Shown one piece after another: positions 1-58,609 of a stretch of 58,609 nt of DNA. Where the stretch lies: the NCBI GenBank assembly GCA_002280515.1, contig NCEA01000014.1:141477-200085 (forward strand), given 5' to 3'. The position numbers and the translations under genes were made by a program. The DNA is from Rhodobacterales bacterium 32-67-9. Its GTDB lineage: Bacteria > Pseudomonadota > Alphaproteobacteria > Rhodobacterales > Rhodobacteraceae. The notes under the pieces are model-generated. The model saw only the letters and a program-made list of their open reading frames with translations. It was not told the origin of the DNA and made no database searches. The number at the start of each line of letters is the position of its first letter. Positions within the stretch are counted from its first letter, which is position 1.

Positions 1-1
1 G

Positions 2-223
2 TTCAACATTTTCTTCTTCATCGTGCTGGCGCTCATCCTCTTCATGATCCGGCGCATGTGGCTGCAATTCCGCGAACGCTCCATCGACCCGGTGCTGGAG
101 GACATGGGCGAGGCCTGGGATGGGGTCGAGGATCGCGCCGACGAGGCTGCGGTCAGGGCGAAGGGCGTCTGGGGGCGGTTCGTGGCTTGGCTCGGGACGT
201 GGAAGGGCAGGCCGCGGGGGTGA
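2..223 (+). CDS. C-terminal fragment of a membrane protein (5' end outside window)
   Basis: The reading frame is open from the first base, so the gene starts upstream of the window. The visible 73 residues begin with a hydrophobic stretch of about 14 residues (FNIFFFIVLALILF), the end of a membrane helix. A positively charged R-R-M-W turn follows, then an acidic, amphipathic cytoplasmic tail rich in E, D and A. I do not recognise the family from this tail. The next gene starts one base after its stop, which suggests co-transcription. Confidence 0.6.
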   Translation, partial: FNIFFFIVLALILFMIRRMWLQFRERSIDPVLEDMGEAWDGVEDRADEAAVRAKGVWGRFVAWLGTWKGRPRG

Positions 224-224
224 G

Positions 225-443
225 GTGTCCCGTCCAAAGACACGCGCGTGTTGCAGCCAGATGGCGCGCGATCTCGATCGCACATGCGCGCAGCATCCTG
301 ATCGGTTCGACTGCCCCGATGCGCTGATCGTGAAGACCGAGACGGGCTACGGGCTGATCGTTCACGACGGCGGGCGCAGCTACATTTCGATTGGCTTTTG
401 CCCTTGGTGCGGGGCAAGTCTCGACGGACGGGTGCGCAAGTAG
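225..443 (+). CDS. Small Cys-rich protein, DUF6980-like
   Basis: A 72-aa protein with motifs I associate with the DUF6980 family: an N-terminal CC-x2-M, then HPDRFDCPDALI, YGLIVHDGG and a terminal FCPWCG. The paired and spaced cysteines look like a small metal-binding (zinc-ribbon-like) fold. I chose the GTG at 225 because it keeps the N-terminal CC pair, and it sits one base after the preceding stop. An ATG at 261 would remove that pair. Molecular function is unknown; the family name is from memory of the motif pattern. Confidence 0.65.
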   Translation: MSRPKTRACCSQMARDLDRTCAQHPDRFDCPDALIVKTETGYGLIVHDGGRSYISIGFCPWCGASLDGRVRK

Positions 444-454
444 GGCAGCATGCT

Positions 455-551
455 GCGGCCCCCACCCCCATCCCCTCCCCACGTGGGGGAGGGGAGCCGA
501 AGGGGGCATGCGCCCCCCTCCCCCCTTGTGGGGGAGGGCCGGGGAGGGGCT
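455..551. repeat. GC-rich palindromic intergenic repeat (REP-like)
   Basis: A C-run/G-run element with two imperfect hairpins. The first pairs CCCCTCCCCAC with GTGGGGGAGGGG around 471-494. The second pairs CCCTCCCCCC with GGGGGAGGG around 516-538. It fills the gap between the DUF6980-like gene and the 3' end of the amidohydrolase, so it could act as a bidirectional terminator. Elements of this composition recur between genes in alphaproteobacterial genomes; that is general knowledge, and only one copy is in this window. Confidence 0.6.
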
Positions 552-1826
552 TCAGGGCATCCCGTGCCGCCTGCGCACGCTTTCCGGCCGTCTCGCGAGT
601 GTAAGCCGCGCGTCGTTGCGGCTCCGCCGCGAGATGACCTTGCCCTTCGAGACGACCGCCAGCCGTTCGGCCCGCAAGCGCAGCGCCTCGGTCGGGTTGC
701 CGGCATTGAGCACGACGAGCGAGGCAATGTCCCCCTTTTTCAAACCGTAGCCTTCCAGCCCCATGATCTTCGCGTTGTCCTCGGTCACCATGCGGAAGCA
801 GCGCGCCATTTCCTCTGGGTGGGTCATCTGGGCGACGTGCAGGCCCATGAAGGCCACGTCGAGCATGTCGGCGGTGCCGAGCGAATACCACGGGTCCATG
901 ACGCAGTCCTGCCCCCAGCCGACGGTGATCCCGTGGGCCTGCATCTCCTTCACCCGGGTCAGGCCGCGGCGCTTCGGATAGGTATCCTGACGGCCCTGGA
1001 TCGTGATGTTGATGAGCGGATTGGGGATCGCGGTCATGCCGCTTTCGGCGATCAGCGGCAGCAGCTTCGAGACATAGTAATTGTCCATCGAATGCATCGA
1101 GGTCAGGTGACTGCCGGCTGCCCGGGCGCCAAGACCGTGGCGCGTTACCTCGCGCGCCAGCGTCTCCACATGCCGGCTCATCGGGTCGTCGGACTCGTCG
1201 CAGTGGACGTCGATCCGCAAGCCCCGTTCGGCGGCGATGCGGCAGAGGTCGCGCATGGACTCCGCGCCGTCCTCCATCGTGCGTTCGAAATGCGGGATGC
1301 CGCCCACCACGTCGATGCCTCTGTCAAGGGCGCGGAGCACGTTTTCGCGCCCCGTCTTCGCGCGATAGAGCCCGTCCTGCGGGAAGGCCACGAGTTGCAG
1401 GTCGATATAGGGTGCGACCCGGCGCTTCACCTCAAGCATCGCCTCGACCGTGCGCAGGTGATCGGGGGTCGTGTCGACATGGCTGCGGATCGCGAGCAGA
1501 CCCATCGACGCCGCCCAGTCGCAATAGGCGAGCGCGCGGGCCACCATCTCGTCGACAGTCGCGATGTCGCGCAGCTCTCCCCAAAGCGAAATGCCTTCCA
1601 GAAGCGTGCCGGAGGCGTTCACGCGCGGCAGGCCGTAGGAAAGCGTTGCGTCCATGTGGAAATGCGGGTCGACGAAAGGCGGCGCGACGAGGTCGCCGGT
1701 GGCGTCGATGACCTCGCGCGCCGCGCCCTCGACCCGGCCGGTCGCGACGATGCGGTCGCCGGTGATGGCGATGTCGGCGGTGGTGCCGTCGGGCAGGGTG
1801 CCACCCTTGACGAGAAGGTCGAACAT
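552..1826 (-). CDS. codA: Cytosine deaminase-like amidohydrolase
   Basis: A 424-aa metal-dependent hydrolase of the amidohydrolase superfamily that probably deaminates cytosine or a related base. The HxH metal motif is DPHFHMD (His55, His57). Further ligands lie in IRSHVD, DVHCDESDD (His plus the catalytic Glu) and WGQDCVMDPWYSLGTADML, which matches the CodA-type DPWYxLGTxxML signature. It is the last gene of the purine/nucleoside ABC locus and directly abuts the upstream permease, so it probably acts on imported bases. A relative acting on another aminated heterocycle (AtzC or isocytosine type) is possible. Confidence 0.8.
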   Translation of the reverse strand: MFDLLVKGGTLPDGTTADIAITGDRIVATGRVEGAAREVIDATGDLVAPPFVDPHFHMDATLSYGLPRVNASGTLLEGISLWGELRDIATVDEMVARALAYCDWAASMGLLAIRSHVDTTPDHLRTVEAMLEVKRRVAPYIDLQLVAFPQDGLYRAKTGRENVLRALDRGIDVVGGIPHFERTMEDGAESMRDLCRIAAERGLRIDVHCDESDDPMSRHVETLAREVTRHGLGARAAGSHLTSMHSMDNYYVSKLLPLIAESGMTAIPNPLINITIQGRQDTYPKRRGLTRVKEMQAHGITVGWGQDCVMDPWYSLGTADMLDVAFMGLHVAQMTHPEEMARCFRMVTEDNAKIMGLEGYGLKKGDIASLVVLNAGNPTEALRLRAERLAVVSKGKVISRRSRNDARLTLARRPESVRRRHGMP

Positions 1827-2780
1827 CTAGCGTTCCCCCTTGTTGAACGGGATCATCAGTGCCGCCGGAACCTCGGCCCGGCGTGACATGAGGATAAGGG
1901 CGAGGATGGAGAGGACGTAAGGAACCATCAGGAAGACCTGATAGGGCACGACGGCCCCCATCGGCGTCTGCTGAAGCCGGACCTGAAGCGCGTCGAAGGC
2001 CGCGAAGAGCAGCGCCCCCAGAAGCGCCTTTCCCGGCTTCCACGCGCCAAAGACGACAAGCGCGATGCAGATCCAGCCGCGCCCGTTCACCATCTCGAAG
2101 AAGAAGCTGGAGAAGGCCGACATCGTCAGGAACGCCCCGCCGATGGCCATCAGGCCCGATCCGACGACGACCGCGCCCATGCGGATCGCGGTGACGGAAA
2201 GGCCCTGCGCCTCGACCGAGGCCGGGTTTTCGCCGGCGGCGCGGAGCGCGAGGCCAAGCGGCGTGCGGTAGAGGACCAGCGATACCGCGACCACGAGCGC
2301 GAAGGCGAGGTAGGTGAGGGCGGTCTGGGAAAAGAGCGCGGGGCCAAGAAGCGGGATATCGCTGACGATCGGGATTTCCCAGGGCTGGAACGGCTCGATC
2401 TTCGGCGGCGAGGTTACCTCGGGCAGCGAAAGGCGGTAGGCGAAGCTTGCCGTGGCTGTGGCCAGAAGCGTGACGCCAAGGCCGACGACATGCTGGGAAA
2501 GCCCGAAGGGGACGGTCAGCGTCGCGTGGAGGAGGCCGAAGAGCATCCCCGCGAGCATCGCCACCAGAACACCGGCCCAAAGCCCGGCGCCGAGATAGAC
2601 CGCCATCCAGCCGGCGAAGGCGCCGATCACCATGATCCCCTCGATCCCGAGGTTCAGCACGCCGGCGCGTTCGCAGATCAGTTCGCCCAGCGTCGCGAAG
2701 ATCAGGGGCGAGGCGATGCGGATCACGGCGGCCCAGAAGCTGGCGGAAAGAAGGATGTCGAAGATCTCCATCAGCGCCAC
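1827..2780 (-). CDS. ABC transporter permease, nucleoside/BMP family (locus 1)
   Basis: A 317-aa inner-membrane permease of the branched-chain/ribose-type family (BPD_transp_2), the kind that pairs with BMP-family binding proteins. It is hydrophobic throughout and carries the family-typical ERAGVLNLGIEG near residue 40, plus an RAAGENPASVEAQG segment in the cytoplasmic coupling region. It overlaps the end of the preceding permease gene by 10 bp, so translation is probably coupled. The two permeases should form a heterodimeric channel. Substrate is inferred as nucleosides or purine bases from the phosphorylase and deaminase in the locus. Confidence 0.88.
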   Translation of the reverse strand: MALMEIFDILLSASFWAAVIRIASPLIFATLGELICERAGVLNLGIEGIMVIGAFAGWMAVYLGAGLWAGVLVAMLAGMLFGLLHATLTVPFGLSQHVVGLGVTLLATATASFAYRLSLPEVTSPPKIEPFQPWEIPIVSDIPLLGPALFSQTALTYLAFALVVAVSLVLYRTPLGLALRAAGENPASVEAQGLSVTAIRMGAVVVGSGLMAIGGAFLTMSAFSSFFFEMVNGRGWICIALVVFGAWKPGKALLGALLFAAFDALQVRLQQTPMGAVVPYQVFLMVPYVLSILALILMSRRAEVPAALMIPFNKGER

Positions 2781-3820
2781 CTGATCCGCGTGTTGGTGAG
2801 CCGCAGCGCCAGCACCATCGTCAGGAGCGCGGTCGCGAGAAGGATGTCGGCAATGTAGGTCGGCACGCCTGCCGCGCGGCTCATGCTGTCTGCGCCGACG
2901 AAGATGCCCGCGACGAAAATGGCGGAGACGACGACGCCGAGCGGGTTCAGAAGCGCCAGCATCGCCACGATGATCCCGGTGTAGCCGAAGCCGGGGGAGA
3001 GGTCCAAGGTGAGGTTGCCCTTCAGCCCCGCGACCTCGGAATAGCCGGCGAGTGCGGCGAGCCCGCCGGAGAGAAGTGCCGTCTTCACCAGAACCCGGCC
3101 CACGGGGATGCCCGCGAAGCGCGCCGCCTCGGCGTTCTGGCCGACGGCGCGGATCTCGTAGCCGAGCGTGGTGCGAGTCTGGATCACCCAGACGACCATG
3201 GCCGAGACGAATGCCAGCCCGAAGCCCCAGTGGAGCCTGAGCCCGTCGACGATGCGCGGCAGACGCGCGGCTTTCTCGAGCGCCGTGGATTTAGGCCAGC
3301 CCATCCCCATCGGGTCCTTCATAGGGCCTTCCAGCAGCAGCGACACGAACAGCAGCATGATGAAGTTGAACAGAAGCGTCGTCACCACCTCGTCCACCCC
3401 GAGGCGGGTCTTGAGGAGCACCGGGGCGAGCAGGATCAGCGCGCCCGCCGCCATCGCGGCGAGGGCGATCACCGGGATGAGGAGAAGTGAGGGCAACGGC
3501 AGCGCGCCGGTGCCGAGCAGAACGGTGACGACGGCGCCGCCGTAAAGCTGCGCCTCGGCCCCGATATTCCAGAGCCTCGCACGGAAGGCCACCGCGACGG
3601 CGAGGCCGGTGAAGATCAGCGGCGTCGCCCGGTTCAGGGTTTCGAGGAGGGCGAATTTCGACCCGGCAGCGCCTTTCAGGATCAGCCCGAGCGTCGCGAA
3701 GGGGTTGGCACCGGCCAGAAGCGCCAGAAGGGAGGCGATCAGCACCGTCAGCGCCAGCGCCCCCGCCGGCAGGCCGACGCGGCGGAGCGCGGTGGGGTTC
3801 GGGATCGGTTCAAGCCGCAT
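2771..3820 (-). CDS. ABC transporter permease, nucleoside/BMP family (locus 1)
   Basis: A 349-aa permease, the second membrane subunit of the locus 1 transporter. It has multiple hydrophobic helices, a GAEAQLYGGAVV motif after the second helix and the EIRAVGQNAEAARFAG coupling segment typical of this family. The start at 3820 (MRLEPIPNP) overlaps the ATPase stop by 11 bp. A longer frame begins at 3862, but its extra 14 residues lie inside the ATPase gene and look unlike a permease N-terminus. Function is assigned from family and operon position. Confidence 0.87.
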   Translation of the reverse strand: MRLEPIPNPTALRRVGLPAGALALTVLIASLLALLAGANPFATLGLILKGAAGSKFALLETLNRATPLIFTGLAVAVAFRARLWNIGAEAQLYGGAVVTVLLGTGALPLPSLLLIPVIALAAMAAGALILLAPVLLKTRLGVDEVVTTLLFNFIMLLFVSLLLEGPMKDPMGMGWPKSTALEKAARLPRIVDGLRLHWGFGLAFVSAMVVWVIQTRTTLGYEIRAVGQNAEAARFAGIPVGRVLVKTALLSGGLAALAGYSEVAGLKGNLTLDLSPGFGYTGIIVAMLALLNPLGVVVSAIFVAGIFVGADSMSRAAGVPTYIADILLATALLTMVLALRLTNTRIRWR

Positions 3821-5354
3821 CGGCGCCCCCCTCGAAGCCGTGGCCCGCCATCCATGTGCCAAGCTGGGCCGGGGTCATGGTGCCGCGCGGGAAGGCGGGC
3901 GAGAGGCGCCCCTCGTAAATCACATGGATCACGTCCGAAAGCGCCGTGACCTCGTCGAGATCCTCGGAGATCAGAAGCACCGCCGCACCCGCGTCGCGCG
4001 CCTTGATCAGGCGGTTCTGCACGAAGGTCACCGCGCCGATGTCGAGTCCGCGCACCGGCTGGTTGGCGAGGATGATCTTCGGCCCCGCCTCCAGGACCCG
4101 GCCAAGGATCAGCTTTTGCATGTTGCCGCCGGAAAGAAGCCGGATGCGAGCCGAAGGGCCGGGGCAGCGGACGTCGTAGGTCTCGATGATCTTCTTGGCG
4201 AAGCCCTCGGCGGCGGACCAGTCCATCCAGCCCTTCCGGCTGTAGGGGGCGTCGGCGTAGCATTCGAGGACGGCGTTCTCGGTCAGTGTGAAATCCGCGA
4301 CCGTTCCGGTCCGGTGCCGGTCCTCGGGAATGCGGGCGATGCCGGCGGCAAGGGCGGCACGCGGCGACCAGTCGGCAGGCACATCCCCGTGCAGGTCCAT
4401 GCCGCCGTGGACGGGCGTCTCCAGCCCGCCGATCAGCGCGGCGAGCGCGGCCTGTCCATTGCCGGAGACGCCCGCAAGTCCGGTGATCTGACCGGCGCGC
4501 AGGGTGAGGTTGACGCCTGCGAGGCCTGGCGCGTTGCCCCGGCGGGAGGTGTCGACGTTCGATAGCGTCAGAAGCGCGGGGCCGGGCGTGCGCTCGGAAA
4601 GCTTCGGAGCGGTAATCTCGGTGCCCACCATCATCTCGGCCAGCTTGTGGCGGTCGGTGTCGGAAGTCGAAACTTCGCCCACAAGGCGCCCGTGGCGCAG
4701 AACGAGCACGCGCGAGGAAATCGCCATCACCTCGCCGAGCTTGTGCGAGATGAAAATCACCGAGAGGCCGAGTGCCACCGCCTTCCTGAGCGTCTCGAAG
4801 AGCGCCGTCGTCTCCTGCGGGGTCAAAACGGCGGTCGGTTCGTCGAGGATCAGGATGCGGGCGTCGCGGTAAAGCGCCTTGAGGATCTCCACCCGCTGGC
4901 GTTCGCCGACGGTCAGCGTGCCGACCTTGGCGTCGGGATGGACCGAAAGGCCGAAATCGGCCGAAAGCTTCGCCACCCGTGCCCGCGCCGCCTGCGCGCC
5001 AAGACGCGGGGTCCAGAGCGATCCGGTACCGAGAAGGATGTTCTCCAGCACCGTCATGTTGTCGGCCAGCGTGAAGTGCTGGTGCACCATGCCGACGCCG
5101 GCGGCGAGCGCCGCGCGGGGATGGCCGGGGGGCAGCGGGTGGCCAAAGACCTCCACGCTGCCTGCATCGGCCGTATAATGGCCGAAGAGAATGTTCATCA
5201 GCGTCGTCTTGCCGGCACCGTTCTCGCCGAGAAGGGCGATAACCTCGCCCTTCGTCAGGTCGAACGAAATGCCGTCGTTGGCGACGAGCGCGCCAAAGCG
5301 CTTGGTGATGCCGTCGAGGCGGAGGACGACCTCCGCCTCCTCCGCCTGTTCCAT
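3810..5354 (-). CDS. ABC transporter ATP-binding protein, two NBDs, nucleoside type (locus 1)
   Basis: A 514-aa tandem ATPase of the sugar/nucleoside importer class. The first domain has Walker A GENGAGKT (43-50), Q-loop HQHF (91-94), signature LTVGERQ (147-153) and Walker B ILILDEP (167-173). The second domain has a degenerate Walker A (SGNGQAAL) and the signature LLSGGNMQ. Degeneration of one site is common in this class. Its start codon overlaps the last base of the upstream binding-protein gene, and its end overlaps the first permease. Confidence 0.9.
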   Translation of the reverse strand: MEQAEEAEVVLRLDGITKRFGALVANDGISFDLTKGEVIALLGENGAGKTTLMNILFGHYTADAGSVEVFGHPLPPGHPRAALAAGVGMVHQHFTLADNMTVLENILLGTGSLWTPRLGAQAARARVAKLSADFGLSVHPDAKVGTLTVGERQRVEILKALYRDARILILDEPTAVLTPQETTALFETLRKAVALGLSVIFISHKLGEVMAISSRVLVLRHGRLVGEVSTSDTDRHKLAEMMVGTEITAPKLSERTPGPALLTLSNVDTSRRGNAPGLAGVNLTLRAGQITGLAGVSGNGQAALAALIGGLETPVHGGMDLHGDVPADWSPRAALAAGIARIPEDRHRTGTVADFTLTENAVLECYADAPYSRKGWMDWSAAEGFAKKIIETYDVRCPGPSARIRLLSGGNMQKLILGRVLEAGPKIILANQPVRGLDIGAVTFVQNRLIKARDAGAAVLLISEDLDEVTALSDVIHVIYEGRLSPAFPRGTMTPAQLGTWMAGHGFEGGADAA

Positions 5355-6373
5355 CAGGACGACTTCGGCTCTTCGTCGTTGATCTCGACCGTGAAGGACC
5401 CGTCCTTGATCGCCGCTTCGCGCGTCGCCACCAGCGCCAGCGCCGCCTCGGGAACCTTGCCCTCGAACGTGCCGAGAGGGGCGAGCGAGCAGCCGCCTTC
5501 CTTCATGAACGAATAGACCCCGTAGTTCTCGGCCTTGAACGTGCCCGCCGCGACCTTGGCGAGCGCCGCGTTCAGCGTCGGTTCGAAATGCCAGAGCGCC
5601 GAGGCGACGACCGTGTCAGGATAGTCGGCCTGCGTGTCGATGACGTTGCCGATGGCAAGCACGCCCTTTTCCTTCGCCGCGTCCGAGACGCCGAAGCGCT
5701 CGGCGTAGAGGAGGTCGGCGCCGCCGTCGATCATCGCGAAGGCGGTTTCCTTGGCCTTCGGGGGATCGAACCACGAGCCGATGAACGAGACCTGGAACTT
5801 GATGTCGGGGTTCATTTCCTTCGCGCCGGCCATGAAGGCGTTCATCAGCCGGTTGACCTCGGGGATCGGGAAGCCGCCGACCATGCCGATATTGCCCTTG
5901 GTCATGGCGCCGGCGATGATGCCCGAGAGGTAGCTTGCGTCCTGGATATAGTTGTCGAAGACGGCGAGGTTCGGATGCGCCTCGTCCGGCAGGAAGGACG
6001 AGCCGAGCAGGAAGGCCACGTCGGGATATTCGTCGACGACCTCGCGCGCCTCCTGCTCCACCCCGAAGATCTCGCCGACGATCAGCTTGTAGCCCTGCTC
6101 GGCATATTCGCGCATGACGCGCGGATAGTCGGTGTTGGCGGTGTTCTCGGTATAGACATACTCGGCCGCACCGGCGGCGACGGCGGCCTCGGCCGCCTTG
6201 TGGATGCGGCTTACCCACTGCTGTTCGACGGGCACGGTATAGATGCCGGCGACCTTGATCGGATCGGCGGCAAAGACCCGCGTAGGCAGGCCCGCAATGC
6301 CGGCCACGGCAACACCCGCCGCGCTGGCCATGAGGTGGCGCCGGCTGAGACCGGCCTTCGGTTCTTGGTTCAT
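5354..6373 (-). CDS. BMP family ABC substrate-binding protein with Tat-type signal (locus 1)
   Basis: A 339-aa periplasmic binding protein of the Bmp/PnrA family, which binds purine nucleosides in characterised members. The N-terminus carries SRRHLM followed by a hydrophobic core and an AxA-like cleavage site (VFAADP), which looks like a twin-arginine signal. The mature part starts PIKVAGIYTVPVEQQWV, typical of the family. I place the start at 6373 because AGGGG precedes it; an ATG at 6418 would put 15 extra residues before the signal. First gene of the transporter block. Confidence 0.87.
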   Translation of the reverse strand: MNQEPKAGLSRRHLMASAAGVAVAGIAGLPTRVFAADPIKVAGIYTVPVEQQWVSRIHKAAEAAVAAGAAEYVYTENTANTDYPRVMREYAEQGYKLIVGEIFGVEQEAREVVDEYPDVAFLLGSSFLPDEAHPNLAVFDNYIQDASYLSGIIAGAMTKGNIGMVGGFPIPEVNRLMNAFMAGAKEMNPDIKFQVSFIGSWFDPPKAKETAFAMIDGGADLLYAERFGVSDAAKEKGVLAIGNVIDTQADYPDTVVASALWHFEPTLNAALAKVAAGTFKAENYGVYSFMKEGGCSLAPLGTFEGKVPEAALALVATREAAIKDGSFTVEINDEEPKSS

Positions 6374-6403
6374 CTTCAGCCCCTGTTGGTTCACTTGTTG
6401 CGC

Positions 6404-6420
6404 ATCAATTTTTATCAATT
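6404..6420. promoter_or_regulatory. Tandem ATCAATT direct repeat upstream of the BMP operon
   Basis: Two copies of ATCAATT (6404-6410 and 6414-6420) with a period of 10 bp, one helical turn. They lie about 31-47 bp upstream of the BMP start in the most AT-rich part of the gap. The spacing suits side-by-side protein binding, but no regulator gene adjoins the locus. A TTGCAC hexamer on the minus strand slightly further upstream could be a -35, though I cannot pair it with a good -10. Confidence 0.35.
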
Positions 6421-6545
6421 GGTAAAGTTATCGCAGATTCGTGCAAGAAGATTCTATGTCGCCGGGGCCGGGCCAGGATAGGGGGCGCAATGATATGCCC
6501 TATAATCCGGCCGGGCGCCGCTCCGGGTGGCGCCATCGGCACCTT

Positions 6546-6566
6546 AAGGTGGGTTTGAGCCACCTT
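6546..6566. terminator. Hairpin after deoD
   Basis: AAGGTGG and CCACCTT form a perfect 7-bp stem with a 7-nt loop, ten bases past the deoD stop on the minus strand. There is no clear T-run, so it may be a weak terminator or an RNA-stabilising end between deoD and the transporter genes. Confidence 0.45.
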
Positions 6567-6576
6567 GGCGTCAGGT

Positions 6577-7281
6577 TCAGCCGAAGGCGGCCTCCAGCGC
6601 GATCTCGACCATGTCCCCGAACGATCGTTCGCGGTCTTCGGCCGGCAGCGCCTCCTGCGTCAGAAGGTGGTCCGAGATCGTCAGCACCGCGAGCGCCCGC
6701 GCCCCGTGGCGCGCGGCGACGGTGTAGAGCTCCGCCGCTTCCATTTCCACCGCCAGAACCCCGTGGCGGGCGAGCATGTCGGTCAGGTCCTGCCGCTCGT
6801 CATAGAAGACGTCCGAGGAGTGAATGCCCCCGATATGGAAGCGCGTGCCCTTCGCTCGCGCCGCCGCCACTGCCTTTTCCAGCAGCCCGTAATCGGCACA
6901 CGGCGCGAACTGCATGTCCCGGAAGAAACCGCGCGAGGGCGAGGAGAGCGTCGAAGACGTCATCGCGATCACCACGTCGCGAACCTTCACCGCCGCCTGC
7001 ATCGCGCCGGCCGAACCGATGCGGATCAGCGTCTTGGCGCCGTAGTCGCGGATCAACTCGTTGGCGTAGATCGAGAGCGACGGCATCCCCATGCCCGACC
7101 CGTGAATCGTCACCCGGTTGCCCTTCCAGTTGCCGGTGAAGCCGAGCATCCCACGCACCTGATTGACGCAGACAGAGCCTTCAAGAAAGGTCTCCGCCGC
7201 CCATTTCGCCCGGTAGGGATCACCGGGCAGAAGGACGGTCTCGGCGATCTCGCCGGGTTTTGCGCCGATGTGGAATGTCAT
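6577..7281 (-). CDS. deoD: Purine nucleoside phosphorylase, DeoD type
   Basis: A 234-aa cytosolic phosphorylase of the NP-I family (hexameric bacterial type) that converts purine nucleosides plus phosphate to base and ribose-1-phosphate. GDPYRA (20-25) is the phosphate-binding motif, followed by HGSGMGMPS and [10 protein letters not shown]. The catalytic Asp lies in TISDHLL near the C-terminus. Length is normal for the family. It precedes the BMP transporter by about 200 bp on the same strand, which fits phosphorolysis of imported nucleosides. A different, PunA-type phosphorylase is at 19924-20727. Confidence 0.95.
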
Positions 7282-7341
7282 GTGCTGCCTCGCGTTTCGG
7301 ATCGCGCCAGACTGCCGGGGCCGGCGGGGCGAGGCAAGGGC

Positions 7342-7830
7342 TCAGATGCCCGCCGCGCGGTCGAGGTAACGGTGGAGCGGGGCAAGACTGTCGGGTTCGC
7401 CGGCAAGCTCTGCCCGCGCGAAGTCGATGATCGCCACCTCATGCGCGATGAGAAGATCGACGCGATGCTTCAGGTCGTCAGGCGCCCCCGCGCGCACCAC
7501 CTCGAATTCCGCGACATAGGCGCCGTACTCGTCGCGCATCTCGAGGAGATGCGCGCGCCAGCTTCGGTCCTTGAGCGCCCGCGCGGCCGCCCGGCCCTCG
7601 TCCAGAAGCATTGCCCGGTCGGAGGGTTGAACGCCCGCCGCCGCCAAGAGCGGCTCGACCGCCCGCGCGGTCACCCGTTCCATCTCGGTCATGAGCGTGA
7701 AGGCCTCGCGCGCACGGCCGTCGCGCGCCTCGGCAAGTGTGGCGAAATAGGACTCGCCCGACACCTCCTCCTCGTAGGCCGAGCGAAGGGCGGCGGCGTA
7801 GTCGGGAAACACGCGTTGTTGCAGGGTCAT
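7342..7830 (-). CDS. Helical protein of unknown function downstream of ecm (ferritin-like?)
   Basis: A 162-aa protein predicted almost entirely alpha-helical. The patterns EEEVSGESYF, EMERVTARAVEP and IAHEVAIIDFARAEL (spaced Glu and His in helices) resemble ferritin-like or rubrerythrin-like bundles, but I cannot confirm a complete di-iron site. I start it at 7830 (MTLQQRVFPDY), 28 bp after the ecm stop; the longer frame would run back into ecm. Position suggests co-transcription with ecm and an accessory role, which is inference only. Confidence 0.7.
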   Translation of the reverse strand: MTLQQRVFPDYAAALRSAYEEEVSGESYFATLAEARDGRAREAFTLMTEMERVTARAVEPLLAAAGVQPSDRAMLLDEGRAAARALKDRSWRAHLLEMRDEYGAYVAEFEVVRAGAPDDLKHRVDLLIAHEVAIIDFARAELAGEPDSLAPLHRYLDRAAGI

Positions 7831-7858
7831 GTCGTCTCGTCCGGCTGCCGGTTGCGGG

Positions 7859-9829
7859 CTACTCTGCCGCGACGGCCTTCGGTTCGGCAAGCGCCACGAT
7901 GTCGAACATGATCCGGTTCAGTTCGAAATCCTTCGGCGTATAGACCCGCGCGACGCCCATCCCGGTCAGCCGCCTCGCGTCCTCGTCCGGGATGATGCCG
8001 CCGACGACGACAGGCACATGGGAAAGCCCCGCCGCCGCCATCCGGCCCATCAGTTCCTCGATCAGCGGCAGGTGGCTTCCCGACAGGATCGAGAGGCCGA
8101 CGACATGCGCCTCGGTATCCGCCGCCGCCGCCACGATCTCGGCCGGGGTGAGGCGGATGCCTTCATAGGTGATGTCCATGCCGCAGTCGCGGGCGCGCGC
8201 CGCGATCTGCTCGGCGCCGTTGGAATGACCGTCAAGACCGGGCTTGCCGACGAGGAACTTGAGTTTGCGGCCAAGCCGGGCCGAGACCGCGTCCACCGCG
8301 GAGCGAATCTCGTCGAGCCCCTCGGTGCGGTTCGACATGGATGCCGACACGCCGGTGGGGCCGCGATATTCGCCGTGCACATGCCGCATCACCCCGGCCC
8401 ATTCGCCGGTGGTGACGCCCGCCTTGGCGCAGGTGATCGACGCCGGCATCACGTTCCGGCCGGCCTTGGCGTCGGCACGCAGCGTTGCCAGCGCGGCCTG
8501 CGCCGCCGCGTCGTCCCGGGCGGCGCGCCAGCCCTCCAGCCGCGCCACCTGGTCCGCCTCGACCGAAGGATCGACGGTCAGGATCGTCCCGTCCCCGGCG
8601 GTCAGGGGCGAAGGCTCCGCCTCGGTCCAGCGGTTCACGCCGACGACGACGGTTTCCTTCGTCTCGATCCGGTTCAGCCGTTCGGAATTGCTCTCCACCA
8701 GCCGCGCCTTCATGTAGTCGATCGCGGCGATGGCGCCGCCCATGCTGTCGAGCGTGGCAAGCTCGCTCCGCGCGCCGTCCTTCAGCGCCTCGACCTTCGC
8801 CGCGATCGCCGGGTTGCCGTCAAAAAGGTCGCCGTATTCGAGAAGGTCGGTCTCGTAGGCGAGGATCTGCTGCATGCGGAGCGACCATTGCTGATCCCAG
8901 GGGCGCGGCAGGCCCAGCGCCTCGTTCCACGCCGGAAGTTGCACGGCGCGGGCGCGGGCGTTCTTGGAAAGCGTGACGGCCAGCATTTCCAGAAGGATGC
9001 GGTAGACGTTGTTTTCCGGCTGCTGTTCGGTCAGGCCAAGGGAGTTCACCTGCACGCCGTAGCGGAAGCGGCGATATTTCTCGTCCTCGATGCCATAGCG
9101 GTCGCGGCAGATCTCGTCCCAGAGCTCGGTAAAGGCGCGCATCTTGCACATCTCGGTCACGAAGCGGATGCCGGCGTTCACGAAGAAGGAGATGCGGCCG
9201 ACCATCTCGGGGAAGGCCTCAGTGGGAACCTTGGTCTTGAGGTCGTCCAGCACCGCGATGCCGGTCGCGAGCGCGAAGGCCAGTTCCTGTTCCGGCGTCG
9301 CGCCCGCCTCCTGCAAATGGTAGGAACAGACGTTCATCGGGTTCCATTTCGGCAGATGTTCGCGCGTGTAGGCGGCGACATCGGTGATCATGGCGAGCGA
9401 GGGTTTCGGCGGGCAGATATAGGTGCCGCGGGAAAGGTATTCCTTCACCAGATCGTTCTGCACCGTACCCTGCAGAAGCGAGACATCCGCCCCCTGTTCC
9501 TCGGCTACCGCGATGTAGAGCGCGAGAAGCCACGGCGCCGTCGCGTTGATCGTCATCGAGGTGTTCATCTGTTCCAGCGGGATCTGGTCGAAAAGCGCGC
9601 GCATGTCGCCCAGATGGCAGATCGGGACGCCGACCTTGCCGACCTCACCCTTCGCGCGGGGATCGTCGCTGTCATAGCCGGTCTGGGTGGGCAGGTCGAA
9701 GGCGACGGAAAGGCCGGTCTGCCCCTTGGCGAGGTTCGCGCGGTAAAGCAGGTTCGACTTCTCCGCCGCGGAATGGCCGGCGTAAGTGCGGAAGAGCCAG
9801 GGCCGGTCACGCTCGTTCTGGGTCGTCAT
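7859..9829 (-). CDS. ecm: Ethylmalonyl-CoA mutase
   Basis: A 656-aa coenzyme-B12-dependent acyl-CoA mutase that converts (2R)-ethylmalonyl-CoA to methylsuccinyl-CoA in the ethylmalonyl-CoA pathway. The N-terminal TIM-barrel part includes RTYAGHSAAEKSN and FDLPTQTGYDSD. The C-terminal cobalamin domain has the DxHxxG motif as DGHSNG near residue 533, and GGIIPDEDA. The N-terminal sequence looks like Ecm rather than methylmalonyl-CoA mutase, and ccr lies 2.4 kb away. I start it at 9829 (MTTQNERDRP); upstream in-frame residues look non-coding. Confidence 0.92.
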   Translation of the reverse strand: MTTQNERDRPWLFRTYAGHSAAEKSNLLYRANLAKGQTGLSVAFDLPTQTGYDSDDPRAKGEVGKVGVPICHLGDMRALFDQIPLEQMNTSMTINATAPWLLALYIAVAEEQGADVSLLQGTVQNDLVKEYLSRGTYICPPKPSLAMITDVAAYTREHLPKWNPMNVCSYHLQEAGATPEQELAFALATGIAVLDDLKTKVPTEAFPEMVGRISFFVNAGIRFVTEMCKMRAFTELWDEICRDRYGIEDEKYRRFRYGVQVNSLGLTEQQPENNVYRILLEMLAVTLSKNARARAVQLPAWNEALGLPRPWDQQWSLRMQQILAYETDLLEYGDLFDGNPAIAAKVEALKDGARSELATLDSMGGAIAAIDYMKARLVESNSERLNRIETKETVVVGVNRWTEAEPSPLTAGDGTILTVDPSVEADQVARLEGWRAARDDAAAQAALATLRADAKAGRNVMPASITCAKAGVTTGEWAGVMRHVHGEYRGPTGVSASMSNRTEGLDEIRSAVDAVSARLGRKLKFLVGKPGLDGHSNGAEQIAARARDCGMDITYEGIRLTPAEIVAAAADTEAHVVGLSILSGSHLPLIEELMGRMAAAGLSHVPVVVGGIIPDEDARRLTGMGVARVYTPKDFELNRIMFDIVALAEPKAVAAE

Positions 9830-9899
9830 GGTCAACACCTGTCGGCAATATAATTCCTCGGGTGCGAACCTAGACGGAAGAAAGTTGCGCGTCCAGATG

Positions 9900-9910
9900 C
9901 TGCGGTGCAA
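9900..9910. promoter_or_regulatory. CTGC-N3-GCAA near-palindrome upstream of ecm
   Basis: CTGC-GGT-GCAA lies about 70-80 bp upstream of the ecm start. It differs by one base from the CTGC-N3-GCAG pattern I recall for PhaR, the polyhydroxybutyrate regulator of Rhodobacter and Paracoccus. A similar site precedes ccr. Short and degenerate, so weak evidence alone. Confidence 0.25.
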
Positions 9911-9952
9911 AAAGTTCGGGCCGCAGCGCAGCGATACGGCCCGGAAAAGCCC

Positions 9953-10579
9953 TTATTCCACGGCAAAACAGTATAGCAGGCCGTCGCAGCCGGTGCCGCG
10001 CAGGGCTTCGAGGCTGCATCCGCCGCGCGACCCGTGAGAGGAGTTCCACGACAGCATCGGCGGCGATTCGTCCAGCCCACGGCGATCGTGATGGCCGACC
10101 ATGCCGACCGCCTCTGCGCCGTCGCTGGTCCAGTCCTCGCAGGTCTGACCCTCGGCCAGCGTGCCGTCGGCGAGAGAGCCGGTGAGGATGTCGTGCCGGT
10201 TCGGACTGTCGCCGCGGCCGTTCACAACCTCGCCCTTCTCGTTCAGCGCGGTCTCCTTGGTCAAATTGTTCTCGGCCCCGTGCAACTGATCGACGCTGTC
10301 GGCGATGGTGACGCCGGCCGCGTTCACCCAGGGCCCGGCGCCGATCCTGTCGCGCGCGTTCTCGGCGGAGGTCGAGAGATAGGCGCGCCAGGTCTTGCCG
10401 CTGACGCCGGCGGCTTCTGCCAGGGCGGTGCAATGCGCGTCGGCGCCGGCGATGCCGCCGAAATTGCCGCCGTTGCCGGGGTTCACGCTGGTGACAAAGA
10501 AGCTCATCGCGCTGTCCTGCGCGAGCGCGGTGGACGCCGCGAGGACGAGGGCGGTCGCAGTCAACGATTTCAAGAGCAT
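9953..10579 (-). CDS. Secreted protein with C-type-lectin-like (DUF1554-like) domain
   Basis: A 208-aa protein with a clear Sec signal (MLLKSLTATALVLAASTALA, residues 1-20). The mature part opens with MSFFVTSVNPGNGGNFGGI and GADAHCTALAEAAG, then TWRAYLSTSA and a GPWVN motif. This resembles DUF1554/endostatin-like lectin folds, in which a secreted domain begins FVTS...GGxxGADxxC. Several cysteines (AHC, QTC, GGC, TGC, YC) could form disulfides in the periplasm or outside. It sits between ecm and a divergent acyltransferase. Ligand and role are unknown. The longer upstream frame is rejected because it would bury the signal peptide. Confidence 0.7.
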   Translation of the reverse strand: MLLKSLTATALVLAASTALAQDSAMSFFVTSVNPGNGGNFGGIAGADAHCTALAEAAGVSGKTWRAYLSTSAENARDRIGAGPWVNAAGVTIADSVDQLHGAENNLTKETALNEKGEVVNGRGDSPNRHDILTGSLADGTLAEGQTCEDWTSDGAEAVGMVGHHDRRGLDESPPMLSWNSSHGSRGGCSLEALRGTGCDGLLYCFAVE

Positions 10580-10734
10580 TCCGGGTTTCCTTTCGTTGGC
10601 GTGTCTGGTCCGTCGAACGAAACCCGACGGTAACATGGGCGCGGAACGGCAACGGTCACGCATGCGTGAAGATTCCGGTGCTTCGGGGGCGACCGGCGAT
10701 TTACCGCAGAGCGATTTTTTGCCAACGTCCCGCC

Positions 10735-12174
10735 ATGTCGCAGCCGGTCACGCTTCCGCTTTGGCTTTTCGTCCTGATCCTCATCTTCGCCGGGGTCACC
10801 TTTGCCTCGCATTTCCTCTTTCCCTCGGTGCGCTGGTTCTTCCGTATCCGGATGGAGAAGGTCGTGGCGCGGCTCAACCAAAGGCTCGACCGGCCGATCC
10901 AGCCCTTCAAGCTGATGGCGCGTCCCGACATGATTGTCCGCCTCGCCCACGATCCGAAGGTCGCCGAGGAGATCGCCGCCGAGGCAGCCGCGACCGGAGT
11001 GCCGGAAACCGTGCTGCACGAACGCGCCCGCCGCTATGCAAAGGAGATTGTCCCGGCCTTCTCGGCCTCGGTCTATTTCGGCTTTGCCGCGCGCGCCGCC
11101 AAATGGCTGGCGCGGCTCATTTACCGGGTGCGGATCGGCCAGTTCGACACCGATGCGATTGCCGGCATCGACAAGGGCGCGACGGTGGTCTTCGTGATGA
11201 ACCACCGGTCGAACATGGACTACGTCCTTGTCACCTACCTTGCCGCGAGCCGCTCGGCCCTTTCATACGCGGTCGGCGAATGGGCGCGGGTCTGGCCGCT
11301 GTCGTGGCTGATCCGTGCGTCGGGCGCCTATTTCATCCGGCGCAAGTCCAACACCCCGCTCTATCGCCGGGTGCTGGCCCGCTATGTCCAGATGGCGAGC
11401 GAAGAAGGTGTCACCCAGGCGATTTTCCCCGAAGGCGGGCTGAGCCTCGACGGGCGAGTCGGCGCCGCGAAGCTCGGCATCCTCGGCTATATCGTCGCCG
11501 GCTACCGGCCGGGCGCGCATGACGTGGTCTTCGTGCCGGTCTCGCTCGCCTATGACCGGATCGTTGAGGACCGGGTCCTGACGGCGGCACTTGCCAAGGG
11601 CGAACGGCGGTTCCGCGCCTCGATAGGTTCGATCCTACTGTTCGTGGGGCGGCAGCTCAGGCGCGTCCTGACCGGCCGGTTCGAGAGGTTCGGCACCGCC
11701 TCGGTCAGCTTCGGCACGCCGTTGTCGCTCGCGGAGTTCCTAAAGACTCCGCGTGACGACGTCACTGCCGACCTCGCGGCAGAGATGATGCGGCGGATCG
11801 CCCGCAACGTCTCGGTCCTGCCGGTGCCGCTTTTCTGCGCCGCGCTCGCAGAGGACACCGACATCGCGCGCGCCGAGCTTACCGCGCGGGCCGAGGCGCT
11901 GGCGGGCGATCTGCGCGGCCGGGGCGTGCTGCTTGACCTGCCCGAAGGGTCGGTGCCGAAGGCGATGGCGCGCGCGTTCGACATTCTCAGCCTGCGCAAG
12001 ATCGTGCGGCGCCAGGGCGAACGGATCATCGTGCCGCCGAGGGACCGGGCGCTGATCGGCTTTTACGCGGCCGCGGTCACGCAGCACCTTGCTGCAGATG
12101 CGGCATCGACGCCGGTGAAATCGCGGGCAAATCAGTCGAATCGTTCACTTGCGGGACATAAAATTACAAAATAG
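10735..12174 (+). CDS. Membrane-bound lysophospholipid/glycerol-3-phosphate acyltransferase family protein
   Basis: A 479-aa PlsC/PlsB-superfamily acyltransferase. An N-terminal transmembrane helix (residues about 9-30) is followed by the catalytic H-x4-D motif NHRSNMDY (His157, Asp162) and the glycerol-phosphate-binding FPEGG (230-234). It is longer than a typical PlsC (about 240-270 aa) and shorter than PlsB, with a C-terminal extension of about 200 residues. It should transfer an acyl chain onto glycerol-3-phosphate or a lysophospholipid at the inner membrane. I use the ATG at 10735; an earlier in-frame ATG (10666) gives an atypical Arg-rich prefix. It lies upstream of ccr on the same strand. 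Confidence 0.8.
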   Translation: MSQPVTLPLWLFVLILIFAGVTFASHFLFPSVRWFFRIRMEKVVARLNQRLDRPIQPFKLMARPDMIVRLAHDPKVAEEIAAEAAATGVPETVLHERARRYAKEIVPAFSASVYFGFAARAAKWLARLIYRVRIGQFDTDAIAGIDKGATVVFVMNHRSNMDYVLVTYLAASRSALSYAVGEWARVWPLSWLIRASGAYFIRRKSNTPLYRRVLARYVQMASEEGVTQAIFPEGGLSLDGRVGAAKLGILGYIVAGYRPGAHDVVFVPVSLAYDRIVEDRVLTAALAKGERRFRASIGSILLFVGRQLRRVLTGRFERFGTASVSFGTPLSLAEFLKTPRDDVTADLAAEMMRRIARNVSVLPVPLFCAALAEDTDIARAELTARAEALAGDLRGRGVLLDLPEGSVPKAMARAFDILSLRKIVRRQGERIIVPPRDRALIGFYAAAVTQHLAADAASTPVKSRANQSNRSLAGHKITK

Positions 12175-12238
12175 ACCGTAAGTCCTATTGCAATATTACC
12201 GCACCGATCCTATTCCATGCCTTGAACCCGCATTGATT

Positions 12239-12249
12239 CTGCATTGCGG
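12239..12249. promoter_or_regulatory. CTGC-N3-GCGG near-palindrome upstream of ccr
   Basis: CTGC-ATT-GCGG lies about 22-32 bp before the ccr start, one base away from CTGC-N3-GCAG. It pairs with the similar site upstream of ecm. Possible PhaR-like operator, unproven. Confidence 0.25.
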
Positions 12250-12270
12250 CACGGACTTCAGGAGATGCCA

Positions 12271-13563
12271 ATGGCTTTGGATGTGAACACCGAGATCGCG
12301 GCTTACGACGCCCCCGAAAAGGATCTCTACGAGGTCGGTGAAATGCCGCCGCTCGGGTACGTGCCGAAGCAGATGTACGCCTGGTCGATCCGTCGGGAGC
12401 GTCACGGAGAGCCCGATACCGCGATGCAGGTCGAGGTGGTCGAGACGCCCGAGATCGACAGCCACGAAGTGCTGGTGCTCGTGATGGCCGCCGGGGTCAA
12501 CTACAACGGCATCTGGGCCGCGCTCGGTGTGCCGATCTCGCCCTTCGACGGTCACAAGGCACCCTATCACATCGCCGGCTCCGATGCCTCCGGCATCGTC
12601 TGGAAGGTCGGCGACAAGGTGAAGCGCTGGAAGGTCGGCGACGAGGTCGTGGTGCATTGCAACCAGGACGACGGCGATGACGAGGAGTGCAACGGCGGCG
12701 ACCCGATGTTCTCCCCCTCCCAGCGGATCTGGGGCTATGAGACACCGGACGGGTCCTTCGCGCAGTTCACCCGCGTGCAGGCGCAGCAGCTCATGCACCG
12801 GCCAAAGCACCTGACCTGGGAGGAAAGCGCCTGCTATACTCTGACGCTGGCCACCGCCTACCGGATGCTCTTCGGCCATCGTCCGCATATCCTGAAGCCC
12901 GGCGATAACGTGCTGGTCTGGGGCGCCTCGGGCGGCCTCGGCTCTTACGCGATCCAGCTCATCAATGCGGCGGGTGCGAACGCGATCGGCGTGATCAGCG
13001 AGGAGGACAAGCGCCAGTTTGTCATGGACCTCGGCGCGAAGGGCGTGATCAACCGGAAAGAGTTCACCTGCTGGGGCCAGATGCCCAAGGTGAACACGCC
13101 GGAATACGCCGCCTGGTTCAAGGAAGCGCGCAAGTTCGGCGCGGCGATCTGGGCGATCACCGGCAAGGGCAACAACGTCGACATGGTGTTCGAACACCCC
13201 GGCGAGGCGACCTTCCCGGTCTCGGTCTTCGTGGTCAAGCGCGGCGGCATGGTGGTGATCTGCGCCGGCACCACCGGCTACAACCTGACCTTCGACGTGC
13301 GCTACCTCTGGATGCACCAGAAGCGGGTGCAGGGTAGCCACTTCGCCAACCTCAAACAGGCGGCGGCGGCCAACAAGCTGATGCTGGAACGCCGGCTCGA
13401 TCCCTGCATGTCCGAGGTCTTCCCCTGGGCCGAGATCCCGGCCGCCCACATGAAGATGCGCCGGAACGAGCACAAGCCGGGCAATATGGCGGTGCTGGTG
13501 CAGGCGCCGCGCACAGGGTTGCGGACTTTCGAGGACGCGCTCGACGCTGGGAAGATGGGCTGA
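12271..13563 (+). CDS. ccr: Crotonyl-CoA carboxylase/reductase
   Basis: A 430-aa medium-chain dehydrogenase/reductase that reductively carboxylates crotonyl-CoA to ethylmalonyl-CoA with NADPH and CO2, the key step of the ethylmalonyl-CoA pathway. Family signatures include NYNGIWAALG, HIAGSDASGIVW, the Rossmann motif VWGASGGLGSYA and ICAGTTGYNLTFD. The start at 12271 follows AGGAG with six bases of spacing. A strong terminator follows at 13595. Ecm, the mutase that acts after epimerisation of its product, is at 7859-9829. Confidence 0.96.
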   Translation: MALDVNTEIAAYDAPEKDLYEVGEMPPLGYVPKQMYAWSIRRERHGEPDTAMQVEVVETPEIDSHEVLVLVMAAGVNYNGIWAALGVPISPFDGHKAPYHIAGSDASGIVWKVGDKVKRWKVGDEVVVHCNQDDGDDEECNGGDPMFSPSQRIWGYETPDGSFAQFTRVQAQQLMHRPKHLTWEESACYTLTLATAYRMLFGHRPHILKPGDNVLVWGASGGLGSYAIQLINAAGANAIGVISEEDKRQFVMDLGAKGVINRKEFTCWGQMPKVNTPEYAAWFKEARKFGAAIWAITGKGNNVDMVFEHPGEATFPVSVFVVKRGGMVVICAGTTGYNLTFDVRYLWMHQKRVQGSHFANLKQAAAANKLMLERRLDPCMSEVFPWAEIPAAHMKMRRNEHKPGNMAVLVQAPRTGLRTFEDALDAGKMG

Positions 13564-13594
13564 AAACGCCACCGGACGGCCCGATCTGTCCCGC

Positions 13595-13636
13595 CCGCCC
13601 GTGCCCTCCGACCGGAAGGCGCGGGCGGTTTCGTTT
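13595..13636 (+). terminator. Rho-independent terminator after ccr
   Basis: CCGCCCGTGCC (13595-13605) pairs with GGCGCGGGCGG (13618-13628) in an 11-bp stem containing one G-U pair, with a 12-nt loop. TTTCGTTTTCG follows. It lies about 30 bases past the ccr stop and separates ccr from the quorum-sensing genes. Confidence 0.8.
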
Positions 13637-13774
13637 TCGATTCCAATAAAATCAATGTGTTAGGAAAATCTTCCCCGTCATATTCGGGGAGTTGAAAACA
13701 GGCTGTCAGAAACCGAACATTTACATGCTGGGGTTGATTATGCGTCCAACATTCCTCTTTCCGCGAGAGTGATA

Positions 13775-13990
13775 ATGCAATACGAATGGATCCTAGACGT
13801 ACTGACCGATCTCAAGGCCTTTGCGAAGGGCAATGGGTTGGCGGCCTTGGCCGAACAGCTCGACGACACCTCACTCGTCGCCGCCGCCGAGATTGCTCAG
13901 GCCGCTGAGGTTACGGCCGGAGGAATGGCCCTGGATGCAGACGAGGCTTACCAGCTTCATTGCGGCGTTACAGCAGGCGACAACGCTTGA
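13775..13990 (+). CDS. Conserved-looking miniprotein overlapping luxR
   Basis: A 71-aa acidic, largely helical protein beginning MQYEWILDVLTDLKAFA and rich in Ala, Leu and Glu. Its 3' end overlaps the luxR start by 56 bp in another frame, and the luxR ribosome-binding site (GGAGGA, 13919-13924) lies inside it. From memory, similar small proteins precede luxR in other Rhodobacteraceae, which would argue for a real gene; I cannot check that here. It could be a regulator of LuxR or simply a leader ORF that couples translation. No domain recognised. Confidence 0.65.
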   Translation: MQYEWILDVLTDLKAFAKGNGLAALAEQLDDTSLVAAAEIAQAAEVTAGGMALDADEAYQLHCGVTAGDNA

Positions 13991-14648
13991 CGATCTCCAG
14001 TCCGTCATCCTCGGACTGCGCAACCATTTCGAGGTCGAGCATCTGGTCTATCATTCGGTCAACTCGACCGGCCAGCAATATGCGGTCCTGACCTATTCGC
14101 CCGTCTGGGTTGACCGCTATCTCGCAGAGGATTACGCCCGTATCGACCCCGTGGTGCAGGGCTGTTTCCGCCGCTTTCACCCGGTCGACTGGAAGAACCT
14201 CGACTGGTCCGGGCGCAACACGCGGGTCTTTCTGGGAGAGGCGCTTGACGCCGGTGTCGGCAATCAGGGCTATTCGGTACCGATCCGTGGCCCGAACGGC
14301 CAGTTCGCGATGTTCACCGTGTCGCACCGGTCCAGCGACGCAGCCTGGCAGGCGTTTACCGCCGAACATGTCTCGGACCTGATCCTGATCGCGCATTTCA
14401 TCAACCAGAAGGCGCTGGAGATCGAACGCGGCACCGATTTTCACGCCATGCAGAGCCTCAGCCCGCGCGAGGTCGACGTGCTGACCATGCTGGCCATGGG
14501 GCTGAACCGGGCACAGGCCGCCGACAGTCTCGCGATATCGGAACACACGTTCCGGACCTATGTCGAAAGCGCGCGGTTCAAGCTTGGCGCGAACAATACC
14601 ACGCAAGCCGTGGCCAGGGCCGTCGCCGAGGGTTTCGTTCTGCTCTGA
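13935..14648 (+). CDS. luxR: LuxR-family acyl-homoserine-lactone-responsive transcriptional regulator
   Basis: A 237-aa quorum-sensing regulator. The N-terminal autoinducer-binding domain (about 15-160) has the conserved pattern W-x3-Y-x8-DP in WVDRYLAEDYARIDPVV, then PVDW and GYSVPIRG. The C-terminal helix-turn-helix (about 175-235) starts LSPREVDVLTMLAMG. The start at 13935 follows GGAGGA by 10 bases. An open frame continues upstream, but it is the antiphase of the preceding miniprotein and does not look like LuxR. It should sense the signal made by the adjacent LuxI. The gene symbol is generic. Confidence 0.93.
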   Translation: MQTRLTSFIAALQQATTLDDLQSVILGLRNHFEVEHLVYHSVNSTGQQYAVLTYSPVWVDRYLAEDYARIDPVVQGCFRRFHPVDWKNLDWSGRNTRVFLGEALDAGVGNQGYSVPIRGPNGQFAMFTVSHRSSDAAWQAFTAEHVSDLILIAHFINQKALEIERGTDFHAMQSLSPREVDVLTMLAMGLNRAQAADSLAISEHTFRTYVESARFKLGANNTTQAVARAVAEGFVLL

Positions 14649-14699
14649 CCATCACACGCCAATAACGTGGGTCTGGACCTGCCCTACTCTTTCCTGACA

Positions 14700-14734
14700 A
14701 CTGGCAAGTCGGGTTTGAACCCACTTGCGCCGGT
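14700..14734. promoter_or_regulatory. Imperfect dyad between luxR and luxI
   Basis: CAAGT-c-GGGTT and AACCC-ACTTG flank a 2-nt centre, giving 10 paired bases with one bulge. Outer ACTGG and CCGGT extend the symmetry after a 2-nt offset. It lies 52 bp past luxR and about 95 bp before luxI. It could be a LuxR-type operator or a terminator; no T-run follows, so I favour an operator or RNA structure. It is not a good match to the classical lux box. Confidence 0.4.
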
Positions 14735-14828
14735 GGGACCAGATGAAAACATTTGAAGAACATCCCGCCCGGCTAGGCTCGAATTAACTAAGTTTCGTTA
14801 CGCCCTTTCCATCTTGATGGAGGGCAGA

Positions 14829-15461
14829 ATGCTACGTTTCCTGACTGGAGAAGAACTCGGCCAGTATCCCCGGCTTCGCGACACGATGTTCACCGATCGC
14901 GCCACGCAGTTCCGCAAGCGCCTCGGCTGGGCGGTCGACGTGGATGGACAGGGCTGGGAGAGGGACGATTACGACAGCCTCGATCCGACCTATGTGATCT
15001 GGCAGAAACCCGACGGTCGCCACGGCGGATCCATGCGCTTTCTCCCGACCGTCGGGCGGACGATGGTAAACGAGCACTTCTCGTCGCTCGCCGGCGGGCG
15101 CAAATTCTCGCACCCGAAGGTCTGGGAATGCACCCGCTTCTGCCTTGCCGAAAACATGCCGCCCGCGACCTCGGCGGCGCTGATGCTCGGTGGCGCCCAG
15201 CTTGGGGTCGGCCTCGGCCTCGCCCGCGCCGTGGGGGTCTTCGATGCCCGCATGGTCCGCATCTATCGGCTTCTCGGCTGGGAACCGACGGTACTCGGCA
15301 GCGAAGGGCAGGGGGCCGACGCGATCAGCCTCGGCCTGTGGGAGTTTTCCGAGGAGGTGCGGCGCAAGATGGCGCGCAAGGCCGGCATCTCGCCCGAGGT
15401 GGCGCAGCTCTGGTTCGACCGCGCCTTCGGGGCCCGCAAGGACCTGCCCGCCGCCGGCTAA
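14829..15461 (+). CDS. luxI: Acyl-homoserine-lactone synthase, LuxI family
   Basis: A 210-aa autoinducer synthase that joins an acyl group from acyl-ACP to S-adenosylmethionine. Conserved features are the N-terminal RLRDTMFTDRATQFRKRLGW (Arg/Phe/Trp pattern), DSLDPTY, GSMRFLPT and the WECTRF block, which holds the Glu/Arg pair of the active site. The start at 14829 follows GGAGGG. It is adjacent to and co-oriented with luxR; a helicase gene follows after 42 bp. Acyl-chain length cannot be read from the sequence. The gene symbol is generic. Confidence 0.95.
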   Translation: MLRFLTGEELGQYPRLRDTMFTDRATQFRKRLGWAVDVDGQGWERDDYDSLDPTYVIWQKPDGRHGGSMRFLPTVGRTMVNEHFSSLAGGRKFSHPKVWECTRFCLAENMPPATSAALMLGGAQLGVGLGLARAVGVFDARMVRIYRLLGWEPTVLGSEGQGADAISLGLWEFSEEVRRKMARKAGISPEVAQLWFDRAFGARKDLPAAG

Positions 15462-15503
15462 ACCCGCTGGCATCGGTCGCGGCCCGCCTGTAGGGTCGCG
15501 CCC

Positions 15504-17033
15504 ATGTCCGCGCCCGCGCTCACTTTTTCCGACGATCAGGCCGAGGCCTGGGACCGCGTCGCCGAACTGCTCGGCGGCGCGGGTATCGACATTCTGGAAG
15601 GTACGCTGACCCCGGACGCACCGGGAAAGGCGCAGGTTCTCGCCGTGATCGGCAAGGCAGGGTCGGGCAAGACCATGCTGCTTGCCGCCCTTACCAAGGC
15701 GCTGGGCGAGGCCGGGGTCGAGACTGTCTCGGGCGATTATGAGGGCAAGCGCCGCAAGGACCGCCGCACCCTCGCGATCCTTGCGCCCACCAACAAGGCG
15801 GCGAGTGTCCTGCGCAACCACGGTGTTCCGGCGACGACGATCCACCGCATCCTCTACACCCCGGTCTACGATCCCGAATACGAGAAGATTGCCGAGTGGC
15901 TCGCCGGCAACGGCGAGCGGCCGGCGATCGAGGGGCTGACCGACGCCGCGCTCGATCGCGCCAAGGCCTTCTACGATCAGGTGAAGTCGATCCCCGGCGC
16001 GCTCGCCACCGCGGGGCTCAGGGGCTCCGACTTCATCCTCGGCTGGAAACGGCGCGAGGATCCGCTCGATATCGGCTTCGTCGACGAAGCCTCGATGCTC
16101 GATCAGCGTCAGCTCGACGATCTTCGGGAAATCTTCCCCACCCTCGTCCTTTTCGGCGATCCGGCCCAGCTCGCCCCCGTCGGCCAGTCCGGCGAAATGG
16201 TCTTCGACACGCTGGCCGAGGGCCGCAAGCTCCAGCTTCACCGCATTCACCGGCAGGAGAAGGACAGCCCGATCCTCGACCTTGCCCACGCACTCGCCGA
16301 CCACGACCTCAGTTTCGAGGCCTTCGAGGCGATGGTGGCCGAGGCCGCGCGCCGCGACGACCGCGTGCAATGGGCCGAACGCGTCGATGCCGGCCTCATG
16401 GCGCGCTCGCCGGTCCTCGTCTGGCGCAACCAGACCCGCATCCGGCTGATCCAGGCCTTCCGCGCCGCCTACGGCGCGCCGATGGACGCGCTGCTGCCCG
16501 GCGAGCCCCTGATCTGCGACGGCATCGAACTGCCGCTCAAGCACCGCAAGAAGCGCATCGACCTCGAGGCGCGCGGTCTCATCAAGGGCGCCCAGGTGAT
16601 CTATCTCGGCCCCGGCAACAAGTCCGGCTTCTCGCGCCTCCACGTCATCGGGGCCGAGGAGCCGCAGGTCTCCGCCGCCTCGATCATCAAGATCGAACTC
16701 CCGGACGAGGAGGAACCCTTCATCCCCTACGCCGCCCGCATGGGCGCGGCCTTCCTGCACGGCGCCGCCGTCACCATCCACAAGGCGCAAGGCTCGCAAT
16801 GGGAAACGGTGCAGGTCTTTGCCCCCGACCTTTTCGTCGCCGCCCGCACCGGACGGATGGAGGCGGGGCTGCCGCTCTGGAAACGCCTTGCCTACGTTGC
16901 CATCACCCGGGCGGAAAACCGGCTCCACTGGGTGGTGCGCAACCGCCTCGCGCGGCCGACCGTTGCCCTGACGACCGACGACCTGCCGAAGCCGGTCGCG
17001 GCGCTCTCGCTCGCCCCGACCGAGGCGGACTGA
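15504..17033 (+). CDS. RecD/Dda-like superfamily 1 DNA helicase
   Basis: A 509-aa ATP-dependent helicase. Walker A is GKAGSGKT (50-57), motif Ia APTNKAASVLR, motif II VDEASML, motif III FGDPAQLAPVGQ, and a C-terminal UvrD_C_2-type VTIHKAQGSQW followed by AITRAENRLHW. This matches AAA_30/RecD-like helicases rather than a RecBCD subunit, and no recB or recC lies nearby. It probably acts in DNA repair or replication-fork processing. It follows luxI closely and could share its transcript. Confidence 0.88.
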   Translation: MSAPALTFSDDQAEAWDRVAELLGGAGIDILEGTLTPDAPGKAQVLAVIGKAGSGKTMLLAALTKALGEAGVETVSGDYEGKRRKDRRTLAILAPTNKAASVLRNHGVPATTIHRILYTPVYDPEYEKIAEWLAGNGERPAIEGLTDAALDRAKAFYDQVKSIPGALATAGLRGSDFILGWKRREDPLDIGFVDEASMLDQRQLDDLREIFPTLVLFGDPAQLAPVGQSGEMVFDTLAEGRKLQLHRIHRQEKDSPILDLAHALADHDLSFEAFEAMVAEAARRDDRVQWAERVDAGLMARSPVLVWRNQTRIRLIQAFRAAYGAPMDALLPGEPLICDGIELPLKHRKKRIDLEARGLIKGAQVIYLGPGNKSGFSRLHVIGAEEPQVSAASIIKIELPDEEEPFIPYAARMGAAFLHGAAVTIHKAQGSQWETVQVFAPDLFVAARTGRMEAGLPLWKRLAYVAITRAENRLHWVVRNRLARPTVALTTDDLPKPVAALSLAPTEAD

Positions 17034-17049
17034 CCCTTCATCTTGCCGG

Positions 17050-17070
17050 AAATATCCCCGCCGGAGGCAT
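17050..17070 (-). repeat. Intergenic repeat, copy 1
   Basis: A 21-bp sequence exactly matching, in inverted orientation, the element at 47342-47362. Its core is CCCCGCCGGAGG, next to an AT-rich AAATAT end. It lies 17 bases after the helicase stop. Read on the minus strand the copy continues into CAAGATGA, and a related CAAG tail follows the second copy, suggesting a longer degenerate family. Confidence 0.7.
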
Positions 17071-17152
17071 CCGTCGGCAGACCCCCGCGTGACGGGTTCC
17101 GGTCGCCGGCAAAACCCTCTACTCTCGCGCCGGAGAGTCAGGGAGACACCAG

Positions 17153-17389
17153 ATGCGCTGCGTTTTCGTCCAGTTCCGTTGCCACCCCGGCAAGACCTAT
17201 GAGGTCGCCGACGAGATCTACGACCGCGAGGTCGTGTCGGAACTCTACTCGACATCGGGCGACTACGACCTCATGGCCAAGATCTACATCCCCGAGGACG
17301 AGGATGTCGGCCACTGGCTGAGCGGGAAGCTCTTCGACATTCCGGGCATCAGCCGGACCCTGACCACGATGACCTTCAAGGCGTTCTGA
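17153..17389 (+). CDS. Stand-alone Lrp/AsnC ligand-binding (RAM) domain protein
   Basis: A 78-aa protein made only of the alpha-beta RAM domain of Lrp/AsnC regulators: VFVQFRCHPGK, SGDYDLMAKIYIPE and a terminal GISRTLTTMTFKAF. It lacks a helix-turn-helix. Such domains bind amino acids or other small ligands and form dimers or higher oligomers. AGGGAGA precedes the start. The SDR gene begins one base after its stop, so the two are likely co-expressed. It may sense a metabolite tied to the SDR reaction; that is inference. Confidence 0.88.
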   Translation: MRCVFVQFRCHPGKTYEVADEIYDREVVSELYSTSGDYDLMAKIYIPEDEDVGHWLSGKLFDIPGISRTLTTMTFKAF

Positions 17390-17390
17390 C

Positions 17391-18128
17391 ATGACCCGGA
17401 CGATTGTCGTCACCGGCGCGAGTGCCGGGATCGGTCGCAGGGTCGCGCTGCGTTTTCTCGATGCCGGTTGGTCGGTCGCGCTGATCGCGCGGCGGGGCGA
17501 CGTGCTCGACGGTATCGTCGCGGGGCGCGACAGGGCGCTGGCGCTTCCCTGCGACGTCAGCGACGCCGGTGCGGTCGACGCCGCCTTCGCCGCCGCAGCC
17601 GCGCGGTTCGGCCGGATCGACGCGCTTTTCAACAATGCCGGCATCTCGCGGCCGGCGGGCCTCATCGACGAGATCCCGCTCGCCGACTGGACCGACACGG
17701 TCGCGGTCAACCTCACCGGCATGTTCCTCTGCGCCCGCGCCGCCTTCCGGCAGATGCGGGCGCAGGATCCGCAAGGCGGGCGGATCATCAACAACGGCTC
17801 GGTCTCGGCACAGGCGCCGCGGCCGGGATCGGTCTGCTACACGGCGACGAAACACGCCGTCACCGGGCTCACCAAGACGCTGGCGCTCGATGGCCGACCG
17901 TTTTCCATCGCCTGCGGCCAGATTGATATCGGCAACGCACGGACCGAACTCTCCGAGAGGATAGGCAGGGGTGTCCCGCAGGCCGATGGCTCGATCCGGG
18001 CCGAGCCGATGATGGATGCGGGCGAGGTCGCTGAGGCCGTCCTGTCGATGGCCAGCCTGCCGCTCAGCTCGAACGTGCTGTCGATGACGTTCATGGCGAC
18101 GAACATGCCGTTGGTTGGACGCGGCTGA
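17391..18128 (+). CDS. Short-chain dehydrogenase/reductase (SDR)
   Basis: A 245-aa classical SDR. The Rossmann motif TGASAGIGRR is at residues 8-17, NNAGIS near 80, the catalytic Ser in NNGSVSA and the catalytic YxxxK in YTATK. It should catalyse an NAD(P)(H)-dependent alcohol/ketone interconversion; substrate is unknown. It is separated by one base from the RAM-domain gene and converges on the TIGR02186 gene with only two bases between the stops. Confidence 0.9.
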   Translation: MTRTIVVTGASAGIGRRVALRFLDAGWSVALIARRGDVLDGIVAGRDRALALPCDVSDAGAVDAAFAAAAARFGRIDALFNNAGISRPAGLIDEIPLADWTDTVAVNLTGMFLCARAAFRQMRAQDPQGGRIINNGSVSAQAPRPGSVCYTATKHAVTGLTKTLALDGRPFSIACGQIDIGNARTELSERIGRGVPQADGSIRAEPMMDAGEVAEAVLSMASLPLSSNVLSMTFMATNMPLVGRG

Positions 18129-18130
18129 AC

Positions 18131-18895
18131 TCAACCGTTGCGGAGCAGCCGGAAGGCAGCCGACGCGCTCCACCCGGCCAGCGCCGCGACGACGAGGGCG
18201 AGGATGCCGTAGATCAACGGTTGACCGTAGGCCAGATCGTAGAGCCAGCGCTCCAGACCGACCTTGCGCACGTCGATCAGCGCCTCGTGCGTCGCGATGA
18301 CGCGCTTGTCGCGCAGAAGGAAGATCCGGGTGAGGTAGTCGCCTTCGACGAGGTTTGCCGGCAGATCGATGTCGGTGCGGAACAGCGTCGCCTCCTCCAG
18401 CCCGACGGTGCCTTCGTGCAGCGAATAGAGCCCGTTTGCCTCGCGGATACGGATCAGCGCCTCGGTGAAGGACGGGCTGTCGGCGATATCCTGTGGCGCG
18501 CCGACGGATCGGATCATTTGCGGTACGGAAATCTTCTGGCGCAGATCCTCGGTCTGAGACAGGATCTCGGCGAGGGGACCGGTCGTCGCCACCGCGTAGA
18601 AGCTCGGCGCGCGATCGACCTCGACCCCGGCGGTATTGACCCATATGCCGAAGGTTCGCGACTTGCGCCGCACCATGATCGGGGTGGATGGCCCTTCGAC
18701 GGTGACAATCACTTCCAGGGGGGGGCCGCCCGGGATTGGCTCCTCGCGCTTCACCGCGCCGTAGATCAGAAGGTCCGACCCGTCGAAATTGGCGGTGATC
18801 GAGATCCTCGAATGGCTCAGCCCCGCGACCACTTCTTCGCCGGCTCGGACGGCAGCAGCGGGCAGGAGCAGGAGGAGAACGAGCACCCGGATCAT
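18131..18895 (-). CDS. TIGR02186 family membrane-anchored protein
   Basis: A 254-aa protein with an N-terminal Sec signal (MIRVLVLLLLLPAAAVRAGE) and a C-terminal transmembrane helix (about residues 228-248) ending in a short basic tail. The extracytoplasmic part starts VAGLSHSRISITANFDGSDLLIYG, which I recognise as the alphaproteobacterial TIGR02186 family. Its start overlaps the end of the TauE/SafE permease gene by 4 bp, a pairing seen in related genomes, suggesting a periplasmic partner of that permease. Biochemical role unknown. Confidence 0.85.
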   Translation of the reverse strand: MIRVLVLLLLLPAAAVRAGEEVVAGLSHSRISITANFDGSDLLIYGAVKREEPIPGGPPLEVIVTVEGPSTPIMVRRKSRTFGIWVNTAGVEVDRAPSFYAVATTGPLAEILSQTEDLRQKISVPQMIRSVGAPQDIADSPSFTEALIRIREANGLYSLHEGTVGLEEATLFRTDIDLPANLVEGDYLTRIFLLRDKRVIATHEALIDVRKVGLERWLYDLAYGQPLIYGILALVVAALAGWSASAAFRLLRNG

Positions 18896-19812
18896 GCGCG
18901 GCCCACCCCAGAGATCGAATAAAGCTCGTCCGGCTGGATCAGCAGGTCGATGCCGAGCTTGATGCAGACGAGGAGGACGAGAAGCGCCAGAAGGATGCGC
19001 AACTGCTCGGCTCTAAGCTTCGCGCCGATCCGTGTGCCGATCTGGGCACCGACGACCCCGCCGATGATCAGGAGCATCGCCAGCATCAGGTCGACCGACT
19101 GGTTGGTCCAGGCGTGCATGAAAGTGGTGAAGCCGGTCACGAAGATGATCTGGAAGAGCGAGGTGCCGATCACCACCTTCGTCGGCATCCCCAAAAGGTA
19201 GATCATCGCCGGCACCATGATGAAGCCGCCGCCGACCCCCATGATCGCCGCCAGCACGCCGACCAGCACTCCGACCAGCAGGGGTGGAACCACACTGATG
19301 TAAAGGCCAGAGGTGCGGAACTTCATCTTGAAGGGCAGCTTGTGCACCCAAAGATGCTGGTGCCGCTTGATCGGTGCCGCTGGCCCCCTGCGCGCCCGCC
19401 GGAGCGCCCGCACGCTTTCCTGAAGCATCAGAAGGCCGATCAACCCGAGGAAGACCACGTAGGAAAGCTGTACGACGAGGTCGATCTGGCCAAGCCGCGA
19501 CAGGAGGTTGAAAGCCAAGATCCCGAGCGCCGATCCCAGAAGGCCGCCGGCAAGCAACACGATCCCCATGCGAAAATCGACGGTCCGTCGCTTGATATGC
19601 GCCAGAACGCCCGAAACCGACGAGGCCACGACCTGATTGGCGCCGGTCGCCACCGCAACGGTCGGCGGGATGCCGATGAAGAACAGAAGCGGTGTGATCA
19701 GGAAGCCGCCGCCGACGCCGAACAGCCCCGACAGCATCCCGACCAGACCGCCCAGCCCGAAAAGCAGGAAGGCGTTGACTGAAACCTCTGCGATGGGCAG
19801 ATAGATCTGCAT
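18892..19812 (-). CDS. TauE/SafE family sulfite/sulfonate exporter-like permease
   Basis: A 306-aa polytopic membrane protein with two homologous halves: GLGGLVGMLSGLFGVGGGFL near the N-terminus and GVLVGVLAAIMGVGGGFIMV in the second half. These glycine-rich repeats define the family, which moves organosulfur anions or sulfite out of the cell. I start it at 19812 (MQIYLPIAEV). It follows the purine phosphorylase by about 110 bp on the same strand and overlaps TIGR02186. Whether it belongs to the purine operon is unclear. Confidence 0.87.
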   Translation of the reverse strand: MQIYLPIAEVSVNAFLLFGLGGLVGMLSGLFGVGGGFLITPLLFFIGIPPTVAVATGANQVVASSVSGVLAHIKRRTVDFRMGIVLLAGGLLGSALGILAFNLLSRLGQIDLVVQLSYVVFLGLIGLLMLQESVRALRRARRGPAAPIKRHQHLWVHKLPFKMKFRTSGLYISVVPPLLVGVLVGVLAAIMGVGGGFIMVPAMIYLLGMPTKVVIGTSLFQIIFVTGFTTFMHAWTNQSVDLMLAMLLIIGGVVGAQIGTRIGAKLRAEQLRILLALLVLLVCIKLGIDLLIQPDELYSISGVGRA

Positions 19813-19923
19813 CGGGGGCGGGATATCCGCTGAAAAGAAGCGCCTTTCGACAGTCTTGCCCCCATGTCGGGAGAGTGTCAAACGATCGGAGCGGCTGCGT
19901 TCGGGCCAGATTGCCCGGTCGGA

Positions 19924-20727
19924 TCAGTCCAGATTGCGAAGATATCGTCGAAGAACCTGTTCGAGCTTGGCCGCGCCGACCGGCGCCATCGCCTTCGTGT
20001 GCTCGTGGCTGATCTTCTCGTCGCTCATCCCGGCCGCCATGTTGGTAATCACCGAGATCGCCGCGACCTTCAGCCCAAGGAACCGGCCGAGGATCACCTC
20101 GGGCACCGTGGACATGCCGACGGCATCGCCGCCGAGCACCTTGATTGCGCGGATTTCGGCCGGGGTTTCGAACGAGGGACCGGAATACCAAGCATAGACG
20201 CCTTCGGCCAAATCCACGCCCTCCGCCATTGCCGCCCCGCGCAAGGCGGCGCGCATCGCGGGGTCGTGGGCATCGGTCATCGGCACGAAACGGGCATCCG
20301 AGGGTTCCCCGATCAGCGGGTTCAGCCCGGAGAAGTTGATGTGGTCCGAGAGCATCATCAGCGACCCCGGTGGCGTTTCCGGCACCAGCGACCCGGCCGC
20401 GTTGGTGACGATCAGACGCTCGGCGCCCAAGGCTTTCAGGACCTCCAGCGGTAGCCGCATCGCATCCGCTTTCCCGCTTTCGTAGTAGTGCGCCCGCCCG
20501 CCGAAGACGGCGACGCGGGCGCCTTCCAGCAGGCCCACGGCCAGCTTCGGGTTGTGGCCCGAGACGCCGGCATGGGGGAAGCCCGGCAGGTCGGCGTAGT
20601 CGATGGCGACGCCCTCGACCTCGCCCGCGATATGGCCAAGGCCGGACCCGAGGATCAGCCCGTGGCTGACCGGCTCTGCGCCGGCGCGGTCGCGGATGAG
20701 GTCGGCGAGATCAGCGCTCCTTGACAT
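19924..20727 (-). CDS. Purine nucleoside phosphorylase, trimeric PunA/PNP type
   Basis: A 267-aa phosphorylase of the trimeric class (inosine/guanosine-specific in most members). It shows GSGLGH (28-33, phosphate site), GHNPKL, AHYYE, NAAGSL, HINFSGLNPLIG, the Glu-containing GPSFETPAE and the TNMAAG Asn motif that contacts the base. It overlaps the upstream permease by 17 bp, which ties it firmly to the second BMP transporter. This class is unrelated in oligomeric type to the DeoD enzyme at 6577-7281. Confidence 0.92.
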   Translation of the reverse strand: MSRSADLADLIRDRAGAEPVSHGLILGSGLGHIAGEVEGVAIDYADLPGFPHAGVSGHNPKLAVGLLEGARVAVFGGRAHYYESGKADAMRLPLEVLKALGAERLIVTNAAGSLVPETPPGSLMMLSDHINFSGLNPLIGEPSDARFVPMTDAHDPAMRAALRGAAMAEGVDLAEGVYAWYSGPSFETPAEIRAIKVLGGDAVGMSTVPEVILGRFLGLKVAAISVITNMAAGMSDEKISHEHTKAMAPVGAAKLEQVLRRYLRNLD

Positions 20728-21682
20728 AGGGTTCGCCTCCGGCGCGGGGCGGGATCGCGCGGCCGACGAAGCCGGCCAGGACGATCACCGTCAGGATGTA
20801 GGGCAGCGCGTCGAGCGCTGGCACCGGGATCGCGAAATGCAGCGTCTTCGCGATGACGTCGGGACGCAAAGCCAGCGCCTGGAAGAAACCGAAGAGAAGC
20901 GTCGCCATCAGTGCGTACCATGGCCGCCACTTCGCGAAGATGAGCGCGGCGAGCGCGATGTAGCCGCGCCCCGCCGTCATCTCCTTGCCGAAGCCCGCTT
21001 GCAATCCGGCGGCCATGTAGGCGCCTGCAAGTCCGCAGAGGATGCCAGTGATGATCACTGCGGTATAGCGGAGCCGAACCACCGAAATGCCCGCGGTGTC
21101 GACCGAGGCGGGGTTTTCGCCGACTGCCCTAAGGCGCAGCCCGAAGCGCGAGCGGTAGAGAACCCACCAGGTCAGCGGCACGCAGAGAAGCCCGATGTAG
21201 ACGAGTGCGGTATGGCCCGACAGCACCTCGGAATAGAAGGGGCCGATCACCGGCAGGTTCGACAGGGTCTCGGCGAACGGCAGTTCGATCGGGTTGAACC
21301 GCGCGTCGCCCGACAGGGGCGGCGTGCGTCCGCCCTGCCGGAACAGCGATTGCGCGATCAGCACGGTGATGCCCGAGGCCACGAAATTCAGCGCCACGCC
21401 CGAGATGAGCTGGTTGCCCCGGAAGGTGATCGAGGCAAGCCCGTGCACCACGGCAAAGAGCATCGAGCCGACGATGCCGGCCAGCACGCCAAGCCAGACC
21501 TGCCCGGTCATCGCCGCCACCGCCCCGGTGCACATCGCCGCCATCAGCATCTTGCCCTCGAGCCCGATGTCGAAAATCCCCGACCGTTCGGAGAAAAGCC
21601 CGGCAAGGCAGGCGAGCAGAAGCGGCGTCGCCAGCCGCAGCGTCGAGTCGAGGATTTGCAGAAGCGTCGCGTAATCCATCAC
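20711..21682 (-). CDS. ABC transporter permease, nucleoside/BMP family (locus 2)
   Basis: A 323-aa permease whose signature SERSGIFDIGLEGKM corresponds to ERAGVLNLGIEG of the locus 1 permease. The coupling segment RAVGENPASVDTAG is near the middle. It overlaps the preceding permease by 4 bp and the phosphorylase by 17 bp. It should pair with the 363-aa permease to form the channel of the second nucleoside importer. Confidence 0.88.
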   Translation of the reverse strand: MMDYATLLQILDSTLRLATPLLLACLAGLFSERSGIFDIGLEGKMLMAAMCTGAVAAMTGQVWLGVLAGIVGSMLFAVVHGLASITFRGNQLISGVALNFVASGITVLIAQSLFRQGGRTPPLSGDARFNPIELPFAETLSNLPVIGPFYSEVLSGHTALVYIGLLCVPLTWWVLYRSRFGLRLRAVGENPASVDTAGISVVRLRYTAVIITGILCGLAGAYMAAGLQAGFGKEMTAGRGYIALAALIFAKWRPWYALMATLLFGFFQALALRPDVIAKTLHFAIPVPALDALPYILTVIVLAGFVGRAIPPRAGGEPYVKER

Positions 21683-22770
21683 GCCACCTCCGTCCGGCGG
21701 GGGGCGACGAAGAGGCCGAGAAGCATCCGCACCATGTGATCGAGCGCGCCGGTGAAAAGGATCACCAGACCCTGCACCACGGTCCTGAGTTCGATCGGGA
21801 TCGAGGTCCAGAGACCAAGCTCGGCACCGCCCTGAAAGAGAAAGCCGAAAAGGATCGCGGCAAGGAGCACGCCGACCGGATGGTTGCGCCCCATCAGCGC
21901 CACCGCGATGCCGATGAAACCGGCCCCCTCGGCGGAGTTCTGCAAGAGCCGCTCGCTCTCGCCCATGACGTTGTTGATCGACATGAGCCCGGCAAGCGCG
22001 CCCGAGATCAGCATGGCGATCATGGTGATCCGCACCGGCGAGATCCCGGCATAGATCGCGGCCTTCTCCGACTTGCCGAAGGCGCGGATCTCATAGCCGA
22101 GCCGCGTCCGCCAGAGGAGAAGCCAGACCAGCCAGCAGGCGACGAGCGCCACGAAGAGCGTCACATTCGCCGGCACCTGCTTGTCGAAGATGAGGTTGAG
22201 CCCCGGGATCTCGTGCAATGTCGGCAGCTTGGTGCCTTCGGGGAAGCGTGCGGTGGCCGGGTCCATCTGCCCGGCGGGCCTGAGCACGTTGACCAGCATG
22301 TAGATGATCAGCGCCGCGCCGATGTAGTTGAACATGATCGTGGTGATGACGATATGGCTGCCGCGCCTGGCCTGCAGATAGGCAGGGATCGCCGCCCAGG
22401 CCGCACCGAAAAGTGCGGCGCCGATCATCGCGGCGGGCAGGGCGAGGGTCCAGTGCGGCCAGGGCAGCGACAGGCAGACGAGAGCGACGCCAAGCCCGCC
22501 AAGCTGCGCCTGACCCTCGCCGCCGATATTGAAGAGCGAGGCATGGAAGGCGACCGTCACCGCGAGGCCGGTAAAGATGAAACTCGTCGCGTAGTAGAGT
22601 GTGTAGCCCCAGGCGTAGGGCGAACCGACCGCGCCGATCACCATCGTCTTCAAAGCTTCCGTCGGGCTCTGCCCGATGGCGAGGATGACGAGGGCCGAGA
22701 TGATGCCGGCGAGCAGAAGGCTGATGAGCGGCACGAGAACGACATCGGCCCAGCGCGGCAGACGGGTCAT
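21679..22770 (-). CDS. ABC transporter permease, nucleoside/BMP family (locus 2)
   Basis: A 363-aa permease with FNIGGEGQAQLGGLGVAL and EIRAFGKSEKAAIYAGI, the equivalents of GAEAQLYGG and EIRAVGQNAEAARFAG in the locus 1 protein. It has about eight to ten hydrophobic helices. The start codon shares one base with the ATPase stop, so translation is coupled. First of the two membrane subunits of transporter 2. Confidence 0.88.
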   Translation of the reverse strand: MTRLPRWADVVLVPLISLLLAGIISALVILAIGQSPTEALKTMVIGAVGSPYAWGYTLYYATSFIFTGLAVTVAFHASLFNIGGEGQAQLGGLGVALVCLSLPWPHWTLALPAAMIGAALFGAAWAAIPAYLQARRGSHIVITTIMFNYIGAALIIYMLVNVLRPAGQMDPATARFPEGTKLPTLHEIPGLNLIFDKQVPANVTLFVALVACWLVWLLLWRTRLGYEIRAFGKSEKAAIYAGISPVRITMIAMLISGALAGLMSINNVMGESERLLQNSAEGAGFIGIAVALMGRNHPVGVLLAAILFGFLFQGGAELGLWTSIPIELRTVVQGLVILFTGALDHMVRMLLGLFVAPRRTEVA

Positions 22771-24338
22771 CAGGCGGCCTCCCCCGCGACGCCGGCCATC
22801 AGAAGGCCAAGTTCGCGTTCATTGGTCTTCTCTGGCAGGCGTTCGCCCATGATGCGGCCATCGAACATCACAGCGATGCGGTCGGCGAGGCCCATGATCT
22901 CGTCAAGCTCGACGCTGACGAGAAGGATCGCCTTCCCGGCGTCGCGCAGTTCGACGATCCGCTTGTGGATGAATTCGATGGCTCCGATGTCGACGCCCCG
23001 GGTCGGCTGGCCGACGAGGAGGAGGTCTGGGTTCCGCTCGATCTCGCGCGCGAGGATGATCTTCTGCTGGTTGCCGCCCGAAAAGCTCTTCGCGGGCAGC
23101 GCCGGGATCGGCGGGCGCACGTCGAAGCGCTCCATCTTTCCCTTGGTGTCCTCGAGGATCGCATCGTTGTCCATCAGCCAGCGGTTCTTCTGGTAGGCCG
23201 GGTCGTGGTGATAGCCGAAAGCGATGTTTTCCCAGGCGGCGAAATCCATGATCATGCCGAGATGCTGGCGGTCCTCCGGCACATGTGCGATGCCCCTGGC
23301 GCGGCGCGACTGGCCGTCTGAATGTCGCCCGGTCAGGTCGAGCTCGTCGCCGTTGAGGCGCACATGGCCTGTGCCGTTGGCGATGCCGCCGAGAACCGCC
23401 AGAAGCTCCGACTGGCCATTGCCGGCGACGCCGGCGATGCCGAGAATCTCGCCCGCGCGGATGTTGAAGGAAATCCCCTTCAGCCGCTCGACCTTGTCGG
23501 CATCGACGACGCGGAGGTTTTCCACCTCCAGCACCATCTTGCCGGGTTTCGCGGGGGTTTTGGTGACGTCGAGCAGGACCTTGCGGCCGACCATCAACTC
23601 GGCAAGCTGTTCGGGACTTGTCTCGGCCGTCTTCACCGTCGCCGTCATCTCGCCGCGGCGCATGACGCTCACCGTATCGGTGATCTCCATGATCTCGCGC
23701 AGCTTGTGGGTGATCAGGACGATGGTCTTGCCCTGTTCCTTCAACCCGTTGAGGATTCGGAACAGATGGTCCGCCTCGTCGGGCGTCAGCACTCCGGTCG
23801 GCTCATCGAGGATGAGGATGTCGGCGTGGCGGTAAAGCGCCTTCAGGATCTCCACCCGCTGCTGGTGGCCGACCGAAAGCTCCTCGATCACCTCGTCGGG
23901 ATCGACGTCCAGCTCGTATTCGCGCGCCAGTTCGCCCAGCACCTTGCGGGCCTTGGCCAGCGAGGGACGCAGCAGCGCCCCGTCCTCGGCGCCGAGGATG
24001 ACATTTTCCAGCACCGTGAAATTCTGCACCAGCTTGAAATGCTGGAAGACCATGCCGATGCCGGCGCGGATCGCGGCCTGGCTGTCGGGAATCTCGGCCC
24101 TTTGGCCGTTGATGAAGATCTCGCCTGAATCGGCCTTGTAGAAACCGTAAAGGATCGACATCAGTGTCGACTTGCCAGCACCATTCTCGCCGATGATGCC
24201 GTGGATCGAGCCCTTCGCCACCTGGATCGAAATGTCCTTGTTGGCCTGAACCGGGCCGAAGGCTTTCGACACGCCCTTGAGTTCGATGGCGAAGGGGGCG
24301 GCCGTTTCCGGCCGCCCCGAACCCCCGCTGACCTGCAT
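22770..24338 (-). CDS. ABC transporter ATP-binding protein, two NBDs, nucleoside type (locus 2)
   Basis: A 522-aa tandem ATPase. Domain 1 has Walker A GENGAGKS (50-57), MVFQHF Q-loop (96-101), signature LSVGHQQ (154-160) and Walker B ILILDEP (174-180). Domain 2 has the degenerate GVAGNGQSEL and the signature FSGGNQQ. It is a paralogue of the 514-aa ATPase of locus 1, sharing motif order and the VEILKALYR segment. One-base overlaps with both neighbours indicate a tight operon. Confidence 0.9.
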   Translation of the reverse strand: MQVSGGSGRPETAAPFAIELKGVSKAFGPVQANKDISIQVAKGSIHGIIGENGAGKSTLMSILYGFYKADSGEIFINGQRAEIPDSQAAIRAGIGMVFQHFKLVQNFTVLENVILGAEDGALLRPSLAKARKVLGELAREYELDVDPDEVIEELSVGHQQRVEILKALYRHADILILDEPTGVLTPDEADHLFRILNGLKEQGKTIVLITHKLREIMEITDTVSVMRRGEMTATVKTAETSPEQLAELMVGRKVLLDVTKTPAKPGKMVLEVENLRVVDADKVERLKGISFNIRAGEILGIAGVAGNGQSELLAVLGGIANGTGHVRLNGDELDLTGRHSDGQSRRARGIAHVPEDRQHLGMIMDFAAWENIAFGYHHDPAYQKNRWLMDNDAILEDTKGKMERFDVRPPIPALPAKSFSGGNQQKIILAREIERNPDLLLVGQPTRGVDIGAIEFIHKRIVELRDAGKAILLVSVELDEIMGLADRIAVMFDGRIMGERLPEKTNERELGLLMAGVAGEAA

Positions 24339-25333
24339 CAGAACGACGCGGACGGGCAGGTATTGTCGGACATGTAGTCGTGCACGACGATCTCGCCCGA
24401 CTTGATCTTCTCGGCCGCCGCATCGACCGCCGCCTTCATCTCGGGCGTCACCAGCGAGGCGTTGTTGTCGTCCATCGCATAGCCGACGCCGTCATTGGCC
24501 AGTCCCATCACGTTGATGCCTGCGGTCATGTCGGCGCCTTCCTTGAACGCCTCGTAGACGGCGTTGTCGACGCGCTTCAGCATCGAGGTCAGGACCTGAC
24601 CGGGGTGCAGATAGTTCTGGTTCGAATCGACCCCGATCGAGAGGATGCCCTCGTCCGCGGCGGCCTGGAGAACGCCGATCCCGGTGCCGCCGGCGGCGGC
24701 ATAGATCACATCTGCGCCCTGGCTTTTCTGCGCCTTGGCCAGTTCCGCGCCCTTCACCGGGTCGTTCCAGGCCGACGGCGTCGTGCCGGTCATGTTCATC
24801 ACCACGGTCGCGTCCGGGTTCACCGCCTTCACGCCCTCGGCATAGCCGCAGCCGAACTTGCGGATCAGCGGAATGTCCATGCCGCCGATGAAGCCCACGG
24901 TGCCGGTCTTGGAGGCGAGCGCCGCCATCATGCCGACGAGGTAGGAGCCTTCGTGTTCATTGAAGACCACCGATTTCACGTTCGGCTGATCGACCACCAT
25001 GTCGATGATCGCGAACTTGGTATCAGGGAAGTCCGGCGCAACGGTGTTGAGCACGTCGCCGAAGGCGAAGCCGGTCATGACGACCGGGTTGGCGCCGGCT
25101 TCGGCCAGACGGCGCAGCGCCTGTTCGCGCTGGGCCTCCGACTGCATCTCCAGCTCCTTGTAGGTGCCGCCGGTTTCCGCCTTCCACTTCTCGGCGCCGT
25201 TGAAGGCGGCCTCGTTGAACGACTTGTCGAACTTGCCGCCAAGGTCGTAAATGATCGCCGGGTCGGCCAGCGCCGCGCCCGAGGTCAGCGCCAGCGTCGC
25301 GGCCGCGCCGAGGAATTTCTGCATAATGCTCAT
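24338..25333 (-). CDS. BMP family ABC substrate-binding protein (locus 2)
   Basis: A 331-aa periplasmic nucleoside/purine-binding protein of the Bmp/PnrA family. A Sec-type signal (MSIMQKFLGAAATLALTSGA, then ALA) is followed by IIYDLGGKFDKSFNEAAFNG, the classical start of this family. I start it at 25333 because GGGAG precedes it; the longer frame from 25399 reads through the promoter region. There is no lipobox cysteine, so it should be soluble in the periplasm. Unlike its locus 1 counterpart it lacks a twin-arginine motif. Confidence 0.9.
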   Translation of the reverse strand: MSIMQKFLGAAATLALTSGAALADPAIIYDLGGKFDKSFNEAAFNGAEKWKAETGGTYKELEMQSEAQREQALRRLAEAGANPVVMTGFAFGDVLNTVAPDFPDTKFAIIDMVVDQPNVKSVVFNEHEGSYLVGMMAALASKTGTVGFIGGMDIPLIRKFGCGYAEGVKAVNPDATVVMNMTGTTPSAWNDPVKGAELAKAQKSQGADVIYAAAGGTGIGVLQAAADEGILSIGVDSNQNYLHPGQVLTSMLKRVDNAVYEAFKEGADMTAGINVMGLANDGVGYAMDDNNASLVTPEMKAAVDAAAEKIKSGEIVVHDYMSDNTCPSASF

Positions 25334-25414
25334 GGAAAACTCCCGGTTGGTATTCCTGTTGATCCGCGTCCGGGGCCGTCCGTAGCGGAGGCCGGTCACG
25401 CGCGGATTCCCACG

Positions 25415-25443
25415 ATTAGCGCGAAAGCGCCGACGGCGGTCAA
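25415..25443 (-). promoter_or_regulatory. Predicted sigma-70 promoter of purine locus 2
   Basis: On the minus strand TTGACC (25438-25443) and GCTAAT (25415-25420) are 17 bp apart. Five of six bases fit the -35 consensus and four of six the -10. It lies 80-110 bp upstream of the BMP gene. The -35 overlaps one arm of a TTGAC/GTCAA inverted repeat. Confidence 0.5.
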
Positions 25444-25488
25444 TAGCTATTTGACGCTGACGGGGCGGCAGTTTGACCTTTTGGTCAA
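25439..25488. promoter_or_regulatory. Paired palindromic operator candidate of purine locus 2
   Basis: A perfect 16-bp palindrome TTGACC-TTTT-GGTCAA occupies 25473-25488. A second, looser inverted repeat GTCAA-N7-TTGAC occupies 25439-25455. Their centres are about 33 bp apart, close to three helical turns. The inner site covers the predicted -35. The geometry suggests a dimeric repressor binding two sites. No regulator gene is adjacent, so its identity is open; GntR- and TetR-type proteins use sites of this form. Confidence 0.55.
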
Positions 25489-25503
25489 CGAAATCGCCGG
25501 AAA

Positions 25504-25929
25504 TCAGCGAAGATCGCGCGCCATGACCACGGCATCGACGGCGGTGCCCTCCGGGGTCCGGTAATAGCCTCGCCGGCGCCCCGCCTCGGTGAAGCCGGCG
25601 CGGTCATAGAGCGCCCGCGCAGCGACATTGTCGGCGGCGACTTCAAGAAAGGCGCGCGCGGCGCCCTGCGACCGGGCCGCGTCGAGGAAGGCGGCGACGA
25701 GGGTCACACCGGTGCCGCGCCTGCGCCCGGCGGGGCGGACGGCGAGGGTCAGAAGCTCCGCCTCCCCGGCGATCGCGCGGCCGATGAGGAAGCCGTCGGG
25801 GGCGGTCAGCAGGAAGCTGCCCGCCTGCCCAAGCGTCGCGGCGATCTCTTCCGCCCGCCAGGGGCGCGGTACGCTGAAACTTTCGGCATGGATCGCGGCC
25901 AGTTCGGCCGGATCGGTCGGCCCCGTCAC
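25504..25929 (-). CDS. rimI: GNAT acetyltransferase, RimI (ribosomal protein S18 N-acetyltransferase) type
   Basis: A 141-aa GNAT-fold enzyme. The acetyl-CoA loop is VRPAGRRRGTG (Q/RxxGxG/A), followed by FLEVAADNVAARALYDRAGF, typical of RimI. It probably acetylates the N-terminus of ribosomal protein S18 or similar proteins. It overlaps tsaB by 4 bp, a common bacterial pairing that supports the RimI assignment over other GNATs. Confidence 0.85.
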   Translation of the reverse strand: MTGPTDPAELAAIHAESFSVPRPWRAEEIAATLGQAGSFLLTAPDGFLIGRAIAGEAELLTLAVRPAGRRRGTGVTLVAAFLDAARSQGAARAFLEVAADNVAARALYDRAGFTEAGRRRGYYRTPEGTAVDAVVMARDLR

Positions 25930-26531
25930 GGCAGAATCACCGGCGGCGCCTCGCGCATCGGCGCGGCGTCTGCGGGACGCAGGTATAGGGGCGCGGGGCG
26001 GGGCAGGGCTTCGCCAAGGCAGGTGCGCGCCACCCGCGCGATCCGCGTCGCCAATTCGGCGCCCGAGAGGTCCGAGAGCCAGAGGGCCGGCGCGTCGAGC
26101 CTGTCGATCTCGGCCGCCGGGCGCAGTTCGGGCGCGGCGGCGCCGTCGCCAAGCCGTTGCAGGTAGACCATGGCGCGCGGCGCCTCGATGGCGACCCAGA
26201 CCGGCGTCCCGCCTTCGCCGCAGGCGCGGGCTTCAAAGCCCGTGACGCCGACGGCGGGGATGTCGAGTGCAAGCGCGAGGCCGCGCGCGGCGGCGACGGA
26301 GATGCGGATGCCGGTGAAGTTTCCCGGCCCGGTGCCAACCCCGATCGCATCGAGATCGCCCCAGCCCTTGCCGGCCCCCGCGAGGAGTTCTTCGAGGAGC
26401 GGCATCAGCCGTTCGGCCTGCCCGCGACCCATGTCCTCGGATCGGGCGGCAAGGACGTCGTCGCCCGACAGCAAAGCGGCCGCGCAATGCGCGGCCGACG
26501 TGTCGAAGGCCAGGATCAGCGGGCCGGCCAT
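25926..26531 (-). CDS. tsaB: tRNA threonylcarbamoyladenosine biosynthesis protein TsaB
   Basis: A 201-aa ASKHA-fold protein. It begins ILAFDTSAAHCAAALL and has GVGTGPGNFTGIRISVAAARGLA, the diagnostic block of TsaB. It forms a complex with TsaD and TsaE to make t6A37 in ANN-decoding tRNAs; it is an inactive scaffold paralogue of TsaD. It sits between the NifU-type gene and rimI, all minus strand with almost no spacing. Confidence 0.92.
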   Translation of the reverse strand: MAGPLILAFDTSAAHCAAALLSGDDVLAARSEDMGRGQAERLMPLLEELLAGAGKGWGDLDAIGVGTGPGNFTGIRISVAAARGLALALDIPAVGVTGFEARACGEGGTPVWVAIEAPRAMVYLQRLGDGAAAPELRPAAEIDRLDAPALWLSDLSGAELATRIARVARTCLGEALPRPAPLYLRPADAAPMREAPPVILP

Positions 26532-26534
26532 GCG

Positions 26535-27095
26535 TCAGGCCGCGACCGGCCGCACCTCGACCACTTCGGGGATGTAGTGACGCAGCAGGTTCTCGATCCC
26601 CATCTTGAGGGTGAGGGTCGAGGACGGGCAGCCGGCGCAGGCGCCCTGCATGTGCAGGTAGACCACGCCCCGGTCGAAGCCGTGGAAGGTGATGTCGCCG
26701 CCATCCTGCGCGACCGCCGGGCGCACCCGGGTATCGAGCAGTTCCTTGATCTGCTTGACGATCTCGCCATCCGGCCCGTCATGCGCGGCATGGGCGCTTT
26801 CGGCGCGCTCGCCCTCGATGACCGGCTGGCCGGACTGGAAATGCTCCATGATCGCGCCGAGGATCGCCGGCTTGATATGGTCCCAGAGCGTTGCCTCGGC
26901 CTTGGTCACGGTGACGAAGTCGTTGCCGAGGAACACGCCGGTGACGCCCTCGACCGCGAAGATGCGCCGCGCGAGCGGCGATTTGGCGGCGGTGTCGGCA
27001 GCCGGGAAGTCCGCCGTGCCGGTATCGAGCACCGCGAGACCGGGCAGGAACTTGAGCGTCGCCGGGTTTGGCGTGGATTCGGTCTGGATGAACAT
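26535..27095 (-). CDS. NifU-family Fe-S cluster scaffold/carrier protein (Nfu type)
   Basis: A 186-aa protein with an N-terminal Nfu_N domain (MFIQTESTPNPATLKFLPG, roughly 1-90) and a C-terminal NifU domain (about 105-180) with the cluster-binding CxxC as CAGC in GACAGCPSSTLTL. It carries or assembles a 4Fe-4S cluster for transfer to apo-enzymes in the cytosol. I chose 27095 as start because the family begins exactly at MFIQTExTPNP. It is three bases upstream of tsaB. Confidence 0.92.
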   Translation of the reverse strand: MFIQTESTPNPATLKFLPGLAVLDTGTADFPAADTAAKSPLARRIFAVEGVTGVFLGNDFVTVTKAEATLWDHIKPAILGAIMEHFQSGQPVIEGERAESAHAAHDGPDGEIVKQIKELLDTRVRPAVAQDGGDITFHGFDRGVVYLHMQGACAGCPSSTLTLKMGIENLLRHYIPEVVEVRPVAA

Positions 27096-27258
27096 GGGCG
27101 TGCCTCCGTTGCCGGTCAGATATGCGCCCGCCACAAGGGGGAGTCAAGGTTTGGAACAATTCTAAATTGAGCGGCCGAACCTCCCAATCCGCCGCGCAAT
27201 TCCTCGCCGTGACACGCGTTCCGGTGCCGGCTGACGGTGCGAGGGGCCGCCCCCGCCT

Positions 27259-27471
27259 TCAGCCGGAACAACTGACCTCGTAGGCGGTGCTGCCGGGCGT
27301 GTTGTTGATCAGCCAGCAATGCCGAAAGCCGTTGTCGTCGACACAGACGGCCCACGACGTGCCGTTTCCCTGGTCGAGCCAGTCGCTGCAACTCTGCGCC
27401 GCCACGCTCGCGCCGGCGGTCAGTTGGGCCGTGGCGAACAGCGCCGCGCCGAGCAATGTCTTGGGGTTCAT
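27259..27471 (-). CDS. Small secreted cysteine-rich protein
   Basis: A 70-aa precursor with a Sec signal (MNPKTLLGAALFATAQLTAG, cleaved near VAAQS) and a mature part of about 43 residues with four cysteines (CSDW, AVCVDD, HCWLI, SCSG). Two disulfides are likely in the periplasm. No family recognised. The start at 27471 has cleaner signal-peptide architecture than the ATG at 27480. It stands alone between two short gaps. Confidence 0.65.
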   Translation of the reverse strand: MNPKTLLGAALFATAQLTAGASVAAQSCSDWLDQGNGTSWAVCVDDNGFRHCWLINNTPGSTAYEVSCSG

Positions 27472-27642
27472 CCGATACACCTTCCTTGGTTAGGGGTGGT
27501 CCAGTGTCCGCGCGGATTACGGCGGATCTATGAAGGTGCGCGCGCCGCCGCATCCCCGGCTGCTGCAGGCGTGCCCGGGCACCTCCGGCGTGGCTTGCCC
27601 TTTCAGCGCGGCCCGCCTAAGCCTTGCGGCCGGAGGCCCGCG

Positions 27643-28479
27643 ATGTCGCTCACCGTCTTCTTCTCCGTCCTCGCGGCCGCGCTTTTGCACGCGACTTGGA
27701 ATGCGCTGGTGCGGGTCGGGGCGAGCCGGGTGGGAACCATGATGGTCCTTTCCGGGGTGCAGGGGCTGATCGGCCTTGCCGTTGCGGCGACGCAGCCGGT
27801 TCCGGCGATGGCGGTCTGGCCCTGGCTTCTCGCCTCCGGGGCGATCCATTCGGCCTACAAGATCTTCCTGACCTTCGCCTACGAGCACGGCGACCTCAGC
27901 CGGGTCTATCCGCTCGCGCGCGGCACCGCGCCGATGATCACGCTTCTCGTCGGCGCGCTCTGGCTCGGGGACGTGGTTGCCGCGACCGAGGCGGCGGGCA
28001 TCCTCGTCCTCGGGATCGGCATCCTGCTTTTGGCGCGCGGCGTCTGGACCAGTGGCGAGTCGCGCCGGATGCTGCCCTTCGCCTTCGGTTCGGCCTGCGC
28101 GACGGCGGGCTACACGCTCGTTGACGGGCTTGGCGCCCGGATTGCGGGGAATGCGACGCTGTTCGTCGGCTGGCTTTTCGTGATCGACGGGCTGATCTTC
28201 GCCGCCGCGGTGCTGGCGCTTCGCGGTCGCGCCGCGCTGCCGAAGGGTGGTCGCGTCTGGATGACCGGCAGCCTCGCGGCGGCGGCCTCCTACGGCTCCT
28301 ACGCGGTCGCGGTCTGGGCGATGACGCTCGCCCCGATCGCACTTGTCGCGGCGCTGCGCGAAACCTCGATCCTCTTCGCGGTGCTGATCGGCTGGTTCCT
28401 GTTCCGCGAACCGATGACTCCGGCGAAGGCGGTTTCGGTCGGTCTGATCGCGGCGGGGGTGATCCTCACCCGGATCTGA
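27643..28479 (+). CDS. EamA/DMT family transporter
   Basis: A 278-aa drug/metabolite transporter with about ten transmembrane helices and two EamA repeats. It begins FSVLAAALLHATWNALVRVG; the first repeat ends near GILVLGIGILLLARG, and the second has LAPIALVAALRETSILFAVL and LFREPMTPAKAVSVGLI. The start follows CGGAGG. Such permeases export amino acids or other small metabolites; the substrate cannot be read. It converges on pcs with three bases between the stops. Confidence 0.85.
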   Translation: MSLTVFFSVLAAALLHATWNALVRVGASRVGTMMVLSGVQGLIGLAVAATQPVPAMAVWPWLLASGAIHSAYKIFLTFAYEHGDLSRVYPLARGTAPMITLLVGALWLGDVVAATEAAGILVLGIGILLLARGVWTSGESRRMLPFAFGSACATAGYTLVDGLGARIAGNATLFVGWLFVIDGLIFAAAVLALRGRAALPKGGRVWMTGSLAAAASYGSYAVAVWAMTLAPIALVAALRETSILFAVLIGWFLFREPMTPAKAVSVGLIAAGVILTRI

Positions 28480-28482
28480 CGC

Positions 28483-29175
28483 TCAGCGCCGCGCCGGGAA
28501 CAACTGTTGCGCGACGCCGGCGAGGAGGAGGTAGAGCGATGTTCCCGCCAACCCCCAATGCGCCAATTCGCCTTCGGCGAAATCGACCCAGGCGGCGCGG
28601 CCGGCGAACGCGATCCAGGCCAGCGCCACCGGCAGCGTGATCCAGCGCCAGCGCTCGGTGCGGACCGGATGGACGAACTTGAGGTTGGTGAACATCGACA
28701 CGGCCAGCGCCACGATGATCGCCAGCATCAGATAGAAGTTCGGTTCGAGCGCGAAGAGGACGAGCACGACCATGTTCCAGCAGGCCGGGAAGCCGGCAAA
28801 GGAATTGTCGGTCGTCTTCATCCGGGTGTCGGCGAAATAGACCACGCTCGCATAGGTGATGACGATGATCGCGCACCAGCCGGTCCAGCCTGGCAAGAGG
28901 CCCGATTGGAAAAGCGCGAAGGCCGGGATGAAGACGTAAGTGAGGTAGTCGATGATGAGATCGAGAAGCACCCCGTCATAGGTCGGCCAGTTGGTCTTGA
29001 CGTGGTAGTGCCGCGCCAGCGGCCCGTCGATGCCGTCGACAATGAGCGCCACCACCAGCCAGAGGAACATCAGGCTCCATTTCTCCTCGACCGCGGCAAG
29101 CATGGCCAGCATCGACAGGACCGCGCCGGTCGCGGTGAAGAGGTGAACGGCGAGGGCCTTCAGTTGCGGGGTCAT
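28483..29175 (-). CDS. pcs: Phosphatidylcholine synthase
   Basis: A 230-aa integral membrane CDP-alcohol phosphotransferase that condenses CDP-diacylglycerol with choline to give phosphatidylcholine. The motif DGPLAR starts at residue 50 and continues, after 12 residues instead of the usual 8, to G-x3-D-x3-D in GVLLDLIID. That longer spacing is characteristic of bacterial Pcs. There are about eight hydrophobic helices. Implies a membrane containing phosphatidylcholine made from exogenous choline. Confidence 0.93.
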   Translation of the reverse strand: MTPQLKALAVHLFTATGAVLSMLAMLAAVEEKWSLMFLWLVVALIVDGIDGPLARHYHVKTNWPTYDGVLLDLIIDYLTYVFIPAFALFQSGLLPGWTGWCAIIVITYASVVYFADTRMKTTDNSFAGFPACWNMVVLVLFALEPNFYLMLAIIVALAVSMFTNLKFVHPVRTERWRWITLPVALAWIAFAGRAAWVDFAEGELAHWGLAGTSLYLLLAGVAQQLFPARR

Positions 29176-29198
29176 CGGATCACTGGTTCCTCGGATTC

Positions 29199-30128
29199 TC
29201 AGGCACGCGGATGTGCCTTGTCGTAGACTTCCATCAGGCGCGACGTGTCAACCGCCGTATAGGCCTGCGTCGTCGAAAGCGAGGCATGGCCAAGCAGTTC
29301 CTGGATGGCGCGGAGATCGCCGCCGGCGGTCAAGAGGTGGGTCGCGAAGCTGTGGCGCAGCGCATGCGGCGTCGCCGAGGCGGGCAGGCCGAGGCCATGC
29401 CGCGCCTGTTCCATCGCCTTGGCGATGAGTCGGGGGTTCAGCGGCCCGCCCCTGGTGCCACGGAAGAGCGCCTCTGCGGGCTCGTCGCCGACCGGGAAGG
29501 GGCAGAGCCGGACATAGGCGGCGATGGCGGCGCGGGCGGCGGGCAGCACCGGCACGATGCGTTCCTTGTCGCCCTTGCCGCGGATGCGCAGCGCCTGCGG
29601 CAGCGGGCTGTCGGCGCCGGTAAGGCCGAGCGCTTCCGAGATCCGCAGGCCGCAGCCGTAAAGCAGCGTCACCACGGCGGCGTCGCGCGCGGCGACCCAA
29701 TCCTCGCGCGGCGTGCTGCCCATGCGGTCGATGACATTGCGCGCGCCCTCTTCGGTCAGGGGGCGCGGCAGCTTGCGCTGGAACTTCGGACTGCGCGCGG
29801 CGAGGATCGCGGTCGGATCGAAGCCGTCGCGCGCGGCCAGCCAGCGGGTGAAGCTTTTGACAGCCGACAGCGACCGCGCGAGCGAGCGGGCAGAGGTGCC
29901 CCGCCCGCGCTCATGCGCCATCCAGGCGCGCATGTCGCCTTGCGTGATCGTGGCGAGGCGCTTCGGCGCGATGCCTTCGCCGTGGTGCCGGGCAAGGAAG
30001 GCGAGAAAACCGCTCACATCGGTCCGGTACGCCTTCACGGTGTTCTCAGCCGCGCCGTCCAGCGCGACGAGGTGGTCGAGCCAGGTCGAGAGCGAGCCGC
30101 GAAGCGCCGGGGTGAGGGCGAGGCTCAT
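29199..30128 (-). CDS. xerC: Tyrosine recombinase XerC
   Basis: A 309-aa site-specific recombinase that resolves chromosome dimers at dif together with XerD. The N-terminal SAM-like DNA-binding domain (about 10-100) is followed by the catalytic domain with Arg in YGCGLRISEALGL, Lys in GKGDKERIVPV, HALRHSFATHLL, LLGHASLSTTQAYT and the nucleophilic Tyr. It follows the DUF484 gene, a typical bacterial neighbour of xerC, which favours XerC over XerD or a phage integrase. Confidence 0.93.
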   Translation of the reverse strand: MSLALTPALRGSLSTWLDHLVALDGAAENTVKAYRTDVSGFLAFLARHHGEGIAPKRLATITQGDMRAWMAHERGRGTSARSLARSLSAVKSFTRWLAARDGFDPTAILAARSPKFQRKLPRPLTEEGARNVIDRMGSTPREDWVAARDAAVVTLLYGCGLRISEALGLTGADSPLPQALRIRGKGDKERIVPVLPAARAAIAAYVRLCPFPVGDEPAEALFRGTRGGPLNPRLIAKAMEQARHGLGLPASATPHALRHSFATHLLTAGGDLRAIQELLGHASLSTTQAYTAVDTSRLMEVYDKAHPRA

Positions 30129-30137
30129 CGCCCCGGC

Positions 30138-30845
30138 TCAGGCCAGCCAGCGCCGCATCGCGCGTTCGAAGACGCCGCCGAAGAACGTCAGAAGGTCGGT
30201 GCCCTGATTGGCGCGGAACTGGTGAGGGTCTTCGGCGCCGAGCGCCAGCATCCCCGGCAGGCGGCCCTGGCCGAGGTCGAGCCGCAGCGCCGCCTCGGAC
30301 CGGATCCAGGCGCCGGAGCGGCCATAGATGGTTTCGGATTCCGGCATGGTCTGGCGCAGGACGACCGTCCGCGCCGGGCCCGAGCGGCCGCCGGCCATAT
30401 AGCTTTCGACGAAGCCCGGCTCCGCGACGCAAAGCACGTCGCCAAGCCGGCCAAGTGCCGGATCGTGGTCGGACTGCACCGTCTCCAGCACCAGCCGGAC
30501 ACAGTCGACGCGCAGGATCTGCGCCACCTCGCCGCCGATATTCTTCAGGAACCCCTCGAACTCGGTCGGATCGAGCATTTGCAGAATCGCCCGGTGCACC
30601 TGGTTGGTGCCGGCGAGATTCTCGTAAGCCGCCGCGATGACCGAGCGGTGGGTATCCTCCAGCCGGTCGAGCCGCGCCTCGAGCCGTTCCATGGCGATGC
30701 CGCGCAGGTCGACGATATTGGCGCCCATCGCGCGTTCATTGGCGGCGATCAGCGCCTTCATCAGGTCGCGGTCTTCCAGGATGACCTCGGGTTCGGCGAT
30801 CAGCCGGTCCCTGACTTCCGCCGCAATATTCGCCGTTTCGGCCAT
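30138..30845 (-). CDS. DUF484 family protein
   Basis: A 235-aa cytosolic protein. A helical N-terminus (RDRLIAEPEVILEDRDLMKAL, then a coiled-coil-like ANERAMGANIVDLRGIAMER) leads into a GAF-like C-terminal domain (about 90-230). This is the DUF484 family, routinely found directly upstream of xerC as here. Function unknown; the GAF-like part suggests ligand sensing. Confidence 0.88.
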   Translation of the reverse strand: MAETANIAAEVRDRLIAEPEVILEDRDLMKALIAANERAMGANIVDLRGIAMERLEARLDRLEDTHRSVIAAAYENLAGTNQVHRAILQMLDPTEFEGFLKNIGGEVAQILRVDCVRLVLETVQSDHDPALGRLGDVLCVAEPGFVESYMAGGRSGPARTVVLRQTMPESETIYGRSGAWIRSEAALRLDLGQGRLPGMLALGAEDPHQFRANQGTDLLTFFGGVFERAMRRWLA

Positions 30846-30979
30846 CTCTGCCCTCGTCCCGTGTCTTGAATTTCCGACGACTCTAGCAGCCCGTCAAAAC
30901 GATTTCTGCAATTTTTTCCGTCGCGCGGCTGTTCGGTGCGCAACCGTTGCAACGAGGACTCCCGAAGCGGTGCCGGCGG

Positions 30980-31633
30980 TCAGAGAATCTTCTGTCCGGT
31001 CTGGGCCCAGTCCTTCAGAAACTGCTCCAGCCCCTTGTCGGTCAACACGTGGTTCGCCATCGCCTTGATCACGGCGGGCGGCGCGGTGATCACGTCGGCG
31101 CCGATCTTGGCGCAGTCGATGATATGGTTCACCGAGCGGATCGAGGCGGCGAGGATCTCGGTCTGGAAGTTATAGTTGTCATAGATCGTGCGGATGTCGT
31201 GGATCAGGTCGACGCCGTCCAAGTGGATGTCGTCAAGCCGGCCGATGAAGGGGGAAATGAACGAGGCCCCGGCCTTGGCGGCGAGAATCGCCTGCGCGGC
31301 CGAGAAGCAGAGTGTCACGTTGACCTTGTGGCCTTCGGATGCGAAAGCCTTGCAGGCGGTGAGCCCGTCCCAGGTCAGCGGCACCTTGATCGCGATATTG
31401 GGCGCGATCTTGGCAAGCTTCAGGCCTTCGGCGATCATCGCCTTGGCCTCGGTGGCCACCACTTCGGCAGAGACGGGACCCGAGACCATGTCGCAGATTT
31501 CCTTGGTCACTTCGAGAATGTCGCGCCCCGATTTCAGGATCAGCGAGGGGTTAGTGGTGACCCCGTCGACCATGCCGAGGTCGTTGAGTTCGCGGATGGC
31601 TGCGGTATCGGCGGTATCGACGAAGAATTTCAT
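30980..31633 (-). CDS. Transaldolase / fructose-6-phosphate aldolase-like (TalC/MipB subfamily)
   Basis: A 217-aa class I aldolase of the short transaldolase subfamily. It begins [24 protein letters not shown], the Schiff-base Lys83 in [11 protein letters not shown], and [12 protein letters not shown] are all present. It acts in the pentose-phosphate pathway (transaldolase) or cleaves fructose-6-phosphate; the sequence alone does not separate the two. I start at 31633; the earlier frame start adds 28 atypical residues. It is divergent from priA. Confidence 0.92.
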
Positions 31634-31720
31634 GGCTGCGGTCCTGTCGCTGGCAAGGTCTGTTGGCCGGGCTTTTAGCGCAATCGTCGCGCCGCCGGAA
31701 CCCGCGAAAGGCGGCATCGC

Positions 31721-33916
31721 GTGACCGATCCCGGGTTTTTCGACGAAGGCGCGCTTGTCTCGGTCCTGACGACGGAGCCTCTGGGCCGGGCGCTCGACTA
31801 CCGGGCACCGGAGGGCGGCTGTTTCGCGGGCGCCTTCGTCGAGGTGCCGCTTGGTCCGCGCCGGGTTCTGGGCGTCGTCTGGGGCAAGGGCGAGGGCGGC
31901 TATGACCTTGCCAAGGTGCGCCCCGTCACCCGGGTTCTCGACGCAGCCCCGATGGGCGCGGCGATGCGGACCTTCCTTATCCGCGCCGCCGACTACACGC
32001 TGACGCCGATGCCGGCGATGCTGCGGCTCGCGACCCGCGCACCCGGTCTCGCCGATCCGCCGGGACCGCGCAGGGTCTACCGGAAGGGCTGGGCGGAACC
32101 GGACCGGATGACCGATGCCCGGGCGCGGGTTCTGGACATACTGGACGAATATGGCGGCGCGGCCTTCACGCTCGGCGAACTCGCCGGGCTTGCCGGGGTC
32201 TCGACCGGCGTCGTCAAGGGCCTGGTGAAACAGGGCGCCGTCGCCGAGGAGGAGGCGGCGCGCGACCTGCCTTATCCGCGGCTCGATCCCGACCTTGCCG
32301 GCAAGGACCTTGCCGCGGATCAGGCCGAGGCCGCGGCGCGGCTCAGGGCCGGGGTCGCGGGCGGGTGCTATGGCACGACGCTCCTGAAAGGTGTCACCGG
32401 GTCGGGCAAGACCGAGGTCTACCTCGAAGCTGTCGCGGAATGCCTGAGGGCCGGCCTGCAGGCGCTGGTCCTTTTACCCGAGATCGCGCTGACGGCGGAA
32501 TTTCTGACGCGGGTCGAAGACCGCTTCGGCGCGATGCCCGGCGAATGGCATTCGGGCGTCACGCAGACCGAACGCCGGCGGCTCTGGCGCATGGCGGGGG
32601 AGGGCAATGTCGGCCTCGTCGTCGGTGCCCGTTCCGCGCTTTTCCTGCCGTTCCGTGACCTTGGCCTGATCGTCGTCGATGAGGAACACGACACTTCCTA
32701 CAAGCAGGAGGACGGGGCGCTCTACAATGCCCGCGACATGGCGGTGCTGCGCGCTTCTCTTTGCGACGCGCAGGTGGTGCTCGCCTCCGCCACCCCCTGT
32801 CTTGAAAGTTGGGCCAATGCCGAAGCGGGGAAATATCAGCGCATCGACCTCACGTCGCGCTTCGGCGTGGCCGAAATGCCGGACATGCGTGCCATCGACA
32901 TGCGCGACGAACGGCTGGAGCCGAACCGCTGGATCGGCCCGACGCTGGTCGGGGCAGTGCGCGAGCGGATCGGGCTCGGCGAACAGGCACTCCTCTTCCT
33001 CAACCGGCGCGGATATGCGCCGGTCACGATCTGTCGCGCCTGTGGCCACCAGATCGGTTGCGAGCATTGCGACGCGCGGATGGTCGAGCACCGGTTCCTC
33101 AAGCGCCTCGTCTGCCACCAGTGCGGCGAGACGAAGCCGATGCCGGAAGTCTGCCCGAACTGCAAGGCCGAGGGGCGACTCGCGCCCGTTGGTCCGGGGG
33201 TGGAGCGGCTGGCCGAGGAGGTCGCCCTGCGCTTCCCCGAGGCGCGGGTGGCGGTGCTGTCCTCGGACCTCTTCGGCTCTGCCCGTGCGCTCAAGGACAA
33301 GATCGCCGAGATCGCCGGCGGCGGCGCGGACATCATCATTGGCACGCAACTGGTGGCCAAGGGGCACAACTTCCCGCTCCTGACACTGGTCGGCGTGATC
33401 GACGCCGATCTCGGGCTGCAAGGCTCCGACCTGCGCGCCGCCGAACGCACGTTCCAGTTGATGCGGCAGGTCTCGGGCCGCGCCGGACGCAGCGAACGGC
33501 CGGGCGTGGCGATGCTGCAGACCTATCAGCCGGACCACGCCGTGATCCGCGCGATCCTTTCGGGCGACGAGGAGGCGTTCTGGCGCGCCGAGGCGGCGGA
33601 GCGGCAGGCGGCCGGGATGCCGCCCTACGGCCGGCTTGCGGGCATCGTCCTGTCCTCGCCCGACGTGCAGGCGGTCTTCGATTTCGGCGCCGAACTCGCC
33701 CGCCGCGATGCCCCGTTGCGGCGAATCGGCGCCCAGGTCTTCGGGCCGGCGCCAGCCCCCGTGGCCCGCGTACGCGGCCGCCACCGGGTGCGGCTGCTGG
33801 TCAAGGCGGCGAAGGGCGTGGCGCTGCAACCGGCGCTGGCCGAATGGGTCGGGCAGTTGAAGCCGCCGAACAACCTGCGCCTGTCGATCGACATCGACCC
33901 GCAGAGTTTCTACTGA
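31721..33916 (+). CDS. priA: Primosomal replication restart helicase PriA
   Basis: A 731-aa 3'-5' helicase that reloads the replisome at collapsed forks. After the N-terminal DNA-binding domain (about 1-110) come Walker [13 protein letters not shown], the DEEH box in [15 protein letters not shown] and [11 protein letters not shown] zinc-binding insertion follows ([13 protein letters not shown], then CHQCGE and CPNC), and QVSGRAGRS is helicase motif VI. The start is GTG. All eight zinc cysteines are present. Length is normal. Confidence 0.96.
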
Positions 33917-33923
33917 CCGGACC

Positions 33924-34985
33924 TCAGGCCAGCACCCGGTCGCCGCGCTGATCGAGGATCAGATCCGTCGCCATCGCGCCGACCCACATCGCGAAAAGCG
34001 CCAGCCAGGCGGTGCCGGCAAAGATCGACCCGCCGCTTACGCCGGCGCCGATCGAGCAGCCGCCGGCCAGCATCGCTCCGAAGCCCATCAGGACGGCGCC
34101 GAACATCGACCGGCGCATGGTGCTTTCGCCCTCGAATCCTTCGAAGCGGAACTGGCCGGCAAGAAGCGCCGAGATGCCGGCGCCGATCACCACGCCGGGC
34201 ACGAGGCCGACATCGAACTCCAGAACCCTGACCGGCTCCAGGAAGAACATGAGCGTGGTGGCGGACGGGCCGGAGAAGGTCACCGAACTGATCGTCACCG
34301 GATCGAAGCTGACCTGGGCAAGCGCATAGGTCGAGATCCAGCCGAGTGCCACCGAGAACCCGACCCCGGACGCGAAGACGAGGGTCGAGGCGCCGATGCG
34401 GTTCCGCCGTGCCAGAAAGAGTGCGAGGAGCGCGATGAGGACGCCGAGGACAAGGCCGCTGGCCCGGGGCAGTCCGCTCCAGTCGATGAGGTCGAGGTTG
34501 CGCCCGCCCGACGTGACCCAGAGGCTGGCGAGCCGGTCGCGCAACGGGGCAAGGATGCCCTTGAGGCTCATCTGCGCGACGACCGCGAAGATGAGGCCCG
34601 AGACGACCGACCGCAGGTTGCCGGAGGAGCCGAGGACGAGAAGACGGCCGGGGCAGCCGCGCGCGAGCACCATGCCGATGCCAAAGACGATCCCGCCGAC
34701 GATCGCGCCCGACCACGACCCGGTAATGGCCATCATCCGCGCCTCGTCGACCCGCATGAAGCCCAGAAGTTCGGCCCCCTGCACCCAGACCACGGCGGTG
34801 GAGAAGCACAAAAGCCAGACCGAGACGCGCGGGCCGAGCTGACCGCGGGCGAATTCCACCGTGGCGGCGCGCAGGCAGAAGCGCGAGCGTTGGGCCGCGA
34901 CGCCGAAGACGATGCCGGTGATCAGCCCGAAAAGTGCGGCCGCCGGAGTTTCGCCAATCCGTTCGACGAGTGCGAGAATGTCCAT
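33924..34985 (-). CDS. YeeE/YedE family (thiosulfate/sulfur transport) membrane protein
   Basis: A 353-aa polytopic inner-membrane protein with two YeeE/YedE repeats. Conserved cysteine motifs are SRFCLRAA, ARGCPGRLLVLGSSG and AGGCSIGAGVSGG, the kind of residues that relay thiosulfate in the TsuA subfamily. I start it at 34985, where GGAGGAAA precedes; the longer frame extends into the divergent promoter region. It should import thiosulfate or another sulfur species. The divergent MFS gene starts about 190 bp away. Confidence 0.87.
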   Translation of the reverse strand: MDILALVERIGETPAAALFGLITGIVFGVAAQRSRFCLRAATVEFARGQLGPRVSVWLLCFSTAVVWVQGAELLGFMRVDEARMMAITGSWSGAIVGGIVFGIGMVLARGCPGRLLVLGSSGNLRSVVSGLIFAVVAQMSLKGILAPLRDRLASLWVTSGGRNLDLIDWSGLPRASGLVLGVLIALLALFLARRNRIGASTLVFASGVGFSVALGWISTYALAQVSFDPVTISSVTFSGPSATTLMFFLEPVRVLEFDVGLVPGVVIGAGISALLAGQFRFEGFEGESTMRRSMFGAVLMGFGAMLAGGCSIGAGVSGGSIFAGTAWLALFAMWVGAMATDLILDQRGDRVLA

Positions 34986-35173
34986 GGGCGTTTCCTCCCT
35001 CCCGGACGGATGCGGGATCGTGAATGTATTCGCCTTGATCCAGATCATGGCCCCCGTGCGAATGTCCAGCCGGCCCCCGCGCGACAGGATGGCGCTCTCA
35101 CTGTGCGAAACCGCGCGCGGGGCTGTGCGAAACCGCTCTCGCCACCGCAAAAAAACCGTCGTATGTCGGGCGG

Positions 35174-36409
35174 ATGCGCATTCCGACCCTCACGCTCAAG
35201 GAAGCGGCCCACCTGCCGCGCTGGCGCCAGCCGGCCTTCCTGCTGTTCCTGATGGCGGCGGCGATGCCGATTGCCTTCGCGACCTGGTCAGCGCTTCTGA
35301 ACAACTTCGTGAAAGAGGCGGCCGGCTTCACCGGGGTGGAGATCGGCTGGCTGCACACGGTGCGGGAGATCCCCGGTTTCCTCGCCATCGGGGTCATCGT
35401 GCTTTTGTGGGTGATGCGCGAACAGGTGCTTGCCGTACTGGCGCTTGGCCTGCTCGGCGCGACGACCGCCGTCACCGCGATGTTTCCGAGCCTCGGCGGC
35501 ATCCTGACGATCACGCTCTTGTCGTCGATCGGGTTTCACTATTTCGAGACGGTCAACCAGTCGCTGCAATTGCAGTGGATCGACCGCAAGCGCGCGCCGC
35601 AGACGATCGGCTGGATCGTCGCCATCGGGTCGGGCGCCTCGATGGTGGCCTACGGCCTTATCGTGCTGACATGGAAGACCTTCGATCTGAGCTACGGTGT
35701 CGTCTACGGCCTGTCGGGCGGGCTGACCCTTGCCATCGCGATCTTCGCGGCCCTCGCCTATCCGCAGTTCGAGGCGCCAGACCCGCAGCTCAAGCATTTC
35801 GTGCTGCGCAAGCGCTACTGGCTCTACTACCTTCTGCAGTTCATGGCCGGCGCGCGGCGGCAGATCTTCGTCGTCTTCGCGGCCTTCATGATGGTCGAAC
35901 GCTTCGGCTTCGAGGTGCACGAGGTCACGGCGCTCTTTCTGGTCAACTACTTCATCAACATGATCGCGGCGCCCTTCATGGGACATGCCGTCGGCCACTA
36001 CGGCGAACGTGCCGCGCTGATCCTCGAACATGGCGGGTTGCTTGCCGTGTTCCTTGCCTATGGCGGCATCTACTGGTTCGGCTGGGGCGTCATGGTCGCG
36101 GCGACGCTTTACGTCATCGACCACCTCTTCTTCTCGCTGGCCTTCGCGCTGAAGACCTACTTCCAGAAGATCGCGAGCCCCGAGGACATCGCGCCGACGG
36201 CGGCGGTGGCTTTCACGATCAACCATATCGCGGCGGTCTTCTTGCCGGCAGCACTCGGCTATCTCTGGGTCGTCTCGCCCGCTGCGGTCTTCGGGCTCGC
36301 GGCGGGACTGGCCGGCATCTCGCTCCTTCTCGCGCTTCTCATCCCGCGCCACCCGGAACCGGGGTACGAGACGATCTTCGCTCGCGGCCTGCCGGTGGCG
36401 GCGGAATAG
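35174..36409 (+). CDS. MFS transporter
   Basis: A 411-aa major facilitator with about 12 helices. The first loop (VKEAAGFTGVEIGWLHTVREIPGF) and GHYGERAALILEHG between helices resemble the MFS loop motifs. The central loop is short. No substrate-specific motif recognised. The MATE gene starts immediately after its stop codon, so the two efflux-type proteins are probably made together. Confidence 0.85.
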   Translation: MRIPTLTLKEAAHLPRWRQPAFLLFLMAAAMPIAFATWSALLNNFVKEAAGFTGVEIGWLHTVREIPGFLAIGVIVLLWVMREQVLAVLALGLLGATTAVTAMFPSLGGILTITLLSSIGFHYFETVNQSLQLQWIDRKRAPQTIGWIVAIGSGASMVAYGLIVLTWKTFDLSYGVVYGLSGGLTLAIAIFAALAYPQFEAPDPQLKHFVLRKRYWLYYLLQFMAGARRQIFVVFAAFMMVERFGFEVHEVTALFLVNYFINMIAAPFMGHAVGHYGERAALILEHGGLLAVFLAYGGIYWFGWGVMVAATLYVIDHLFFSLAFALKTYFQKIASPEDIAPTAAVAFTINHIAAVFLPAALGYLWVVSPAAVFGLAAGLAGISLLLALLIPRHPEPGYETIFARGLPVAAE

Positions 36410-37765
36410 ATGTCGGCCGAGCAGGGCAAGTTCGTCACCGGCAGCCTGTTGCGCCATGTGGTGACCATGTCGCTTTCGGGGGCGATGGGGTTGTCGTTCA
36501 CCTTCCTCGTCGATTTCCTCGCGCTCTGGTGGATCTCGCAGCTTCGGGTCGAGGCGATGATCGCCGCCGTCGGCATCGCCGGCACGATCCAGTTCGCCGT
36601 GATGTCCATCGCCATCGGCATGATGATCGGCGCGGTGGCGCTCGTCTCGCGCAGCATCGGCATGGGCGAGCGCGTCCGCGCACGGCGGATCGCCACCACC
36701 GGGATCGTCCTGATGGCGCTCGCGCAGGCGGCGGTGTCGGGCCTGATCTGGATCTTTCGCCGCGAGGTGCTGATCGCCTCGGGGGCGGAGGGCGAGGTTC
36801 TTGACCTTGCCGAGCATTTCCTGTCGGTCACGCTGCCCTCGATGCCGATGATCGCGGTCGGCATCGCCTCCTCGGCGCTGCTCCGGGCGGTCGGCGATGC
36901 CTGGCGGTCGATGGCGGTGACGATGGTCGCGGGCGGCGTCGCGGTGATGCTCGATCCCTTCCTGATCGTCTGGTTGGGTTGGGGGGTGACCGGCGCCGCG
37001 ATCTCCATCGTCGTGGCGCGTGGGGCGATGTGCGCCCTCGGCCTCTGGTTCGCGATCCGCACGCATGACCTCCTCGCCCGCCCGACGGCGGAGGATGTCG
37101 TGACCTTCTACCGGCCCTTCCTCGCCATCGCGCTTCCGGCCATCGCGACGCAGCTGTCCACGCCGTTCGGAAACTGGATCCTGACCCGTGAAATCGCCCA
37201 GTTCGGCGAAAGTGCCGTGGCCGGATGGGGCGTGGTGATGCGCCTCACCATTCTGGCGTTCGGCGGCATCTTCGCGCTTTCCGGCGCTATCGGCGGCATC
37301 ATCGGCCAGAATTTCGGCGCCGGCCGCCCCGACCGTGTGGGCGAGGCCTATTGGGCCGCGCTGAAGTTCTGCGCGGTCTACACGCTCGTCACCTGGGCGC
37401 TGATGGCGGCCCTGACCGGTCCGATCGCCAGTTCCTTCGGCCTGTCGGCTGACGGCGAGGCGGTGGTGCGCACCTTCACCCATTACGCGGCCTTTGCCTT
37501 CATCTTCACCGGCGCGCTCTTCGTCGCCAACGCGACGTTCAACAACCTGGCCCGGCCGCTCTGGTCCACCGCCGCCAACTGGTTTCGCGACGGTCTTCTC
37601 ATGCTGCCTGCCGGCATGGCGCTGGCCGCGCTCCACGGGGCCGAAGGCGTTGTCTGGGCCAATGCGCTCGTCAACGTGATCGCCGGCACCGTAGCCGCCT
37701 GGCTTGCCTGGCGCTATATTCGCAGCCTGAACCGGCCGCAGCCCGTCGCTGCCGCCGCCGCGTAG
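36410..37765 (+). CDS. MATE family efflux transporter
   Basis: A 451-aa multidrug/toxin extrusion protein with about 12 helices in two MatE domains (roughly 20-180 and 240-400). Typical segments are SLSGAMGLSFTFLVDFLALW, ALVSRSIGMGERVRARRI and GGIIGQNFGAGRPDRV. It couples substrate export to a Na+ or H+ gradient. It directly abuts the MFS gene and precedes msrA by 9 bp, so a stress-related transcript is possible. Confidence 0.9.
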   Translation: MSAEQGKFVTGSLLRHVVTMSLSGAMGLSFTFLVDFLALWWISQLRVEAMIAAVGIAGTIQFAVMSIAIGMMIGAVALVSRSIGMGERVRARRIATTGIVLMALAQAAVSGLIWIFRREVLIASGAEGEVLDLAEHFLSVTLPSMPMIAVGIASSALLRAVGDAWRSMAVTMVAGGVAVMLDPFLIVWLGWGVTGAAISIVVARGAMCALGLWFAIRTHDLLARPTAEDVVTFYRPFLAIALPAIATQLSTPFGNWILTREIAQFGESAVAGWGVVMRLTILAFGGIFALSGAIGGIIGQNFGAGRPDRVGEAYWAALKFCAVYTLVTWALMAALTGPIASSFGLSADGEAVVRTFTHYAAFAFIFTGALFVANATFNNLARPLWSTAANWFRDGLLMLPAGMALAALHGAEGVVWANALVNVIAGTVAAWLAWRYIRSLNRPQPVAAAAA

Positions 37766-37774
37766 GAGAGACCG

Positions 37775-38428
37775 ATGCTGAACGCCCTCTTCGGAAGGAA
37801 ATCCGACATGCCCGCCAAGGACGAGGCCCTACCGGGCCGGGCCGAGCCGATCCCGACCGCCGACGAGCATTTCATCTTTCACCGCCCGCTGAAGTCGCCG
37901 GTGCCCGCGGGCATGGAAGAGGCGATGTTCGGCATGGGCTGCTTCTGGGGCGTGGAGCGCAAGTTCTGGCAACTGGATGGCGTCTGGCTGACAATGGTCG
38001 GCTATTCCGCAGGCCTCACCCCGAACCCGACCTACAAGGAAACCTGCACCGGGATGACCGGTCAGAACGAGGTGGTGCGGGTAATCTACGATCCGAAACT
38101 GATTTCTTACGACGACCTCCTCAAGGTCTTCTGGGAAGGCCACGATCCGACGCAGGGCAACCGCCAGGGCAACGATGTCGGCACGCAGTACCGGTCCGGC
38201 ATCTACACCTTTACTGCGGCGCAGGCCGAGGCGGCGGAGGCGAGCCGCGAGGTCTATGCCGAACGGTTGAAGGCGGCCGGCTTCGGCGCGATCACGACCG
38301 AGATCAAGCCGGCGGAACCCTTCTACTTCGCCGAGGATTACCACCAGCAATACCTCGCCAAGAACCCGGCGGGCTATTGCGGTGTCGGTGGCACCGGGGT
38401 GAGCTGCCCCATCGGCCTCAAGGCCTGA
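37775..38428 (+). CDS. msrA: Peptide-methionine (S)-S-oxide reductase MsrA
   Basis: A 217-aa MsrA that reduces methionine-S-sulfoxide in proteins. The catalytic GCFWG is at 55-59, preceded by a 50-residue N-terminal extension. It also has [26 protein letters not shown] cut by family-typical spacing, and the resolving cysteines near the C-terminus ([12 protein letters not shown]). No signal peptide, so cytosolic. It follows the MATE gene and is one base from the acetyltransferase gene. Confidence 0.95.
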
Positions 38429-38429
38429 C

Positions 38430-38975
38430 ATGGCCCGCTCCCCGCGCGACGTCATGGTCAGCGGGGAGTGGTACTCGTGCCTCGACGACGCCTATGAAGA
38501 GATGCGCCGCGCGGCGCGGCGGGCCTGCCACCAGCACCGGCTGATGGACCCCGACGCGCGCGGCGCTTGCGCGCCGATGCTGTCGGATCTGGTGACCATT
38601 GGCCGCGACTGCTGGATCGAGGCACCGTTCCACTGCTCCTACGGGATCAACCTGACACTCGGCGACCGCGTCTACCTGAACGCGGGCTGCGTCGTGCTCG
38701 ACAGCGCGCCGGTGCGGATCGGCGCCGGCTCCATGCTCGGGCCCGGCGTCCATATCTACTGCGCCGACCATCACCGCGACGCGGAGAAGCGCCGCGCCGG
38801 GATCGAACGCGCGCTGCCGGTGACCGTCGGTGCAGATGTCTGGATCGGCGGCGGCGCGATCCTTCTGCCGGGTGTTACGGTCGGCGACGGGGCGATCATC
38901 GCCGCCGGCGCGGTCGTGTCACGTGACGTTGCGGCAGGATCACGGGTTGCAGGCATCCCCGCCCGGGGTCTATAG
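38430..38975 (+). CDS. Maltose O-acetyltransferase-like hexapeptide-repeat transferase
   Basis: A 181-aa left-handed beta-helix acetyltransferase. The N-terminal maltose-acetyltransferase domain (SGEWYSCLDDAYEEMRR) is followed by hexapeptide repeats: LTLGDRVYLNAGCVVLD, VRIGAGSMLGPGVHIYCADHH (catalytic His region) and VGADVWIGGGAILLPGVTVG. It should transfer acetyl from acetyl-CoA to a sugar or similar hydroxyl; true acceptor unknown. One base separates it from msrA. Confidence 0.88.
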   Translation: MARSPRDVMVSGEWYSCLDDAYEEMRRAARRACHQHRLMDPDARGACAPMLSDLVTIGRDCWIEAPFHCSYGINLTLGDRVYLNAGCVVLDSAPVRIGAGSMLGPGVHIYCADHHRDAEKRRAGIERALPVTVGADVWIGGGAILLPGVTVGDGAIIAAGAVVSRDVAAGSRVAGIPARGL

Positions 38976-39019
38976 CGCCGCGCAACGTTGCCGCTTGCTC
39001 GCCCCGCGAAGGATTGCCC

Positions 39020-39898
39020 ATGACGACCTATGCCGCCCTGACCACCCTGCCGGACCGGGAACGCGCCGACGCGCTGGCCGAGGCGATGGAGAACTTCCTG
39101 CCAGAGCCGACCGGTATCGGCTGCTTCGAGATCGAGGACGGGTCGGGCCGCTACGAAGTCGGTATCTATTTCGAGGAAGAGCCGAACTCGATCGAACTGG
39201 CGCTGATGGCCGCGATCTACGGGGCGGAGCCGTTCGTCGTCTCCGACGTGCCGGAAACCGACTGGGTCGCCCATGTGAAACGCAATCTCCAGCCCGTCGA
39301 GGCCGGGCGGTTCTTCGTCTACGGCAGCCACGACGCCGACCGCGTGCCCGAGGGCAAGGTGGCGCTCTTGATCGAGGCGGCGATGGCTTTCGGCACCGGG
39401 CATCACGGCACCACGCTCGGCTGCCTTCTGGCGCTCGACCGGCTCGACCGGGCAGGGTTCCGGGGTCACAAGGTTGCCGATATCGGCTGTGGCACGGCGG
39501 TGCTGGCGATGGCGGCTGCGTCGATCTGGCCCGATCCGGTCATCGCATCCGATATCGACCCGGTAGCGGTCGAGGTGGCGCTGGCCAATATCGCGGCGAA
39601 TGACCTGAAAGGCCGGGTGACATGCGTGGAGGCGGCGGGCTTCGAGCATCCCGACCTGCGGGCCAGGGCACCCTACGATCTGGTTTTCGCGAACATTCTC
39701 AAGGGCCCGCTGATCGAGCTGGCGCCGGACATGGCGCGGATGACGGCGCCGGGCGGCTACGCGATTCTGTCGGGAATCCTCAATCCGCAGGCGGATGCGG
39801 TGGTTTCGGCCTACAAGTCCCGCGGTTTTTGCCTCGTATCCCGGGACGAAATCGGCGAATGGACGACATTGGTTCTGCGTCGTGATCAATCCGCGTGA
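39020..39898 (+). CDS. prmA: Ribosomal protein L11 methyltransferase PrmA
   Basis: A 292-aa class I SAM-dependent methyltransferase that trimethylates L11. The N-terminal recognition domain (about 1-95) is followed by AFGTGHHGTT, the SAM motif VADIGCGTAVLAMAA, ASDIDPVAVEVALAN and the NILKGPLIEL motif near the active site. AAGGA precedes the ATG at 39020; an in-frame TTG two codons earlier is less likely. Confidence 0.93.
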   Translation: MTTYAALTTLPDRERADALAEAMENFLPEPTGIGCFEIEDGSGRYEVGIYFEEEPNSIELALMAAIYGAEPFVVSDVPETDWVAHVKRNLQPVEAGRFFVYGSHDADRVPEGKVALLIEAAMAFGTGHHGTTLGCLLALDRLDRAGFRGHKVADIGCGTAVLAMAAASIWPDPVIASDIDPVAVEVALANIAANDLKGRVTCVEAAGFEHPDLRARAPYDLVFANILKGPLIELAPDMARMTAPGGYAILSGILNPQADAVVSAYKSRGFCLVSRDEIGEWTTLVLRRDQSA

Positions 39899-39977
39899 CC
39901 TGACGTCGCGCCGCATTTTCGCCACAAAGTTTCCTCACGCTCGACATCTGCGGGGGCGCGAGACTTGGGGGATCGAC

Positions 39978-40325
39978 ATGGTCGATCGGAATTTGCAGAA
40001 TTTCTATGGCCGGCTCGGGCGGATCGAGCGGATCCATAATGCCGGCGGCGGCTTCGAAGCCGATGGCACGCTCGGCATGTCCTATTACAAGGCGCGGCAG
40101 CGGCCATTGCGGCGGGCGGGCATACTCGCCCCGCTGGTCCTCGTTGCCATGACCATCGTCGTTATCAAGGCGTCAGTCCTCGCCTCCATCGGTCCGGAGC
40201 GCTACGAGGACAGGATCGCGGCCCTCAGGGCCGGCGCCACGGTCGAACATGTGGGAGCCTATGTGCTTCAGGCCGATCCGCTGACGGTGGCGGTCGCCGC
40301 GCAGATCCGCAAGGTCATCTACTGA
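39978..40325 (+). CDS. Small single-pass membrane protein of unknown function
   Basis: A 115-aa protein. A soluble N-terminus of about 45 residues (IERIHNAGGGFEADGTLGMS, then basic YKARQRPLRR) leads into one transmembrane helix (AGILAPLVLVAMTIVVIKAS, about 47-66). A short periplasmic part with RYEDRIAALRAGATVEHVG ends QIRKVIY. I recognise no family. GGGG precedes the ATG. A strong terminator follows. Confidence 0.7.
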   Translation: MVDRNLQNFYGRLGRIERIHNAGGGFEADGTLGMSYYKARQRPLRRAGILAPLVLVAMTIVVIKASVLASIGPERYEDRIAALRAGATVEHVGAYVLQADPLTVAVAAQIRKVIY

Positions 40326-40353
40326 CACCTGCCTCCCGTGAGGCGGAAAAGAG

Positions 40354-40389
40354 AAAGGCCGTGTCGGGAGATGTCCCGGCACGGCCTTT
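40354..40389. terminator. Strong bidirectional terminator
   Basis: AAAGGCCGTG-t-CGGGA pairs with TCCCG-g-CACGGCCTTT around a GATG loop: 15 pairs with one mismatch. On the minus strand the stem is followed by CTCTTTTCC, so it best terminates the DUF1127 gene. It also stands after the convergent membrane-protein gene. Confidence 0.85.
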
Positions 40390-40418
40390 GGCGACCGAAG
40401 TCGCGGGTCTGACGTTGA

Positions 40419-40607
40419 TCAGGCGCGCGTTTCGATCATGTCGATGTCGCCACGGGTCAGGCCGATATCGTCAAGCTCACGGTCCGACAGGCGCGACAGC
40501 GCATTGCGGGTGACGCGGGTGTCGTTCCAGGCCGCGAAGGCCGAGACGAGCGTGCCGAAGAAGCCGGTGAAGTGGCTGTTGGAGCGGTTCAGTTCATAAA
40601 CGGACAT
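40419..40607 (-). CDS. DUF1127 miniprotein
   Basis: A 62-aa basic protein with the C-terminal DUF1127 motif: WNDTRVTRNALSRLSDRELD followed by DIGLTRGDIDMI. A second ATG six bases upstream (40613) is possible, but its spacing from GAGG is only two bases, so I prefer 40607. In Rhodobacter a DUF1127 protein (CcaF1) has been linked to RNA metabolism under stress; whether this one does the same is inference. It is monocistronic with a strong terminator. Confidence 0.9.
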   Translation of the reverse strand: MSVYELNRSNSHFTGFFGTLVSAFAAWNDTRVTRNALSRLSDRELDDIGLTRGDIDMIETRA

Positions 40608-40775
40608 GGTCATTTCCTCGAATTTTCGGGTGCTTCCAAATTGTGCATCCCGCTTTCGATCCGTCAGATAATTGGGCGGTCCGCGAACCGCAAGAGCGCC
40701 GCCTGCAGGTCGGTCATGCAATCCCTGCATAGGTGCTTCGCGCTGTAACCTTTTGTAAAGAAGTCGTTTCTGCGC

Positions 40776-40800
40776 GTGCGAAATCTGTCGTTTTTCGCAC
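40776..40800. repeat. Perfect inverted repeat GTGCGAAA-N9-TTTCGCAC
   Basis: Eight-base arms at 40776-40783 and 40793-40800 around a 9-nt spacer. It lies about 165 bp upstream of the DUF1127 start and 124 bp upstream of ruvC. It could be a dimeric operator or the stem of a short RNA. No T-run beyond the one within the arm. Confidence 0.55.
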
Positions 40801-40874
40801 TTGCAGCGACGGATTTCTGCTGTCCCGATCACGCCGATGTAACACGGGCCGGACCGGCATTCGGCCTTTGCGAT

Positions 40875-40889
40875 GTTCGCTTTTCGTGC
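40875..40889 (+). promoter_or_regulatory. Degenerate LexA-box candidate upstream of ruvCAB
   Basis: GTTC-N7-GTGC, one base from the alphaproteobacterial SOS box GTTC-N7-GTTC, 35 bp before the ruvC start. TGCTAG (40887-40892) could be a -10 that the box overlaps. ruvCAB is LexA-regulated in some alphaproteobacteria, so the position is sensible, but a single mismatched box is weak. Confidence 0.35.
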
Positions 40890-40923
40890 TAGTCGTGGGA
40901 AAAAAGCAACAGAGGTGGGGCAG

Positions 40924-41427
40924 ATGCGTGTAATCGGCATTGATCCAGGGCTACGGAACCTCGGCTGGGGCGTGATCGAGGCGGCGGGATCGCGACTCAA
41001 TCATGTCGCGAACGGGGTAATTCATTCCGAGGGCGACGACCTTGCCGCGCGGCTTCTGTCGCTGCATGTCGCGCTGACGCGGATCGTCGGCGACTATGCG
41101 CCGGACGCGGCGGCGGTGGAACAGACCTTCGTCAACAAGGACGGCGCCGGGACGCTGAAGCTCGGCCAGGCGCGGGGCATCGCGATGCTGGTTCCGGCGC
41201 AAGCCGGGCTTACGGTCGGCGAATACGCCCCGAACGCGGTGAAGAAGGCGGTGGTCGGGGTCGGCCACGCCGACAAGGCCCAGATCGCCCAGATGGTACG
41301 CTACCAGCTTCCGGGGGTCGAGCTGGCCGGCCCCGACGCGGCCGACGCCCTCGCCATTGCGATCTGCCACGCCCATCACCTGCAAAGTGCCGGCCGTCTG
41401 GCCGCGGCGCTGAAAGGCGCGGCATGA
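40924..41427 (+). CDS. ruvC: Holliday junction resolvase RuvC
   Basis: A 167-aa RNase H-fold endonuclease that cuts Holliday junctions. Catalytic acidic residues sit in [13 protein letters not shown] (Asp7 region), [10 protein letters not shown] (Glu) and [16 protein letters not shown] (C-terminal Asp pair). I start at 40924 (MRVIGIDPG); the longer frame overlaps the promoter. ruvA overlaps its end by 4 bp. Confidence 0.96.
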
Positions 41428-42095
41428 TCGGGCGCATTGCCGGCGTGATCCTGCACCGGGCGATGGATCACGTCCTGATCGACGTGCGCGGCGTCGGTTA
41501 TGTCGTCCACGTCTCACAACGTACCGCCGCCGGCTTGCCGCCGGTGGGCGAGGCGGTGGCACTTTATACCGAATTGTTGGTGCGCGAGGATCTTCTGCAG
41601 CTCTTTGGCTTCCCGACGCTCTTGGAGAAGGAGTGGCACCGGCTCTTGACCACGGTTCAGGGGGTCGGCGCCAAGGCCTCGATGGCGATCCTTGGCACCT
41701 TGGGCGCCGAAGGCGTCGGCCGGGCGATCGCGCTCGGTGACTGGAATTCGGTCAAGGCGGCGCCCGGCGTCGGGCCGAAACTGGCGCAGCGCGTGGTCAT
41801 GGAGCTGAAGGACAAGGCCCCGACAGTCATGGCACTCAGCGGCGCGCTCTCGGTTGACGCCGCGACGTCTGGCGATGTGTTCGAACCACCCGCGCCGACC
41901 CGAACTGCGAAAGCGACCGTGCGGGCCTCGGGGTCGGCGTCGTCTACCGCCGACGCGCTCTCGGCGCTCGTCAACCTCGGCTACAGCCAGGGTGAGGCCG
42001 CCGCCGCCGTCGCCGAGGCCGCCGGTGCCAACGACGGCGCCGAGGCGCCGGCGCTGATCCGCGCCGCGCTGAAGCTTCTGATGCCGAAGGGGTAG
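41424..42095 (+). CDS. ruvA: Holliday junction branch migration protein RuvA
   Basis: A 223-aa tetrameric junction-binding subunit. The N-terminal OB domain has MIGRIAGVI and [12 protein letters not shown]. The helix-hairpin-helix domain (about 70-140) has [16 protein letters not shown] and [20 protein letters not shown] variable Ala-rich linker leads to the C-terminal RuvB-binding domain ([19 protein letters not shown]). All three domains intact. Confidence 0.96.
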
Positions 42096-42098
42096 GCC

Positions 42099-43124
42099 AT
42101 GGAACCCGACGCGACGCTTCGGCCCGCCCCGCAGCCTGAGGATGCCGACCGCAGCCTTCGCCCGCAGACCCTGTCGGATTTCGTCGGGCAGGAGGAGGCG
42201 CGGGCCAACCTGCGGGTCTTCATCGAAAGCGCCCGACGTCGGGGCGAGGCGATGGATCACACGCTCTTTCACGGCCCCCCCGGCCTTGGCAAGACGACGC
42301 TGGCCCAGATCATGGCGAAGGAGCTTGGCGTCAACTTCCGCATGACCTCCGGCCCGGTGCTGGCGCGGGCGGGCGACCTTGCGGCGATCCTCACCAATCT
42401 CGAGGCCCGCGACGTTCTTTTCATCGACGAGATCCACCGCCTGAACCCGGCGGTCGAGGAGGTGCTCTACCCCGCGCTGGAGGATTTCGAGCTTGACCTC
42501 GTGATCGGCGAAGGGCCGGCGGCGCGGACCGTCAGGATCGAGTTGCAGCCCTTCACCCTCGTCGGCGCCACCACCCGGCTCGGGCTTTTGACGACGCCGC
42601 TCCGGGACCGGTTCGGAATTCCGACGCGGCTCCAGTTCTATACGGTGCCGGAACTCGACCACATAGTCACAAGGGGCGCGCGGCTGATGGGGATTTCGTC
42701 GGACCCGGAAGGGACGCTCGAGATCGCGAAACGGGCGCGGGGGACGCCGCGCATCGCCGGGCGGCTTTTGCGGCGCGTGGTCGATTTCGCGCTGGTCGAG
42801 GGCAATGGCCGGCTGACGCGGGAAATCGCCGATTCCGCGCTGACCCGGCTTGGCGTCGATCATCTCGGGCTCGACGGGGCGGACCGGCGTTACCTGACGC
42901 TGATCGCGGAAAACTACGCCGGGGGGCCGGTCGGGGTGGAGACGCTGTCGGCGGCGCTGAGCGAGGCGCGCGACGCGATCGAGGAGGTGATCGAGCCGTT
43001 CCTCCTCCAGCAGGGGCTTATCCAGCGCACGCCGCGCGGGCGGATGCTGGCGGCGAAGGCCTGGGCCCATCTCGGGCTGGCCGCGCCGAGGACGCCGGGG
43101 CAGGGCGACCTCTTCGTGAAGTGA
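42099..43124 (+). CDS. ruvB: Holliday junction branch migration ATPase RuvB
   Basis: A 341-aa AAA+ motor. Walker A is GPPGLGKT (59-66), Walker [16 protein letters not shown], sensor 1 [19 protein letters not shown] and the arginine-finger region follows. The C-terminal winged helix includes [15 protein letters not shown] and [10 protein letters not shown]. Three bases separate it from ruvA. Confidence 0.97.
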
Positions 43125-43126
43125 CG

Positions 43127-43162
43127 GGCGGTGCCGCGCGGCGCCGGGACCGCCGCACCGCC
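43127..43162. terminator. Hairpin between convergent ruvB and GlxA-type regulator
   Basis: GGCGGTGC and GCACCGCC form an 8-bp perfect stem around a 20-nt GC-rich loop that can fold further. It fills the 40-bp gap between two convergent stops. No T-run on either strand. Confidence 0.4.
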
Positions 43163-43164
43163 GG

Positions 43165-44139
43165 TCAGAACGGTCGTCGGAGCGCGGATGCGGTCGTGCC
43201 GAACCGGGCGCGGAAGGCGCGGGCGAAGGCGACCTGGCTCGAAAAACCGGTTCTGAGCGCAATCTCCTGCACCGGCAACACCGTGTCCGTGACCATCCGG
43301 CGCGCCTCGTCAAGCCGGAGGTCGAGGAAGAACCGGCCGGGACTGGTGCCGAGCCGGTCGGAGAACAGCATCTCCAGCCGCCGTTGCGACAGGCCGATGC
43401 GGCGGGCGATGGCGGCAATGGCGGGCGGGTCCTCGATCCCCGCCTCCATCAGCGCGATGGCGCGGCCGAGCGCCGGGTCGGTCCGGGCGAGGCGCGCGGC
43501 CGACACCGCCTGCTGTGGGACCGTCGCGGCATGGACCGGCTCGTAAAGAAAGGCTCCGGCGACGCGAAGTGCCAGTTCCGCCCCGTGCCGGGCGCGAATG
43601 AGGTCGAGCATCATGTCGAGGCTCGGCGCCGCCCCCCCGGTGGTGACCATCGGCCCCGAGATCACGTAGCGGTCGCGGCGCACGTCGATGGCGGGGAAGC
43701 GGTCGGCGAAGGTTTCAAGATCCTCCCAGTGCACCGTCGCGGCGCGGTGGTCGAGCAATCCGGCATAGGCGAGGAACCAGCTGCCACCGTCGATCCCGAT
43801 CATCGCCCTGAGCCGCGGGGCGAGCCGTCTGAGGCGCGCGAGAAGCGCCGGTGTCGCCTGTTCGGCAAGCCGGAAGCCCGCGACAATCATCAGCACCTCG
43901 ACCGCCGGCCGGTCGTCGAGCGCGTCGGTCGCCACCTCGAACCCGGCGGTGATCGGCACTGGCCCGCCGGCGGCGGAATAATAGCGCCAGGTGAAGATCG
44001 TCCGCCCCGCGCGCCGGTTCGCTGCCCGCATCGGATCGACGGACGCGGCAAGCGACAGCGCGTTGGTATCGGCCATCACGAGGATGCCGACTGAGAGCGG
44101 CGCCGGGTCGGGCGCAAAGATCGTCTTTTCGCTTTTCAT
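43165..44139 (-). CDS. GlxA-family transcriptional regulator (DJ-1/PfpI plus AraC HTH)
   Basis: A 324-aa regulator. The N-terminal DJ-1/PfpI-like domain (about 15-180) includes SVGILVMADTNALSLAASVD and VHWEDLETFADRFP. The C-terminal AraC-type double helix-turn-helix (about 225-320) ends with PVQEIALRTGFSSQVAFARA and FRARFGTTASALRR. Relatives control amine, betaine or amino-acid metabolism; the ligand here is unknown. I start at 44139; the longer frame gives an Arg-rich tail without similarity to the family. Confidence 0.9.
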   Translation of the reverse strand: MKSEKTIFAPDPAPLSVGILVMADTNALSLAASVDPMRAANRRAGRTIFTWRYYSAAGGPVPITAGFEVATDALDDRPAVEVLMIVAGFRLAEQATPALLARLRRLAPRLRAMIGIDGGSWFLAYAGLLDHRAATVHWEDLETFADRFPAIDVRRDRYVISGPMVTTGGAAPSLDMMLDLIRARHGAELALRVAGAFLYEPVHAATVPQQAVSAARLARTDPALGRAIALMEAGIEDPPAIAAIARRIGLSQRRLEMLFSDRLGTSPGRFFLDLRLDEARRMVTDTVLPVQEIALRTGFSSQVAFARAFRARFGTTASALRRPF

Positions 44140-44250
44140 CAAGCCATTCGTATTTCGTAAAGCCGCCAGCGGCAAGCGGGCAGCGCGGCGGCTTGCGCTT
44201 CGCCCGCCGCTCGTCGAGTGTGGCGGCACGATCCGAGGTTGGAGCCGGAA

Positions 44251-44748
44251 ATGCGCCCGAGACCCACGATTCTCCTCTGCCTTCTTGCCCTTGCGGGCTG
44301 CGCGGGCGCGCCTGCAGCGACCGGGTTTCGTGACGGTGCGCGGCAGATCTCGTCCGCCGCCGCCTTCGATCCGCGCCGCTTCGCCGATGTCTGGCATGTC
44401 GCCGCCGCCTACGGGGCGGAGGCGCGCTGCGGTCCGCTGGCCGAGACCTTGACCCTGACCGGCCCCGGCCGCTACCGGGTCACCGGCACCGCTTGCGGTC
44501 CGAAGGGCGCCCGCGCCTTCCTTGCCGAGGCGCGGGTGTCAGGGCCGGGGCGGATCACGCGGGATGGTGAGGAGCTTTGGGTTCTCTGGACCGACGCCGA
44601 CTACCGCGTTGCGGTCATCGGCACGCCGTCGGGCGACTTTGCGCGGCTGCTGTCGCGCACGCCCGAGGTGCGGCCAGACCTGTTGATCGCGGCGCGGAAG
44701 GTGCTGGAATTCAACGGCTACGATCCGGCCGGGCTGGTGCCGCTCTGA
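44251..44748 (+). CDS. Lipocalin-like lipoprotein
   Basis: A 165-aa lipoprotein precursor: MRPRPTILLCLLALAGC contains the lipobox LAGC, giving a lipidated Cys17. The mature part resembles bacterial lipocalin (Blc-like): FDPRRFADVWHVAAAYG, LTGPGRYRVTGTACG and a WVLWTDADYRVAVIGTPSG strand pair. It probably binds a hydrophobic ligand at the outer membrane. GGAG precedes the start at 44251. Confidence 0.78.
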   Translation: MRPRPTILLCLLALAGCAGAPAATGFRDGARQISSAAAFDPRRFADVWHVAAAYGAEARCGPLAETLTLTGPGRYRVTGTACGPKGARAFLAEARVSGPGRITRDGEELWVLWTDADYRVAVIGTPSGDFARLLSRTPEVRPDLLIAARKVLEFNGYDPAGLVPL

Positions 44749-44836
44749 CCCGGGCGCGGGGACTCAAAGTATTCGGGAACCTGGAATTTCCTGTCGGGTT
44801 CCGAACTTCGATGCCTCGATATGACCCCGAAACGCC

Positions 44837-45400
44837 TCAGCCGGCACGGCGGATATGGACGAGAATCTTTAGCCGCACCTCGTCGGCGACGAGGTCAGCG
44901 AAGCCGGTGACGCCGAACGCCGACCGGCTGACGGCGCCGGTGAGCAGGATCTTGAGGTCGTCGCGCGCGGTCGGATCGCTGCCCGGCGGTCGGTAGAGCA
45001 CCGCGTCGAGGGCCGCGTCCCGGGTCACGCCGCGGATGGTGAGCCGGCCGGTGATCCGGGCGCCGGTTTCGGTCGGCTCTACCGCGGTGCTCTCGAAGCG
45101 GATCTCGGGATGGTTCTTCGTGGCGAGCACGCTTTCGCCCCTCATCGCCTGCGTGGCGAAGGGGATGTTTGCCCGCGCGGCGGCGGCATCGAGCGTGACC
45201 TCGACATGGCTCGCCGCGACCCGGTCGAAATCGAGCGCGAGCGCGATGTCGGCGACCGGCATCTGGCCACGGATCGGCGTCGTGCCGAAATCCGTCTCGA
45301 ACCCGACGATGGAGCCGTCGGCGTCGTATGCGTAGGGGATCGGCGCGCCCTGTGCGGGAATGGGCGCCGCGAGCATCAGGGCGAGGAGAAGGGCGCGCAT
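44837..45400 (-). CDS. YceI family periplasmic protein
   Basis: A 187-aa protein with a signal peptide (MRALLLALMLAAPIPAQGA) and the YceI lipocalin-like barrel: SIVGFETDFGTTPIRGQM, ATKNHPEIRFESTAV and GRLTIRGVTRDAALDAVL. Members bind isoprenoid-type lipids in the periplasm; physiological role unsettled. It lies just downstream of the ImuA-like gene on the same strand, with a 40-bp gap. Confidence 0.9.
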   Translation of the reverse strand: MRALLLALMLAAPIPAQGAPIPYAYDADGSIVGFETDFGTTPIRGQMPVADIALALDFDRVAASHVEVTLDAAAARANIPFATQAMRGESVLATKNHPEIRFESTAVEPTETGARITGRLTIRGVTRDAALDAVLYRPPGSDPTARDDLKILLTGAVSRSAFGVTGFADLVADEVRLKILVHIRRAG

Positions 45401-45440
45401 GGCCGGGCTCCGCCGGCGCGGTGCCGGGATGGCGGCCAGA

Positions 45441-46106
45441 CTATACCTCTCCTTCGGCCCCGGCGGTCATTTCCGCGTGATCGTCGGCTTCCCGGACCCG
45501 GGCGAGGGTGAAACCCGGCCGGTCTTCGGAGGCGGCGAGCATCCAGCTGCCTGGCGGATCGCTGCGGGCGCGGCGGAGGTCGAGCCGCCAGCGCGTCGCA
45601 TCCTCTTCGTGCCGGGGCGCGATATGCCAGCGGCTTTCGACGCCCTGCGCCCCGCCATCGCCCGGCGTCAGCATCAGCCCGGTCGGGATCACGCGGCCTT
45701 CCTCGGCCCCGGTCTCGGCCGCAAGTTGCAGCCGCCGCACCGGGGTGAAGCGCGGCGGTTCCGGCAGTTCGGCGACCACGAGTGCCACGGCACCGCCCCG
45801 GAGCGCTTCCTCGAAGCACCACAGCAGGTCCTCCGGCCGGCGCGGGGTGACGAAGATCAGCCGCCCCGGCTCGATGATCGAGACAACGCCTTCGGGAAAG
45901 AGCCGCTCCGGTAGCCAGCCGGGGCGGAGCCAGAGCACCGGCCCCTCCGTTCCCCGTGCCGCCATCAGCGCCAGCGTGCGCCGCGCCGGGCCGCAGAATT
46001 CATGCACCCTTGCCCGCGCCAGCGTGAGCGCGCCGAGGAAGGGCAGCCCGGCGCGGGGCCGGCGCTGGTGGCGCGAGATGATCTGGGCGAGGGCATGAGT
46101 CGACAT
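45441..46106 (-). CDS. ImuA-like (SulA/RecA-related) DNA-damage protein, orphan
   Basis: A 221-aa protein resembling ImuA: HEFCGPARRTLALMAARG, GPVLWLRPGWLPERLFPEG, FVTPRRPEDLLWCFEEALRG, LVVAELPEPPRFTPVRRLQL and TGLMLTPGD. ImuA normally works with ImuB and DnaE2 in SOS mutagenesis, but neither is adjacent here. A consensus LexA box sits inside its predicted promoter, strongly supporting a DNA-damage role. A Rhodobacterales-specific ImuA paralogue is also possible. Confidence 0.72.
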   Translation of the reverse strand: MSTHALAQIISRHQRRPRAGLPFLGALTLARARVHEFCGPARRTLALMAARGTEGPVLWLRPGWLPERLFPEGVVSIIEPGRLIFVTPRRPEDLLWCFEEALRGGAVALVVAELPEPPRFTPVRRLQLAAETGAEEGRVIPTGLMLTPGDGGAQGVESRWHIAPRHEEDATRWRLDLRRARSDPPGSWMLAASEDRPGFTLARVREADDHAEMTAGAEGEV

Positions 46107-46112
46107 GGGGAA

Positions 46113-46141
46113 AGGATAATATGTTCCCTTTATGTTCTCAA
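46113..46141 (-). promoter_or_regulatory. Promoter of the ImuA-like gene
   Basis: On the minus strand TTGAGA (46136-46141) and TATCCT (46113-46118) are spaced by exactly 17 bp. The gene starts about 7 bp after the -10, so the leader is very short or transcription is nearly leaderless. The LexA box fills the spacer. Confidence 0.55.
46123..46137. promoter_or_regulatory. LexA (SOS) box GTTC-N7-GTTC
   Basis: A perfect GTTC-CCTTTAT-GTTC, the alphaproteobacterial SOS box (GAAC-N7-GAAC on the gene's strand). It lies 17-31 bp upstream of the ImuA-like start and between its -35 and -10, the ideal place for repression by LexA. Confidence 0.8.
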
Positions 46142-46258
46142 TGCCGCGCGAAGGTGCCCACCGCGCGCCCGCCCGCCTCGTCCCCGCCGGCCTTGCCCCA
46201 CCTTGCCCCCGCCGCCTCAGGCGTTAGGCTGCGGACGGGTAGCAAGGGATGGGATGAG

Positions 46259-47299
46259 ATGAAGCGCGTCACATTGGGCGGCGACGGTCCGACGGTCTCG
46301 GCCCTCTGCCTCGGCACGATGACTTGGGGCAACCAGACGCCGGAGGCCGAGGCCCATGCCCAGATCGACATGGCCGCCGGGCGCGGGATCAATTTCATGG
46401 ACACCGCCGAGATGTACCCGGTCAATCCGGTACGCGCCGAGACGATCGGGCGCACCGAGGAGATCATCGGTACCTGGATCGCCAAGGGCGGCCGCCGCAC
46501 CGATTGGGTGATCGCCACCAAGATCGCCGGCGAGGGCAGCATCGCGCGCGGCGGCGAGGAGATCACTGGCATCTCGATCCGGCGCGAGATCGAGGCGGCG
46601 CTGACCCGGCTCAGGACGGACTATGTCGACCTCTACCAGTTCCACTGGCCGAACCGGGGCAGCTACATGTTCCGCAAGAACTGGACCTTCGATCCGCGCG
46701 GGCAGGACCGGGCGGCGGTGCTGGCCAACATGGCGGAGTGCCTCGAGACGCTGGCCGCGCTGAAGGCGGAGGGCAAGATCCGCGCCTGGGGCCTGTCGAA
46801 CGAAAGCGCCTGGGGGATGGCGCAGTGGCTGCGGCTGGCGGACGCGGGGCTCGGTCCGCGCCCGCTGTCGGTGCAGAACGAATACTCGCTGCTCTGCCGG
46901 CTCTACGACACAGATCTGGCCGAGCTTGGCCATAACGAGAAGATCACGCTCCTGGCCTTTTCGCCGGTGGGGGCCGGGCTTCTGACCGGGAAATATGCCG
47001 GCGACGTGATCCCCGCCGGGTCGCGGCGCGACGGCAACGCCCAGCTTGGCGGGCGCATCACCCCGAGGGTCTGGGAGGCGGTTTCTGCCTATCTCGGCAT
47101 CGCCCACCGGCACGGGCTCGATCCGGTCCGGATGGCGGTGGCCTGGGTGCTGACACGACCCTTCCCGGTGGTGCCGATCTTCGGGGCGACGACGCTGGCA
47201 CAGCTCGACAATGTGCTGGGGGCGGCCGATCTGGAACTGTCCGACGAGGTGCTGGCCGAGATCGCGGCGGCGCACAAGGCGCATCCGATGCCCTACTGA
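46259..47299 (+). CDS. Aldo/keto reductase (Tas-like)
   Basis: A 346-aa NADP(H)-dependent AKR with a TIM-barrel fold. LCLGTMTWGNQT starts the barrel. The catalytic tetrad residues are in FMDTAEMYPVNP (Asp, Tyr), VIATKIAGEG (Lys) and YQFHWPNRG (His). The C-terminus has RPFPVVPIFGATTLAQL. The length and the PVNP motif fit the Tas subgroup. I start at 46259; in-frame upstream sequence is non-coding in character. Substrate unknown. Confidence 0.88.
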   Translation: MKRVTLGGDGPTVSALCLGTMTWGNQTPEAEAHAQIDMAAGRGINFMDTAEMYPVNPVRAETIGRTEEIIGTWIAKGGRRTDWVIATKIAGEGSIARGGEEITGISIRREIEAALTRLRTDYVDLYQFHWPNRGSYMFRKNWTFDPRGQDRAAVLANMAECLETLAALKAEGKIRAWGLSNESAWGMAQWLRLADAGLGPRPLSVQNEYSLLCRLYDTDLAELGHNEKITLLAFSPVGAGLLTGKYAGDVIPAGSRRDGNAQLGGRITPRVWEAVSAYLGIAHRHGLDPVRMAVAWVLTRPFPVVPIFGATTLAQLDNVLGAADLELSDEVLAEIAAAHKAHPMPY

Positions 47300-47341
47300 G
47301 GCGGCGGCGCCCTCGGGTTGAGGTGGCCGGAGAAAACTTCT

Positions 47342-47362
47342 ATGCCTCCGGCGGGGATATTT
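47342..47362 (+). repeat. Intergenic repeat, copy 2
   Basis: A 21-bp exact inverted match to 17050-17070, with core CCTCCGGCGGGG followed by ATATTT. The core can form a 4-bp hairpin with a CGGC loop. It lies between the aldo/keto reductase stop and the next gene, immediately before its GTG start region. Confidence 0.7.
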
Positions 47363-47383
47363 GCACCAAGTGGAAGCCGGGAC

Positions 47384-48022
47384 GTGACCGCAGACGAGAT
47401 TGCCGCGCTTTTCACCCGGGGGTCGGGCGAATACCTCTTCGCGCGCTGGGAACGGCCGGTCGTTCCCGTGGTCTTTGGCGTCAGCGATGCGACGCTGGCG
47501 GTGGTGAAGGGCGCGCTCGAGGCGGTGGTGACGCTGGCCGGCCACAGGATGGCCGAGACCGATCCCGAGCAGGGCGCCAACCTGATGATCTTCTTCTTCC
47601 GCGACTGGTCGGAGCTATTGGAGGTGCCCGACCTCGGACGCCTGGTCGAGGGGCTGGAATTCCTCGTGGCGCGGCTGAGGAAGGACGGGGCGACGCAATA
47701 CCGGCATTTCCGCTTCGAGGAAGACGGCGCGATCCGCGCCTGCATCGCCTTCGTGCGTGTCGACGCGGCGACGGCCGACCTGCCGGCCGAGACGGTTGCC
47801 CTTGGCCTTGCGGTGCAGGTGATCCTGCTCTGGTCCGACCGCGCGTTCCACGACCGCTCGCCGCTTGGCAGGGTCGGCGAGGGGGTGATCCTGCGGCCGG
47901 AGATCGCCGGGGTGATCCGTGCCGCCTACGATCCCGCCCTGCCCGCCGTGGCGCGCGAGGCGAGCCATGCGTTGCGGATCGCGGCGCGGGCGGTCCCCGG
48001 CGCGGAGCCGGGACGGATCTGA
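47384..48022 (+). CDS. Protein of unknown function
   Basis: A 212-aa soluble alpha/beta protein. It begins (GTG start) MTADEIAALFTRGSGEYLFA and contains VVFGVSDATLAVVKGALEAV, MIFFFRDWSELLEVP and LGLAVQVILLWSDRAF. No family recognised; the composition and codon use match its neighbours, so it is a genuine gene. An open frame extends to 47318, but that part contains the intergenic repeat, so I exclude it. Stops 23 bp short of the convergent bactofilin gene. Confidence 0.75.
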   Translation: MTADEIAALFTRGSGEYLFARWERPVVPVVFGVSDATLAVVKGALEAVVTLAGHRMAETDPEQGANLMIFFFRDWSELLEVPDLGRLVEGLEFLVARLRKDGATQYRHFRFEEDGAIRACIAFVRVDAATADLPAETVALGLAVQVILLWSDRAFHDRSPLGRVGEGVILRPEIAGVIRAAYDPALPAVAREASHALRIAARAVPGAEPGRI

Positions 48023-48045
48023 CGCCCGCGTCGTGGTCGTCGCGG

Positions 48046-48357
48046 TCAGCCGGTGATCTGCACCTTGCCGACGAGGCGGGCGCCCTTTTCGGACGAGAGC
48101 GTCTGCGCCTTCACGTCGGCCTTTACCTCGGCGTTCTTCTCCAGCGAGAGCTCGCTGCACTCGATGCGGCCGGAATGGGTGCCCTGGATCGTCACCGCGT
48201 CGGCGGTGATCGACCCCTGGACCTTGCCGGACACATGCACATCGACGGACTTCGAGGTGATGTCACCCGTGACCTTGCCCTTCACGTCGATCTCGCCGTC
48301 CTTGGAGACGACATTGCCGTCGATGGTGAGGTCTTCCTCGATAACCGATCTTGTCAT
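48046..48357 (-). CDS. Bactofilin (polymer-forming cytoskeletal protein)
   Basis: A 103-aa protein consisting of one bactofilin beta-helix: SVIEEDLTIDGNVVSKDGEID, then repeated V-x-G strands (GKVTGDITSKSVDVHVSG, GSITADAVTIQGTHSG). The terminal tails are very short. Bactofilins polymerise without nucleotides and scaffold cell-wall or polar structures. Single gene between two convergent/divergent neighbours. Confidence 0.9.
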   Translation of the reverse strand: MTRSVIEEDLTIDGNVVSKDGEIDVKGKVTGDITSKSVDVHVSGKVQGSITADAVTIQGTHSGRIECSELSLEKNAEVKADVKAQTLSSEKGARLVGKVQITG

Positions 48358-48565
48358 TCTGGCTCCTGCCTGGCGCTGGTGCCCGGGCGTAGCGGGCGGG
48401 GATCTGCACTTTGGCTACAGGAGAACGGGTATCCCTGCCAAGCCCAGTTTCGCGCCGATGCGCGGGAAACGGCGGATCGGCGCGCCAGTCCGGCCCCTTT
48501 CCGTCCGTCTTGAACCTGACGCGACCGGCGCATAACCTGACGGCCTCAAAGGGGAATGGCCTGCG

Positions 48566-48967
48566 ATGATCCACCGCCACGCGCTTCGCGTCTATTACGA
48601 GGACACCGATCTGGCCGGGATCGTCTATTACGCGAACTACCTGAAATTCATCGAACGCGCCCGCACCGAATGGGTCCGCGGCCTCGGCATCGACCAAGGC
48701 CGGCTCAAGTCAGAGGCCGGGATCGTCTTTGCCGTCCGTCGGATCGAGGGCGATTATCTTCGCCCCGCCCGGTTCGACGACGAACTGGTTGTCGAGACAC
48801 GGGCCGAGGCGGTCACCGGCGCGCGGATCGTGCTGGAGCAGGTCGTGACGCGCGGGGGAGAACGGCTCTTCCAGGCCATCGTGATGCTGGTCTGCCTGAC
48901 CGAGGCAGGGGCGCCAGCACGGGTTCCGGCAGAACTTCGCCGACAGCTTGCGCCCGCTTTGCATTGA
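48566..48967 (+). CDS. ybgC: Tol-Pal system-associated acyl-CoA thioesterase YbgC
   Basis: A 133-aa hotdog-fold thioesterase. YYEDTDLAGIVYYANYLKFI holds the catalytic Asp, followed by ERARTEW and RRIEGDYLRPARFDDEL. It hydrolyses short- or medium-chain acyl-CoA or acyl-ACP and is the usual first gene of the tol-pal cluster. tolQ follows after about 115 bp. Confidence 0.93.
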   Translation: MIHRHALRVYYEDTDLAGIVYYANYLKFIERARTEWVRGLGIDQGRLKSEAGIVFAVRRIEGDYLRPARFDDELVVETRAEAVTGARIVLEQVVTRGGERLFQAIVMLVCLTEAGAPARVPAELRRQLAPALH

Positions 48968-49082
48968 CGGCGGCGGTTTCGCGCGGGCGCTGACGCAGAT
49001 GTGTTGGCATTCCCCATGAAAGCCGGATAGAATCAGGTTAAGAGAGCCGCGAAAACGTGGCCTAACCGGCGAGCAGCAACCT

Positions 49083-49778
49083 ATGGATACCCAAACCCTC
49101 GCGATGGCGCAGGAGATCGACTTCTCCTTGCTCGCGCTTTTCTGGCGCGCCTCCTTCGTCGTCAAACTGGTGATGATCATGCTGACCGTGGCCAGCTTCT
49201 GGTCGTGGTCGATCATCGTGCAGAAATTCATCTCCTACCGCCGGGCGCGGCACGAGGCGGCGATCTTCGACCGCGCCTTCTGGTCGGGCGAACCGCTCGA
49301 CGAGCTTTTCGAGAAGATCGGCAGCCAGCCCGACGGGCCGAGCGAGAAGATCTTCGCCTCCGGCATGGTCGAGTGGCGCCGCAGCCACCGGCAGGACGGC
49401 GAGCTGATCGCCGGGGCGCAGGCGCGGATCGACCGGTCGATGGATGTCGCCATCGTCAAGGCGACCGAGAGCCTGACGCGCGGCCTGCCGTTCCTTGCGA
49501 CCGTGGGCTCCACCGCCCCCTTCGTTGGTCTCTTCGGCACCGTCTGGGGCATCAAGGTGGCGTTCGAGCAGATCGCAATCAGCCAGAACACCTCGCTCGC
49601 CGTCGTGGCGCCCGGCATCGCCGAGGCGCTGGTGGCGACCGCGCTCGGCCTTCTCGCCGCGATCCCGGCGGTGATCTTCTACAACAAGCTTTCGACCGAC
49701 AGCGACCGGATCATCGCCGGCTACGAGGCCTTCGCCGACGAATTCGCCACCATCCTCTCGCGCCAGCTGGACGCCTGA
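49083..49778 (+). CDS. tolQ: Tol-Pal motor protein TolQ
   Basis: A 231-aa MotA/ExbB-type proton channel subunit with three transmembrane helices: about 18-42, then 137-160 (LATVGSTAPFVGLFGTVWGI) and 180-202 (GIAEALVATALGLLAAIPAV). With TolR it uses the proton gradient to energise TolA. tolR begins four bases after its stop. Confidence 0.96.
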   Translation: MDTQTLAMAQEIDFSLLALFWRASFVVKLVMIMLTVASFWSWSIIVQKFISYRRARHEAAIFDRAFWSGEPLDELFEKIGSQPDGPSEKIFASGMVEWRRSHRQDGELIAGAQARIDRSMDVAIVKATESLTRGLPFLATVGSTAPFVGLFGTVWGIKVAFEQIAISQNTSLAVVAPGIAEALVATALGLLAAIPAVIFYNKLSTDSDRIIAGYEAFADEFATILSRQLDA

Positions 49779-49782
49779 TCCG

Positions 49783-50262
49783 ATGGGTGCGGGCGTGATC
49801 AAGGGTGGCGGCGGCGGGCGGCACCGCCGCCGGGGCGGGCGCGGCAAGGCCGCGGTGATGAGCGAAATCAACGTCACGCCCTTCGTGGACGTGATGCTGG
49901 TTCTCCTGATCATCTTCATGGTGGCGGCACCGCTTCTGACCGTGGGCGTGCCCCTCGAACTGCCGAAGACCGCAGCGCAGGCGGTCTCGACCGAGCAGGA
50001 GGAGCCGCTGACCATCTCGGTGCAGGAGGACGGCACGATCTCGGTCCAGAACACGGCCGTGCCGGAAGCGGAGCTGATCGCCAAGCTCACTGCCATCGCG
50101 GCCGAGCGCAATGACGACAAGCTCTTCCTGCGCGCCGATGGCAAGATCCCTTACGAGCGGGTCGTGCAGGTGATGGGCGCGCTCAATTCCGGCGGATTCT
50201 CCAACATCGTCCTCGTCACCGACGCGGGCGGGCCGAGCTTCAACGGGCAGGCGGGGAACTAG
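49783..50262 (+). CDS. tolR: Tol-Pal motor protein TolR
   Basis: A 159-aa ExbD/TolR protein. A Gly/Arg-rich cytoplasmic N-terminus precedes one transmembrane helix (about 34-57) with the proton-carrying Asp in INVTPFVDVMLVLLIIF. The periplasmic domain ends with YERVVQVMGALNSGGFSNIV. Normal family length. Confidence 0.96.
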   Translation: MGAGVIKGGGGGRHRRRGGRGKAAVMSEINVTPFVDVMLVLLIIFMVAAPLLTVGVPLELPKTAAQAVSTEQEEPLTISVQEDGTISVQNTAVPEAELIAKLTAIAAERNDDKLFLRADGKIPYERVVQVMGALNSGGFSNIVLVTDAGGPSFNGQAGN

Positions 50263-50267
50263 GGCGG

Positions 50268-51458
50268 ATGCCCATGGACCGGTCAGAACGCATTGGCATG
50301 ATCGTCTCGGGGGTCGCGCATCTTGGCGCGATCCTCTGGCTGATCCTGGGCGGCATCTTCTTTTCGCACGATCTGCCGCCGCCGGTGACGACCGCCGAAG
50401 TCACGCTGATGTCTGAGGCCGAGTTCAGCGCGCTTCAGGCCGCCGCCCCGACCGCCGCGACCGAGGCGCCGCCGGCGCCTTCGGTGCCCGAACCGCCCGC
50501 GGCCGAGGAAACACCCGACACCCCGGTCACTGTTACCGCGCCGGAACCGGCCCCGCCGGCGGAACCGGAGCCGCAGCCCGAACCCGACGCGGCGCCGGAC
50601 GTGACCGAGCTGACCCCGCCCGAGACGGTGGTCGAGGATACCCCGCCGACGCCGCCTGCGCCGCCGGTCGAAAGCCCCGCCGACGCGCTTCCGACCGAGG
50701 TCCAGCCCGACCCGAAAGCCGCGCCGATCGTCGCGCCCGAACCGACCGAGGCGCCGGCCGAGAATGCCGATGTCGCGCCCGAGGCGGTGGCCGAGACGAC
50801 GCCCGAGCCCGCGCCGGAACCGACCCCGGTCGAGCCAGCGGAGGCCGCCGCGCCGCCCGAGACCGGGCAGGTGCTGGAGACCGAGGCCAACAAGGACCAG
50901 ACCGAGCTCGCCTCGGCCGCGCCGCAAAGCTCGGTCCGGCCGAAGTCGAAGCCCGCCAAGCCGAAGCCCGCGCCCGAACCGGAACCGGCGGCCGAGCCCG
51001 CCCCCGCCGCGACCGCCGCCGCGCCGGAGCCTGAGGCGCCGACCAAGGATGCCGTCGCCGACGCGCTGGCCGAGGCGCTGGCGGGCGACCAGTCCGATAC
51101 CCCGGCGCCGGGCACCGGCACCGCCGCCTCCGGCCCGCCGATGACGGGCGGCGAGAAGGACGCGCTGGTCATTGCGGTCAAGCAATGCTGGAACGTTGGC
51201 GCGCTCTCGACCGAAGCGCTCAACACCGTGGTCACGGTGGGCGTCAGCATGGACCAGTCCGGCATGCCGATCAGCAGTTCAATCCGCATGATCGGCTACG
51301 AAGGCGGCAGCGAGGCCGCCGCCAACCAGGCCTACGAGGCCGGCCGCCGCGCGATCATCCGCTGCGCCAAGACCGGCTATCCTTTGCCGCCCGAGAAATA
51401 CGAACAGTGGCGCGAGGTTGAAATCGTCTTCAATCCTGAAAAGATGAGGATGAAATGA
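50268..51458 (+). CDS. tolA: Cell envelope integrity protein TolA
   Basis: A 396-aa protein with one N-terminal transmembrane helix (about 10-30), a long Pro/Ala/Glu-rich periplasmic spacer (about 50-280) and a C-terminal TolA/TonB-like domain starting near [18 protein letters not shown] and ending [13 protein letters not shown]. It spans the periplasm from TolQR to TolB/Pal. An internal ATG two codons later (50274) is an alternative start. The repeat-like spacer produces long spurious antisense frames. Confidence 0.92.
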
Positions 51459-51519
51459 CCCGCGTCGCGATGGCCAGAGAGGCCGCAACCCGAAACGCAC
51501 CCGAAGAAAAGGGAACGTC

Positions 51520-52676
51520 ATGAGAATTGTCCGCACGCTTTGCCTCGCACTCGCCGTCGCCGGCCTTGCCGCGCCGTTGGTCATGGCACAGTCCGGCCCG
51601 CTCCGAATCGTCATCGAGGATGGCGTGATCGAGCCCTTGCCCTTCGCCGCGCCGACCTTCATCGCCGAAAACCCCGGCGCCGCCGAGATCGCGGCGAACA
51701 TCACCCGGGTGGTGGCGGCCGACCTCTCAGGCACCGGTCTCTTCCGCGAAATCCCCGCCTCGGCCTTCATCAGCCCGGTCACGAGCTTCGACGCGCCGGT
51801 TGCCTATGCCGACTGGAAGGCGATCAATGCCCAGGCGTTGATCACCGGGGCGGTTGCGCTCGGTTCGGACGGCCGGATCAACGTGAAGTTCCGTCCCTAC
51901 GATGTCTTCTCCGGTGCCGAGCTTGGCGCGGGGATGCAGTTCGGAGGCGGCCAGGGCGACTGGCGGCGAATCGCCCACAAGGTGGCCGACCAGATCTATT
52001 CCCGCATCACCGGCGAGACCGGCTATTTTGACAGCCGCGTCGTCTATGTCTCGGAATCCGGGCCAAAAGACGCACGGCTCAAACGGCTGGCGATCATGGA
52101 TTACGACGGCGCCAATGTGCAGTACCTGACCGACAGTTCGACGATCGTGCTCGCGCCGCGATTCTCGCCTTCGGGCGACCGCATCCTCTATACCTCATTC
52201 GAGACCGGCTTTCCGCGCATCAAGCTGATGGACATCGCCTCGGTCACGTCGCAGGCGCTGGCGGAACTCAGCGGCAACATGACTTCGAAAGCGACCGCTC
52301 GGGGAACCAGCAGCTTTACATCATGCCGGTCGGCGGCGGCGAGGCGACGCGGATCAGCTTCGGCGAGGGCCGCTACGGCACCCCGGTCTGGTCGCCGCGC
52401 GGCGACATGATCGCCTTCACCAAGCAGAACGCGGGCCGCTTCCATATCGGCGTGATGCGCACCGACGGGTCGGAGGAGCGGCTGCTGACGGCCTCGTTCC
52501 TCGACGAGGGGCCGACCTGGGCGCCGAACGGCCGGGTGATCATGTTCACCCGCGAGACGTCTGGCGCCGGAGGCGTGTCGCAGCTCTACTCGGTCGACAT
52601 CTCGGGCCGCAACCTGAGTGCGGTGCCGATGGAAGGTGGGGCGTCGGACCCGGCGTGGTCGCCGCTCCTGCCATGA
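51520..52676 (+). pseudogene. tolB: tolB with internal deletion and frameshift
   Basis: The first part (51520 to about 52282) encodes a signal peptide ([20 protein letters not shown]), the TolB N-terminal domain and the first propeller blades, ending [10 protein letters not shown]. Then the frame changes: from 52284 the correct frame resumes as [20 protein letters not shown] and continues [28 protein letters not shown] to the normal end. In intact TolB about 50-60 residues, roughly one beta-propeller blade, separate NMT from FESDRSG. As written the first frame runs on to 52410 and ends in an Arg/Ala-rich tail, so full TolB cannot be made. Either a real mutation or an assembly collapse of similar blades. 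Confidence 0.85.
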
Positions 52677-52751
52677 GAGTGTGCGTTTCCAAGCGAAACG
52701 CAGAATGATATGGTAATGGCATCGAGCCAAGAAACACAGGCGGTAACACCG

Positions 52752-53267
52752 ATGAACAAGTTTTCGACGATCCTTCTCCTGACTGGCGCGCTGGTCCTGT
52801 CGGCCTGCAGCAATCCCGATCGCTTCGGCGCTGGCGGGGCCGGTGCGGCCGGCGCCGGCGGCATCACCGCGGGCGGCCTTGGTGACCCCAACGATCCCAA
52901 CTCGCTCGCCTATTTCCAGCAGACGATCGGCGACCGGGTGAATTTCGCCGTCGACCAGTCGACGCTGACCGCCGAGGCGCAGTCGATTCTTGCCCAGCAG
53001 GCATCCTGGCTGAACCAGCATCCGGCCAACACCGCGATCATCGAGGGCCATGCCGACGAGCAGGGCACGCGTGAGTACAACATTGCCCTTGGTGACCGGC
53101 GCGCCAACGCGGTGAAGGCCTATCTGATCTCGCAAGGTGTGGCCGGCAACCGGCTTCAGACCGTGTCCTACGGCAAGGAACGCCCGCTCGCGGTCTGTTC
53201 GGACGAGGCCTGCTATTCGCAGAACCGCCGCGCGGTGACCGTGGTCGGCGCCGGCGCTGGCGTCTGA
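52752..53267 (+). CDS. pal: Peptidoglycan-associated lipoprotein Pal
   Basis: A 171-aa outer-membrane lipoprotein. The lipobox LSAC gives lipidated Cys19. A Gly/Ala-rich linker leads to the OmpA-like domain (about 60-165) with VNFAVDQSTLTAEAQ and EGHADEQGTREYNIALGDRR, the peptidoglycan-binding motif. The start at 52752 (MNKFSTILL) is preceded by a weak ribosome site. Intact, unlike the preceding tolB. Confidence 0.96.
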   Translation: MNKFSTILLLTGALVLSACSNPDRFGAGGAGAAGAGGITAGGLGDPNDPNSLAYFQQTIGDRVNFAVDQSTLTAEAQSILAQQASWLNQHPANTAIIEGHADEQGTREYNIALGDRRANAVKAYLISQGVAGNRLQTVSYGKERPLAVCSDEACYSQNRRAVTVVGAGAGV

Positions 53268-53279
53268 GGCGGCGCAGGG

Positions 53280-54140
53280 ATGATCCGGGTGCTTCGTTCG
53301 TTTCTGGTGGCGGCCGTGCTGGCCGCCCCCCTCTCTTTGCCTGTCTCGCAGGCCGCCGCGCAGGACAAGGCGCAGACGCTGGCCGATATCCGGGCCGAGC
53401 TTGGCGCCCTTGCGGGGGAGGTGCAGGCGCTCAGGTCCGAGCTTCTGACCGGCGGCGACGCGGCGATGCAGGCGGCGGGAGGGGCTTCGGCGCTCGACCG
53501 GATGAACGCGATCGAGGCGGCGCTGTCGCGGCTGACCTCGGAGACCGAGGCATTGCAGAACCGCGTGGGCCGTGTCGTGGCAGACGGCACCAACCGGGTC
53601 GGCGATCTCGAGTTCCGGCTTTGCGAGCTGGAAGAGGGTTGCGATCCGGCGAACCTGCCGATCACGGCCACGCTCGGCGGTGGCGAGACCGGCGGCGCCA
53701 CGGCGCCCGCCGTCACCTCGTTGCCGGCAGTCACCGGCACGGGCAAGCCCGAGCTTGCCGTCAGCGAACAGGCAGATTTCGATCGGGCGAAGGCGGCGCT
53801 CGATTCCGGTGACTTTCGCGGCGCCGTTGACCAGTTTGCGGCCTTCACCCAGTCCTATACGGGCGGCCCCCTGACCGGCGAGGCGCATTTCCTGCGCGGC
53901 GAGGCGCTGGCGCAGCTTGGCGAGACGTCGAATGCGGCGCGCGCCTATCTCGATGCGTTCTCGGGGGCGCCGGACGGGCCGCGCGCCCCGGCGGCTCTGC
54001 TGAAGCTCGGCGCGTCGCTCGGCATTCTCGGCCAGACGCAAGAGGCCTGCGTGACACTGGGCGAGGTCGGCGCCCGCTTCCCGACCGCACCGGAAGCGGT
54101 CGAGGCCGGGACCGCCCTGCGTTCGCTCGGCTGCCAGTGA
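53280..54140 (+). CDS. cpoB: Tol-Pal system protein CpoB (YbgF)
   Basis: A 286-aa periplasmic protein with a signal peptide (about 1-28), a coiled-coil segment (about 30-100; LADIRAELGALAGEVQALRSE) and C-terminal TPR repeats (about 160-280; FDRAKAALDSGDFRGAVDQF, GEAHFLRGEALAQLGETSNA). CpoB coordinates Tol with septal peptidoglycan synthesis. Its stop overlaps the tilS GTG start by 4 bp. Confidence 0.93.
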   Translation: MIRVLRSFLVAAVLAAPLSLPVSQAAAQDKAQTLADIRAELGALAGEVQALRSELLTGGDAAMQAAGGASALDRMNAIEAALSRLTSETEALQNRVGRVVADGTNRVGDLEFRLCELEEGCDPANLPITATLGGGETGGATAPAVTSLPAVTGTGKPELAVSEQADFDRAKAALDSGDFRGAVDQFAAFTQSYTGGPLTGEAHFLRGEALAQLGETSNAARAYLDAFSGAPDGPRAPAALLKLGASLGILGQTQEACVTLGEVGARFPTAPEAVEAGTALRSLGCQ

Positions 54141-55405
54141 CGGACGAGACCTGGCCGCTGTCGGAAGGTCAGGATGCCGTTCTACTGCAAGTTCCGGACG
54201 GATGCTTTCCTGCCGGCTGGCCTGAGAGGATCGGTGTCGCCGTCTCGGGCGGCAGCGATTCCATGGCGCTTCTGCACCTGTTCGCGCGCCTGCAAGCGCA
54301 TCGCGGTGGTTCGGTACATGCCGTCACGGTCGACCACCGCCTTCGCCCGGAGGCGGCCGACGAGACGCAGTTCGTAGCACGGTTTTGCGCCTCCATTGGC
54401 GCGATGCACGATGCCCTGCGGTGGGACCACGGCGCGGTGGCCGGGAACCTTCAGGATCAGGCGCGCCGGGCACGCTATGGCCTGATCGGCAACTGGGCCC
54501 GCGCCAAGGGCATCGGCCATGTCGTTCTAGGTCATACCGCCGACGATCAGGCCGAGACCTTCCTGATGGGGTTGGCCCGCACGGCGGGGATCGACGGGCT
54601 TTCGGGAATGCGCAACGCGTGGACGGACGGCGGCATCCACTGGGTGCGGCCCTACCTGTCGACCCCCCGGCAGGACCTTCGCAACTACCTCACCCGCAAG
54701 GGGATCACTTGGGTTGAAGACCCGTCCAACGCCGATGACCGCTTCACCCGCGTCAAGGCGCGCAAGGTGCTGAAGGCGCTGAAGCCGCTCGGGATCGGCG
54801 TCGAGAAACTCACCGGCGTTGTCGCCAATCTCTCGCTTGCCCAAGGTACCCTCCGAATCGCGGCGTCCGAGAGGGCAGCGACGATGGCGCGCACTGAAGC
54901 GGGAGAGGTCATCATCGACCGCGAGGCGTTCCGGCGCACAGATCCGGAAATCCGGCGGCGCATCCTGAAGGCGGTGGTCCTCTGGGTCGCGCGCGGCGAC
55001 TACGCGCCGCGCGCGGACGCGATCCTTCGTATCGGCCTTGCGATCGACGAGGGCAGGGGCGCCACACTTGCTGGGGTGCGGCTTGTCGCGAAGGACACCG
55101 AAGCTCGTTTCACCCGCGAGGGGAAGGCGGTCGCGGGGCTGGAAACCCCGACCGATGCGTTTTGGGACAGGCGCTGGCGCCTCACCGGGCCGCACGATCC
55201 GGGGCTACGCGCCCGCGCATTGGGCGCCGAGGGACTGCACCGGTGCGAGGGCTGGCGCGCCACGGGTTTCAGCCGCGCGGCGCTGGTGGTGACGCCGGCA
55301 ATCTGGCGCGGCGACACCCTGATTGCGGCGCCGATGGCGGGAATGGCGAACGGCTGGACGGCAGAAATCGTCGCAGGCTTCCACTCATTCCTCTTATCTC
55401 ATTGA
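54137..55405 (+). CDS. tilS: tRNA(Ile)-lysidine synthetase TilS
   Basis: A 422-aa N-type ATP pyrophosphatase. The P-loop SGGSDS is at 37-42, followed by [13 protein letters not shown] and [16 protein letters not shown]. The C-terminal part is shorter and more divergent than in E. coli, as is usual in alphaproteobacteria. It makes lysidine-34 in the AUA-decoding tRNA(Ile). GTG start inside the cpoB stop; ftsH follows. Confidence 0.95.
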
Positions 55406-55484
55406 ACCCGGCCTGCTAATCTCTATTTTAGGGACAGACCCGCAGGCCTCGGCGCTGCGGAAACGTTCGTTTGGAGGATATCCC

Positions 55485-57416
55485 TTGGGTAACGCGAGAA
55501 ACATCGCCTTCTGGGTCGTGCTGTTCCTTTTGATCCTGGCGCTGTTCAACCTTTTCGGGAACGGTCAGACGACGATGAATTCCCGCACGCTGGCCTATTC
55601 CGACTTCATCCAGAAGGTCGACCGTGGCGAGGTGAGCGCGGTCGTGATCGACGGCGAGCAGGTGCAGGTGCAGACGAAGGACGGTCAAACCTTCGTGACC
55701 ATCCAGCCGCAGAGTGAGCAGATGAACGACAAGCTGGTCGAGTCGCTGGTCGCCAAGGACATCTCGGTCAAGGCCGAGCGGCAGCAGCAGTCGGGCTTCT
55801 TTTCGCTTCTGGGCGTGTGGCTGCCATTCCTGGTGCTGATCGGCATCTGGATCTTCTTCATGAACCGGATGCAGGGCGGCGGGCGCGGCGGCGCGATGGG
55901 CTTCGGCAAGAGCCGGGCGAAACTGCTGACCGAAAAGCACGGCCGGGTGACCTTTGACGATGTCGCCGGCATCGACGAGGCCAAGGAAGAGCTTGAGGAG
56001 ATCGTCGAGTTCCTGAGGAACCCGCAGAAATTCAGCCGTCTCGGCGGCAAGATCCCGAAGGGCGCGCTTCTGGTCGGCCCTCCGGGCACCGGCAAGACGC
56101 TGCTTGCGCGCGCCATCGCGGGCGAGGCGGGTGTGCCCTTCTTCACCATCTCCGGCTCCGATTTCGTCGAAATGTTCGTCGGTGTCGGCGCGTCCCGCGT
56201 GCGCGACATGTTCGAACAGGCCAAGAAGAACGCACCCTGCATCGTCTTCATCGACGAGATCGACGCCGTCGGCCGGTCGCGTGGCGTCGGCTACGGCGGC
56301 GGCAATGACGAACGCGAGCAGACGCTGAACCAGCTTCTGGTCGAGATGGACGGCTTCGAGGCCAACGAGGGCATCATCATCGTCGCGGCCACCAACCGGC
56401 CCGACGTGCTTGACCCGGCGCTCCTGCGCCCCGGCCGCTTCGACCGTCAGGTGCAGGTGCCGAACCCCGACATCAAGGGCCGCGAGAAGATCCTTGGCGT
56501 CCATGCCCGCAAGGTGCCGCTAGGCCCCGATGTCGATCTGCGCATCATCGCGCGCGGCACGCCGGGCTTTTCCGGCGCCGACCTTGCCAACCTCGTGAAC
56601 GAGGCCGCCCTTCTGGCCGCCCGCATCGGCCGGCGCTTCGTGGCGCTCGACGATTTCGAGAAGGCCAAGGACAAGGTGATGATGGGTCCGGAGCGCCGCT
56701 CCATGGTGATGACCGAGGACGAAAAGAAGCTGACCGCCTATCACGAGGCCGGCCATGCCATCGTCGGCATCCACGTGCCGCAGCACGATCCGGTCCACAA
56801 GGTGACGATCATCCCGCGCGGCCGCGCGCTGGGCGTGACCTTCTACCTGCCGGAGCGTGACAAGCTGTCGCTGACCCGCGAATCGGCCCTGTCGAAACTT
56901 GCCTCCGCGATGGGTGGCAAGGCGGCGGAAGAACTGGTCTTCGGCCCCGAGAACGTCACCAACGGCGCCTATTCCGACATCCAGCACGTGACCAACCTGG
57001 CCACCGCGATGGTCAGCCAGTGGGGCATGTCCGACAAGCTCGGCAATATCAACTACACCTCGACCCAGGAAAGCTTCCTCGGCAACCAGTCGCATTTCAA
57101 CGCCTCGGAAGAGAGCCGCGAGATCATCGACCAGGAAGTGCGCCGCCTGGTGGACGAGGCTTATGAGCGGGCCAAGTCCATCCTGAAGGACAACTGGGAC
57201 GAGATGGAGAACCTCGCCCAGGGACTTCTGGAATACGAGACGCTGACCGGCGAGGACATGATGCGGGTGATCCGGGGCGAGGCGCCGAAATCCGGCGACG
57301 ACAGCGACGACGGGTCCGACAAGGGGCCGACGGCGCCGTCGCTGACCGCGATCCCGAAGACCAAGAAGCCCAAGGCGTCGAAGGGTAGCGGGATGGAGCC
57401 CGAACCTTCGGCCTGA
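55485..57416 (+). CDS. ftsH: ATP-dependent zinc metalloprotease FtsH
   Basis: A 643-aa membrane-anchored AAA+ protease with two helices (about 6-25 and 107-126). Walker A is GPPGTGKT (198-205), Walker [12 protein letters not shown], the arginine finger lies in LRPGRFDRQ, and the zinc motif is HEAGH (420-424). It degrades membrane and regulatory proteins. I choose a TTG start at 55485: GGAGG (55473-55477) sits seven bases before it and the protein begins [12 protein letters not shown], as in related FtsH. The open frame to 55323 runs inside tilS. Confidence 0.96.
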
Positions 57417-57446
57417 GCTCCGGTAAGCGCAGGCGAAAGGAACCCC

Positions 57447-58232
57447 ATGTCCGGGCGGAGCGACTGGAACCCCGAAAGCTACGCGCGGTTCGGCGATCTG
57501 AGGTTGCGGCCGGCGCTTGACCTTCTGGCACAGGTGGGCGCGCTGCCCGAAGGTGATGTCGTCGATCTGTGCTGCGGCAATGGCGCGGCGGGGTCGGAGC
57601 TTTCGGCCCGCTTCGCGGGGCGGCGGATTCTCGGCCTTGATGCGTCGCCTGCGATGCTCAAGGCGGCGCGGGCGCGCGGCGCCTATGACCGGCTGATCGA
57701 GGGCGATGCCGCGGCCTGGCAGGCGAAAGCGCCGGTGGCGCTCGTCTTCTCCAACGCCGCCCTTCACTGGCTGTCGGATCACGCGGTGCTGATGCCGCAT
57801 CTGGCCGGCCAGATCGCCCCCGGCGGCACGCTCGCCGTGCAGATGCCGCGCCAGTCCGGCGCCCCGTCGCACCGGTTCCTTCGGGATTTCGCCGCCGAGA
57901 TGTTTCCCGACCGCTTCGACCCTGCCGCCTGGAAGGCGCCGGTGGCGGCGCCGGTCGAATATCACCGGATGCTGACGGGCCTCGGCCAGGTGAATGTCTG
58001 GGAAACCGACTATGTGCACCGGCTGGAGCCAGTGCCGGACGGTCATCCGGTGCGGCGATTTACCGAAGCGACGGCGATGCGGCCCTATCTCGACAAGCTC
58101 TCGCCGGCGGAAGCCCGGGACTTCGCCCAGCGCTATGAGACCGCCCTTGCCGCCGCTTATCCGATCGAGCCGGACGGGTCGGTGCTGTTCCCGTTCCGCC
58201 GGCTTTTCTTCACGCTGGTGATCGGCGGCTGA
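57447..58232 (+). CDS. tam: Trans-aconitate 2-methyltransferase-like SAM methyltransferase
   Basis: A 261-aa class I methyltransferase. WNPESYARFGDLRLRPALDL is the characteristic Tam N-terminus (W-x-P-x2-Y-x-F). The SAM motif is VVDLCCGNGAAGSELSARF, with a downstream LVFSNAALHWL. It may methyl-esterify trans-aconitate, an aconitase inhibitor; other carboxylates are possible. GAAAGGAA precedes the start. Confidence 0.82.
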   Translation: MSGRSDWNPESYARFGDLRLRPALDLLAQVGALPEGDVVDLCCGNGAAGSELSARFAGRRILGLDASPAMLKAARARGAYDRLIEGDAAAWQAKAPVALVFSNAALHWLSDHAVLMPHLAGQIAPGGTLAVQMPRQSGAPSHRFLRDFAAEMFPDRFDPAAWKAPVAAPVEYHRMLTGLGQVNVWETDYVHRLEPVPDGHPVRRFTEATAMRPYLDKLSPAEARDFAQRYETALAAAYPIEPDGSVLFPFRRLFFTLVIGG

Positions 58233-58538
58233 CGACGCCGAAGCGTCGCTGGACCGGCCCTTGCAACAGTATGTCCCGCCTCGATCGGGCGAGAGAGCGC
58301 GGGGGCGTTCCGACATGGCCTGCGCGGCACGCATTGGCCGCTTTCCGTCCGGACGGCCGGTACAGCGCGTTTGATGCCGGAGGTTTCGCCTCCATCGGCG
58401 CGGTGGCGTTCCGATCGAAAACAGGTTCTGGCGATTCCGCCTGCGAAAATGTCGTTATCAATCCTCTCGCGCCGGTCCGGGCCAGCTATAGCGCGGGGGC
58501 AGGAACCCGCCACTCAGCCCACAGGGAGAAGGACCGAG
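58233..58538. other. Intergenic region upstream of fhs
   Basis: A 306-bp gap with no convincing gene on either strand. It presumably carries the fhs promoter. A small hairpin (GCGGG 58493-58497 with CCCGC 58506-58510) lies about 30 bp before the start. I looked for a ZTP- or THF-type riboswitch and see none of their conserved cores. Confidence 0.5.
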
Positions 58539-58609
58539 ATGTCAGTGAAGAGCGATATAGAGATAGCGCGTGGGGCGCGGAAGCGTCCGATCATGGAGAT
58601 TGGCGGCGC
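58539..58609 (+). CDS. fhs: Formate-tetrahydrofolate ligase, N-terminal fragment
   Basis: Only the first 23 codons are in the window: MSVKSDIEIARGARKRPI followed by MEIGG. The SDIEIAxxAxxxPIxEI pattern is the typical start of formate-tetrahydrofolate ligase, which makes 10-formyl-THF from formate, THF and ATP. GGGAGAAGG precedes the ATG. The gene runs off the window. Confidence 0.82.
   Translation, partial: MSVKSDIEIARGARKRPIMEIGG

Follow-up and report, generated by a model that had tools for sequence, protein, structure and literature searches.

A frame-broken tolB inside an otherwise intact tol-pal cluster of a Rhodobacterales genome, probably caused by an assembly fault rather than by gene loss

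TolB of the Tol-Pal system is represented by the NCBIfam family TIGR02800 and by solved chains such as 4r40 and 1c5k. The intact TolB of one relative (L083) scores 431.8 bits against TIGR02800, for which the cut-off is 343 bits, and matches 4r40_A with an E value of 1.1e-55. The tolB of Rhodobacterales bacterium 32-67-9, which is considered here within a window of 58,609 nucleotides (the whole stretch of DNA that was analysed), has the operon place, the TolB_N domain, and the propeller repeats in common with the described proteins. Unlike them, it lacks 57 profile positions, its frame is broken, and each of its pieces stays below the cut-off. Genes that are broken in frame by mis-joins during assembly are a known type of artefact. 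The locus and the genome around it resemble this type in that the gap is clean, the junction carries no long repeat, and several genes of one assembly are affected.

The ybgC-tolQ-tolR-tolA-tolB-pal-cpoB cluster is otherwise intact around the broken gene (Table 1), as had been predicted from the letters of the window. YbgC, TolQ, TolR, Pal, and YbgF/CpoB all score over the cut-offs of their families, and the ORF at the position of tolA is open. The latter gave no family match in profile searches including NCBIfam, and it is 87–90% identical to the ORF at the equivalent place in relatives. The broken gene follows tolQ, tolR, and the tolA position and precedes pal, which is the place of tolB, with tolA being assigned by position only.

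Table 1. Coordinates of the tol-pal cluster in the window and of the other frame-broken genes of the same assembly (C4 and C49, other contigs; G013, the reference relative).
Feature	Location	Strand	Description
ybgC	48566..48967	+	intact; TIGR02799 over cut-off
tolQ	49083..49778	+	intact; TIGR02796 over cut-off
tolR	49783..50262	+	intact; TIGR02801 over cut-off
tolA by position	50268..51458	+	intact ORF
tolB, whole broken gene	51520-52676	+	two pieces, different frames
tolB 5′ piece	51520..52410	+	N-terminus, TolB_N domain, first propeller part, then ~42 out-of-frame residues, stop
Junction	52282..52285	+	172 relative-borne bases absent, from alignment to relatives
tolB 3′ piece	52284..52676	+	C-terminal propeller part, other frame, open to native stop
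pal	52752..53267	+	intact to last residues; TIGR02802 over cut-off
cpoB/ybgF	53280..54140	+	intact; TIGR02795 over cut-off
VWA/CoxE-like gene	C4:58954 (L166)		112-base clean frame-breaking gap vs G013
Class I/II aminotransferase	C4:96396 (L168)		97-base clean frame-breaking gap vs G013
LysR regulator	C49:79835 (L156)		71-base clean frame-breaking gap vs G013

The gene starts with the ATG at 51520, whose frame ends at a stop at 52408–52410 (296 aa), and the two pieces lie in different frames, which confirms the coordinates and the frame change of the original prediction. Compared with near relatives, 172 bases (3 × 57 + 1) are absent at about 52283. All seven relative loci with a printed alignment yield this size and place the gap after 52282 or 52283, so that the proposed alignment with intact relatives agrees with the anticipated loss of 3n+1 bases in the range of 150–180. 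The TolB_N domain is present in the 5′ piece (profile search, E 1.3e-28), which matches TIGR02800 at profile positions 6–237 with 185 bits, and the 3′ piece matches positions 295–418 with 134 bits. No complete β-propeller above the cut-off is thus found in a single frame. Between the two matches 57 profile positions are missing, which corresponds to about 1.3 blades at a blade spacing of 132–135 bases; a loss had been foreseen, and its size is slightly more than the one blade that had been estimated. Neither piece contains an additional stop or frameshift.

The original prediction had also proposed a search for a second tolB. In the genome as a whole (G000; 3.72 Mb, 60 contigs, 93.64% complete) the search returned a single TolB_N match and no second tolB. 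It also found no copy of the missing stretch elsewhere in the genome, the best of 41 weak matches reaching 38 bits over 44 bases. TolB is matched in 57 of 60 relatives, all of them with an open frame of at least 435 aa (vs 318 in G000), and the three others are two incomplete genomes and one genome of 0.6 Mb. A family-wide draw gave a TolB match in 242 of 246 genomes, G000 included, and among the matches listed every one except that of G000 has an open frame of at least 439 aa. The match over residues 200–380 is unbroken in 108 of 109 relative loci and stops in the remaining one (L043) at its own contig end; 111 loci were compared, consisting of these 109 and two copies of the G000 locus, with some genomes represented twice. 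A pairwise gap table, which is superseded by the match over residues 200–380, has 172 as the largest gap in 48 of the 109 loci and 26–169 in the other 61. No lesion like that of G000 was found in the 60 relatives, the 109 loci, or the listed matches of the family draw. Among the listed titles of papers that mention both tolB and pseudogene, none likewise points to a tolB loss in a free-living alphaproteobacterium.

The age of the break can be judged from codon differences specific to the lineage, which were scored only where the two nearest relatives, G019 and G013, agree. The 3′ piece carries 7 synonymous and 2 non-synonymous codon differences, a purifying pattern with a binomial P of 0.0013 against an assumed 75% non-synonymous. 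The 5′ piece carries 30 and 2, respectively, and the non-synonymous share does not differ significantly between the pieces (Fisher P 0.20). No decay is seen in the 3′ piece, nor in Pal, TolQ, TolR, and TolA in the codon comparison with G019 and G013. The relaxed constraint or extra lesions of an established pseudogene are not found in tolB, and judging by these codon counts its pieces look as if they are still under constraint. Since neither the pieces nor the neighbours have decayed, the break is either very young or not real. The open and conserved 3′ frame would also suit a shortened functional protein that is made through ribosomal −1 frameshifting or through internal initiation at the ATG at 52323. 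This is extremely improbable, as no slippery motif was seen by eye, the protein would remain short of 57 residues (1.3 blades), and a product from 52323 would start inside the propeller, without the N-terminal export region.

For the junction itself, recombination or slippage between blade-encoding repeats had been proposed, with a fusion at a short TTCG. In L083, the blades do repeat at equivalent positions 132–135 bases apart, and CTTCG occurs near both ends of the gap. Joining at this motif, however, removes 171 bases and stays in frame, whereas 172 are absent, so that the motif is there but its role as the fusion point is not supported. Given the spacing of the blades, recombining two of them would likewise leave the reading frame intact, and the 172-base gap does not fit their register. 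The longest exact repeat within the L083 tolB measures 12 bases (spacing 132), and the bases shared at the junction range from 0 to 4 depending on the relative (0 in G013, 1 in L083, 4 in L093). Gap size, phase, and repeat length thus disfavour recombination or slippage of blades, which is very unlikely to have made the break. A collapse of the assembly across similar blades, the form in which an assembly error had been suspected, is rejected for the same mismatch in size and frame, and an assembly fault is favoured here in a different form. Nothing unusual that would point to a GC- or hairpin-related drop-out was found in the missing stretch when compared with 60 random stretches (GC z −1.16, fold z 1.34).

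Three further conserved genes, located on two other contigs of G000 (C4 and C49), are frame-broken by clean gaps relative to G013 (Table 1). These three were picked by their frame change, and being out of frame is therefore no independent evidence. The aminotransferase is unbroken in all eight same-genus relatives compared, among them G013, from which the query was taken. The LysR regulator is matched in all eight relatives, and in the seven besides G013 it is free of stops from residue 10; a stop flagged in G020 falls on query residue 9, ahead of the domain. Three of the LysR matches have only 63–68% identity and are perhaps other members of the family. The VWA gene is matched in seven of eight relatives, with no match in G018 and two pieces on two contigs in G019. 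Five relatives besides G013 are free of stops from residue 44; stops are marked in three relatives and fall at residues 13, 33, and 40 in the two of these that the realigned match reaches. The true start of the VWA gene is likely at residue 44, downstream of the marked stops. Unrelated conserved genes of G000 are thus broken in a comparable way, which is what mis-joins during assembly would leave. Two smaller changes on C49 are each either real or an assembly error: an apparent net loss of 14 bases at C49:190918 in an 864-aa FAD oxidoreductase/aminomethyltransferase ORF and an apparent 1-base frame change at C49:186279 in a 665-aa ORF.

Over about 343 kb of alignment on three contigs, clean gaps of at least 50 bases number seven in G000 and none in G013, where the largest gap measures 45 bases. 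The three gaps of G000 other than the gene-breaking four, for which alone gene breakage is established, measure 99, 140, and 505 bases. At all seven, the best-fitting breakpoint shares 0 or 1 base in G013. Comparisons among other relatives show clean gaps of at least 50 bases as well, namely two in about 51 kb between G012 and G013 (one per side) and two in about 28 kb between G019 and G013 (both in G019), so the gap rate of G000 alone is not unusual. Relative to the window and G013, L116 (G019:C193) lacks about 903 bases near 8595 and 398 near 9611, corresponding to positions 36590–37496 and 38514–38903 of the window; these absences are perhaps gaps of G019's own assembly. Contig-end duplications, a mark of unmerged overlaps, differ little: G000 has three short ones in 560 kb, and G013 has a single one in 640 kb.

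The comparison of frame integrity retained reference ORFs with at least 70% identity and counted an ORF as whole when it lies in one frame over 90% of its length. On C11, the window's contig, 55 of the 58 ORFs kept in the stretch alignable to G013 are whole. Of the remaining three, two are ORFs around ybgC that are over-extended or in a wrong frame, and the third is tolB, so that no other real gene was found broken there. C49 and C4 together (360 kb) have 193 of 220 kept ORFs whole against syntenic G013, and the remaining 27 comprise three clean single frame-breaking gaps besides partial matches and mixed or small indels. For all 289 kept ORFs of G013, 263 are whole in one frame, 13 are split in two frames, and 16 are otherwise partial, where the classes whole and split may overlap and the totals depend on the thresholds. 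Four of the 13 split ORFs are clean gaps. The nine others comprise ORFs that are over-extended or in a wrong frame, mixed indels, and small apparent indels, including the 14-base and 1-base changes in the 864-aa and 665-aa ORFs. In the reverse comparison, 275 of 298 kept G000 ORFs are whole, 11 are split, and 15 are partial. Among the split ORFs, one represents the opposite side of the 112-base gap, and the rest show few-base or mixed indels, some where G013 is longer; no clean single gap of at least 50 bases in G013 was found among them.

Taken together, an assembly fault is more likely than a real gene loss, and on this sequence comparison the organism probably carries an ordinary tolB. Four unrelated conserved genes with clean gaps of 71–172 bases, the lack of decay in tolB, and a scaffolded assembly point to mis-joined contig ends; the breakage of the three other genes by similar gaps is what favours this explanation. 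Two contig ends inside tolB would have been joined without the intervening 172 bases, and the four gene-breaking gaps may share one technical cause in scaffolding or gap closing. A run of 46 N lies directly before the first base of the window (C11:141431–141476, L144:1431–1476), from which it follows that C11 is a scaffold and that scaffolding was done. The same run also counts against a fault, since one gap or more was evidently recorded as N and not closed. A de Bruijn assembler, moreover, makes no joins of its own between sequences whose overlap is only a few bases long. The unremarkable gap rate and the position of tolB as the sole real broken gene in the aligned part of C11 weigh in the same direction.

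The competing reading is a real and very recent deletion of the 172 bases through illegitimate end joining, in the strain or in a part of the sampled population, which would leave a null TolB. The protein would consist of the N-terminal domain and an incomplete propeller that is unlikely to bind Pal, and the other broken genes would be recent losses too. We hold this to be possible, if somewhat doubtful. The junction lies in good sequence, and clean gaps of similar size between other relatives are compatible with a true deletion. R. sphaeroides without pal is viable with a generation time that is 22% longer, according to PMC10470522, so that a strict requirement for Tol-Pal need not hold in Rhodobacterales. 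Against it, the break occurs in G000 only among the relatives compared, neither piece has decayed further, and three other conserved genes of the assembly are hit by similar gaps. The near-universal presence of tolB in the family draw speaks for the assembly fault, as does its description in PMC10470753 as a gene known or predicted to be essential in R. sphaeroides. That a Defluviimonas/Albidovulum relative has recently lost TolB while keeping TolQ, TolR, TolA, Pal, and CpoB, with several genes going by small deletions, is unlikely.

The G000 assembly is a warning in itself: because frame-breaking gaps of 71–172 bases occur in no fewer than four of its conserved genes, claims of gene loss from it are not to be trusted without reads. 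If the break in tolB were real, it would bear on whether TolB is dispensable in this group, and Tol-Pal would then operate, or have been abandoned, in the absence of the component that releases Pal.
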